Positions 1-37,687 of a stretch of DNA of 37,687 nt are shown one piece after another (positions within the stretch are counted from its first letter, which is position 1; each line of letters begins with the position of its first letter). The notes under the pieces are model-generated. The model was not told the origin of the DNA. It made no database searches and saw nothing but the letters and a program-made list of their open reading frames with translations. The translations under genes and the position numbers were made by a program. This DNA comes from a virus: IMG/VR virus record IMGVR_UViG_3300032116_000593, positions 1 to 37,687 of that record; one strand, written 5' to 3'.

Positions 1-263
1 TGATCGTTGCACCAATTTAATGCCACTTTGTTCTTATTTATTTCATCTTGAATATATGTAGCATAACCGTATAAGAGATATGCGGCATCAAAAAGCTCAA
101 CTTGTGTTAGTTTTACTAGTTGCTCAGATGACATGTCCGCTACGAATAAATACTCTTCTCTAAAAGATGAGAACTTTGTATTACTTAAGTTAATATAGTC
201 ATTAATTGATGCTATATGTTCTGCTAACTTATCAGATGCCTTTAATTCTTTGTCGCCACTCAT
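1..263 (-). CDS. Partial gene next to uvsX, possible UvsY-type recombination mediator
   Basis: The window edge cuts off the 3' part; about 87 codons are visible from an ATG at 261-263. The product is helical and charged and contains LLYGYATYIQDEINKNK followed by ALNWCND, a spacing of aromatic and Lys/Glu residues reminiscent of the helical N-terminal half of UvsY-type mediators. UvsY loads UvsX onto SSB-coated single-stranded DNA and is often encoded near uvsX. Here uvsX lies two genes upstream in the same run. The start overlaps the nuclease gene by 32 bases. The function is inferred mainly from context; the existence of the gene is well supported by the open frame and overlap. Confidence 0.6.
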   Translation of the reverse strand, partial: MSGDKELKASDKLAEHIASINDYINLSNTKFSSFREEYLFVADMSSEQLVKLTQVELFDAAYLLYGYATYIQDEINKNKVALNWCND

Positions 264-654
264 CGTCACTTTCTGAATATTTTAGAGTTATTAGTTCAAT
301 TCCATTCAATTCACACCAGTTTATCTTATCATCGTCACGCACTTGGCCTTTTATGAAGTCTGCTTTGCTCCTATGGAAGAATGGATTATACTCATAATGC
401 TGCTCTCCATGAACCTCAACTCCTAGTTTAATAGAAGGAATATAAAAGTCAAGGTACAGAACAGATTTTCTATGCAAAGCCGTGCTTCCCGGTAACTTTA
501 CTTCTTCTAGTATTCTATAGCTATTGTAAATTTCTTTGAGCAGATTTCTGGCCCGAATATGATATTTAGATCGTTTGCGTTTGTCATCATTAAAAACATC
601 ATATCCAGTTAGATTCCATACATATTCCTTACCATTTATACCAGTAACTTTCAA
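232..654 (-). CDS. PD-(D/E)XK (Vsr/DUF559-like) nuclease
   Basis: A 140-residue protein with the core of a Vsr/DUF559-type endonuclease: LDFYIPSIKLGVEVHGEQH (Asp69, Glu80, Gln85-His86), then D..K..WCELNGIELITLKY around residues 108-126. In this fold Asp and Glu bind metal for DNA cleavage. The start is a TTG at 654 that overlaps the uvsX stop as TTGA, with GGAG five bases upstream. The position directly behind uvsX suggests a role in recombination or repair of phage DNA. It could also be a homing-type or mismatch nuclease. The fold call is fairly secure; the biological role is inferred. Confidence 0.75.
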   Translation of the reverse strand: MKVTGINGKEYVWNLTGYDVFNDDKRKRSKYHIRARNLLKEIYNSYRILEEVKLPGSTALHRKSVLYLDFYIPSIKLGVEVHGEQHYEYNPFFHRSKADFIKGQVRDDDKINWCELNGIELITLKYSESDDEWRQRIKGI

Positions 655-1757
655 TGAAGCTCCTTTATCTTCTCGTAAAGAAATGATGAAATAGTCAGAT
701 TATTATTTAAGAATTCTGCTACGTTGTTTACTCCTTGAAATTTGAAGAATCTTTCTATTTCGTCTGGAGTCTTGCCTATCTGGTTTTCTTCTAGCACCTT
801 GGCAACCGTTGGATTATCTGGTTCATCTACAGCACACTGTATAGTATACCAAGCACCAGCGGCTTTGATAAGTCTAAACTCGCAAGCAATCTGAATTATC
901 TCTTGTACCTCGTCAACTCCAACCCCATACTTAATCCAGCTTTCTGCTGTACTATTTGGTCTACCTCCAGCGGTTGATGTTTTTATTACCCAGTTTGCTA
1001 TTTGACCAACATGCACACCGGTATCCTTTGGAACTTGCCATTTTCCACGATGTGTAATGACCATATTTGTACCAGCTTGATACTGTAACATGTTTCCACA
1101 GTCTGCCATCTTTTGTGGTGCGTATGGAGATCCACCAGTATTAGCAATATTATGAGTGATACAAATTAATATAGTCTTGTTTTTCATAAGAGTACCACTT
1201 ATGCGTTTGAAAAACATGGAGAGTAATCTTGGCAAAGCATTTCTTACTCCCGTTCTAACTTCTCCTTCTAGCTCACATGCTGGAACCATATTAGATAAAG
1301 AATCGGTAATGATAACACAACCGGGATCGTTATTGATATAAAATTCAATAATGTTTAGGAAATCTTCTGCTGATAGAACTCTTTCGTCGGTGGACTCTAT
1401 AATTATTATGTTATCTGGTTCCAGACCTCTAATGCCATCAAAATTTTGCTTAGATAGTCTACCCTCTGTGTTGATGTAAATTATTCTTTTACTGAGCTTT
1501 TGGCATTTGGCGGCAAAGTGTAGTGCTGTTGTGGTCTTTCCGCTCTTGGGATCTCCTGTCATTACAACAACAGAACCCTCTCTGAGTCCACCACCTAGAG
1601 CGATATCTAGGGCGGGAGAAATTCCTATAACACCTAGATTGTTGATATTTTGAAGAACTTCTGTTCCACTTCTAACAACATCTCCATACTTACTTACTAT
1701 TGAATTGCTAACCGCGTCTTCTGAAAACTTGCCTGTTGTCTTTTTGGTCTTACTCAT
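651..1757 (-). CDS. uvsX: UvsX/RecA-family recombinase
   Basis: A 368-residue RecA-fold strand-exchange ATPase. The Walker A loop GDPKSGKTT lies at about residues 68-76, and the Walker B strand CVIITDSLS comes roughly 80 residues later, followed by the sensor strand TILICITHNIANTGGSPYAP. These proteins form filaments on single-stranded DNA and drive homologous pairing in phage recombination-dependent replication and repair. Its length is near that of T4 UvsX (about 390). The gene overlaps its upstream neighbour by four bases (ATGA) and the downstream nuclease by four (TTGA), so the three are probably co-translated. UvsX rather than cellular RecA is chosen from phage context and the divergent C-terminus. 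Confidence 0.9.
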   Translation of the reverse strand: MSKTKKTTGKFSEDAVSNSIVSKYGDVVRSGTEVLQNINNLGVIGISPALDIALGGGLREGSVVVMTGDPKSGKTTTALHFAAKCQKLSKRIIYINTEGRLSKQNFDGIRGLEPDNIIIIESTDERVLSAEDFLNIIEFYINNDPGCVIITDSLSNMVPACELEGEVRTGVRNALPRLLSMFFKRISGTLMKNKTILICITHNIANTGGSPYAPQKMADCGNMLQYQAGTNMVITHRGKWQVPKDTGVHVGQIANWVIKTSTAGGRPNSTAESWIKYGVGVDEVQEIIQIACEFRLIKAAGAWYTIQCAVDEPDNPTVAKVLEENQIGKTPDEIERFFKFQGVNNVAEFLNNNLTISSFLYEKIKELH

Positions 1758-2269
1758 AAATTCCTCAATTTGTTCAACGTTGTCCTTTTTGTATTATAGC
1801 TGCCAGAGGCTCTGGTTTCAAGTGGTGTATTTTCTTCTTTTGCCTCAAGATTAACTTGAGGTTTATTTTTTTCTTCTTCGATTTTCTTATGATACTTGGC
1901 TATTACCTTTTCTGCCTCTGGATTAATTTTATATCCTCTTCCATTTTGAATTCCAAGCACAAGTAATCTGTCAAAGTCTTTAGATTGTATAGCTTGTAAT
2001 ATAGCCTCTTCGCTATATTTCTTTTTCAATTGAACAGCAGCACCATGTTGTTTTTTCCACATCCAGTGTAGAGGATCTCCCTTAGTCCAAAATTTATATG
2101 CTGGTTTTCCCAGATTCAATTTTTCTGATCTTCTAATAACAATATACTCAGCAATATATGCTTCAAAAGTACAATACTCACCAGTATGAATATGTTTATA
2201 TTTGTGAGTTTCAGACCAATTTTTTTGATAGTTTTGACTGAATAATTCTGGTTTATCTAGACTTGACAT
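1754..2269 (-). CDS. Conserved-looking phage protein of unknown function
   Basis: Not recognised. The ATG at 2269 gives 171 residues; an in-frame TTG at 2305 is possible but would overlap the upstream gene by over 50 bases. The central part is rich in aromatic and charged residues (KFWTKGDPLHWMWKKQHG), and the C-terminal third is Lys/Glu-rich and probably disordered. It sits between a small unknown gene and uvsX with overlaps on both sides, which suggests an accessory role in DNA metabolism. That is context only. Confidence 0.65.
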   Translation of the reverse strand: MSSLDKPELFSQNYQKNWSETHKYKHIHTGEYCTFEAYIAEYIVIRRSEKLNLGKPAYKFWTKGDPLHWMWKKQHGAAVQLKKKYSEEAILQAIQSKDFDRLLVLGIQNGRGYKINPEAEKVIAKYHKKIEEEKNKPQVNLEAKEENTPLETRASGSYNTKRTTLNKLRNL

Positions 2270-2681
2270 AGTTGTATATAATAGCCTCTGCAAAGCACTG
2301 CTCAATAGGATCTTCTTCTTCTAGCTGTTGTATTAATTCTGGTATCATCCATATAGTCTTTTTGACTTTGGATCCATAAATCTTTCCAACAGTGTATGTT
2401 TGTTTTTCCTCTTGTCCAAATGTAGCAAAAATAGATCGTGTCAAATAAACACCATCAGTGTTTGTTGTATCAATTTCTATAGAATTTGATCTATATTGCA
2501 GACCAATTTTGTCAATACCCAATTTATTATTCTCACAGAAAATTTTTAACTGTAACCATTCTTGATAATTACGTAAATATATTTCTGTGTGATTACTTAA
2601 TGTAGCTCTTATCCAAGTTTGATACTTGTCTTTTTTGTACTCTTCTAGCCAATCTTGGTATGAATTTATAAAGTTGTTCAT
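2253..2681 (-). CDS. Hypothetical protein
   Basis: About 142 residues, not recognised. The ATG at 2681 overlaps the upstream stop as ATGA, which favours it over the in-frame TTG at 2699. Composition is soluble and charged, with several Trp/Tyr in the first 50 residues (WLEEYKKDKYQTWIRATL) and no membrane segment. It belongs to the run of overlapping genes leading to uvsX. Confidence 0.65.
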   Translation of the reverse strand: MNNFINSYQDWLEEYKKDKYQTWIRATLSNHTEIYLRNYQEWLQLKIFCENNKLGIDKIGLQYRSNSIEIDTTNTDGVYLTRSIFATFGQEEKQTYTVGKIYGSKVKKTIWMIPELIQQLEEEDPIEQCFAEAIIYNYVKSR

Positions 2682-2962
2682 TTTATTTTCGTTATGCAAT
2701 GTGAATTATTTACAGAGGGTTTTTTAGCTTTGTCTATCATTGACGATGCATTTTCAGTCATAATTGTAGCACCGCCCTGCCTTGCAAACTGTTGTTCCAT
2801 GATAGTCTTTGGCTTTTCTATTTTATTTTTTTTGATGTGTTTTTCTATTGCTCCCACGGCTCTGTCCAAATCTTTTGCAATTTCTTCAATAGATATTCCT
2901 ATCTTAAATTTTTCTTCTACATAGAAAGATTCTGCCTTTCCAAGCGGTCCCGTCTTAGCCAT
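2678..2962 (-). CDS. Small protein with possible helix-turn-helix
   Basis: 94 residues. The stretch ISIEEIAKDLDRAVGAIEKH at about residues 24-43 has the spacing of a helix-turn-helix, as in Sigma70_r4-like or homeodomain-like DNA-binding domains, followed by a basic segment. This suggests a small DNA-binding or regulatory protein; the call is tentative. It overlaps both neighbours by a few bases within one operon. Confidence 0.65.
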   Translation of the reverse strand: MAKTGPLGKAESFYVEEKFKIGISIEEIAKDLDRAVGAIEKHIKKNKIEKPKTIMEQQFARQGGATIMTENASSMIDKAKKPSVNNSHCITKIK

Positions 2963-3299
2963 TTATAAAACTCCTTTGACACCTTGTTAGGTATAATTGA
3001 TTTTTAGTTTTTAAATAAGAAACATAATAGTTGTATGTTTTGTCAGTTACTTGCTTGAGACTCAAATTTAAATTAGACTCTCTATGACTATCTACTCCAT
3101 ATGGATCATACGGTTGACTATTAAGTGTTAAAATAGCATACTTAGTCTGTTGTTTGCTATTAGAGCTTTGAATAACCATCTTGGCAAATACTAGTTCAGA
3201 CTCATTACCAATTGGTCTACCTAGTTTATTTAGGTTTATTTCTGAGGTTTCTTTGTAATCAACATTTTCTATGTTGTCTGATGAGCTTATAAATTTCAT
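2955..3299 (-). CDS. Hypothetical protein
   Basis: 114 residues, no recognisable family. The N-terminal half is polar and acidic; the C-terminal half is basic (YLKTKNQLYLTRCQRSF). No signal peptide or membrane helix. It overlaps the FmdB-like gene by four bases and the next gene by eight, supporting it as a true operon member. Confidence 0.6.
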   Translation of the reverse strand: MKFISSSDNIENVDYKETSEINLNKLGRPIGNESELVFAKMVIQSSNSKQQTKYAILTLNSQPYDPYGVDSHRESNLNLSLKQVTDKTYNYYVSYLKTKNQLYLTRCQRSFING

Positions 3300-3646
3300 T
3301 TTTCACCTGTCATTATATATTTAGTTTTTTGAGCCTCTGTCATTTTAGTAATATCTTTCTTGGATGCGGAACCAAAAGAAGAAAAGTACGAAGGTTCCTC
3401 CGTACTCTTCTTTGATTTGGCTTCTATTTCTGACTTTTCGTAATGACCCTTCTTAGACCAATTACTGTCCGCAAGACTTCCGATGGTCTTTGGTTCCTTC
3501 ATGAATGATGCTATACCACCATATATTACCCTTCTCAGGCAATCTTTTCCACAGCTTGGACACTGTGTCAAAGCATCGTCTTTTATAGATTGGTATACAT
3601 CGTTCATTTCATGTGAACATTCATCACAAATATAGTCATATAACAT
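3296..3646 (-). CDS. FmdB-type zinc-ribbon protein
   Basis: 116 residues. The N-terminal 45 residues match the FmdB/CxxC_CxxC_SSSS zinc-ribbon pattern: YDYICDECSHEM then about 19 residues to CPSCGKDCLRRVIYGG. The two CxxC pairs should bind one zinc ion. FmdB-type proteins are described as putative regulators and occur in many large phages. The rest is a polar tail ending in a Lys-rich segment. The zinc-ribbon call is firm; the function is not known. Confidence 0.75.
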   Translation of the reverse strand: MLYDYICDECSHEMNDVYQSIKDDALTQCPSCGKDCLRRVIYGGIASFMKEPKTIGSLADSNWSKKGHYEKSEIEAKSKKSTEEPSYFSSFGSASKKDITKMTEAQKTKYIMTGEK

Positions 3647-3653
3647 TTTTTCC

Positions 3654-4346
3654 TCAAGATTCTAGAGCGTGTAAAACTGCTCCTAATATTCCATTTCTTT
3701 GTATGTCTTGATAACCTAAACTGCAAATACCAATACCATTGATATTACTTAATTTGTCGATACATTCTAATAATCCATTTCCACGATACAGATCTGTTTG
3801 TTTTGTATCGCCGTTTATCATAACTTTAGAATTTTCGCCCATTCTGGTTATGAACATTTTGATCTGTTCTAGTGTGCAGTTTTGAGCTTCGTCTAAAATC
3901 ATATACGCATTATGGAATGTTGATCCTCTCATTGTTTCTAACGGCTCAAATCTTATTCTTCTAGTATTATAGTACAAACCAAACTTGTCTCTGCCTAGAA
4001 AATATTTAAGATTTTCTTCCATTGGTTGTAGGTATGGTTTAATCTTGTCCCCAAGTTCTCCCGGCAAAGAACCAATATCTTTGCCAGTGCAAACTAAAGG
4101 TCTTGTTACTATAATAGATTCTATCTTATCTTTCATAAGATGTTCAGCAGCTATACCGGCAGCAATAAAAGATTTGCCAGTACCAGATGGACCAGTGCAA
4201 AAAATAATATCATTCTCAACAATAGATAAGATATATTCTTTTTGATTGTCCGTCTTAGCTATTAAAACATTTTCTTTAGGAGTTTGCTTTTTATTTTTTT
4301 TGTTGTTGTTATTCTTTCTCGGATTGTTATTTGCCGCTGCTGCCAA
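3654..4346 (-). CDS. phoH: PhoH-family ATPase
   Basis: 230 residues matching the PhoH domain almost end to end after a basic Asn/Lys-rich N-terminus. Visible are Walker A GPSGTGKS at about residue 53, the family segment TRPLVCTGKDIGSLPGEL, Walker B YMILDEAQNCT and the sensor MINGDTKQTD. PhoH proteins are P-loop ATPases related to superfamily 1 helicases, common in marine and freshwater phages; RNA-related roles have been proposed but the phage function is unsettled. The start overlaps the end of dut by 20 bases. Confidence 0.92.
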   Translation of the reverse strand: MAAAANNNPRKNNNNKKNKKQTPKENVLIAKTDNQKEYILSIVENDIIFCTGPSGTGKSFIAAGIAAEHLMKDKIESIIVTRPLVCTGKDIGSLPGELGDKIKPYLQPMEENLKYFLGRDKFGLYYNTRRIRFEPLETMRGSTFHNAYMILDEAQNCTLEQIKMFITRMGENSKVMINGDTKQTDLYRGNGLLECIDKLSNINGIGICSLGYQDIQRNGILGAVLHALES

Positions 4347-4746
4347 AGCCGTTGTCTCCTCGTTGCGAGGAACCTAACGTTTCATGGACCTCCATACTTA
4401 CGCGAGGAACCTCTTGGAATATAATCTGAGCGATTCTATCCCCGGTATTTATGCCTACAACTTCATCAGAAGTGTTGTATAAACATACCATTATTTCTCC
4501 TCTATATCCGCTATCCACTACTCCTGCTAAAACATCAATTCCCTGTTTAACTGATAGGCCCGATCTAGGCCAAATTAAACCGGCTAGATGATCTGGCATT
4601 TGTATTGCTATCCCCGTTCTGACAGTCTTACGTTGTTTTGGTGGTATGACGGTATCAATAATTGAGTATAGATCAAATCCTGCGTCATTAGCATTGGCTT
4701 TTGTTGGAACCTTGGCATTATTATCAAGTAATTGAACAGAAATCAT
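4327..4746 (-). CDS. dut: dUTP pyrophosphatase (dUTPase)
   Basis: 139 residues, a typical trimeric dUTPase with all five motifs in order: NANDAGFDLYS (I), PRSGLSVKQGID (II), GVVDSGYRGEI (III, with the catalytic Asp and the uracil-pocket Tyr), GDRIAQIIF (IV) and RGDNGFGSSG (V, the C-terminal arm). It hydrolyses dUTP to dUMP and pyrophosphate, keeping uracil out of DNA and supplying dUMP to the flavin-dependent thymidylate synthase encoded at 27540. It overlaps nrdB by four bases (ATGA), forming a nucleotide-synthesis operon. Confidence 0.96.
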   Translation of the reverse strand: MISVQLLDNNAKVPTKANANDAGFDLYSIIDTVIPPKQRKTVRTGIAIQMPDHLAGLIWPRSGLSVKQGIDVLAGVVDSGYRGEIMVCLYNTSDEVVGINTGDRIAQIIFQEVPRVSMEVHETLGSSQRGDNGFGSSGK

Positions 4747-5822
4747 AGATCGAATCCTCCTAAGTCAACGTCCTCTAAATCATTCTTGCTAGCACCAATC
4801 TTATATGAAGTAATTTCATGCTCTTGTGGGGCAACTTGCACAGACTCACTATTCATCCAAGGGTCAGTCCATCCAGATATTGGATTTCTACATCCCTTAT
4901 CATATGGCAATCCTATGTTTTTTCTTCTTGTCATACATAGCCAATCAATATATTCCGCCATGACCTTTTCATTTAAGCCAATGATAGATCCATCTTTGAA
5001 TAGATATTCTGACCATGCCTTTTCTTCATTTGCTGCTGATTCAAACATAGCTATTGCTTCTTCTTGGCACTCTTCTGCTATCTTTACAAACCCTTCTTCT
5101 GGTACATTATGAAGAATTTTGATAATTTCTTGAGTATTATAAAGATGTAATGCCTCGTCACGCTTGATGAGCTTGATGATATCCGCATTCCCAATCATTT
5201 TCTTGTTTTCTGCAAATGCGAAGGCACAAATAAATGATACATAAAATCTAACCGCTTCAAGGATGTTAACGCTAATGAGAGTTAGGTAAATCTGCTTTTT
5301 TATATCTTTAACTTTGCCGGAATGACCTATTTCTCGTAAAGCGTTATATTCTTTTATTGCTACGTTAGCTCGTTTGAGAATTTCTTTATCAGTTAAACAG
5401 CTATCTAATACTTCGCTAGGATTGTTGTAGACATTCTTGATAATATATGTATAGCTGTAACTATGAATTTGTTCGAAAAATTGCCAAACATTCATACATG
5501 CTTCTAATTCTGGATTAGAAACATACTCTGTAAGAGTTGGCACACCGCGACAGATAACACTATCCATCATGGTTTGATACTTAAGATTAGAAGTAAAGAT
5601 GAAACGCTCATTCTCTGACATTATATCGTCATTTTTGAAATCGTTGCGATCTTTTTTTAGCTCTATTTCTTCTGGACGCCAGAAAAACTCAATCTGTTTC
5701 TTGTATAGATCAAAAAATACAGGATACTTAAACTTATCGTATCTCTGTAGAGAAAGGTCTTCACCAAGAAAAAGCGGTTGAGCAAGATAATCAACGTTGT
5801 GTTTGTTTAATATTGTTTTCAT
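4743..5822 (-). CDS. nrdB: Ribonucleotide reductase class Ia, beta subunit
   Basis: 359 residues from the ATG at 5822, which overlaps the nrdA stop as ATGA; a TTG nine bases upstream is less likely. Metal ligands and the radical tyrosine are in place: Asp87 (KYQTMMDS), Glu117 and His120 with Tyr124 (EQIHSYSY), Glu189 (NILEAVRFYVSF), Glu223 and His226 (RDEALH). The subunit makes the tyrosyl radical used by NrdA to reduce ribonucleotides. Retention of the Tyr and all ligands suggests a working class Ia enzyme. Confidence 0.96.
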   Translation of the reverse strand: MKTILNKHNVDYLAQPLFLGEDLSLQRYDKFKYPVFFDLYKKQIEFFWRPEEIELKKDRNDFKNDDIMSENERFIFTSNLKYQTMMDSVICRGVPTLTEYVSNPELEACMNVWQFFEQIHSYSYTYIIKNVYNNPSEVLDSCLTDKEILKRANVAIKEYNALREIGHSGKVKDIKKQIYLTLISVNILEAVRFYVSFICAFAFAENKKMIGNADIIKLIKRDEALHLYNTQEIIKILHNVPEEGFVKIAEECQEEAIAMFESAANEEKAWSEYLFKDGSIIGLNEKVMAEYIDWLCMTRRKNIGLPYDKGCRNPISGWTDPWMNSESVQVAPQEHEITSYKIGASKNDLEDVDLGGFDL

Positions 5823-8047
5823 ATTGAGCAAGACCCCGATTCACATCCAGATGATTTTTCAGTATTACCGTCGCCATCCGGTGTGTTGCAATAGTAAAAG
5901 TTCTTCACACCATATTTATACCCCTGTATCTGATCTTTTATTAAAATACTCAAGGGGATATTCCCGTCAGGATAATGAGAATAATTGTAATACAAGTTCA
6001 CGCTTATGCTCATGTCTACGAATTTCTGTAAAACTGCACAGATGTTTAAAATAGCCTTATTATTCTCCATTTCCCACGCTAGAGTATAGTAATTCTTACG
6101 AGAAGCATAATTTGGCACAAGCTGCTTTAGAATGCCGTTTTTAGCCTTCTTGTAGGACATTAGACTCCTGACAGGTTCAATACCGTTTGTGCTGTTCTGG
6201 ATGACGCTAGAGGACTCGCAGGGCATTATAGCGGTAACTGTTGAGTGTCTAAGACCATACTCTTTGATTCTGGTTCTTAGACCTTCCCAATCCATAGTAT
6301 ACTCTGGCTTAACCAGTTCGTCAACTGTCTTTTTGTACCAATCGATAGGCAGCAATCCGCGAGAATATTTAGTTTCGTTGAACTTATTACATGGACCCTT
6401 TAATCTAGCAAGTTTGCAGGACTCATTAAGCAAGTGCCACTGAATTTTCTCCATTATCTCATGAACTAACTTCAAAGCTTCTGGATCATCATACTTTAGT
6501 TTGTGTTTTGCCAAAAATGCTGCAAAGTTAGTTATACCAACACCTAATGATCTACGATTTTTAGTGAAATTCTCTCCAGCCTTAACTGGGTAGTCTTGAT
6601 AATCAATTATTGATTCCAATGATCTTACAACTATTGAACAAGCTTTCTCTATATCTTTTTCGCTTTCCAATTCAAGTAAGTTTAGTGCAGAGAGAATACA
6701 AATACCGATCTCACCCTCTTCATCATCAATAGATGATATTGGAACAGTTGGGTGAAGAATTTCTTGACACAAATTACTCATGTAAACTGGAGCGTCCCAT
6801 GACCCATGCTCGTTAGCATTATCAATGTTCATTACATAAATACGACCAGTTTCTAGTCTTTCTTTAGTAAATATTTCAGCTAGTTTTCTGGCATTGATTT
6901 TCTTCTTCATCTTTACATGACGAGAGTTCTCATACTTCTCATATAGCTTCTTAAAGTCCTCATTGTTATTCATAGAGCTATAAAGACCACCGGTTTCGTG
7001 CGGACTCATTAATGTGATGTCCTCGTTCTTGATCAAACGTTCATAGAAAAGCTTATTAAACTGAACAGAGTAATCTAACTTTCTTACTCTATTATCGTCA
7101 GTTCCGGCGTTATTCTTTAGAGTCATTACGTCTTCAATTTCATAGTGCCAAAACGGAATGTGAACAGTAGCGGAACCTCCACGAATACCATTCTGACTTG
7201 TAGCCTTTACAGTAGACTCAAATATCTTTAAGTATGGGATAAGACCGGTATGGATTACTTCACCGCCTCTAATACTAGAATTTATAGGACGAATACGACC
7301 AATATTTAGGCCAATTCCAGCCCTTCTAGCAGTATATTTTCCAACAGCATGTATGCTTGAGAATATAGAATCAAGATTGTCTTCAACGTCTACTAGAACA
7401 CAACTAGCAAATTGTTTGATCTTAGTTCTTACTCCAGCCATAATTGGGGTTGGGAGGTTAATCTTGAATGTGGAAAAACATTCGTATGCTTCTTCTACGT
7501 CTTCTACCGTTTCAAATAAAGACATAGCAATAGCTACATAAGCAAATTGTGGTGTTTCGTATATCTGGCCGGTTAATCTATTCTTTATGAGATACTTGTC
7601 CATCATCTGCTGTAATCCAGCATAAGTAAATAGGTAATCTCTATCATGATCAATAAACTTTTCGATCTTATTTATTTGATCTTCACTCCACTTAGACAGT
7701 ATAGCTTCATCATATACGCCAGCCACTACATTATCTGATATATGAGATAAAAGACTTGGTGGAGAATCGTGTTTTTTCCATAAGTCTTTTCTAAGGGACA
7801 TATTTAATAGTCTAGATGCGACATACTGGTAATTAGGCTTACTTGGAGATGTTAAATCATTGGCTGACTTTATTAAGATTTGATGGATTTCTTCTGTTGT
7901 TATTCCATCCTTTAAAGAGAGTTTGGCATTCATCTCTATATCTGACCAAGAAACATTGGCGATATCCTTAATCGCCCATTCTACAACCTTATGAATTTTC
8001 TCAACTGTATAGACTTCGAAACTACCGTTCCTCTTCTGAACGCGCAT
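5819..8047 (-). CDS. nrdA: Ribonucleotide reductase class Ia, alpha subunit
   Basis: 742 residues with an N-terminal ATP-cone (VQKRNGSFEVYTVEKIHKVV) for dATP/ATP control of overall activity, followed by the barrel. Active-site residues seen are Cys216 (FASCVLVD), Asn425-Cys427-Glu429 (NLCQE) and the C-terminal redox pair in CESGSC. It reduces ribonucleoside diphosphates to deoxy forms. The complete ATP-cone implies feedback control is kept. The order nrdA-nrdB-dut with four-base overlaps indicates one transcript. No intein or intron interrupts it. Confidence 0.97.
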   Translation of the reverse strand: MRVQKRNGSFEVYTVEKIHKVVEWAIKDIANVSWSDIEMNAKLSLKDGITTEEIHQILIKSANDLTSPSKPNYQYVASRLLNMSLRKDLWKKHDSPPSLLSHISDNVVAGVYDEAILSKWSEDQINKIEKFIDHDRDYLFTYAGLQQMMDKYLIKNRLTGQIYETPQFAYVAIAMSLFETVEDVEEAYECFSTFKINLPTPIMAGVRTKIKQFASCVLVDVEDNLDSIFSSIHAVGKYTARRAGIGLNIGRIRPINSSIRGGEVIHTGLIPYLKIFESTVKATSQNGIRGGSATVHIPFWHYEIEDVMTLKNNAGTDDNRVRKLDYSVQFNKLFYERLIKNEDITLMSPHETGGLYSSMNNNEDFKKLYEKYENSRHVKMKKKINARKLAEIFTKERLETGRIYVMNIDNANEHGSWDAPVYMSNLCQEILHPTVPISSIDDEEGEIGICILSALNLLELESEKDIEKACSIVVRSLESIIDYQDYPVKAGENFTKNRRSLGVGITNFAAFLAKHKLKYDDPEALKLVHEIMEKIQWHLLNESCKLARLKGPCNKFNETKYSRGLLPIDWYKKTVDELVKPEYTMDWEGLRTRIKEYGLRHSTVTAIMPCESSSVIQNSTNGIEPVRSLMSYKKAKNGILKQLVPNYASRKNYYTLAWEMENNKAILNICAVLQKFVDMSISVNLYYNYSHYPDGNIPLSILIKDQIQGYKYGVKNFYYCNTPDGDGNTEKSSGCESGSCSI

Positions 8048-8073
8048 AATTCCCTCTTTCTTTTAATCAACTA

Positions 8074-8712
8074 TCAATATTCGTTAAAAAGTTTTCTAAA
8101 TAATCTCTCAAGTATGAATTTCAATATTACGGGCAATACAACATACATTAGTAAGAATGTTAATATAACAGATCCATACATTATCTCTGGATCTTGTTTT
8201 AAGTTAGACATTACAAAGTCTTTGCAGTCTCTTTTTAGTTGCCTTTTACTATATGAATCACACTCCGCAAAGTTGGTTCCGCCTTGGCTAGCTATTGTAG
8301 CCCATTCGTTGCCATACTGCAAACATTTCTTGGCTAAAAAGTTTCTTTCTTCATCTTGATATTCAGCATCAATTTGAGCTTCTATATCACTAGTATCGAA
8401 AGAATTACCAAATAAAGTTTCTGAGTTCTCGTCATAAGAAAACTTTATGTCTGGTAGATACTTTAGCTTTAGTGTACCACCCTCTTTGCCTAAAGTCAAG
8501 CCCTGCACATAGGCACTCAACTTAATCAATTTTTTCCAAGTTACTTTTGGTAAAGACTCTGTAAAAGATAGAATTATATTTTCAGAGGTATCTTTGATTA
8601 TCTTTATATCTAATGGCTGCGGAAAACTGATATTTAGATTCTTGATATCATAGCCATTTTTTGAAAATATGAAATCAACAATTTGTTTAATTTGTGAAAT
8701 TGGTATTGCCAT
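8074..8712 (-). CDS. C-terminally membrane-anchored protein, unknown function
   Basis: 212 residues. The first 165 or so are soluble with beta-strand-like stretches; near the end lies one long hydrophobic segment (SVILTFLLMYVVLPVILKF) followed by a basic tail (ERLFRKLF). This is a tail-anchored topology with the bulk on one side of the inner membrane. It is the last of four consecutive membrane-associated genes between the fibre/protease module and nrdA. No family recognised. Confidence 0.65.
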   Translation of the reverse strand: MAIPISQIKQIVDFIFSKNGYDIKNLNISFPQPLDIKIIKDTSENIILSFTESLPKVTWKKLIKLSAYVQGLTLGKEGGTLKLKYLPDIKFSYDENSETLFGNSFDTSDIEAQIDAEYQDEERNFLAKKCLQYGNEWATIASQGGTNFAECDSYSKRQLKRDCKDFVMSNLKQDPEIMYGSVILTFLLMYVVLPVILKFILERLFRKLFNEY

Positions 8713-8713
8713 G

Positions 8714-9178
8714 TTAATTTTTCTGTATTAGTGACCAAGCTAAACCCATGAATCTGTCTGATAATTTAGTTTTTTCTTCATCTGTTAATTTATGGTTGTC
8801 ATCACCAGTTATGCCGGTGATAAGACTTAATAAACCTTCATCAAATGATTCATATTTGTCTTTTATAGAACCTTGGAAGAAATCTGTTGCCGCTAAAACT
8901 AAAACATCATTTAATTGCTGTAAATCGGTATCATATTTTTTAATGCGATTGGCAAATTCTTGACTATAGATAGCCACTTTAGCCCTATCTGTTGGATCAG
9001 TAATCAGTGATGATACCGGTTTGACTAATTCAATTATTTCTTCATTTGGCTTATCAATATTTAGAATGGCGATGTCTGGCTTTGGAGTTATTGGAATAAT
9101 ACTCAATAATGGTTTATATAGAGCTATTCCGATCAGCACAAGTGCTATTAAATTTCTGACTTTAAGAAACTTTTCCAT
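8714..9178 (-). CDS. N-terminally anchored membrane protein, unknown function
   Basis: 154 residues from the ATG at 9178, which has GAGG six bases upstream and is preferred to the TTG at 9190. An N-terminal hydrophobic helix (LIALVLIGIALYKPLLSIIP) is followed by a soluble, probably periplasmic, helical domain of about 120 residues without cysteine. It overlaps the upstream membrane-protein gene by 17 bases. A role in the envelope, for instance in lysis or entry control, is possible but unproven. Confidence 0.65.
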   Translation of the reverse strand: MEKFLKVRNLIALVLIGIALYKPLLSIIPITPKPDIAILNIDKPNEEIIELVKPVSSLITDPTDRAKVAIYSQEFANRIKKYDTDLQQLNDVLVLAATDFFQGSIKDKYESFDEGLLSLITGITGDDNHKLTDEEKTKLSDRFMGLAWSLIQKN

Positions 9179-9437
9179 CTGTATCCTCAATTACTTTGTT
9201 TAATAGTGGAAATACTTCGTCTAACTTCTCAGACGCTACGGTTAAATGGTATTCATCGCATTTGTTTTTTAGCTGATACCATAAACTAACTATTTCCAAG
9301 AATCCCTCTTCTTTATTTTCTAAAACTTTGACTTTAGACTTAGCAAATAGTCTAGATACCCAGTATGGAATATCTACGAAGTTAGTTGCTAATATAAGCA
9401 AAGCAATTACAATTAACCAAACATTCCACGATTCCAT
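9162..9437 (-). CDS. Small membrane protein with helical soluble tail
   Basis: 91 residues. The hydrophobic segment VWLIVIALLILATNFV at about residues 6-21 is followed by a soluble helical domain (residues 35-91). Size and topology resemble an inner-membrane spanin or holin accessory, and a lipoprotein gene lies four bases upstream, but no spanin-like proline-rich linker is evident here. Unknown function. Confidence 0.6.
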   Translation of the reverse strand: MESWNVWLIVIALLILATNFVDIPYWVSRLFAKSKVKVLENKEEGFLEIVSLWYQLKNKCDEYHLTVASEKLDEVFPLLNKVIEDTDGKVS

Positions 9438-9441
9438 CTTA

Positions 9442-9747
9442 TTACCTCTTTAAATTAGTGGTCTTTGCATGAAATGGGCATACTGTTTTATGACCATCTC
9501 CTTGAACAATTATTCCCGTGCCTTTGCAAACGCATTTTGCGGGATCTGGATCAGTATCCACAGCTGGCTGTGGCTTTGGATCTACTTTGAAAACCTCTTT
9601 TTCTGCATTGTCAAAAGACACCTTACACTTCTCTTGCCACTCCGTTACGTAAGAAGAGTACATATTTGTTATATCTTCTGGATTGACAGAAAACATATTA
9701 TTTGAACATCCAGTTAATAATAATGTTAATAGTATGTATTTTTTCAT
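9442..9747 (-). CDS. Lipoprotein with CxCxGTG...GDGH...CP motif
   Basis: 101 residues. MKKYILLTLLLTGCSNN is a clear type II signal peptide with lipobox LTGC, so Cys14 should be lipidated. After a Pro/Asp-rich linker (DPKPQPAVDTDPDP) comes CVCKGTGIIVQGDGHKTVCP, a compact cysteine/histidine motif like half of a DnaJ-type zinc finger. The protein probably sits in the outer membrane facing the periplasm. It starts a cluster of four envelope genes downstream of the protease modules. It might be an outer-membrane spanin partner or a superinfection factor; neither is shown. Confidence 0.7.
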   Translation of the reverse strand: MKKYILLTLLLTGCSNNMFSVNPEDITNMYSSYVTEWQEKCKVSFDNAEKEVFKVDPKPQPAVDTDPDPAKCVCKGTGIIVQGDGHKTVCPFHAKTTNLKR

Positions 9748-9759
9748 TTTAATATACCC

Positions 9760-11052
9760 TTAATATGAGTTAAAGCTTGAAAGATCGACTGTAGAGATAG
9801 TGTGTGAATCGCCCCAAGCCGTAATTTGGTTTTTGATTTGTTGTATGATTGAATAATATGGATATTCATCTTGATGTCTTATTAGGCAGTATCCGAATTC
9901 TGGACCAGTGTGATTTGATAAAAATACAGCACTGCCATTGATAATGAGATAAATTGGACTACCAGAGTCTCCAGCTACGGCTGATGGGGCATATTGAGAA
10001 TAAGACGCATAAGCAGTTGAACTTTTTTGATAAAAAGAATCATCTCTATTAATAGATATCAATCTCAATCTAGCTACATTGTTTTGATCTATCCATACTG
10101 CTGGTATACTCAAATCTCCATCTCCACTAACGCAATTGCAATTATCACCAATTCTTTGATTTGGAAAGTATGAAGAAAAATTACTTGGTAGTATCTTGGC
10201 TGGAGATATCACACTAGGAACATCTGATGACAATCTTATCAATCTTTTATCTCCAGAGATACTATTGCTAACATTGACTACAGTTCCTATGTAGATTGGT
10301 TCTTTTTGATTGGTAGCCGCAGATTTTTCAGCAAAATGTATTTGAGATCCAACAGATGGAAAATAATTTGAATGTGATGTGAATATCATATGTTTTCTTG
10401 TCAATAAGCACCCTCCCATTCCAAATCCACCGCTAGTATTCCATACTCCCTTGCTAGTAAAATCAATATCATTTACCCAGCAATTAGAATTTCTTATATA
10501 TTCCTGAGTAGCAGGATTTTGAGTAGAAAAAATTGGAAGAGATGGATTGTTATTTAATCTGCTAAGAATTTGAACTAAATGTTGAGCCAAAGATCCTGTT
10601 GCATAATTAGTAAATGAATAAGCATAAGAACTATTTGTTGAAAAAGATTGTACGTTTAGTATTCTTTTGACACCTAAACTATTCGTTGCCACTATTTTAG
10701 CCATACCATCTGATACATAATTACAAACCCATAAGGTATCAGAGGTCTTTACTAAACTTATTGATGAGGAATCTGTAGTAAGGCTTATAGTAGATGCGGT
10801 GTTATTTATGTTTTTTTCTGTAATATTCAACAAATATTTACTTTTAAATGAAGCAGATGCTTTATAGGAATAAACCCTATCTTTAAAAGTCTGCGAACCC
10901 GAACTATTTCCAGCTAACTCTACGAGATCACTTGTTATATCAATATTATATGGAATTTCTGATATTTTTGTCTTGTTAAATCTACGAGAATTGAAATTCG
11001 TAGTTGGTGATCCACAATTAATTGGATAATTTTTTGCTGGTAATAAAGTCAT
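9760..11052 (-). CDS. Trypsin-fold serine protease, module copy A
   Basis: 430 residues. The N-terminal 180 form a Ser/Thr-rich, beta-like region beginning AKNYPINCGS; the C-terminal part is a chymotrypsin-fold domain. The triad can be placed by comparison with the paralogue at 11754: His227 (MIFTSHS), Asp268 (SGDKRLIRL) and Ser363 (AGDSGSPIY). No signal peptide. The end (VDLSSFNSY) also matches the paralogue. It overlaps the fibre gene by four bases, so fibre and protease are translationally paired. Likely a virion-associated protease acting on host surface or virion proteins; that role is inferred. Confidence 0.78.
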   Translation of the reverse strand: MTLLPAKNYPINCGSPTTNFNSRRFNKTKISEIPYNIDITSDLVELAGNSSGSQTFKDRVYSYKASASFKSKYLLNITEKNINNTASTISLTTDSSSISLVKTSDTLWVCNYVSDGMAKIVATNSLGVKRILNVQSFSTNSSYAYSFTNYATGSLAQHLVQILSRLNNNPSLPIFSTQNPATQEYIRNSNCWVNDIDFTSKGVWNTSGGFGMGGCLLTRKHMIFTSHSNYFPSVGSQIHFAEKSAATNQKEPIYIGTVVNVSNSISGDKRLIRLSSDVPSVISPAKILPSNFSSYFPNQRIGDNCNCVSGDGDLSIPAVWIDQNNVARLRLISINRDDSFYQKSSTAYASYSQYAPSAVAGDSGSPIYLIINGSAVFLSNHTGPEFGYCLIRHQDEYPYYSIIQQIKNQITAWGDSHTISTVDLSSFNSY

Positions 11053-11744
11053 ATAACTCTTCTTATCTTAATATATGCTATAGTTGCACCGGATTCTTGG
11101 TTATCATTCTGTTCTTTAAACACAAATAGCCCGGTACCAGAAGATACAGTAAACATGCCATTCACTTTTAATGTCTCGCTATCACTAGCAACATTACATG
11201 TTATATCACTATTTATTAAAGAAAAATGTTGTGCAGTGTTAGTCGTACTATCTATATATGTTAAAGTTCCTAACAGATTTTGTATGTTTGTAGATGAAGA
11301 AAATGAAAATGTTGCTGTACTATTTCCTTCTGAGTACAAACTAAAATTGGCATATATATCAAATTCCCAAACTGAATTTTGAGGACTAAGACTAATAGAA
11401 AACCAAGGTGTATTATTTCCGCCAGACAAGCCAGTAAATTTGTATGCTTTCGTTGGATAAGCTATTGGGATGCCACTATAAGTAGATTCATCCCCAACAT
11501 AAAGGATTTTATTTGTAGTATCCCAAACAGGCTCACCTTGTAATGGAATATATGATGCTACTTCAGACTCTGTTCCCCTATTAAACTGTAAATTAGCTGG
11601 TTGATTCAATAACGAACTTCTCAATATATTGGCTGATATTTTTTTTGTTATTGCAACACCGCTTGGATCATCTACCATTAATAGTAGATCATCATCTGTA
11701 ATGGCTACGCCAGATGGCAGTTGAGTTATTTTTACTACTGGCAT
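11049..11744 (-). CDS. Short tail-fibre-like protein, module copy A
   Basis: 231 residues. The first 85 resemble the N-terminal domain of Mtd-type phage receptor-binding proteins: KITQLPSGVAITDDDLLLMV, then LQFNRGTESEVASYIPLQGE and KILYVGD. The remainder is a beta-rich domain with the look of a fibre head. The N-terminal part is clearly paralogous to the protein at 12964, while the C-terminal parts are unrelated. This is typical of fibres that share an attachment domain and differ in receptor binding. Confidence 0.75.
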   Translation of the reverse strand: MPVVKITQLPSGVAITDDDLLLMVDDPSGVAITKKISANILRSSLLNQPANLQFNRGTESEVASYIPLQGEPVWDTTNKILYVGDESTYSGIPIAYPTKAYKFTGLSGGNNTPWFSISLSPQNSVWEFDIYANFSLYSEGNSTATFSFSSSTNIQNLLGTLTYIDSTTNTAQHFSLINSDITCNVASDSETLKVNGMFTVSSGTGLFVFKEQNDNQESGATIAYIKIRRVI

Positions 11745-11753
11745 ATATATCTC

Positions 11754-12962
11754 CTAATAAGAAGTAAAAGAGGATAAGGATATTTCTGTTAATTGATATC
11801 CACCACCAAGCTGTTGCATCATTTGATTTATTGCATCTTTTTGTAATGACGTAAAACTTCCAGATCCTCCTATTCCCCAAGTTGTTACAAATATAAGCAC
11901 TAGTTCGTTGTTTATCAATAGAAATGCTGGACTACCAGAATCGCCAGCATATAATTCTCTAAAAAATGGTCTACGTATAGAAGTTAATTCTTGACCTATA
12001 CATTTTGCTATAGAAGATAATTGGTATAAGTTTGTTATACTAATATATTCTGACTGATCTATTATTATAACTGGTATTTCTATTCCACGTTTAATACTTG
12101 GTAGATATTTTCCAAAGTCAATTGGAAGAATTTTTGTAAATGAAATAGTATTTGGAAGATCTGAATCTAACAAAGCAATTTGTATGTCATTTGACTTACT
12201 TGTAGAATTATAATTTGGGTGAGTAATAACACCTGTGATAGTTCTAGTTATTGATACATTATTATTTGTTACAAATCTTATAGTTGATCCACTTGCAATA
12301 GGATAGTGGGCAGCAAACATTACATGCCTAGGGCTTATCAAAACGCCTGCCCTATTTGTTATTCCGTAGGAATTCCATGGGCTGATGCATGTAAAATCAA
12401 CATTTTTAAATACAAAAGAAGAATTTCTAGTGTAAATATTATTTGCATGATTTTGAATAGAGTATACTTGCTGTGAAGAGGTTGGTGATATTCCAGATAT
12501 TTTTAAGTCTACTTGATCTGTTATATGACTTGATAAACTATTATTCACAAAAGACAAAAAGGTATCTTGATTTGATGTACTACCAATTGGAGAATATTGT
12601 ATATTGATATTAACATATTGATTAGATCCATCATCAAAAGATAGTTCTAGTGTATCATTCCCTACTGATATTCCAGAACATTGCAGATTATTAATAAGAA
12701 CATTATTTGAATAGCTTTTTATAGATATTATTTTTTTATTAGATGATTCAAAGATAAAATCTCTGATTCCAGATGAACTAGATACTCTATATATATTTGT
12801 ATCTTTGTCAACTATAGAACCCGAAGATGATGGCGAAATGGGCCTAAAATAACTATTGTATTCCAACTTTGAAGATAAATTGGGTTTACTAAATGTCCAA
12901 GATGGAGGATTATTAGTAGATCCACAGTTTATCGGAACGCCTTTTGCTTGTAAAATAGACAT
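11754..12962 (-). CDS. Trypsin-fold serine protease, module copy B
   Basis: 402 residues from the ATG at 12962, just after the stop of the upstream fibre gene; an in-frame TTG at 12983 is the alternative. Triad: His219 (SPRHVMFAAHY), Asp259 (SNDIQIALLD) and Ser342 (AGDSGSPAF). The N-terminal region starts AKGVPINCGS and the C-terminus ends ISLSSFTSY, both matching copy A at 9760, so the two are tandem paralogues. The preceding 190 residues are beta-like and low in charge, as in virion proteins. No signal peptide, consistent with delivery on the particle. Confidence 0.8.
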   Translation of the reverse strand: MSILQAKGVPINCGSTNNPPSWTFSKPNLSSKLEYNSYFRPISPSSSGSIVDKDTNIYRVSSSSGIRDFIFESSNKKIISIKSYSNNVLINNLQCSGISVGNDTLELSFDDGSNQYVNINIQYSPIGSTSNQDTFLSFVNNSLSSHITDQVDLKISGISPTSSQQVYSIQNHANNIYTRNSSFVFKNVDFTCISPWNSYGITNRAGVLISPRHVMFAAHYPIASGSTIRFVTNNNVSITRTITGVITHPNYNSTSKSNDIQIALLDSDLPNTISFTKILPIDFGKYLPSIKRGIEIPVIIIDQSEYISITNLYQLSSIAKCIGQELTSIRRPFFRELYAGDSGSPAFLLINNELVLIFVTTWGIGGSGSFTSLQKDAINQMMQQLGGGYQLTEISLSSFTSY

Positions 12963-12963
12963 A

Positions 12964-14292
12964 TTATGTAGTTGTTGTATCAACGATGTAGTTTTTGGCA
13001 GTTGCTATACTAGTATTATGTGTGCTAATACCCGGATTCCCATATACATAAATAGTTTTTGATGTTGCCGCCGTTGGTAAAAGATTGTAAATATTATTTA
13101 ACTGTGCCGCTGAAAATTGACAATTCTTGAATGAAAAATTTCCATATGAATTGTTAAAATTTATTTGAGAAAGATTTGTACATCCATCTAAAACAAATGT
13201 ATTAGATGATATGATTGATGGAGAAAAAGTAATTGATTGAAGTGATGTTGAATTTGTCAAGTCTAAGTTATTTATCTTGTTATTACTAAAGTTTAAAGAT
13301 GTTGTTTTTGCATTCGTAAATACTAACCAAGCTAAATTAATATTGCTAGATAAATCTATAGAAGACAGATTACTATCACCAATGAACAAACTTGATAAGT
13401 TAATGCAATTTTTAAGATTTAGTTTTGATAATGATGAATTGGAACTAAGATATGCTGTTGTTAAACCAGAAGCATTAGAAAAGTCTGCCCATTGTAGATT
13501 ACTATTTGCGTTTACATTGCAGTATTTTGCCGTTGGACTTTTAATCCATTCTAAATTTGGTAATAAATTTGCAGTAATATCTACTCCGCTCACGTTATTT
13601 TTTAAGTGAATATACTTCAAAGTATCATCACTATTAATAGATACGCCTGTTAAGGATGTCATTTCTTCAAAGTTAATCTCAAAATTTTTAGAACTAGCAC
13701 TACTGGAAAAGTTTATTATGTTACCAGACTGAGCAGCATTACCAGATGAGCAACTCCAATAGTACAATTCTTTTATTGAATTTTTAGCATATATTCCCGT
13801 ATTCGAAGCATTAAGGGTAATTGAGGCTGTTATAGAACTGTTTGGATTTCCATTTCCAAAAACTCTAACATCACCACTTGGTGTTTGTACAGCTAAATAT
13901 CCAGTTGATGTATTAAATGTTGCTGAGTGTGATGATGAACTACTATTGCTTTTTATTCTCATCATGCCACTGGGAATACATAATGGGCTTGGATATATTG
14001 GGCCAGTGTATACTGGATATCCACCTTGAGTATATCCATCTCCTATGTATAGATTAGATTTATTTGTAGAAAATACCGGTTCACCAAGAGAAGGAATGAC
14101 TGATAATAATTCAGATTCAAGCCCCTGTCTGAGCTGTAATGCCGCTGGCTGGCTTAATAAAGAATTTCTTAGTAAACTTGCAGATATTCTTTTTGTTATG
14201 GCATTGCCATTTGGGTCATCTAATATCAGCAATAAATCATCGTCAGTAACAGATGATCCAGACGGTAATTGATTAATTCTTACTATACCCAT
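12964..14292 (-). CDS. Tail-fibre-like protein with leucine-rich repeats, module copy B
   Basis: 442 residues. Residues 1-90 repeat the attachment domain of copy A (INQLPSGSSVTDDDLLLILD; LQLRQGLESEL; SNLYIGDG). From about residue 200 onward there is a leucine-rich repeat run with a period of roughly 20-22 residues, for example NLSSLFIGDSNLSSIDLSSN then NLAWLVFTNAKTTSLNFSNN. The C-terminus is Thr-rich. LRR domains bind proteins or glycans, so this could be the receptor-binding end. The downstream protease starts two bases beyond its stop. Confidence 0.78.
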   Translation of the reverse strand: MGIVRINQLPSGSSVTDDDLLLILDDPNGNAITKRISASLLRNSLLSQPAALQLRQGLESELLSVIPSLGEPVFSTNKSNLYIGDGYTQGGYPVYTGPIYPSPLCIPSGMMRIKSNSSSSSHSATFNTSTGYLAVQTPSGDVRVFGNGNPNSSITASITLNASNTGIYAKNSIKELYYWSCSSGNAAQSGNIINFSSSASSKNFEINFEEMTSLTGVSINSDDTLKYIHLKNNVSGVDITANLLPNLEWIKSPTAKYCNVNANSNLQWADFSNASGLTTAYLSSNSSLSKLNLKNCINLSSLFIGDSNLSSIDLSSNINLAWLVFTNAKTTSLNFSNNKINNLDLTNSTSLQSITFSPSIISSNTFVLDGCTNLSQINFNNSYGNFSFKNCQFSAAQLNNIYNLLPTAATSKTIYVYGNPGISTHNTSIATAKNYIVDTTTT

Positions 14293-14293
14293 G

Positions 14294-14542
14294 TTAAACT
14301 CCTAATATACCAGAAGTTCCGGTTGTGTAATAGGTAACATCATCAAATCTATCTTTTAATCTGGTTTCATTAGCAGTATAAGAGTAAGATTTTTCATATT
14401 CAAATGGGCTAATTAATGCTTGATAACTTCCACTTCCGCTGACAGGCTTACCAAACCAGCAATAAACTACTGCTGAACCATTTTGAATTGTTTCTCTGCT
14501 AGATACTACGTTAGTAATTACATCTGTTGTTGTTATAGCCAT
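14294..14542 (-). CDS. Small probable virion protein
   Basis: 82 residues, beta-like and rich in Ser/Thr/Tyr, starting MAITTTDVITNVV, with no membrane segment. It directly precedes the LRR fibre gene (stop and next start almost touch) and follows the papain-like peptidase. The composition resembles the other small putative structural proteins of the window. No family recognised; a structural role is inferred from position. Confidence 0.6.
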   Translation of the reverse strand: MAITTTDVITNVVSSRETIQNGSAVVYCWFGKPVSGSGSYQALISPFEYEKSYSYTANETRLKDRFDDVTYYTTGTSGILGV

Positions 14543-14554
14543 TTTAGCCCCTTA

Positions 14555-15472
14555 TTAAAATATGTCTTTTAGTGTCCAAGTTACTTTTCTTGGAGGAAAT
14601 CCGTCTACATCACTATATACCCAAGAGCCATTTTGTGCAAGCATTTCTGCCGCATCTCTTTCTCTGATCCAAAAACTGCCATCGGGTTGATCTAAACGTT
14701 TTTCACCATTGTTCCAAACTCCCCAAGAGTTTTGGACTAAGAATAGTGTTTCATCGTATATTTCATGAGTATCATCCATGGCTATCCAAGCCATAGCGTG
14801 TCCCCATGATCCAGAACGTGCTGCTATACCATATTTGTCTCTTCTAGAACTAAATCCAGAATTGCTACAAACACTAATAGAATAACCATTAAATAATGCA
14901 TCTCTAGCTTGATCAATTGTATTGATTAAGCTTATAGTCTTGACTTGATTTTTTTGTGCATATTTAACTAGGTCTGCTGGTACTCCAGAGCGTCCCCATT
15001 TTCCGCCAATTGCACTATATTCTGAGAGGTCATATTCGCCATACTTCTTACGAAGTAAAATACCACCAGTTTCATGAACGAAACGTGCAGCACCGCCGCA
15101 TGTCATGCCCTCGCCACCGTGACCGCGTGAGCCATAGATGCCTTCCGTGGCACCACGGGCTACGAATTCTTCTCGTTCTCCACCTATGATTTCACAAGTG
15201 CGTGTAATATCTACGCTATTTCGCGTTGCGTGTGAAACACAGTCACCTTGAACCTGTCTTTCCGATGGTCCAAATGTGGGATCAAACTTGAGTAAGGACT
15301 TGAAGGGTAGTGCTAATTTTCCTTTGCCACTTCCAGAAAGATCATAAGCTGCCACACCAAACAATGGATGTGGCAGTTCTCCTAAGAGTTTATCTAACTC
15401 TTTTGCATCACAATATGATCCTACAAAGCCCTCTTTATAAGCTTTTAATAAGTCTTTAGGTGTTTTAAACAT
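14555..15472 (-). CDS. Papain-like (clan CA) cysteine peptidase
   Basis: 305 residues. A papain-type catalytic set is visible in order: Gln73/Gln75 and Cys78 (QVQGDCVSHA), His225 (WGHAMAWIA) and Asn248 (LVQNSWGVW), where NSWG is diagnostic for the C1 family. The 60-residue N-terminal part has no signal peptide. Possible roles are processing of virion proteins, modification of host proteins, or cell-wall peptide cleavage; the sequence does not decide. It follows a two-helix membrane protein gene and a membrane PAS protein gene by a few bases, so the three should be co-expressed. Confidence 0.85.
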   Translation of the reverse strand: MFKTPKDLLKAYKEGFVGSYCDAKELDKLLGELPHPLFGVAAYDLSGSGKGKLALPFKSLLKFDPTFGPSERQVQGDCVSHATRNSVDITRTCEIIGGEREEFVARGATEGIYGSRGHGGEGMTCGGAARFVHETGGILLRKKYGEYDLSEYSAIGGKWGRSGVPADLVKYAQKNQVKTISLINTIDQARDALFNGYSISVCSNSGFSSRRDKYGIAARSGSWGHAMAWIAMDDTHEIYDETLFLVQNSWGVWNNGEKRLDQPDGSFWIRERDAAEMLAQNGSWVYSDVDGFPPRKVTWTLKDIF

Positions 15473-15477
15473 TGTAA

Positions 15478-15702
15478 TTACTTCACTGTGTTATCTTTGG
15501 CCCACTTAACGACGGTGTTAATTACCACTACGGTAACTGGGACAATTAACGCTGTCATGCTGCCAAGATCTAATTTAGTTAGATTTTCACCGACATATGT
15601 TAACAATGCTGCTAAACCAACTAAGGCTGCATTTTTGCCAACTGAAATTAAATCAGTTGTGTTTAATGAAAATGATTTTGAACCTACTTTTACGTCTAAC
15701 AT
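15478..15702 (-). CDS. Two-helix membrane protein, holin candidate
   Basis: 74 residues: a polar N-terminus of about 20 residues (SFSLNTTDL), hydrophobic segments AALVGLAALLTYVG and MTALIVPVTVVVINTVV, and a short basic tail (KWAKDNTVK). Size and two-helix topology fit class II holins, and its place between a peptidase and a membrane sensor-like gene is compatible with a lysis or envelope role. Small two-helix proteins are common in phages with other functions, so holin is a suggestion only. Confidence 0.65.
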   Translation of the reverse strand: MLDVKVGSKSFSLNTTDLISVGKNAALVGLAALLTYVGENLTKLDLGSMTALIVPVTVVVINTVVKWAKDNTVK

Positions 15703-15704
15703 TT

Positions 15705-16298
15705 TTATATCTCCTTGAGTTGAGAAATGCTTACTAAAAATCCTCCATGCTCTTTTTCGTTAATCCTATATGGAAATCCCGTCATTTTGACTGTCTTACC
15801 ATCTATTGTTTTAACTGTTTTGACTAGCTTTCTATTCATCTTTAAGCAAGATTTCAGTTCATCAAAAAGATCAATCCTATCGTCTTCTACTACATAATTT
15901 AACCAATCGAAACCCTCTACACTACTGATAACATCTTGTGTTAATTCATAGAAGTTGTTATTGGTCCAAGTTAGTCTACCGTGATCATCTGTTTCAAACA
16001 AAGCTACATCATTGTAATGAAGTGCGGCTTTTGTTCTTTGTTCTATTACTTTTTGTCGTTTTTCCATTCTATTAATAGTGGATCGTAAGTCTACAATAGC
16101 ATCTTTTAGGCTATTTCCACCATTAGTTGTTAATTCTTTTTTGATTGTTTCTAGCGATTTACCAAGCTCTTCCTGTCCTTTTACGAAGTTTAGCGTAGGC
16201 TTGATTGCTTTTACCCACATTATGCTAAAAAATGTTCCTAAACCACCAACAATACTGAATATAAAGGTGATATGTTCTGGATTTTTTATGTCTAGCAT
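15705..16298 (-). CDS. Membrane-anchored PAS-domain protein
   Basis: 197 residues. An N-terminal membrane helix (ITFIFSIVGGLGTFFSIMWV, residues 10-29) is followed by a helical, coiled-coil-like segment (residues 35-90) and a PAS domain over about residues 95-197: ALFETDDHGRLTWTNNNFYE, then VEDDRIDLF and a C-terminal beta part VKMTGFPYRINE...GGFLVSISQL. PAS domains sense ligands, redox state or light and mediate protein contacts. No kinase, cyclase or DNA-binding output domain follows, so the output must be through the membrane or a partner. The ATG at 16298 has GGAGG upstream. Phage proteins with this architecture are rarely discussed. Confidence 0.8.
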   Translation of the reverse strand: MLDIKNPEHITFIFSIVGGLGTFFSIMWVKAIKPTLNFVKGQEELGKSLETIKKELTTNGGNSLKDAIVDLRSTINRMEKRQKVIEQRTKAALHYNDVALFETDDHGRLTWTNNNFYELTQDVISSVEGFDWLNYVVEDDRIDLFDELKSCLKMNRKLVKTVKTIDGKTVKMTGFPYRINEKEHGGFLVSISQLKEI

Positions 16299-16326
16299 AT
16301 GTGCCTCCGTAGGAAAAAGAAGGATG

Positions 16327-16356
16327 TGGTGCCTTAAGATTTCTCAAAAGGCACCA
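16327..16356 (-). terminator. Hairpin after the 16379 gene, probable partial terminator
   Basis: A perfect 9-bp stem TGGTGCCTT / AAGGCACCA with a 12-base loop lies 23 bases beyond the stop of the 16379 structural gene. The minus-strand continuation, CATCCTTCTTTTTCC, has only a weak and displaced U tract. It would attenuate rather than fully stop transcription into the PAS operon, or stabilise the 3' end of the structural mRNA. Confidence 0.6.
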
Positions 16357-16378
16357 GTATTCATCCATAAATAACGAT

Positions 16379-16993
16379 TTATTCGTTACTATCTTTAGCC
16401 TTGTAGGCAACATTACGTGTTGGTAAAGCCGCTCCAAATCTGTAGGTAAGTTCACCGGGAACTGCTCTGCTTAAGGTAGCAGCATCGTCAACGGATGGAT
16501 AATTACCACTTGTTGAAGGATAAGTCACAGCTGTGCCAGCACCTGTTCCTCTTGTCAAACCGGGGAAATTGCCACTGGATGGAACTGCTAAAACATTAAA
16601 TGTCTTTGTAGCATATGTACCAACCTGTGTTGTTTTTAGGTTTTTATTAACAACAGACTCTGTAACACCGCCGGGGATAGTTAATAGAGTAGATGATGTT
16701 CCATTGATCTTACCAGCATTTGTATCGCCAGCCGCCATTAGTAAAAATTCACTACCAGCAGGTGGTGTATAAGCAAAAGTGCCAGCACTTTTTACTTTGG
16801 TGACACCATGAGGGTCATTGAAATTATTTGGGGCCGATGGAGTATCTTGTGTTACTACTGTACCATAGCCGGGAACATCGGCTAAATTATTGATAAGTGA
16901 TAGATCTGTTAGATTTTCACTAACAGCACCACCATTTAGAACGATACCGCCATCATTTCTTGTACCAGCACCAGAAACTGTTGTGGATGCCAT
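16379..16993 (-). CDS. Probable structural (virion) protein
   Basis: 204 residues, very rich in Gly, Ser, Thr, Ala and Val with few charged residues (MASTTVSGAGTRNDGG; VLAVPSSGNFPGLTRGTGAG), a composition typical of abundant virion or decoration proteins. No signal peptide. It has its own putative promoter (17053-17072) and a strong ribosome site (AAAGGAG), and a hairpin after its stop, all consistent with high late expression. Its codons look richer in C- and G-ending choices than the fibre genes. No family recognised. Confidence 0.7.
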   Translation of the reverse strand: MASTTVSGAGTRNDGGIVLNGGAVSENLTDLSLINNLADVPGYGTVVTQDTPSAPNNFNDPHGVTKVKSAGTFAYTPPAGSEFLLMAAGDTNAGKINGTSSTLLTIPGGVTESVVNKNLKTTQVGTYATKTFNVLAVPSSGNFPGLTRGTGAGTAVTYPSTSGNYPSVDDAATLSRAVPGELTYRFGAALPTRNVAYKAKDSNE

Positions 16994-17052
16994 AATATTC
17001 TCCTTTTAAATTAAGTTTTGCAAAATAATATGTCCGCATCCTTTAAAGTCCA

Positions 17053-17072
17053 GTTCCTAGTAATATATACAC
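17053..17072 (-). promoter_or_regulatory. Putative late promoter (GTGTATA type)
   Basis: The minus strand reads TGTGTATATATTACTAGG, beginning two bases after the stop of the sigma-factor gene and about 73 bases before the ATG of the 16379 gene. The same GTGTATA core lies upstream of the genes starting at 28811, 30305, 30991 and 32092. No sigma70 -35 box is evident. Proposed as a target of the phage sigma factor; unproven. Confidence 0.45.
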
Positions 17073-17074
17073 AT

Positions 17075-17551
17075 TTAGCAGAATTTGTCTTTTATGCTAT
17101 CTGCTAATTTATGAATTTTTCGCCTAACGCTTTCTCTATTTTTGCCCACTTTTTCTGCTATTTCAGAGATCGTCATATTTTCTAACTTATGACATATTAG
17201 CTGTTTATCTTTTTCATCTTGAAACTCATCCATCAAGTCTATCATGAAAAATGGATTTGATTCAGAAGCAATATTGTTATGTAACTTAGCAGAACATTTG
17301 TTTTTGCTATTGAATTTTATTTCTTTCATACACTCAATGAATACTCCCTTATAAAGATAAGTAGTAAATTTTGCACCCTTCTTTTCATCATGATTTAGAA
17401 ATGTTTTCCAAAGAGCATTTAGTTGGCACGTTTTTATAGCATCAGAACTAAGCTGATTTCTAAATCTTTTAGAAGCTTTGTTCATAATTTTTAATATATT
17501 GTCATCTTTCATGGCCAGTTCTATCTGAGAGTTTATGTCATTATTTATCAT
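17075..17551 (-). CDS. Phage sigma-70-family RNA polymerase sigma factor
   Basis: 158 residues. An N-terminal region-2-like part includes ALWKTFLNHDEKKGAKFTTY followed by a basic helix (residues about 45-85), matching the region 2 pattern in which the polymerase core and -10 element are bound. The C-terminal 35 residues form a region-4-like helix-turn-helix: MTISEIAEKVGKNRESVRRK. Size and layout are close to small phage late sigma factors such as T4 gp55. It should redirect host RNA polymerase to late promoters. It is the last gene of the operon starting at the 20850-20877 promoter. Confidence 0.8.
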   Translation of the reverse strand: MINNDINSQIELAMKDDNILKIMNKASKRFRNQLSSDAIKTCQLNALWKTFLNHDEKKGAKFTTYLYKGVFIECMKEIKFNSKNKCSAKLHNNIASESNPFFMIDLMDEFQDEKDKQLICHKLENMTISEIAEKVGKNRESVRRKIHKLADSIKDKFC

Positions 17552-18008
17552 CTTTTTCTCCTTTTATCAATTCTTGTTCAATATCAAATCTAATATTTTG
17601 GAAATCAAACATCTGTCCTATACCAACAAAAAATCTATATCGACTAAATATTTTCAATATTTCAATACCGGGGGTTCTGTTTAATATATCCTTTATTTTA
17701 GGCGTAATATCAAAGTTTGTGTGTCCAATCCAGCAATCAAAATTAGAAAGCATAGATACATCTTCGATTATTTGAGGCGTAAGTGGCATCAGTTTGTTAA
17801 GTGCTAACATTGAGAGATTCTTTTTTTCATCGTCTTCATCTTCATATGTTTCATCATCTTCGTCCTCGTCCATTTCTAGTTGCTCATCGTCATCTATATT
17901 TATAGACAACATGTTTTGTATGATATGCTGTAATATAGGACATGAAAGTTGTTTTTCAATGTAGTCTTCATACTTTTGCCATCCTATTTGTTTATTTATT
18001 TCTGGCAT
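17541..18008 (-). CDS. Acidic protein of unknown function
   Basis: 155 residues with a very acidic central run of Asp/Glu (about residues 38-62), flanked by helical segments; the C-terminal part contains IEILKIFSRYRFFVGIGQMF. Acidic tracts of this type can mimic nucleic acid or bind basic partners. It overlaps the sigma-factor gene by 11 bases, so it could be a sigma partner or anti-sigma-like protein. That is inference from position only. Confidence 0.6.
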   Translation of the reverse strand: MPEINKQIGWQKYEDYIEKQLSCPILQHIIQNMLSINIDDDEQLEMDEDEDDETYEDEDDEKKNLSMLALNKLMPLTPQIIEDVSMLSNFDCWIGHTNFDITPKIKDILNRTPGIEILKIFSRYRFFVGIGQMFDFQNIRFDIEQELIKGEKDDK

Positions 18009-18023
18009 ATGACATTTCTCCTA

Positions 18024-18389
18024 TTATTTCATGAAAACATCTGAAGGTCTGATACATGGCAAATTTTCTTCTTTTTGTTTATAACTTTCTATCATCTTAG
18101 ATTTTGTTTTCTTATCAATATAACTGAATAATTTAATTAAGTTATCTTCCTGACCCTCACTGATCATAGCATTTTTGATAATTTCTACAGTCTCTATTAG
18201 TGATCTATCTGAGGCTAAAACATCTAATATTTGACATAAGCCGTTTATAGATTTATCGCTGTAGTCATTCATCTCTACATCAACCAGTGGAGAGTCAGAG
18301 TCATCAACTACTACATATGTTACGCTTGCTAATACGTTGCTAGTCTTTTCTTTATCAGTATCATCTTTTTTGAAGAAATTAAAGAACAT
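18024..18389 (-). CDS. Hypothetical phage protein
   Basis: 121 residues beginning MFFNFFKKDDTDKEK, then a beta-like stretch (SVTYVVVDDSDSPLVDVEM) and a helical C-terminal half. No membrane segment or known motif. It overlaps the glycosyltransferase gene by 11 bases and precedes the acidic gene. Unknown function. Confidence 0.6.
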   Translation of the reverse strand: MFFNFFKKDDTDKEKTSNVLASVTYVVVDDSDSPLVDVEMNDYSDKSINGLCQILDVLASDRSLIETVEIIKNAMISEGQEDNLIKLFSYIDKKTKSKMIESYKQKEENLPCIRPSDVFMK

Positions 18390-19446
18390 TTAATATTTTC
18401 CTTCCAGTATTTTTCCAGCTGAATTCTTGGGCTGTTTTGATGCCAAATTCATTAGGAGATAGATCATTGTTCATATTAAGATGATGTATATGACTCATAT
18501 GTTTAATGGCATATCCTATAGCGTTATCATCTAGCCTTGCCCAATTGCCTTGACCATGGAACCATTTACCATCATATGCTGTTTCTGTTTCCTTGATAGG
18601 AATTAACAATGAATTATTAGAATTGCAAAACTCTGTATGGGCAGAATAATCAGTTGTTATAACGTGTTTTCCGCAAGACATCATCTCTAATAGCTCTAAA
18701 TTCCATCCCTCCGCTCTTGCCGGAAAGATGCCACAATGCATTTGTTGCATAATATTATACACTTCTTCTTGAGTGTTTTGTCTCGGAATTATATGTATTT
18801 TAGATCCTAATTTTGAGTTTTTATATAGATTTATCCATTCTTTTTGTTCTTGCTCTGTGCAGAAAGGATTTTCACACATCATAAAAAGTTCAACATTGTC
18901 ATTTTCGTTAAAGGCAGAATTGAAAATATCAACTAACTTATCATGTCCTTTTCGTATTTCCCATTTCCCGCAGTTAAAAAATCTTGTCGGACAATCTTTT
19001 GGCATTTCAGATGGTTTGAATATAGAGGAATCAACACCAAGAGGTATTATCTTGATTTTGCTATCAGTGACTTTTATATTATCAAGTACGACATTTTTTG
19101 CCCATTCAGAACATACAAAAATTATATCTAAAGATTCTAACTGATGTTTTTCTATATCATTAAATTTATCTAATTCAAATATTGGAAATCCAATTCTTTG
19201 ACCTCTACCGGCAAATTGTGCCATATCGTGCTGATGCCATATTTTGATGCACGGGGCGTTAGAGTCGAAAAAATGTGCATTTTTTATACATTCAGATATT
19301 ATGTCCGCATCTTCTTGGTTAGTAACTTGTGGTTGACCTATCATAAATAAAGATATGTTGTTATCTTGATTAAGGGTCTTGACTACATTTAATCCAGTTA
19401 TGCCATATCCTAGCTGATTTATTGGGGCAACTACGTTAATATTCAT
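18379..19446 (-). CDS. Glycosyltransferase, GT-B fold (GT4-like)
   Basis: 355 residues with GT-B layout. The N-terminal half starts MNINVVAPINQLGYGITGLN; the C-terminal nucleotide-sugar-binding half has FNCGKWEIRKGHDKLVDIF and the family motif PARAEGWNLELLEMMSCGKH, whose Glu contacts the donor sugar. It would transfer a sugar to phage DNA, a virion protein or the host surface; the acceptor cannot be told. Neighbouring nucleotide-processing genes make a modified-base role possible. It overlaps the next upstream gene by four bases. Confidence 0.85.
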   Translation of the reverse strand: MNINVVAPINQLGYGITGLNVVKTLNQDNNISLFMIGQPQVTNQEDADIISECIKNAHFFDSNAPCIKIWHQHDMAQFAGRGQRIGFPIFELDKFNDIEKHQLESLDIIFVCSEWAKNVVLDNIKVTDSKIKIIPLGVDSSIFKPSEMPKDCPTRFFNCGKWEIRKGHDKLVDIFNSAFNENDNVELFMMCENPFCTEQEQKEWINLYKNSKLGSKIHIIPRQNTQEEVYNIMQQMHCGIFPARAEGWNLELLEMMSCGKHVITTDYSAHTEFCNSNNSLLIPIKETETAYDGKWFHGQGNWARLDDNAIGYAIKHMSHIHHLNMNNDLSPNEFGIKTAQEFSWKNTGRKILNVL

Positions 19447-20003
19447 ACATTATATCCTATATTGTTATATTTGAAAAAGAACCATCTCTTTAATCTCTTA
19501 ACGTCTGCTTCTACGTTAACATCATCAAGGTAGCTTATTATTTCGCCAAGGGATCCAAAGATATGTTCATGCGGTAACATAAAAAATAACCAATTAGGGG
19601 CATTCTTTTTACCCTGCTGGCACCACACTAAGACGGGTTTCTTTTGACGATTAGCAGTGACTATTTCTTCGTATGTACCACATGCATGTACCTCTAAATC
19701 TATATGTGCAATTATAAAATCAGATACGTCAACACATCTCAAATCAGCACTTCTTATAATGCTAAATTTTTCTTTTATCTTGTCGTATTGTCCGGTTTCT
19801 TTATAATGCTCTATCCAATGTCTTGTTTCTTCATCTTCTACAACTCCATTGATTGGCTTATTACATGGATCAATAACGATTATTCCCATTTTTTGGAGAA
19901 TCCCAGTAATTCTCTGTCTCCATCCTATACCTCCATCGGGAACTCTGTCCATAGCACCAACAAGATAAGTTCTCATTCCGGTTAAATTATTTGTTGAATC
20001 CAT
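19443..20003 (-). CDS. Nucleoside 2-deoxyribosyltransferase-like protein
   Basis: 186 residues. The fold signature is visible: TYLVGAMD with WRQRITGILQKMG near the start, SADLRCVDVSDFIIAHID at mid-length and HACGTYEEIVTANRQKKPVL, where the Glu after GTY is the usual catalytic residue. Such enzymes exchange bases on deoxyribonucleosides or cleave deoxyribonucleotides. Some family members serve DNA modification or signalling, so the substrate is uncertain. It overlaps genes on both sides in the sigma-factor operon. Confidence 0.75.
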   Translation of the reverse strand: MDSTNNLTGMRTYLVGAMDRVPDGGIGWRQRITGILQKMGIIVIDPCNKPINGVVEDEETRHWIEHYKETGQYDKIKEKFSIIRSADLRCVDVSDFIIAHIDLEVHACGTYEEIVTANRQKKPVLVWCQQGKKNAPNWLFFMLPHEHIFGSLGEIISYLDDVNVEADVKRLKRWFFFKYNNIGYNV

Positions 20004-20394
20004 TGTCTATACTCCACCAAATTTTGTTTATTCCAAGAGATTGTATGATGCGTTCACATCTTTCGCAAGGTTGACTACGCCTTAATTCTCCACGCTTGTT
20101 CAGTCTAATAATCACCATTTTTAAACTGCTATCTATATAGTGCTTTCCCCACAGTCTAGATATCAAATCTGTTTCGGCATGAAAATAAGGGTATTCAAGA
20201 TCTGTATTAAATCTTTTTGCTAACATTAATGCTTGGGTATGAGTTTTCTCTGGATTATTTTGACCAATAGCAAGAAGCTTATTCTTCTTATATCCAAACG
20301 CAAAATGAAAAAATTTGTTCTTGGTATTACGTTCTTCTTTTGCCTTTGGAAGTAAACTAATAGCTATATCCAATGATTGATCTAATATATTCAT
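19987..20394 (-). CDS. Cytidine/deoxycytidylate deaminase-superfamily protein
   Basis: 135 residues. Zinc-site motifs of the CDA fold are present: FHAETDLISRL (His and catalytic Glu) and SQPCERCERII (two Cys ligands), followed by LGINKIWWSID. It differs from the canonical dCMP deaminase at 22039, so the phage has two deaminases. HAE instead of HGE is seen in several branches (CDA, TadA-like, RibD-like). The substrate could be a nucleotide or a base in nucleic acid. It lies between the deoxyribosyltransferase and a membrane protein gene. Confidence 0.75.
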   Translation of the reverse strand: MNILDQSLDIAISLLPKAKEERNTKNKFFHFAFGYKKNKLLAIGQNNPEKTHTQALMLAKRFNTDLEYPYFHAETDLISRLWGKHYIDSSLKMVIIRLNKRGELRRSQPCERCERIIQSLGINKIWWSIDNGFNK

Positions 20395-20831
20395 GATGGC
20401 ATTCCAAGTGCTATTCTAAGGAAATCTTGTATAGTGCTAGGTTGTGGGTCCATATTTGAAAAAACGAACTTGGCCTTTCTTTTAGCTTCTCCTTTTTTCA
20501 TACCAAGAGCAATGAGGGCATCTATGCAATCAACGTACAATTGCTGACTTTCAAAACTCGGTTTTGTCTCAATTACTCTTTCTGTTCTTACTCTTTCTGT
20601 TTTCTTTTCAATGATTCTTACAGGTTGAACTTCTTTACTTGTTTTATAGTGCTTTTCTATGATGTGTGTTTGTACTGGTGATTCTTCAATATAGCCAATT
20701 ACGAAATTGTCTAACTGATTTATGTTTATAGATTTGCCTTCTAGATAAGCTTTGTATGTATATATTATAATACCAATTATAAATACAAAAGCAAAGAACT
20801 GGCCAATGATCGGGTCAGGTTGTGGATTCAT
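20391..20831 (-). CDS. Membrane protein with RuvA domain III-like C-terminus
   Basis: 146 residues. One N-terminal hydrophobic helix (IIGQFFAFVFIIGIIIYTYK) leads into a charged linker rich in Arg/Glu. The last 45 residues (DCIDALIALGMKKGEAKRKA, then IQDFLRIALGM) resemble the UBA-like C-terminal domain of RuvA, which in RuvA contacts the RuvB motor. A membrane anchor joined to such a domain is unusual. It is the first gene after the 20850-20877 promoter and overlaps the deaminase gene by four bases. Confidence 0.65.
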   Translation of the reverse strand: MNPQPDPIIGQFFAFVFIIGIIIYTYKAYLEGKSININQLDNFVIGYIEESPVQTHIIEKHYKTSKEVQPVRIIEKKTERVRTERVIETKPSFESQQLYVDCIDALIALGMKKGEAKRKAKFVFSNMDPQPSTIQDFLRIALGMPS

Positions 20832-20849
20832 AGTGTTTCTCAGTATTCT

Positions 20850-20877
20850 ATCATACTACAAGTATCGTCATAGTCAA
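20850..20877 (-). promoter_or_regulatory. Sigma70-type promoter of the sigma-factor operon
   Basis: The minus strand has TTGACT, a 16-base spacer and TATGAT, 19 bases before the ATG at 20831. It lies just after the ssb terminator, as expected for a new transcription unit. Expected to be read by the host housekeeping polymerase. Confidence 0.7.
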
Positions 20878-20886
20878 GTGGAGAAT

Positions 20887-20925
20887 TTAAAAAAAATGGC
20901 CCGAAGCACAAGGCAACGGGCCATT
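20887..20925 (-). terminator. Rho-independent terminator after ssb
   Basis: The minus strand forms the stem AATGGCCCG / CGGGCCATT around a 13-base loop, then an uninterrupted run of eight or nine T. It begins about 25 bases after the ssb stop. A strong intrinsic terminator separating ssb from the sigma-factor operon. Confidence 0.88.
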
Positions 20926-20949
20926 CACTAGACAGATTGACTATCCAAT

Positions 20950-21282
20950 TCATTCTTTAGAGTCTTGCCCTACAATTCCAGATGGGCCTAAAGAAATTTC
21001 ATCTGCCATTACACAGATAGAGTTCTTTTGATTCCCGTCCTTATCTTGATAATCATCAATCTTTAACTTTCCTTGAACGCCAACCAATCTGCCCTTTTTT
21101 AAGTGATCCTTTAGTGCTTCAGCCATCTTTCCAAAGCAAAGGATATTTAAAAATAGAGTATCTTCATTACGCCTATCATTGACAGCCATGCGAAACTTTG
21201 CCATAGCAGTACCTTTCTGAGTGGTACTAATTTCGGCATCCTTTGTTAATCTGCCACAACCAAGCCATGTATTAATATTCAT
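20950..21282 (-). CDS. ssb: Single-stranded DNA-binding protein
   Basis: 110 residues with a bacterial-type SSB OB-fold: INTWLGCGRLTKDAEI, GTAMAKFRMAVNDRR, TLFLNILCFGKMAEAL and KKGRLVGVQGKLKID. It coats single-stranded DNA during replication and recombination and would work with the UvsX protein. The disordered Gly/Gln tail of cellular SSB is missing; a very short acidic end (GQDSKE) remains, so contacts with host SSB partners may be limited. The start has GGAGG upstream. Followed by a strong terminator. Confidence 0.92.
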   Translation of the reverse strand: MNINTWLGCGRLTKDAEISTTQKGTAMAKFRMAVNDRRNEDTLFLNILCFGKMAEALKDHLKKGRLVGVQGKLKIDDYQDKDGNQKNSICVMADEISLGPSGIVGQDSKE

Positions 21283-21286
21283 GCTA

Positions 21287-21604
21287 TCATACCTCCAGTG
21301 CTGAACGAATTCTTCCTCTTACTACCTGTGTATTGCCACGATTATATGTGCCTAGAGTAGCACTATATACATTTCTAGCAATTGATCGCGGAATACCTAG
21401 AAGCCTAGCGGCAAACTCTGTATCTTCACGATTGTTATTAAAAAAACCGAATCCAGACTTATGAGCAAGTGCTGTAATTGGATTCAAAGTAAAACCCTTG
21501 TAATAACCGCTTTGAATGGTAGCAATTACACGATTGTGGTTAATATCCCAATGATATGCACCAGCAAGGTTTGAAAGCTTATCAAAAAGTTCACTGTACT
21601 TCAT
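21287..21604 (-). CDS. Hypothetical protein upstream of ssb
   Basis: 105 residues from the ATG at 21604, preceded by GGAG and overlapping the upstream gene region by only its stop; a longer in-frame start would bury it in the upstream gene. The sequence is basic, with YHWDINHNRVIATIQSGYYK and a C-terminal segment LLGIPRSIARNVYSATLGTY that could be a nucleic-acid-binding helical part. No family recognised. The basic charge and place next to ssb suggest a DNA-related role. Confidence 0.65.
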   Translation of the reverse strand: MKYSELFDKLSNLAGAYHWDINHNRVIATIQSGYYKGFTLNPITALAHKSGFGFFNNNREDTEFAARLLGIPRSIARNVYSATLGTYNRGNTQVVRGRIRSALEV

Positions 21605-21605
21605 C

Positions 21606-21785
21606 TCAATTTTCTCCTTCTTTGCTATTTGATTCTTCGAAAACTTGAACATCTTTAACGCCACTTTGCACATAAGATTTTAATTGATCAATTTCTTTTT
21701 GAATTAAAACTTGTTGCTTTGTTAGTTCTTCAATTCTTTGGGCAACATTTTGCAAATGTGCTTTTGCCATCTCTACTACTGTCAT
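21606..21785 (-). CDS. Short coiled-coil protein
   Basis: 59 residues. The ATG at 21785 is chosen because AAGGAG stands seven bases upstream; an in-frame ATG at 21803 lacks one. The body is a single heptad-like helix (AQRIEELTKQQVLIQKEIDQ) with an acidic tail. Probably an oligomerising small protein; function unknown. Confidence 0.6.
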   Translation of the reverse strand: MTVVEMAKAHLQNVAQRIEELTKQQVLIQKEIDQLKSYVQSGVKDVQVFEESNSKEGEN

Positions 21786-21806
21786 ACTTTTCTCCTTATT
21801 CATCCT

Positions 21807-21835
21807 GTTATACCTTAACGTGCTTTAAAAAACAA
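21807..21835 (-). promoter_or_regulatory. Weak sigma70-like promoter candidate
   Basis: The minus strand has TTGTTT, a 17-base spacer and TATAAC, ending 21 bases before the ATG at 21785. It may give extra transcription of the coiled-coil, 21287 and ssb genes. The -35 match is only partial. Confidence 0.35.
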
Positions 21836-22042
21836 TTATGGTTTTTGTTCATATGTTATATAATCTAAGACTTGTGTATGAGTCCAACTGATCTGATAAT
21901 TATCATCAGTGGCAAGTCTAGCTATATCAATATATTCCATTTCTAACTTAACTATTAGTTCTGCTAAAAATTCAAGTTTATTTGAGTAGATGCATTCTTC
22001 TATTAAATCCAAAGTTTCTTTTACTGTTCTTTTATTTGTCAT
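21836..22042 (-). CDS. Small helical hypothetical protein
   Basis: 68 residues, helical and acidic (TLDLIEECIYSNKLEFLAEL), ending ILDYITYEQKP-like with no known motif. It overlaps the dCMP deaminase gene by four bases (ATGA), so it is probably translated with it. Confidence 0.6.
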   Translation of the reverse strand: MTNKRTVKETLDLIEECIYSNKLEFLAELIVKLEMEYIDIARLATDDNYQISWTHTQVLDYITYEQKP

Positions 22043-22485
22043 TTTGGATCGTATTCTATTAATTCTGTCTTTGCTTGTTCAAAAAGCCAGCGAGACAATA
22101 TAAAATCTTTTTCCCATCTATCTATTGAGTTTTTGTATGATACTACCCTAGTAATTCCAGATTGTATTATCATACTAGAACATCTTGGACATGGAATAAA
22201 TGGGTAAGTATATAAAGTACAGCCTACAAGAGATCTGTTTGCAAATAATATAGCATTCATTTCTCCATGCACTATCATATTATACTTAGTTTCTCTATTA
22301 TTTAACATCTCTGGAAAATCATGAATATTTTTTGGGAATCCATTATATCCAATAGATACTATTCTATTGTCACGATCTGTAATAACTGCACCAACTTTAG
22401 TAGAGGGATCTTTAGACCAGCTAGAAATAAACTCTGATAAATCCAGAAATCTATAATCCCACTTTGTATAGTCTATAATTCCCAT
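22039..22485 (-). CDS. dCMP deaminase
   Basis: 148 residues of the zinc-dependent deoxycytidylate deaminase family. Zinc and catalytic residues are His73 and Glu75 (VHGEMNAIL), Cys99 and Cys102 (IPCPRCSSMI); the N-terminal STKVGAVITDRDNRIVSIGY is also typical. It converts dCMP to dUMP, which ThyX then methylates, so it shifts pools from C toward T in an AT-rich phage. Its start overlaps the methyltransferase-like gene by 13 bases. Confidence 0.92.
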   Translation of the reverse strand: MGIIDYTKWDYRFLDLSEFISSWSKDPSTKVGAVITDRDNRIVSIGYNGFPKNIHDFPEMLNNRETKYNMIVHGEMNAILFANRSLVGCTLYTYPFIPCPRCSSMIIQSGITRVVSYKNSIDRWEKDFILSRWLFEQAKTELIEYDPK

Positions 22486-23033
22486 ACTATTTGATATCCA
22501 TCAAAAATTGGATTTATTCCTATGTTAGACATGAATTGTTTTACATATGTGCCTTTACCAGAACCATTATCAAAGTTGTCATCTACGGCTACTATAGTAC
22601 CTTTAGTACATGAAGGCCATATACATAATAGTTCCATTATATGGTGCATAGAAGATGGATGTGGATCATTATGGTCAAAATCAAATGAATCTAAATATAA
22701 TAAGTCTACATATTTATTTTCATCTCTTAATTCTTTATTTTTGTTGAACAAATAAGATACAGAATCTGAACATATTAAATTGATATTTTTAGTAATCATC
22801 TTTGCTAAATTAATATTATTAGGATTTATATCAATTGAATAGCACTCGCCACCATTTTGTTCAATATATTTATCAAAAATTACGGTGGACATTCCAGCAC
22901 CAAAATCATTTAATTGTCTTACGCATCCCGTTTCAATAATCAGTGGATTATTTTTTTTTGATAATTTATCTATCATTATCTCAAATGAGGGCTTGCGTAC
23001 ACCGTTGTTATCTAATAGTTCTTGTAAATTCAT
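22473..23033 (-). CDS. Class I SAM-dependent methyltransferase-like protein
   Basis: 186 residues with a Rossmann-type methyltransferase pattern: NNPLIIETGCVRQLNDFGAG (motif I region), ECYSIDINPNNINLAKM (acidic residue after strand 2), NLICSDSVSYL and VDLLYLDSFDFDH (motif IV-like). It resembles small Methyltransf_24-type proteins often found beside glycosyltransferases. The substrate is unknown. The start overlaps the guaC stop as TAATG, so the two are translationally coupled. Confidence 0.75.
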   Translation of the reverse strand: MNLQELLDNNGVRKPSFEIMIDKLSKKNNPLIIETGCVRQLNDFGAGMSTVIFDKYIEQNGGECYSIDINPNNINLAKMITKNINLICSDSVSYLFNKNKELRDENKYVDLLYLDSFDFDHNDPHPSSMHHIMELLCIWPSCTKGTIVAVDDNFDNGSGKGTYVKQFMSNIGINPIFDGYQIVWEL

Positions 23034-24076
23034 TATATACTCCTATCAAAATGAACTCTATTTACATGTATAAATTCTGCACATTTTGGCAAATCTTTTA
23101 AATTATCAGCACCAACATAAGCACAAGCACTGCGTATACCACCTAAAATATCATCTATAATGTCTAGAGCTTCTCCTTTATATTCTATCGTTTTTACGCG
23201 ACCTTCGCTTGCTCTATATTCTTTAATACCACCATATTTTTCTTGTGCGGCATGTGAACTCATGCCGTAAAACTTTAAAACTTTTTTACCATCTATTTCG
23301 CTCCATTCACCTTCGCACTGTGCTGTACCAGCCAGCATACCACCGATCATAACGAAATCGGCACCGGCGGCAAATGCCTTTACAACGTCTGATGGTGTTC
23401 TACAGCCCCCATCAGCACAAATCAATCCTAGTCTCCTGTCACCATTTTTTAACCCATGTGCTGCATGAGAGCATTCTGCTATTGCAGATAGCTGTGGATA
23501 TCCAACGCCAGTTTTTAGTCTAGTAGTACAGGCAGAACCGGGACCAATGCCAACTTTTACAATATCCACCCCTCCATGCAAAATTAATTCATGAACCATC
23601 TCTGGTGTGCAAACATTGCCAGCCATTATAATAGCGTCATTACCACAATACTCTCTTATTTTTCTACAACGCTCTACAAAATTTTCTGTATAACCATTAG
23701 CCACATCGATACATATATTTGGTGTTGCGTTGAACGATGTCATAAAAGAATTTAATTTGTTCAACTCTGAATCTTGTATACCCATACTATACCAAAAGTA
23801 ATCTAAATTTTTGACACCAAGCAAATAATCAGTATTGTGATAGTGTTTGTGTAGACATGTAATACAATTTCTCCTAGATAGAGATTCTGCCATAGCCATA
23901 GTGCCAGTTGTATCCATATTTGCAGCAATTATAGGAGTTCCATCCCACCGCAAATTTGAATGAAAAAATCTAAATGATCTTTTTACATCGACCAAGGACC
24001 GTGATGCTGCTCGGGATCTTTGTGGAACGAGTAATACATCATCAAAGTCTAACTTAACATCATTAACAATTTTCAT
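23033..24076 (-). CDS. guaC: GMP reductase
   Basis: 347 residues from the ATG at 24076, which has GGAGA five bases upstream; an ATG 12 bases earlier has no site. The catalytic loop [20 protein letters not shown] (Cys183) and [24 protein letters not shown] and [14 protein letters not shown] follow bacterial GuaC closely; no CBS domains interrupt it, unlike most IMP dehydrogenases. GuaC reduces GMP to IMP with NADPH, recovering purines for adenine nucleotides. A phage copy would shift supply toward A, in keeping with AT-rich DNA. It follows a terminator by only 13 bases. Confidence 0.93.
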
Positions 24077-24089
24077 ATATATCTCCATG

Positions 24090-24120
24090 AAAAAACCGGG
24101 AGGATTTTACCCCTCCCGGT
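24090..24120 (-). terminator. Rho-independent terminator after rIIB
   Basis: The minus strand forms ACCGGGAGG / CCTCCCGGT around a 9-base loop, followed by six T. It starts 17 bases after the rIIB stop. No clear promoter separates it from guaC, so guaC may depend on read-through or an unseen promoter. Confidence 0.88.
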
Positions 24121-24136
24121 CACTCACCACACACAC

Positions 24137-25003
24137 TCAAACACTAACTGTTTGGAGTCTCTTGGAAAGAACCTTATTAAGTCTCTCCATCTTTGCTGTA
24201 ACTTCAACAATCCACTCGCGGTTACGCTTCTTACGATCAAAGTGATTAACATCATCACTAGTAAGGTGAACGACCTTATCAAAGATTGTATTGAATTCAG
24301 ATACTACTTCATATCGACAAGTGCGAAGCTTTTGAAACTTATGATCAGATGGTACACTCACAACGTCACGGGGATTGACCTTGCAAATCATAAGACGGTT
24401 TCCACCATCATTGTCACTATCAAAATCAATTCCACCATAACTCTTTGCGTAGTCAATTGCACCGACATGAAGACCAGCACCGCAACCGTTATCACGATTA
24501 CTATCTACCTTACTACGAATAACTTCACATACAGAACCAATTCTGTTATCGAAAGTGCCAGAATAAATGTCCTTATAATCTTCACGAACAGCCTTGTATG
24601 CCAAGAAGCATCCATCACTAGTAATTGGCATGTTCTTATTTTCCATAAAATCAAACAGTTCAATTACTGCATGATCGGATGGATTTTGACTAAGATTGTC
24701 AAGGAAGTTAAGCATAGGCTCAAAAGGAAATCCCTGCTTAATCATGTCAAGAATAGTGCCAGTAAACATATCTGGCATCTTGATACCATCCCATGTCAGC
24801 GATCCATCATCACAGTTAACATATCCTTCGCAGAATGCGTTAACATGAGAAATAATATCATAACATGCTTCAAAATACTCGACGTTATTATTCTTAAGAT
24901 GAGTAACAAGCTTATCATAATTTGGGTGTGACTTACTAAAAGTATAAGTCTGATCACCAACAATCGCCGTTACTCCACCGTCATTAGCAATAATGTACTT
25001 CAT
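24137..25003 (-). CDS. rIIB: RIIB-like protein
   Basis: 288 residues from the ATG at 25003, preceded by GGAG; the open frame runs further upstream without a ribosome site. The middle matches T4 RIIB: LNFLDNLSQNPSDHAVIELF, MPITSDGCFLAYKAVREDYK, YSGTFDNRIGSVCEV, GAGLHVGAIDYAKSYGG and VVSVPSDHKFQKLRTCRYEV. RIIB acts with RIIA in resisting prophage-encoded exclusion and in lysis timing; the biochemical role is unsettled. It lies 28 bases after rIIA, the same order as in T4. Confidence 0.9.
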   Translation of the reverse strand: MKYIIANDGGVTAIVGDQTYTFSKSHPNYDKLVTHLKNNNVEYFEACYDIISHVNAFCEGYVNCDDGSLTWDGIKMPDMFTGTILDMIKQGFPFEPMLNFLDNLSQNPSDHAVIELFDFMENKNMPITSDGCFLAYKAVREDYKDIYSGTFDNRIGSVCEVIRSKVDSNRDNGCGAGLHVGAIDYAKSYGGIDFDSDNDGGNRLMICKVNPRDVVSVPSDHKFQKLRTCRYEVVSEFNTIFDKVVHLTSDDVNHFDRKKRNREWIVEVTAKMERLNKVLSKRLQTVSV

Positions 25004-25031
25004 TGTTTGTCTCCTTTGTCTTATTATATCT

Positions 25032-27149
25032 TTACATGAGGTTAAGAACATTCTGAGCGTGGAGTCCACGTTCAATAGAATCAATATAATCTGCCACAAT
25101 CTTTCTATCAGTGTCACTCCAAACACTACCAAGAAGCCTGAGAACAGGATACTTAGTCATTTCAGAATCAAATTGTTTGCTGAAACGATGGTCAGGCTTG
25201 TTTTCGCTAAGATCAACACTGTTAACTCCGGGGAAAATCTTAGAAAATTCATGAATGATTCTCATATCATTAGACATAGCTTCAATCTTAGATGAATATT
25301 CCTTATGTTCAAAATAAACCTTCTTAGCGAGATTATCAGTCTGAGTAATCTTGAGTGTATCAATCCACCTAATGTTGTGTAGAGACAGCGGCACAGATCG
25401 GAAAACATCTTTGATATTATTCTTGTTAGCTTCCACTGCAATATTAAATACATTGGTAAGAACAGTCTCTCCGCTGAACCAGTTATCACGCTCATCAAGC
25501 TTCCTATTCTTAATGACAGAAGGCTTAACAAGATAAAATGTAGCATCACCAATCATATCTGGATACTTCTCATATGCAAAGGCAATAGCATTAGCAAGAT
25601 AACCTTCATCAACAGATCTATATCCGACGCTAACATCACCCTTTGATTCTGAGAAGTAATGTGCATTTTCGTACTTGACGCTCATATTACAAATTTCAAA
25701 CTTCCCAGTTTCAACATTAAATACTTTGGCTTGAATGGCGGGACCGCCACCAACGCCACTAGAGGTACGATTATACTCAACCTTATCAAGCATAGAGGTT
25801 GGGATAATGTCACTGATCGTGGCATCGCCCATAACACTGAGAAAATGGCAGTTATCAAGAGTCTCACCATCACGAAGTTTATAAATGTAATGGACTTGAT
25901 GACCGTTCTGCTCTTTCATATACTGACGAATTCGACTAACGCCACCACGCGGTAGATTGTCAACAAAGAATTTGGTTTTCTCTTGAAAAACCATACGTTC
26001 TACGCTTTGCTTAATATCAATTTTGGAACGATAAGCAGACTTTTCTGCACAATTGATTTCAATCAAATTCTTGACATTAATATATTCCCCCGCAATGCTA
26101 TCAAAAATCTTGTGATCATTCCAAGAGATAGACTTTTGGAGTGATTCAACTGCTGATCGAATAGACGAACATTGATTGCTAATCTGGACATACTTCATAC
26201 GGGCTTTGAACAGCGACGTTTGATTAGCGATTTGCTCCTCAATCTTAGTTGTAATATCATCAGCAATATCATTGATAATACCCATAATATTCTTACGGGT
26301 ATCTTTACTGTACGAGAGTGCTTCTCGACTAGGAGTAATATCAACATCTCCAATATTCACAAAAATACGCAAGCCGCTGGAGTACTCAATAAACTTATGC
26401 TCTTTATCAGTATTCTGACACAGTTGATTTGCAGTGAGAGGATATGCAATTTGACCCATAATAATCAGATTATCATCAGCATCAGCATCATAATACCAAT
26501 TATCTCCAGCAAGAACCTTATTAACCTTCTTGAAGGAAATAGATTGACCAATGAAGTTAGGCTTCGTATTAAAAAATTCATAGACCTTGACCGCTTCATG
26601 GTAGAAACGATGAATATCGTACTCGTTAACGTTAATAGAAACCTTGATACCATTAGCTTCATTGGTATCAAAAGTATCCATCAAAGAAAAAACTGGATTA
26701 CCATCCTCATCCTTGAAAGCATTATAAACACGACGCTGACCATCAAGGTAAGCTTCAACAGTGAAACTATCAGAATATGCGAACGGAGCCTTGCTACCAA
26801 GACCAAGGCAACCAACAGCATCATTGCTATTGTTTCGCGTACTACGGAAATACGTAGTATAAAGCTGCATACAGTCTTCATGATTCATGCTAGTGCCATA
26901 ATCGCGAATAAAGAAAGTAGGCTCAAGTCGAGTGGGAATATGCACATCAAATGGCACATCCTTCCTACCAGCCTCTACGTGAGAATCGTAAGCGTTAGTA
27001 GAAAGCTCACGAACAACTGCAAGAATTTTGTTAGAATAAAGACCGTCAGAAAGAATAAAGAAAGCCTTGGAAGAAGCCTCAATGCTAAACTTGGACTCTT
27101 CAAACTGACCAGACTTCTCAACAGTGTGTGTACCGGCATGAAGTTTCAT
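25032..27149 (-). CDS. rIIA: RIIA-like protein with GHKL ATPase domain
   Basis: 705 residues. An N-terminal GHKL (Hsp90/histidine-kinase/MutL) fold is visible: VVRELSTNAYDSHVEAGR (N box, metal-binding Asn), FFIRDYGTSMNHEDC (G1-type Asp) and VGCLGLGSKAPFAYSDSF (G2 loop). The long C-terminal part is RIIA-like. T4 RIIA is a membrane-associated protein acting with RIIB. A strong promoter and AGGAG precede the ATG. The DNA looks less AT-rich and regular in codon choice compared with the small early genes, which also leaves long antisense open frames. Confidence 0.9.
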   Translation of the reverse strand: MKLHAGTHTVEKSGQFEESKFSIEASSKAFFILSDGLYSNKILAVVRELSTNAYDSHVEAGRKDVPFDVHIPTRLEPTFFIRDYGTSMNHEDCMQLYTTYFRSTRNNSNDAVGCLGLGSKAPFAYSDSFTVEAYLDGQRRVYNAFKDEDGNPVFSLMDTFDTNEANGIKVSINVNEYDIHRFYHEAVKVYEFFNTKPNFIGQSISFKKVNKVLAGDNWYYDADADDNLIIMGQIAYPLTANQLCQNTDKEHKFIEYSSGLRIFVNIGDVDITPSREALSYSKDTRKNIMGIINDIADDITTKIEEQIANQTSLFKARMKYVQISNQCSSIRSAVESLQKSISWNDHKIFDSIAGEYINVKNLIEINCAEKSAYRSKIDIKQSVERMVFQEKTKFFVDNLPRGGVSRIRQYMKEQNGHQVHYIYKLRDGETLDNCHFLSVMGDATISDIIPTSMLDKVEYNRTSSGVGGGPAIQAKVFNVETGKFEICNMSVKYENAHYFSESKGDVSVGYRSVDEGYLANAIAFAYEKYPDMIGDATFYLVKPSVIKNRKLDERDNWFSGETVLTNVFNIAVEANKNNIKDVFRSVPLSLHNIRWIDTLKITQTDNLAKKVYFEHKEYSSKIEAMSNDMRIIHEFSKIFPGVNSVDLSENKPDHRFSKQFDSEMTKYPVLRLLGSVWSDTDRKIVADYIDSIERGLHAQNVLNLM

Positions 27150-27193
27150 AATTGCTAATCTCCTAAAAGTGCTTAAGTGCTGTGTGTGCTATG

Positions 27194-27221
27194 AGTATAC
27201 CAGAGTTATCGGCATTGTCAA
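27194..27221 (-). promoter_or_regulatory. Sigma70-type promoter of rIIA-rIIB
   Basis: The minus strand has TTGACA, a 16-base spacer and TATACT, 45 bases before the rIIA start. The sequence around it (GACTG..., TTGACAAT, GCCGAT) is shared with the promoter at 37119-37147, suggesting a common early-promoter family. Confidence 0.85.
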
Positions 27222-27240
27222 GCGGCAGTCTTGATTTTTT

Positions 27241-27543
27241 TTATCGGTTCTCTTCTACACAAAAAGATATAGGATTTAATGCAAAGTCTACTAAATATCC
27301 ATCTGAATAATCGAACCATTGATCTAAAAATTCTTTGATTGAATCTATATCATCTGTACAATATCTATAAGAATTATAGTCATTAATATAATCGTCCCAT
27401 ATAACTATGCAATCATAATCTGACTCTACATTTTCTGGATCTTCTTTAAAATATTTTGCTGCTAATAAATCTATTGGAGAATGCCTAGTATTTTTCATGG
27501 CACGAATAATATCACTCTCACTCATCTCAAGTTTAATTTTCAT
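27241..27543 (-). CDS. Acidic hypothetical protein
   Basis: 100 residues from the ATG at 27543, which overlaps the thyX stop as ATGA. It starts MKIKLEMSESDIIRAMKNTR and then becomes acidic and aromatic (VIWDDYINDYNSYRYCTDD). No known family. Last gene of the thyX operon, ending just before the rIIA promoter region. Confidence 0.65.
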   Translation of the reverse strand: MKIKLEMSESDIIRAMKNTRHSPIDLLAAKYFKEDPENVESDYDCIVIWDDYINDYNSYRYCTDDIDSIKEFLDQWFDYSDGYLVDFALNPISFCVEENR

Positions 27544-28178
27544 TTCCAGCCTAAAGCCTCGCTGATTGTAGGAAACTGTCCTGTAAAAATTTGTTTGCAT
27601 TCATTTGCTATATTCATATGTTCTTTTTGAGTTCCATTAGCAGATCGTAAATCTATGTAATGAATCCATGACCTTACTGTTCCACTCATGTAGAGCCTAG
27701 TAGGAGTAGCCAATGGTAATACAAATCTAGCACATTCTTTAGCAATTCCATCAGAAATCATTCCATCGTAGATTTCTTTTGCTCGTCTAAAATGATCTGC
27801 AATATGAGACTCCCATAGTGTTTTTGTAGTTTCATCTATATCATCAATACTGTTCTGTCTATTTTTATTATCTTGTCGCCTTAGTTCAAACATAGGAATA
27901 TCTTCTGCTAATAATGTTGTATCGGCATATCGTTGGCTAAACTCTTGAAAAGTAAAACTTCTATGACGAAGTATTTGAGCAGCAAGCCCTCTGGTAGTAT
28001 TAATCTCTACTGTCATAAATCCATGTTCAAATATACTCCAGTGTTGGTGATCTATACAATATTTCAATAATTTAGCGTAGTTTTCGTTGTTTTGGTTATT
28101 TGGATTGCTGACTCTGGCACAATACGCCATCAACTTTTCTGCATCTGGAGTAGCACTAATTAATTTTACTTGATCCAT
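27540..28178 (-). CDS. thyX: Flavin-dependent thymidylate synthase
   Basis: 212 residues. The ThyX motif RHRX7S is seen at residues 71-81 (RHRSFTFQEFS), followed by QRY; upstream WSIFEHGFMTVEIN and downstream ARFVLPLATPTRLYMSGTVR also match. The enzyme methylates dUMP to dTMP using methylene-tetrahydrofolate and NADPH with FAD. It completes the route from dCMP deaminase and dUTPase. It overlaps genes on both sides in a four-gene unit. Confidence 0.95.
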   Translation of the reverse strand: MDQVKLISATPDAEKLMAYCARVSNPNNQNNENYAKLLKYCIDHQHWSIFEHGFMTVEINTTRGLAAQILRHRSFTFQEFSQRYADTTLLAEDIPMFELRRQDNKNRQNSIDDIDETTKTLWESHIADHFRRAKEIYDGMISDGIAKECARFVLPLATPTRLYMSGTVRSWIHYIDLRSANGTQKEHMNIANECKQIFTGQFPTISEALGWK

Positions 28179-28395
28179 TTAGTTTTTCCTTATACTGTTC
28201 TTGATGTTCTACCCATTTATTATTCGTATGATGGTTAAATATTGCTCTAGCCAACTTACTAACGCTTGGAGAAACGCCGCTACCATCAACAGTAGTATCG
28301 CTAGATTTTGCCCAATAATACTGATTATCAGTCTTATCTTTAATAGTTTCATATCCCAGTGTTTTAGCCCAAGATCTTATTTCTGTCCAAGTCAT
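28156..28395 (-). CDS. Small hypothetical protein upstream of thyX
   Basis: 79 residues: MTWTEIRSWAKTLGYETIKD at the start, a central polar part and a basic helical end. The beginning resembles a small winged- or HTH-like segment but is not assignable. It overlaps thyX by 23 bases and its upstream neighbour by four (ATGA). Confidence 0.6.
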   Translation of the reverse strand: MTWTEIRSWAKTLGYETIKDKTDNQYYWAKSSDTTVDGSGVSPSVSKLARAIFNHHTNNKWVEHQEQYKEKLNGSSKIN

Positions 28396-28742
28396 TTTTG
28401 CAGTTGGTCTTCAGACCTTACCCTTTGTTTATGTGAATATCCACTAGAAAATCCTGCCATAAATGCCTCTTTTAATAATGGTATATTGTCTATATTTGCT
28501 TCGTTACTATTTTGTAGCCAATCTATAAACATTTTATCTTCATCACAGAGTTCTGGCCCACATAGTTCATTATACCTATATTTTATAGTACTGATACTAG
28601 TATCTATACAAGTAAAATATAGATCATCTTTTATACAGGGATTATCAAAATTTTGATACCAACCAGAGATTACAACCCTTTCACCGCCGTGAGTATATAA
28701 TATATCACCAATTTTCAGTCTAAGTGCTTCTTTAAAATTCAT
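28392..28742 (-). CDS. Hypothetical protein
   Basis: 116 residues. The N-terminal half looks like a small beta-barrel (IGDILYTHGGERVVISGWYQ), the rest is acidic and helical, with LLKEAFMAGFSSGYSHKQR near the end. No family recognised. First gene of the thyX unit on the minus strand, divergent from the forward gene at 28811. Confidence 0.6.
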   Translation of the reverse strand: MNFKEALRLKIGDILYTHGGERVVISGWYQNFDNPCIKDDLYFTCIDTSISTIKYRYNELCGPELCDEDKMFIDWLQNSNEANIDNIPLLKEAFMAGFSSGYSHKQRVRSEDQLQK

Positions 28743-28758
28743 TTTATATGCCTATTTT

Positions 28759-28781
28759 GTGTATAATATCTTGAGTACTCA
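28759..28781 (+). promoter_or_regulatory. Putative late promoter and palindrome before the forward gene
   Basis: The plus strand reads TGTGTATAATATCTTGAG, containing the GTGTATA core (28759-28765) and TATAAT (28762-28767) with no credible -35 box. The perfect 10-base palindrome TGAGTACTCA (28772-28781) follows, and CCTTATAAGG (28792-28801) includes the ribosome site. The region divides the two transcription directions. Confidence 0.45.
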
Positions 28782-28810
28782 GTTTATAGTCCCTTATAAG
28801 GAGAATTATC

Positions 28811-29170
28811 ATGGCTTGGAGTCCAACAGCATCTGGTTATTTTTTACCAGTAACAACTGTATTTACTGGTGCCGCTTGCAGCGGTTTAGGCATTAGTGTT
28901 CCATTTGGTTCATTAGACAGCTATAAAGCCGCAACTAGTGGTGATTTTCGTGAATTTGTTTATTCAGTAGTTGAAGCTGCATACAATCGTGTAGTGGATG
29001 TAAACGCTGAATTAACCGCCGGTGATTCTGGTGTGATGCAAAATTTCACAATTACACGCTCAGTTGATACATCTAATGTATTAGGTGATACCCCAACAAT
29101 TACAAAGAGTTATACAGTAACTTCGGTTCTAAATGTAAGCAATGCTACATATGATGTAGCCGAAGAGTGA
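28811..29170 (+). CDS. Only forward-strand gene; probable structural protein
   Basis: 119 residues, low in charge and rich in Ser, Thr, Val and Ala (MAWSPTASGYFLPVTTVFTG; FTITRSVDTSNVLGDTPTIT), resembling small virion or decoration proteins. No signal peptide. A strong AAGGAG lies eight bases upstream of the ATG, a promoter-like element further up, and a strong intrinsic terminator after the stop. It is thus a self-contained, probably highly expressed unit inserted in opposite orientation. Family not recognised. Confidence 0.75.
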   Translation: MAWSPTASGYFLPVTTVFTGAACSGLGISVPFGSLDSYKAATSGDFREFVYSVVEAAYNRVVDVNAELTAGDSGVMQNFTITRSVDTSNVLGDTPTITKSYTVTSVLNVSNATYDVAEE

Positions 29171-29213
29171 TATACGGACAGGTTTGATAGAAAAATATAC
29201 GTATGTTTGGTGA

Positions 29214-29248
29214 AGAGGGCAGGCTTTTTAGTCTGCTCTCTTTTTTTT
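29214..29248 (+). terminator. Rho-independent terminator after the forward gene
   Basis: A 12-bp stem (29214-29225 with 29230-29241, two G-U pairs) closes a TTTT loop and runs into eight T. It overlaps the last codons of the convergent protease gene on the minus strand; on that strand no U tract follows the hairpin. Confidence 0.88.
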
Positions 29249-29995
29249 CATGTTTTCTCGTATCCATTCTACAAACTTACTTACTCTCGTATGACCACCA
29301 TCATCATTATACGTTGAGTTAGGCTTCTTGTCAATGGCTGTAACGCAAGAATTTATACCAGCCAGCCTGTTATCAATAAATAATCCTCCACCGCTATCAC
29401 CGCTTCCAATTAAAAATTCTAGTTCTGTTTTATCGGAAACTGAAGGTGTGCATATCAACAAATCATTTTCTATCCTGTCTATTCTATTTAATCCCGCTCT
29501 TCGTTTTCCATCGCCCCCTTTTATTCCACTGATAAATGTGCCTGTTTGGCCATACCCAGAAATAGAACATATTTGATCTAGTTCTTGATTTTGGACGTAT
29601 AATTCTGGATAGGATTTAATATCTATATCAGACTTCACATAGCATAATGCTATATCTGAAAATCCAAATCGTTTTTCTTCAAAGTCTTCGTGACAAATTA
29701 TTTCTTCAATTAATATAGCTTTTTTCTTGTTTTCATCGTATAAAAATGCGAATCTTGCTCCATCAACGACATGTGCAGCAGTTAATGCCCAGTGAGGATC
29801 TATTGCAACAGCAGAGGCGGAAAATGTTTGTTTATTTTTTTCATAAGATCCCATGATTTCTAAAACACAATCAAATTTCTCACCATATTCAACATATTTT
29901 TCGTCTGGAGTATTGGGATCTATAGTTCCAGATATAGCACTATTCCCTAAAAATAAAAGAAAAGAAAGTAGTAGGTTTTTGAGTAAAATTTTCAT
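29228..29995 (-). CDS. Exported trypsin-like serine protease
   Basis: 255 residues. A Sec signal peptide is seen (MKILLKNLLLSFLLFLGNSA, cleavage near residue 20-23). The S1 triad is complete: His75 (WALTAAHVVDG), Asp114 (FSDIALCYV) and Ser201 (GSGDSGGGLF). Unlike the two fibre-linked proteases, this one should be secreted to the periplasm by the infected cell. It could modify envelope or incoming phage proteins, for example in exclusion or lysis; this is speculation. It overlaps the HNH gene and contains a sigma70-like promoter near its 3' end. Confidence 0.88.
   Translation of the reverse strand: MKILLKNLLLSFLLFLGNSAISGTIDPNTPDEKYVEYGEKFDCVLEIMGSYEKNKQTFSASAVAIDPHWALTAAHVVDGARFAFLYDENKKKAILIEEIICHEDFEEKRFGFSDIALCYVKSDIDIKSYPELYVQNQELDQICSISGYGQTGTFISGIKGGDGKRRAGLNRIDRIENDLLICTPSVSDKTELEFLIGSGDSGGGLFIDNRLAGINSCVTAIDKKPNSTYNDDGGHTRVSKFVEWIRENMKKKRAD
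29306..29334 (-). promoter_or_regulatory. Consensus sigma70 promoter inside the protease gene
   Basis: The minus strand has TTGACA, a 17-base spacer and TATAAT, a full match to the consensus. The start point would lie near the end of the protease gene, so the transcript would cross the forward gene (28811) in antisense and enter the 28392-27241 thyX unit, which otherwise lacks an obvious promoter. Confidence 0.6.
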
Positions 29996-30305
29996 TGTAT
30001 GGCCTATTTTTTATTTTGGATGAAAGGAATTTAGAGTCTTCCACAACATTTTCATTCCAGCTTTTATAGTCCATCAAATGACCAAGTAACAAATGGCAAT
30101 TCTTAGAGCATAGTGTTATTAAATTATTTGGATCAAGTTCTTTTTCTGGATTTTTGTGATAAGGTATTATATGATGAACTTCCAGATCGTCTTTTCTTCC
30201 ACAAGCCTGACAAACTGGCTGATGCTTCAAATGTTCTTTTCTTACGCTGGACCACTTGGGTGATCTAGAATAGTCAGATATTTTTCTTCTTAGCCAATTT
30301 AGCAT
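29940..30305 (-). CDS. HNH endonuclease
   Basis: 121 residues from the ATG at 30305 with AGGAG upstream. The HNH core is clear: CQACGRKDDLEVHHIIPYHK, then LDPNNLITLCSKNCHLLLGH, with two Cys pairs for structural zinc and the catalytic His in VHHI. Such small enzymes can be homing nucleases or packaging-linked nicking enzymes. It overlaps the exported protease gene by about 56 bases, which is long for this genome; a later protease start is possible but would remove the signal peptide. Confidence 0.85.
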   Translation of the reverse strand: MLNWLRRKISDYSRSPKWSSVRKEHLKHQPVCQACGRKDDLEVHHIIPYHKNPEKELDPNNLITLCSKNCHLLLGHLMDYKSWNENVVEDSKFLSSKIKNRPYNENFTQKPTTFFSFIFRE

Positions 30306-30324
30306 ATTTTCTCCTAAAAGCCCA

Positions 30325-30337
30325 ATATAGTATACAC
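30325..30337 (-). promoter_or_regulatory. Putative late promoter (GTGTATA type) of the HNH-protease unit
   Basis: The minus strand reads TTAGTGTATACTATATTGG, 26 bases before the HNH start and just after the terminator of the preceding gene. It shares the GTGTATA core with the 17053 element. No -35 box could fit outside the terminator stem. Confidence 0.4.
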
Positions 30338-30340
30338 TAA

Positions 30341-30370
30341 ATAAAAAAGGGGCAGCTTTCGCCACCCCTT
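30341..30370 (-). terminator. Rho-independent terminator after the Ig-like gene
   Basis: The minus strand forms a 10-bp stem AAGGGGTGGC / GCTGCCCCTT (two G-U pairs) closed by a GAAA tetraloop and followed by a T run. It begins about 28 bases after the stop of the gene at 30399. Confidence 0.88.
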
Positions 30371-30398
30371 AGTCTTGATCAACTTAGTTAACTATTGT

Positions 30399-30692
30399 TC
30401 ACTCTTCGCGAACAAAGGCAACTCCAAGTTCTCCCGGCTGCGATGGGGGAACAGTATCAACCGCAGTAAACTCGACTGTGGCTGGCGAACTTACATTGCC
30501 AGCATCGTCAACGTCAACTAGGGTTAAAACAACCTTATCATTGTCTGAAAATGATAGTTCACCAAAACTTGTAGTTTCTGGTGGATATGGTGATGTTGAA
30601 CGAACTTCACCATTAACAGTCACTGAAAGTCTACGTTCTGCAACGTCCTTCTCAACAACTGGACCAGCGGTCACATTATAAACTAGTGCCAT
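30399..30692 (-). CDS. Ig-like domain protein, probable decoration protein
   Basis: 97 residues from the ATG at 30692, preceded by AGAGAGGA; the open frame extends upstream without a ribosome site. The sequence has the strand pattern of a bacterial Ig-like or fibronectin-like domain, notably TLVDVDDAGNVSSPATVEFT with a DDAGN turn and the linker DTVPPSQPGELGV. Such small domains decorate phage capsids or tails. It uses more G/C-rich codons than its neighbours. It has its own leader of about 130 bases with a hairpin and its own terminator, a single-gene unit. Confidence 0.72.
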   Translation of the reverse strand: MALVYNVTAGPVVEKDVAERRLSVTVNGEVRSTSPYPPETTSFGELSFSDNDKVVLTLVDVDDAGNVSSPATVEFTAVDTVPPSQPGELGVAFVREE

Positions 30693-30736
30693 AAAAGATT
30701 CCTCTCTGTATAAAAAATCACACTTAAATGCTGTGG

Positions 30737-30759
30737 GATGGATACTACGCATATCCATC
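30737..30759. promoter_or_regulatory. Perfect inverted repeat in the leader of the Ig-like gene
   Basis: GATGGATA, a 7-base centre and TATCCATC form an 8-bp perfect inverted repeat, 45 bases before the ATG of the 30399 gene. No T run follows on either strand, so it is not a terminator. It may be an operator or a 5' mRNA structure. Confidence 0.45.
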
Positions 30760-30820
30760 TTTCGCAAAACTTTTAGATATCTATTAAATAGTCGGTCATT
30801 TAGCCATAAAAACATAAATT

Positions 30821-30991
30821 TTACTCTACTTTGTCTCTCATATCATGCAACTCTTTCATTATTATACTCAGCTTCTGGTCTTTTATACTGTCGTTCTCAT
30901 TAATTTGACTAATCATGTCAATATATAGTAAATTTGCCGATAAAGATGATACTAATAACGACAAGAATAATGCTATGAAAGTATATTTCAT
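30821..30991 (-). CDS. Small exported or membrane-anchored protein
   Basis: 56 residues from the ATG at 30991, with AAGGAG upstream. MKYTFIALFLSLLVSSLSAN is a signal peptide or signal anchor; the remainder is a helical polar segment (DQKLSIIMKELHDMRDKVE) with coiled-coil character. Unknown function in the periplasm or inner membrane. Confidence 0.6.
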   Translation of the reverse strand: MKYTFIALFLSLLVSSLSANLLYIDMISQINENDSIKDQKLSIIMKELHDMRDKVE

Positions 30992-31026
30992 GTATGAACT
31001 CCTTAAGGTGGGAAAATTTAGGTAGG

Positions 31027-31266
31027 CTACCATTTTATACACACACCGGGAGGCTTGTCGTTCTCTAATATTGCTCGTCTTTCTTCTCGTAAGCCTGCTA
31101 TTTCTTGGCGTTGAGTTTTAACCTCTAATTTTAACGATTTTATTGTATTTGTTAGAGATTCTATCTCTTTATGTAGACTATTTATGTAGTCATCTATATC
31201 AAAAGGTCTTAAACCAAGCAATTTGCTATCATCCATATATGGTGGATTATTCCATTCCGGTTCCAT
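31027..31266 (-). CDS. Small coiled-coil protein
   Basis: 79 residues. After a polar N-terminus (MEPEWNNPPYMDDSKLLGLR) a long heptad-like helix runs from about residue 27 to 68 (INSLHKEIESLTNTIKSLKL). It follows the tRNA gene. No known family; likely an oligomeric small phage protein. Confidence 0.6.
   Translation of the reverse strand: MEPEWNNPPYMDDSKLLGLRPFDIDDYINSLHKEIESLTNTIKSLKLEVKTQRQEIAGLREERRAILENDKPPGVCIKW
31030..31042 (-). promoter_or_regulatory. Putative late promoter (GTGTATA type) of the 30821 gene
   Basis: The minus strand reads GTGTGTATAAAATGG, 45 bases before the ATG at 30991 and inside the last codons of the 31027 gene. It shares the GTGTATA core with four other intergenic sites. 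Confidence 0.35.
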
Positions 31267-31293
31267 TTGTTATCCTTTTATTTTTATTTAATA

Positions 31294-31380
31294 CGGAGCA
31301 AATAGGATTCGAACCTATGGACCAAATTAATGATCGTCGGTTTAGTAAACCGGTGCATTAGACCGCTCTGCCATTGCTCC
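31294..31380 (-). tRNA. tRNA-Ser with anticodon ACU
   Basis: A full type II tRNA. The 7-bp acceptor stem is GGAGCAA / TTGCTCC, the discriminator is G (usual for serine), the T arm is ATAGGTTCGAATCCTAT and there is a long variable arm. The anticodon loop is TTACTAA, giving anticodon ACU for serine codon AGU, with T33 and A37 as expected. The usual anticodon is GCU; A at position 34 is abnormal in bacteria for this tRNA. The base pair 27-43 is C-A. CCA is not encoded. It lies 20 bases from the tmRNA gene and was probably cut from the same transcript. Confidence 0.88.
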
Positions 31381-31399
31381 AAAATTTAGCATTGTTAAG

Positions 31400-31750
31400 T
31401 GGAGGCGGGCAGAGTCGAACTGCCGTCCAGAATAATTTCAATATAAACCTCTACATCCTTAGTTAATTGTTATCGTACAACTAACAAAACTAACAGAATT
31501 ATCTGTGTCAGATTGAGTACAATCATCATTCCTATTTATGTTTGGTAGGACTACCATATCCGATTATCGGAGTCAGCATGATTGGGCAATACGGTTCATG
31601 CACCGCACTCTTACCTAACTAGGTCAGGCAGCGAGAGCGAGAGTCGAAACTTCGCCAATTAACATTTCAATCGACTTTTATACTGGCCGGTCGATTAACC
31701 AGTGGATGCCATCTATATTTACGTTTACCTGTCGAAACCTTTACGCCCCC
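31400..31750 (-). ncRNA. ssrA: tmRNA (transfer-messenger RNA)
   Basis: 351 bases with the full tRNA-like domain: 5' GGGGGCG pairs with 3' CGCCTCC, GGTTTCGACAGG is the typical 5' D-region, and the T arm is GGCAG TTCGACT CTGCC. Downstream of the 5' end a pseudoknot PK1 can form (ACTGG/CCAGT and AATCGAC/GTCGATT). Twelve bases later a resume codon GGC opens a ten-codon tag, Gly-Glu-Val-Ser-Thr-Leu-Ala-Leu-Ala-Ala, stop TGA (31624-31656). The ALAA end is the usual protease-recognition signal. tmRNA with SmpB rescues stalled ribosomes and tags the product. CCA is not encoded. The 5' end abuts the thioredoxin stop codon. Confidence 0.95.
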
Positions 31751-32092
31751 TTATTTTAGGAAGTTTGTTAAATCATTTGGTCCTTGATAACCAATCTTTC
31801 TTCGTAATTCTTTTCCGCCCTCGTAAATCACAAAAGCGGGGATCGTCTTTATATTGTACCCATCAACTATGTCTTTGTCAACATCAAAATCTACGTCTAC
31901 GATGGTATAATTTTTCACAATCTCTGACAATTGTGGATCATTTTTCATATTATTTTTAGCTATTTGACAGTACTTGCACCAATCCGCTGAAAATATAATT
32001 AGTACTTTTTCGTTAGTATTGTCAAAAGCAAAAACCGATGCGATAGATATCAAACATGAAATCAAAAGGACAGAAACTAGTGTATTTCTCAT
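31751..32092 (-). CDS. Exported thioredoxin-like protein
   Basis: 113 residues from the ATG at 32092 with GGAGG upstream; a TTG 15 bases earlier is rejected. A signal peptide (MRNTLVSVLLISCLISIASV) precedes a thioredoxin fold with LIIFSADWCKYCQIAKNNM (redox CxxC) and the cis-Pro loop IKTIPAFVIYEGG, followed by LRRKIGYQG. It should act in the periplasm as a thiol reductant or oxidant, perhaps for cysteine-bearing phage envelope proteins. Its stop codon touches the tmRNA 5' end. Confidence 0.88.
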   Translation of the reverse strand: MRNTLVSVLLISCLISIASVFAFDNTNEKVLIIFSADWCKYCQIAKNNMKNDPQLSEIVKNYTIVDVDFDVDKDIVDGYNIKTIPAFVIYEGGKELRRKIGYQGPNDLTNFLK

Positions 32093-32128
32093 GCTAAAAC
32101 CCTCCAAATGGCTAATAATATATTCTAC

Positions 32129-32145
32129 CTTGAATATATATACAC
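32129..32145 (-). promoter_or_regulatory. Putative late promoter (GTGTATA type) of thioredoxin-tmRNA unit
   Basis: The minus strand reads AAGTGTATATATATTCAAGG, 47 bases before the thioredoxin ATG. It is the closest match to the 17053 element (TGTGTATATATTACTAGG). The transcript would include thioredoxin, tmRNA and tRNA-Ser. Confidence 0.45.
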
Positions 32146-32155
32146 TTTTATTATA

Positions 32156-32332
32156 TTACATATCTTTCTCAATGAGTTGTTTATTCTGTAAATTGAATAG
32201 TTTGGCCATCAAATAGAATCGTTCATCATCTAAGATGTTTATCTCTTGATTTATTAACTCAATTCTACGCTTGATAGCATCTAAATCATTATCATTTAGA
32301 TAATCTATAAGTTGACTTTCTCTTTTAGTCAT
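32156..32332 (-). CDS. Small helical protein
   Basis: 58 residues from the ATG at 32332, which overlaps the stop of the tiny membrane gene upstream as ATGA. It is a single long amphipathic, coiled-coil-like helix (DAIKRRIELINQEINILDDE). No known family. Confidence 0.6.
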   Translation of the reverse strand: MTKRESQLIDYLNDNDLDAIKRRIELINQEINILDDERFYLMAKLFNLQNKQLIEKDM

Positions 32333-32421
32333 TTTTTTTCTTTCATACATATTAGAACAGTAAATATGCCACAAAGTATATAAACTAATCCTAAAATCAT
32401 CCAAACATAAAACTCATTCAT
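32329..32421 (-). CDS. Tiny single-pass membrane protein
   Basis: 30 residues: one hydrophobic helix (FYVWMILGLVYILCGIFTVL) and a basic end (MKEKK). AGGA lies eight bases before the ATG, and the stop overlaps the next start (ATGA), which supports real translation. Function unknown. Confidence 0.5.
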   Translation of the reverse strand: MNEFYVWMILGLVYILCGIFTVLICMKEKK

Positions 32422-32510
32422 CTTTATTTTCCTGTTTAAATTATATATGGATATTTATCTTTTTCAGAAAATGTATTAAAGTTCGTGCCAGTATAATACC
32501 GAGACTAACC

Positions 32511-32669
32511 TCAAATATTTTGGAAAGACTCAGATATAACATTATGTTTAACTTCCTGCTGATACTGTCTTGGCTTTTTGTAGCCCATAAATACTTGGCT
32601 AGTAATAACCCCCATGCCAGTGATAAGGGTTACTACTATACCTACGATAAATATGGTAAAGTTGCTCAT
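32511..32669 (-). CDS. Small single-pass membrane protein
   Basis: 52 residues from the ATG at 32669, overlapping the upstream stop as ATGA. An N-terminal helix (FTIFIVGIVVTLITGMGVIT) is followed by a polar tail with basic and Gln residues. No known family; an envelope role is likely from topology only. Confidence 0.55.
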   Translation of the reverse strand: MSNFTIFIVGIVVTLITGMGVITSQVFMGYKKPRQYQQEVKHNVISESFQNI

Positions 32670-32824
32670 TTGAATAAATTCCCTAGAGAAAGGATGCTTG
32701 GAACCCACAATCCTACGAATAGTGCCTGCTGCCTGTTAAGGTCACTATCTCCTGCAAACCATAGCGTAACACTAAAAACAAAACTAGCAAATGCGGCTAC
32801 AATAAAATAATTTCGACTGTTCAT
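32666..32824 (-). CDS. Small two-helix membrane protein
   Basis: 52 residues: MNSRNYFIVAAFASFVFSVT and ALFVGLWVPSILSLGNLF are two membrane helices joined by a short polar loop (GDSDLNRQ). The second helix motif with LFVGLWVPSIL is like small bacterial two-helix proteins of unknown role. AAGGA precedes the ATG; the stop overlaps the next gene (ATGA). Confidence 0.6.
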   Translation of the reverse strand: MNSRNYFIVAAFASFVFSVTLWFAGDSDLNRQQALFVGLWVPSILSLGNLFK

Positions 32825-32839
32825 AATATTTCCTTTTTG

Positions 32840-33022
32840 TTAAATTTGAAACTCTTTTAGTATTTCCAATATTCGTCGGGCTAACGCGGCACCGCCGACA
32901 ATTCTTCCATCAGTATAGTCTTCGCCATAACCAGCATTACATTCATGCTGCTTTTGACGATCTATTTTTTCATTACATAACTTGATAACTTCAAGTATTC
33001 TATCTTTTTGTTTTTGATTCAT
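32840..33022 (-). CDS. Small hypothetical protein
   Basis: 60 residues from the ATG at 33022 (an in-frame TTG at 33031 is less likely). The first half is a basic helix (MNQKQKDRILEVIKLCNEK); the rest includes GYGEDYTDGRIVGGAALARR. It overlaps the gene upstream by 23 bases. Function unknown. Confidence 0.6.
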   Translation of the reverse strand: MNQKQKDRILEVIKLCNEKIDRQKQHECNAGYGEDYTDGRIVGGAALARRILEILKEFQI

Positions 33023-33179
33023 TATCTTCAAAGCCTTGATTATATGCTGCTTCTAGCCAGCTTTTTATTTGCAGCCAATTATCTATAGGATCTTTGGGGC
33101 GTTTTACAAGATCATCGTATATTCTCTCCATTCGTAAAGAGAATCCCTCAGATTCGTTAAGCCATTCATTAAAAGTCAT
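33000..33179 (-). CDS. Small soluble hypothetical protein
   Basis: 59 residues, starting MTFNEWLNESEGFSLRMERI, with SWLEAAYNQGFED near the end, the kind of short helical protein common in early phage regions. A consensus sigma70 promoter lies 29 bases before the ATG and AAAGGT precedes the start. Function unknown. Confidence 0.6.
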   Translation of the reverse strand: MTFNEWLNESEGFSLRMERIYDDLVKRPKDPIDNWLQIKSWLEAAYNQGFEDNESKTKR

Positions 33180-33207
33180 GAATCTACCTTTTCAATCTGT
33201 ACAAACT

Positions 33208-33235
33208 ATTATACCGCAATTGAGTCTTTTGTCAA
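33208..33235 (-). promoter_or_regulatory. Consensus sigma70 promoter
   Basis: The minus strand has TTGACA, a 16-base spacer and TATAAT, overlapping the last codons of the phosphoesterase gene and placed 29 bases before the ATG at 33179. It should drive the small membrane-protein genes toward 32511. Confidence 0.85.
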
Positions 33236-33826
33236 CTGGTAAGTTTCCAATTCGTCTAAACATCTAAACTTAGTATTACCGTATTGTATATTTTTAGATC
33301 TATGCCAGTGACCAAAAAACCACAATTTTGGTTGATGAATATTAAGTAACTCTTGTAAAGCCCAAGTAGTATTGTTCTCAATTATTCTTTGATCCATATG
33401 CAACATTTGAGTGGCAATATCAAATGGGCAATCATGAGAGATTACTACATCCGGCTTTACTGAGCGGTATAGTTCTCTGGCTTTCATAAATTGATCAATT
33501 GTTACTTGCTCATCTTGCCACCAATCTATTCCTATAGTTCTATGCTGTATATCAATGCTATAAGCTCCACGGTAATAGAAAAAATCTATTCCATTTAACC
33601 TTGTATAGCCATAATCTCCCAAAAAGTGAGAATGATTATAGCAGATATCATAGTTATCATGATTACCGGGTAGAATAAGATGTCTTGTTGAATCAACATT
33701 CGACAAAGTATCATACTTAAAACCGAAATCACCAATCTGGATCGTATATGGGTGACGTTTAGTTTGTCTAATAATTTCATGGTAATGCTTATATTTACCG
33801 TGAACATCACCGATTAATGTAATCAT
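33209..33826 (-). CDS. Calcineurin-like metallophosphoesterase
   Basis: 205 residues with the binuclear metal motifs in order: GDVHG (residues 6-10), IGDFGFKYD, GNHDNYD, VISHDCP and FFGHWHRSK. Such enzymes hydrolyse phosphomonoesters or diesters; phage members have been linked to RNA or nucleotide phosphate removal and protein phosphatase activity. The substrate is not predictable here. The start overlaps the lipoprotein gene by 20 bases, and a consensus promoter lies 35 bases upstream of the ATG. Confidence 0.9.
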   Translation of the reverse strand: MITLIGDVHGKYKHYHEIIRQTKRHPYTIQIGDFGFKYDTLSNVDSTRHLILPGNHDNYDICYNHSHFLGDYGYTRLNGIDFFYYRGAYSIDIQHRTIGIDWWQDEQVTIDQFMKARELYRSVKPDVVISHDCPFDIATQMLHMDQRIIENNTTWALQELLNIHQPKLWFFGHWHRSKNIQYGNTKFRCLDELETYQLTKDSIAV

Positions 33827-34031
33827 TTGTATTTTCTGTGTTAGGAATCTTGTTTTCTAGATTATAACCGCTAAAGGGGAAGTTGTCAAGTCGAACACAT
33901 TTTTCTTCTCCATCTCTGGATATAGAAATATAATACATGTCTTGACTTTGATGATATTTATTTTTATGTTCTCCGCATCCAGAGAAACATAATGCCAATA
34001 ATAATAGATATTCCCAATGATTATTTTTCAT
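33807..34031 (-). CDS. Small lipoprotein
   Basis: 74 residues with a type II signal peptide: HWEYLLLLALCFSGCGEHKN, lipobox FSGC, so Cys19 or so is the lipidated residue. The mature part is short and polar (YYISISRDGEEKCVRLDNF). Phage lipoproteins of this size often block receptors or serve in superinfection exclusion, but no such family is recognised. The phosphoesterase promoter lies within it. Confidence 0.7.
   Translation of the reverse strand: MKNNHWEYLLLLALCFSGCGEHKNKYHQSQDMYYISISRDGEEKCVRLDNFPFSGYNLENKIPNTENTNDYINR
33861..33889 (-). promoter_or_regulatory. Consensus sigma70 promoter of the phosphoesterase gene
   Basis: The minus strand has TTGACA, a 17-base spacer and TATAAT, all within the lipoprotein coding region and 35 bases before the phosphoesterase ATG. 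The full consensus match in a coding region argues for function. Confidence 0.8.
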
Positions 34032-34233
34032 TTAAATCCACCGTTATTTCTGCTCCATCAAATACCCAGTGATCCATATTATCTCTTATATTAAGACCAA
34101 TAGGTTTATTTACAACCTTAAATTTTACATCAAAAATACCGCTAAGTCCTTGATTATGATAAAGATACTTTATAAGAGCATCCCTAACATCTTCATTACT
34201 CATACTAATGTGGGTCTTATTATTAATTTTCAT
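34021..34233 (-). CDS. Small hypothetical protein
   Basis: 70 residues: a helical start (SNEDVRDALIKYLYHNQGLS) and a beta-like second half (DVKFKVVNKPIGLNIRDNMD) ending in FDGAEITVDL. No family recognised. It overlaps genes on both sides by 11 bases. Confidence 0.6.
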   Translation of the reverse strand: MKINNKTHISMSNEDVRDALIKYLYHNQGLSGIFDVKFKVVNKPIGLNIRDNMDHWVFDGAEITVDLNEK

Positions 34234-34369
34234 TTACAAAATCTTTTAGTTTCTTAATAGCACTGTCGATTGTTTTAACAACAGCCCCACTTAATGCGTA
34301 GTCTTTTTTATAAGATGCTAAGGCATCTAGTATCTTCCATGCTTCGTTTTTGTTAATATTAATGCTCAT
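34223..34369 (-). CDS. Tiny helical protein
   Basis: 48 residues, helical and basic (NEAWKILDALASYKKDYALS; TIDSAIKKLKDFV). Its start overlaps the upstream stop as ATGA and its end overlaps the next gene by 11 bases, which supports translation. Function unknown. Confidence 0.55.
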   Translation of the reverse strand: MSININKNEAWKILDALASYKKDYALSGAVVKTIDSAIKKLKDFVNEN

Positions 34370-34536
34370 ACAAATAACCTATCCTTTAGTAAGTCTCTAA
34401 CTGTTTCTGTTACATTAATTCCGTCAACGATAATATCGTCGCTTCCACCCTTAATAGGATTAGACGGCATCTTTTCTGATACTCTATTATAGAGCCAGAA
34501 TATAACGAATTTTTGTTCTTTGGTGAGATTATCCAT
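34366..34536 (-). CDS. Tiny hypothetical protein
   Basis: 56 residues: MDNLTKEQKFVIFWLYNRVS then an acidic part with DDIIVDGINVTETVRDLL. The ATG is joined to the preceding stop as TAATG and the stop to the next start as ATGA. Function unknown. Confidence 0.55.
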   Translation of the reverse strand: MDNLTKEQKFVIFWLYNRVSEKMPSNPIKGGSDDIIVDGINVTETVRDLLKDRLFV

Positions 34537-34895
34537 TACCATTGATTCCTATAAATTCCGGGTTGTAATCTTGGTTCATATGGTTTGACAATCCATCCCA
34601 TCATCATTAAGTCCAGTTTGATCTCGTCGGTAATAATTCCCTCGTTTCCAGAACAATACCAATCCATATAATTACCACTTCTGATTATATCAGCAATTAT
34701 ACCGCCAGCCATTCTCCAAGAACAAGTCCACTCTTTATCGCCATAAAAGAATCGGTTATTGCATAATGCCCCATATAAATCTTTACAATATACTGGACCG
34801 TTAACACATTTCGCAACTATACGTTCATTATTAAAAAGATCGTATTCCAAATCTGGTTTGTCAAAAGTTTCTTTTATTACATCGTCTAGGACCAT
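34536..34895 (-). CDS. Hypothetical protein
   Basis: 119 residues from the ATG at 34895; an in-frame TTG six bases upstream is an alternative. It has several Trp and Cys residues (EWTCSWRMAGGIIADIIRSG; MDWYCSGNEG) and resembles no family I know. No membrane segment. It overlaps the upstream gene by 10 bases. Confidence 0.6.
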   Translation of the reverse strand: MVLDDVIKETFDKPDLEYDLFNNERIVAKCVNGPVYCKDLYGALCNNRFFYGDKEWTCSWRMAGGIIADIIRSGNYMDWYCSGNEGIITDEIKLDLMMMGWIVKPYEPRLQPGIYRNQW

Positions 34896-35617
34896 AAACA
34901 ATCTCTTATTTTAATTAGTTCAATGAGTTTTTCTGTATCTTCTTTATCGTAATTGTCTTCCATTTCAGCAATCTTTCGATAATAATACTTACCATCTTTT
35001 TCTTTAGTGAATAGATCGTAAGGGTTTTGTCTGTAATTTCTATCTAACCACCAATTGTAAAGTTCTAGAATTTTTTGAGATGATATAGCATGAGCGGTGG
35101 GTTTACCATAATCTTCATCATCTGGATTAAATCCACAGTCCTCATCTAATTTCAATTGACCCGCCCAGTTTAGGTAATCCAGCCCTGCCTGCTTACATCT
35201 TCCTTTAATAAATTTATAGTTTCGTTCTGGATAAGCTTTCATAGTATGAGCAAGTTCGCTCTCAACAAAAATAACCAATTCATTAAACAACCCATTAAGA
35301 ATACGATAGTCAAGATCATGATACTTCCCCGGCTTTAATCCTGTTCGTAAATAATGAAGTTTGTCAATATATCTATTACGAATATAAACTTCTATGGTAT
35401 AGTAAATATCCATAGGAAGATGCACAATATCCTGTAAAAAGTTTAGAAATTCTTCAGCAATCCAGTGTCGGAAAGGATGTTTTGTTTTAGATTCTTGTCT
35501 CCAAGTTTCCCATTCATCTAAACCTAATGCTAAAGGTTTAGTATTTCCCCTAATAAGATTGGCGAACTGTGAGCAACTCCAGTAATCAAATCTGGCTCTT
35601 TTGTTTAGTTTTAACAT
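34886..35617 (-). CDS. Conserved-looking large-phage protein, unknown function
   Basis: 243 residues, soluble and aromatic-rich. The start FDYWSCSQFANLIRGNTKPL with DEWETWRQE is a pattern I associate with uncharacterised proteins of large phages. Internal segments (DIYYTIEVYIRNRYIDKLHY) are helical. No catalytic motif is seen. It is the largest gene of the early cluster. Confidence 0.65.
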   Translation of the reverse strand: MLKLNKRARFDYWSCSQFANLIRGNTKPLALGLDEWETWRQESKTKHPFRHWIAEEFLNFLQDIVHLPMDIYYTIEVYIRNRYIDKLHYLRTGLKPGKYHDLDYRILNGLFNELVIFVESELAHTMKAYPERNYKFIKGRCKQAGLDYLNWAGQLKLDEDCGFNPDDEDYGKPTAHAISSQKILELYNWWLDRNYRQNPYDLFTKEKDGKYYYRKIAEMEDNYDKEDTEKLIELIKIRDCLWS

Positions 35618-35619
35618 TT

Positions 35620-35868
35620 TTATTCTTTAAATTTGACCATTAAATATGTACCAATAAATGCACCAGACGCTAGTGGGATTAAGTAGTAAATGTTCTTACT
35701 ATATGATACCACTCCAAACGCCAGTAGACTGTAAATTATAGCAGTCAGAATAGCAGCTGTAAAGGCCCGTTTTTTGTTAACGCTCATGATGTACCAAGCG
35801 TATAACATATCTATTACAACATAAGTTGCAAAGATCGTGGCGGCGGTTATATATGAAAATTCATCCAT
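35620..35868 (-). CDS. Three-helix small membrane protein
   Basis: 82 residues with three hydrophobic segments (ITAATIFATYVVIDMLYAWY; AFTAAILTAIIYSLLAFGVV; YYLIPLASGAFIGTYLMV) and little else. The short basic loop VNKKR suggests a cytoplasmic loop between helices 1 and 2. Function unknown. Confidence 0.65.
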   Translation of the reverse strand: MDEFSYITAATIFATYVVIDMLYAWYIMSVNKKRAFTAAILTAIIYSLLAFGVVSYSKNIYYLIPLASGAFIGTYLMVKFKE

Positions 35869-36167
35869 TATAAATACTCCGTTCCATTAAGAGGATCATA
35901 GTCATAGGGATAATTAAATGGCCCCAAAACTTTTCGTCGTTTCTCTTTAAGAAAACTTAATACTTCATTGAAACAACTTTCACAAAGTTCAACGCTATAT
36001 TTAGTTCCATCTTGATCAGAAAAATATCCCCATGTTGCTACAATCGTGGCATATTCATGGTCGAATGATGGTTCAACTGTAGGAACTTCTTTGGTACATG
36101 ATTGTCCACAGCAATCGCATAAGATTTGGTCAACAACTTTAGTAATTTTTTCTTTGAATGTTCTCAT
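35868..36167 (-). CDS. Small zinc-binding protein
   Basis: 99 residues. The N-terminal CDCCGQSC cluster and the later CESCFNEVLSFL pair look like a zinc ribbon or treble-clef zinc site. The intervening part contains WGYFSDQDGTKYSVELCESC. Possible role in nucleic-acid or protein binding. Start and stop overlap the neighbours. Confidence 0.65.
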   Translation of the reverse strand: MRTFKEKITKVVDQILCDCCGQSCTKEVPTVEPSFDHEYATIVATWGYFSDQDGTKYSVELCESCFNEVLSFLKEKRRKVLGPFNYPYDYDPLNGTEYL

Positions 36168-36352
36168 AGATACTTATAGTCTTTCAGAATATTATACAAA
36201 TTTTTAAGTTCAGTTTCTTCTAGTCTGAGTTCGTGTGGATCACTATTATTATAACTAAAAACTTTAACCAGATAAGGTTTCTTTTTCAAGTTAGGATTGT
36301 GATGAATTTCAATTAGATCAAACTCTAGCACTATTGTTCGTAGTTTGGTCAT
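36164..36352 (-). CDS. Small hypothetical protein
   Basis: 62 residues from the ATG at 36352; an in-frame start at 36424 would overlap the upstream gene by more than 100 bases and is disfavoured. Sequence MTKLRTIVLEFDLIEIHHNP then basic and acidic helical parts. The start is not certain. Function unknown. Confidence 0.5.
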   Translation of the reverse strand: MTKLRTIVLEFDLIEIHHNPNLKKKPYLVKVFSYNNSDPHELRLEETELKNLYNILKDYKYL

Positions 36353-36785
36353 AAGTTCTGTTTCTGCATTTATCGCAAAGCGTACTAATCCATCCACCCT
36401 TATTAGGCTTTCCTCTTTCTCCACAAGCCTCGCAAATCTTATAACTCATGGCATTAGCCATACCAACCAAACCACCAACGTAACTGTCTCCACCAGAGTA
36501 GTAAACCCTAAGTCCACCAAATTTTTCTTTAACTTGGTCAAACTTTACGGGAACATAATCGCTCTTATAATCTGGATCAGTTTTCTGCTTGAATTCTGTA
36601 TTCCAAACTATATTTTCCTCATGCTGACTAATCATCCAACATAGAGAAGATAATATATCATACCAACCAATACCGCACTCGCACCCCCAGCTCATACATG
36701 ATTCCATTGGAGATTTGTGTCTATTGCTAAACATATCGGGATACTTCTCATAAAGAGTTTCCCAAGTCTCTATGCTTTCACTCAT
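36318..36785 (-). CDS. Zinc-ribbon protein of a phage/bacterial conserved type
   Basis: 155 residues. The segment FDQVKEKFGGLRVYYSGGD followed by ICEACGERGKPNKGGWISTL and CDKCRNRT is a pattern I recognise from uncharacterised proteins widespread in phages and bacteria; two CxxC pairs likely bind zinc. The N-terminal half has its own Cys/Trp-rich part (CMSWGCECGIGWYDIL). Function unknown. Confidence 0.7.
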   Translation of the reverse strand: MSESIETWETLYEKYPDMFSNRHKSPMESCMSWGCECGIGWYDILSSLCWMISQHEENIVWNTEFKQKTDPDYKSDYVPVKFDQVKEKFGGLRVYYSGGDSYVGGLVGMANAMSYKICEACGERGKPNKGGWISTLCDKCRNRTYDQTTNNSARV

Positions 36786-36787
36786 AT

Positions 36788-37081
36788 TTAAACCTTTACC
36801 TTATAATACTTTTCACAACGCTGAATAAATCGTGGCAGCATCTTACGAAGATGGTGCGGAATACCATCAAGGGAATTAAAAGTATCAGTATATGCACGAC
36901 CAATAGCGATCTTCAATCCAAGCTTCTTGCTAAATCTATCGCCCTTGCGACACTGAGCATATCCAATATTAAACTCGCCGTTATCGCCCGTCTTGATAGC
37001 AACTAGAACTCCACGGGGAGTATTATCCTTATCACGACTATAAGTAATCAACGTATACTGCGGAACATCAACTTCGTTCAT
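36788..37081 (-). CDS. Hypothetical basic protein, first gene of an early unit
   Basis: 97 residues, beta-like in the first half (QYTLITYSRDKDNTPRGVLV) and basic toward the end (GIPHHLRKMLPRFIQRCEKY). A sigma70 promoter lies 38 bases before the ATG and AAGGAG precedes it, so it heads the transcription unit running to about 33.8 kb. Function unknown. Confidence 0.65.
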   Translation of the reverse strand: MNEVDVPQYTLITYSRDKDNTPRGVLVAIKTGDNGEFNIGYAQCRKGDRFSKKLGLKIAIGRAYTDTFNSLDGIPHHLRKMLPRFIQRCEKYYKVKV

Positions 37082-37118
37082 TTATAGTTCTCCTTGTTTA
37101 ATTATAACTCACAACATC

Positions 37119-37147
37119 ATTCTACAACGATCATCGGCAATTGTCAA
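37119..37147 (-). promoter_or_regulatory. Sigma70-type promoter
   Basis: The minus strand has TTGACA, a 17-base spacer and TAGAAT. The -35 surroundings (GACTG, TTGACAATTGCCGAT) nearly repeat those of the rIIA promoter at 27194, indicating a related early promoter. Confidence 0.82.
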
Positions 37148-37178
37148 GGTCAGTCTTAAAAAATTTTGTTGCAGCAAT

Positions 37179-37352
37179 TTATTTTAATTTAATCACAATG
37201 TTATCAATATTATTTCTTAGTCTCAATAGATCATCTATAGTCAAAAATTTTACCCTTTTTAATAATTCAAATTTAATATGATCTTTTGTTCGTTCAAAGT
37301 CTATATTATAAGTTTGACCATCATCAAGAGTATAGATAATTGGCTCAATCAT
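37179..37352 (-). CDS. Small hypothetical protein
   Basis: 57 residues: MIEPIIYTLDDGQTYNIDFE, then a helical basic part (HIKFELLKRVKFLTIDDLLR). The start overlaps the upstream stop as ATGA. It ends just before the promoter at 37119; no clear terminator is seen after it. Function unknown. Confidence 0.6.
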   Translation of the reverse strand: MIEPIIYTLDDGQTYNIDFERTKDHIKFELLKRVKFLTIDDLLRLRNNIDNIVIKLK

Positions 37353-37585
37353 TTTTTAGCCTTTTTCTTAGATAATCTTGTTTCAGACTTTCTGGACTGA
37401 GGGGCTTTAGGAATCTTTTCCCACTTTTTATCCACTAGATTCATTTCTATAATACGATATGGTCGCCCATCAAAGTCAGCATTTAAAAAGTGTGACTCTG
37501 CGATCTTATAGGTTTTACAAACCATTTCTACGCCTTCATAAATAGATGCAGCACCATATTCACAAACTATAGCATAAACTTTCAT
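37349..37585 (-). CDS. Small hypothetical protein with basic tail
   Basis: 78 residues: MKVYAIVCEYGAASIYEGVE, KTYKIAESHFLNADFDGRPY and a very Lys/Arg-rich end (SRKSETRLSKKKAKK). The N-terminal pattern looks like a small ferredoxin-like alpha/beta fold. Overlaps both neighbours by four bases (ATGA). Function unknown. Confidence 0.6.
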   Translation of the reverse strand: MKVYAIVCEYGAASIYEGVEMVCKTYKIAESHFLNADFDGRPYRIIEMNLVDKKWEKIPKAPQSRKSETRLSKKKAKK

Positions 37586-37687
37586 TTTGTTCCCTTTGCA
37601 TAATTCATTCCTGCTTCAAATCCAGATACAAAATAATTAAAAGAGTTTGGAACACTCCTATACCATCCTTCGCCAAGCCAAATCTCT
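37582..37687 (-). CDS. Partial gene at the window end (C-terminal part)
   Basis: An open frame enters from beyond the window edge and ends at TGA 37582-37584, overlapping the next start as ATGA. The 34 visible residues include NSFNYFVSGFEAGMNYAKGT. A true gene is likely from the overlap; its identity cannot be judged. Confidence 0.5.
   Translation of the reverse strand, partial: EIWLGEGWYRSVPNSFNYFVSGFEAGMNYAKGTK

What the first reader, a model, noticed from the sequence alone, without database searches (positions are those of the whole stretch)
31294..31380. tRNA-Ser with A at the wobble position (anticodon ACU)
The serine identity marks (long variable arm, G discriminator) are clear, and the loop TTACTAA equals the usual serine GCU loop except G34 to A34. 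Bacterial tRNAs avoid A34 except in tRNA-Arg(ACG). If deaminated to inosine it would also read AGA (Arg), so either it stays unmodified and reads mainly AGU, or it makes controlled misreading. A second deaminase-fold protein (19987-20394) with an HAE motif is encoded in the same genome.
Basis: partly seen in the sequence, partly recalled or inferred. Interest (0 to 1): 0.6.

Follow-up and report, generated by a model that had tools for sequence, protein, structure and literature searches.

The report
Phage serine tRNA with ACU anticodon
This phage carries a real serine tRNA whose anticodon starts with A instead of the usual G; the same oddity recurs in over a hundred uncultured phage contigs, and it most likely lets the tRNA read only the serine codon AGU, without touching the arginine codon AGA.

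Summary
A well-formed tRNA-Ser with anticodon ACU lies at 31294-31380 (-), called by ARAGORN and Rfam. It is not a sequencing error. Three related phage contigs (rIIA-like protein 96, 93 and 65% identical) carry Ser(ACU), one with a strongly diverged tRNA body. In an unbiased scan, 22 of 120 phage Ser(RCU) genes were ACU, against 0 of 142 in sampled Bacteroidota genomes (scan centre excluded) and about 4 of 63 in Patescibacteria. In these phages A34 is nearly confined to this tRNA: Asn, Asp, Tyr, Cys and His tRNAs all keep G34.

Most likely A34 stays unmodified and the tRNA is an AGU-only serine tRNA. A published E. coli experiment (PMC11066159) found that an ACU tRNA is not deaminated by TadA, reads AGU, and does not detectably read AGC or AGA. 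Neither deaminase-fold protein in the window matches TadA, and none of 14 other ACU phage records has TadA. AGA aligns with arginine, not serine, in relatives. Controlled misreading is therefore disfavoured. Why phages prefer A34 here is open. A tmRNA gene (tag GEVSTLALAA) lies 16 nt upstream and was missed by ARAGORN.

The parts
31294..31380 (-). tRNA-Ser(ACU) gene, no encoded CCA
   Evidence: ARAGORN, Rfam RF00005 53.7 bits, cloverleaf pairs
31344..31346 (-). anticodon ACU (A34 C35 U36) inside loop TTACTAA 31342-31348
   Evidence: direct reading; invariant in related contigs
31320..31335 (-). long variable arm of serine type, 5 bp stem with 6 nt loop
   Evidence: pairs; fold
31294..31294 (-). 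discriminator G73, serine identity mark
   Evidence: direct reading; G in 48 of 53 distinct ACU phage tRNAs
31397..31750 (-). one-piece tmRNA gene, 16 nt upstream of the tRNA, same strand; a neighbour, not shown to be functionally linked
   Evidence: Rfam RF00023 107 bits, E 4e-41; also in the three related contigs; not called by ARAGORN in the window
31624..31656 (-). tmRNA tag reading frame GEVSTLALAA*
   Evidence: translation; related contig L343 has tag GETQLALAA* by ARAGORN
   Evidence: Pfam PF00383 E 9e-4, 19.5 bits against cut-off 25; nothing in NCBIfam, PHROGs or PDB; phage homologues annotated hypothetical or dCMP deaminase
22039..22485 (-). dCMP deaminase
   Evidence: PHROG 174 E 7e-43; PDB dCMP deaminases; TadA model only 16 bits against cut-off 150

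Best explanation
It is a functional phage serine tRNA whose wobble A34 most likely stays an unmodified adenosine. It should be charged by the host seryl-tRNA synthetase (inferred from the long variable arm and G73) and should read the serine codon AGU by a Watson-Crick A-U pair. It leaves AGC to the host's Ser(GCU) and AGA to Arg tRNAs. It is thus an AGU-specialised serine tRNA. Shown here: the gene, its structure, its conservation with A34, its recurrence in many phages, and the standard meaning of AGA. Taken from a published experiment with a different tRNA body: no TadA action and AGU-only reading. Inferred: expression, charging and decoding in this phage. The selective reason for G34 to A34 is not settled.
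For: Cloverleaf intact; among 53 distinct same-length ACU phage tRNAs 99.1% of pair cells are standard (38-53% when slid), 20 of 25 pairs show compensatory changes and 48 of 53 keep G73. A34 is kept in three related contigs, including one whose tRNA body is strongly diverged. There are 113 ACU tRNAs in the 120 matched IMG/VR stretches; in an unbiased scan 22 of 120 are ACU, against 0 of 142 in Bacteroidota (Fisher 1e-8). A34 is nearly specific to this tRNA: in the same loci Asn 0 of 50, Asp 0 of 19, Tyr 0 of 17, Cys 0 of 17. In E. coli an ACU orthogonal tRNA is not inosinated, reads AGU at 9.4%, with AGC and AGA below detection and AGG at 0.36% (PMC11066159). No TadA in the two deaminase-fold window proteins or in 14 ACU phage records. 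AGA equals Arg: of AGA codons aligned to L343, 60 face AGR, 16 face CGN, 14 face Lys, and no serine group is among the leading partners. ACU phages give AGY a larger share of serine codons after GC correction (t about 3 on cluster means).
Against: The AGU:AGC ratio is not shifted in ACU phages relative to other NNU:NNC pairs (t 0.6 per locus, about 1 to 1.8 on cluster means), so no adaptation to an AGU-only reader is visible. The window phage is itself not enriched in AGY (34% of serine codons) and uses AGA freely (55% of arginine codons). The E. coli data used an archaeal tyrosine tRNA body, and TadA of the unknown host may differ. No expression data exist.
Confidence: 0.66

Rival explanations
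1. A34 is a disguise: the G34 to A34 change keeps the phage tRNA from being cut or inactivated by a host anticodon nuclease that recognises tRNA-Ser(GCU), while AGU reading is retained. The decoding is as in the best explanation; only the reason for A34 differs.
For: Phage tRNAs with anticodon-loop changes that evade tRNA-targeting defences have been proposed from comparative data (PMC10264068). A34 is concentrated in one tRNA species and much commoner in phages than in Bacteroidota chromosomes, as an arms race would give.
Against: No nuclease specific for Ser(GCU) was found in the searched papers: VapC10 cuts Ser(GGA) and Ser(UGA) but not the tRNA from serV (PMC10945364), and mycobacteriophages keep tRNA-Ser(gct), described as not targeted (PMC10264068). 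The rest of the loop, TTxCTAA, matches the usual one. Some bacteria carry Ser(ACU) in their own chromosomes.
Confidence: 0.2
2. A34 is deaminated to inosine by the host's TadA or a phage deaminase, and the tRNA reads AGU, AGC and some AGA, giving controlled serine-for-arginine misreading.
For: The loop holds U33-A34-C35, shared with the TadA substrate Arg(ACG). Some cellular genomes with Ser(ACU) also have TadA (12 of 48 above the cut-off). In one clustering ACU phages use less AGA than expected (t -4.1; t -1.25 in the other).
Against: ACU is not modified by E. coli TadA and does not detectably read AGC or AGA (PMC11066159). No TadA in 14 ACU phage records. Small Patescibacteria with Ser(ACU) mostly lack any TadA match. 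AGA aligns with arginine in relatives, and this phage does not avoid AGA.
Confidence: 0.06
3. A34 is nearly neutral: a G to A drift in AT-rich phage tRNAs, tolerated because host Ser(GCU) covers AGC and no enzyme acts on ACU.
For: ACU phages are AT-richer (mean GC 0.37 against 0.42); AGU:AGC use is not shifted; several origins are needed on the tRNA tree (19 changes among 187 phage tRNAs).
Against: The same phages keep G34 in Asn, Asp, Tyr, Cys and His tRNAs, so a general drift does not explain it. A34 persists in relatives whose tRNA body has changed at many positions.
Confidence: 0.22
4. Sequencing or assembly error, or an inactive tRNA relic.
For: None found; reads were not available.
Against: Independent contigs with identical or diverged tRNAs all have A34, and pairing is conserved.
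Confidence: 0.01

Closest known systems
Bacterial and phage tRNA-Ser(GCU), for example Pectobacterium phage Bobbio (L122)
   Same: Serine-type long variable arm, same anticodon loop apart from position 34, same AGY codon box
   Different: G34 reads AGU and AGC; here A34, expected to read AGU only; the Bobbio gene has G34
Engineered orthogonal ACU tRNA in E. coli (PMC11066159)
   Same: Same anticodon, U33 and split codon box; unmodified A34; AGU-specific
   Different: Engineered Methanocaldococcus tyrosine tRNA, not a natural serine tRNA; rest of the tRNA differs
Unmodified A34 tRNAs of Mollicutes (Thr AGU) and TadA-less bacteria (PMC3711424; cited in PMC11066159)
   Same: Natural bacterial-type tRNAs with a genuine A34
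   Different: Those read four-codon boxes; here the box is split between serine and arginine, where loose reading would be harmful
tRNA-Arg(ACG) and tRNA-Leu(AAG) with inosine made by TadA (PMC13249217)
   Same: A34 encoded in the gene
   Different: Those are TadA substrates in four-codon boxes; ACU is not a substrate in E. coli
Phage tRNAs with anticodon-loop changes proposed to evade nucleases (PMC10264068)
   Same: Phage tRNA with a changed anticodon-loop base
   Different: No nuclease against Ser(GCU) is known from the papers searched; the change is in the anticodon itself
Chromosomal tRNA-Ser(ACU) of Patescibacteria MAGs
   Same: Same anticodon and loop TTACTAA
   Different: Different tRNA bodies, usually next to a Ser(GCU) gene, in genomes mostly without TadA

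Membership tests
serine tRNA (type II, AGY box) | Cloverleaf with long variable arm | tested here: met
serine tRNA (type II, AGY box) | G73 discriminator | tested here: met
   Position 31294
serine tRNA (type II, AGY box) | Charged with serine | not testable with these tools
   Needs aminoacylation assay
tRNA-Ser(GCU) | G34 | tested here: not met
   A34 in window and relatives
TadA-modified (inosine-34) tRNA | ACG-type anticodon recognised by TadA | tested here: not met
   U36 not G36 (sequence); ACU not modified in E. coli (PMC11066159)
TadA-modified (inosine-34) tRNA | Inosine at position 34 in RNA | not testable with these tools
   Needs tRNA sequencing
TadA (protein 19987-20394) | Score above the TadA model cut-off | tested here: not met
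   No NCBIfam match
TadA (protein 22039-22485) | Score above the TadA model cut-off | tested here: not met
   16.3 bits against 150; dCMP deaminase PHROG 174 instead
nuclease-evading phage tRNA | Insensitive to a host nuclease that cuts the host counterpart | not testable with these tools
   Host and nuclease unknown

The most novel reading that the evidence does not exclude
A large share (about one fifth by motif) of AGY-reading serine tRNAs in uncultured phages carry a naturally unmodified A34 in a split codon box. This would be a phage-selected, AGU-only isoacceptor that also escapes a still unknown host system recognising tRNA-Ser(GCU).
Probability: 0.2. Interest if true: 0.75.

Novelty: new variant of a known kind. 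Interest (0 to 1): 0.5.

Why it matters
Unmodified A34 tRNAs are described as exceedingly rare (PMC11066159), yet one particular kind turns out to be common in metagenomic phages and recurs in some Patescibacteria and PVC bacteria. It gives a natural test of how A34 decodes in a split box, of why bacteria avoid it, and of what drives phages to keep their own tRNAs. In the papers searched I found no description of Ser(ACU) in phages.

Tried and rejected
Reassignment or ambiguity of AGA: rejected, AGA columns align with Arg and Lys codons of relatives and not with serine. A second deaminase as tRNA editor: rejected on sequence models, though the 19987-20394 protein stays without a firm family. 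Adaptation of AGU:AGC ratio in ACU phages: not found. Special pairing with tRNA-Arg(UCU): not found, 38 of 113 ACU loci against 31 of 89 GCU loci. ACU restricted to hosts without TadA: rejected, several cellular genomes have both, though small Patescibacteria fit it. ACU in isolate phages: the best BLAST matches to two ACU anticodon arms were Ser(UGA) or Ser(GCU) in the six records checked; the test is insensitive. A known nuclease against Ser(GCU): none found. Host of this phage: not determined; protein relatives are broad T4-like and cyanophage-like matches below 60% identity. Paper searches for the literal name returned no phage or bacterial paper.

Full report
The gene. On the minus strand, 31380 to 31294, ARAGORN finds tRNA-Ser(act) as the only tRNA of the window, and Rfam confirms a tRNA with 53.7 bits. 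Every arm can be read: acceptor stem 7 of 7 pairs, D stem 3 of 3, anticodon stem 4 of 5 (C.A at the base), variable arm 5 of 5, T stem 5 of 5, G73. The loop is U32 U33 A34 C35 U36 A37 A38. Aligned with the Ser(GCU) tRNA of phage Bobbio, the loops fall in register and differ only at position 34. Single-strand folding alone prefers another shape for the D and anticodon region, which is common for unmodified tRNA sequences (own knowledge) and does not weigh against the comparative evidence.

Not an error. Three IMG/VR contigs encode close to moderate relatives of the rIIA-like protein 25032-27149 (96, 93 and 65% identity). All three contigs carry Ser(ACU) (L341/L080, L342, L029). In the most distant one the acceptor stem, T stem and variable arm have changed, yet TTACTAA is intact. 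Among 53 distinct same-length ACU tRNAs, 99.1% of pair cells are standard, against 38-53% when the 3' side is slid by 1 or 2, and 20 of 25 pairs show compensatory changes. These behave as working tRNA genes under selection.

How common. Scanning for either base at position 34 gave 120 stretches: 98 GCU and 22 ACU. With the same two patterns, 247 Bacteroidota genomes gave 142 with GCU and 1 with ACU; the single ACU is the genome used as centre, whose ACU lies on a phage-like contig with a tRNA identical to one in a viral contig. In 145 Patescibacteria genomes 59 had GCU and 5 ACU, one of the five being the centre. Phage against Bacteroidota: Fisher p 1e-8; against Patescibacteria p 0.03. The motif fixes the T arm, so these are ratios for one sequence class, not for all serine tRNAs. 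On a tree of 294 tRNAs with position 34 masked, A and G among phage tRNAs need at least 19 changes, far fewer than chance but more than one origin (few columns, so weakly resolved).

Specificity. In the ACU loci other tRNAs for two-codon boxes keep G34: Asn 50 of 50, Asp 19 of 19, Tyr 17 of 17, Cys 17 of 17, His 5 of 5 (Phe: one A34, one G34). So it is not general loss of G34.

Decoding. I looked for evidence that AGA is read as serine. Window AGA codons aligned with the 65% relative face AGA/AGG 60 times, CGN 16 times and Lys 14 times, and no serine group is among the leading partners. A published in vivo study made an ACU tRNA in E. coli: position 34 was not inosinated, AGU was reassigned at 9.4%, AGC and AGA were below detection and AGG was 0.36% (PMC11066159). 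I therefore take A34 to remain adenosine and the tRNA to be specific for AGU. The steps from gene to charged, unmodified, AGU-reading tRNA in the real host are inferred.

Deaminases. The window has two deaminase-fold proteins. 22039-22485 is a dCMP deaminase (PHROG 174, E 7e-43; PDB dCMP deaminases). 19987-20394 has HAE and PCxxC motifs but only a sub-threshold Pfam match, and its homologues in other phages are annotated hypothetical or dCMP deaminase. Neither matches TadA at a meaningful score. Among 48 ACU-bearing MAGs, 12 have TadA above the cut-off; the small Patescibacteria among them have none above it and mostly no match at all. Fourteen ACU phage records have none above it; many of those records are fragments.

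Codon use. Comparing 65 ACU with 53 GCU loci, AGU:AGC follows the genome's other NNU:NNC pairs in both. AGY is a larger share of serine codons in ACU phages (t about 3 on cluster means), and AGA a smaller share of arginine codons in one clustering but not clearly in the other. The window phage shows neither trend. I regard these as weak and possibly clade effects.

Surroundings. Sixteen nucleotides upstream, on the same strand, lies a complete one-piece tmRNA (Rfam 107 bits) with tag GEVSTLALAA, conserved in the three relatives (GETQLALAA in L343). ARAGORN did not report it in the window. tmRNA was called in 15 of 113 ACU loci and 5 of 89 GCU loci (p 0.1), so no link with A34 is shown.

Verdict. 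The surprising part is not this one gene but that A34 is so frequent in this single tRNA species in uncultured phages. Its cause remains open between near-neutral tolerance, AGU supply and evasion of a host enzyme.

Noticed in passing
31397-31750 (-): A phage-encoded one-piece tmRNA with tag GEVSTLALAA, missed by ARAGORN in the window, conserved with tag GETQLALAA in a 65% relative (L343).
   Followed up: partly
L126, L130, L131, L144, L188, L231 and other Patescibacteria loci: Chromosomal tRNA-Ser(ACU), often beside Ser(GCU), in small genomes that mostly lack TadA and show Arg(GCG) rather than Arg(ACG) in the loci seen.
   Followed up: partly
L125, L183, L193: Ser(ACU) among ordinary cellular genes in Verrucomicrobia, Planctomycetes and Firestonebacteria MAGs that also have TadA above the cut-off.
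   Followed up: partly
L127, L161, L178, L230: An identical Ser(ACU) tRNA in MAGs named Planctomycetaceae, Chitinophaga, Phycisphaerales and Phycisphaera, which suggests mis-named bins of one lineage.
   Followed up: no
19987-20394 (-): Remote deaminase-fold protein with HAE and PCxxC motifs, found mainly in Aeromonas phages, substrate unknown.
   Followed up: partly
31751-32107 (-): Thioredoxin-domain protein with a hydrophobic N-terminus (by eye) directly upstream of the tmRNA gene.
   Followed up: no
23033-24088 (-): IMP dehydrogenase/GMP reductase family protein encoded by the phage (Pfam E 1e-65).
   Followed up: no
9760-11052, 11754-12983, 29228-29995 (-): Three proteins that look by eye like trypsin-type serine proteases in one phage; only the last was tested (weak PHROG protease match).
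   Followed up: no
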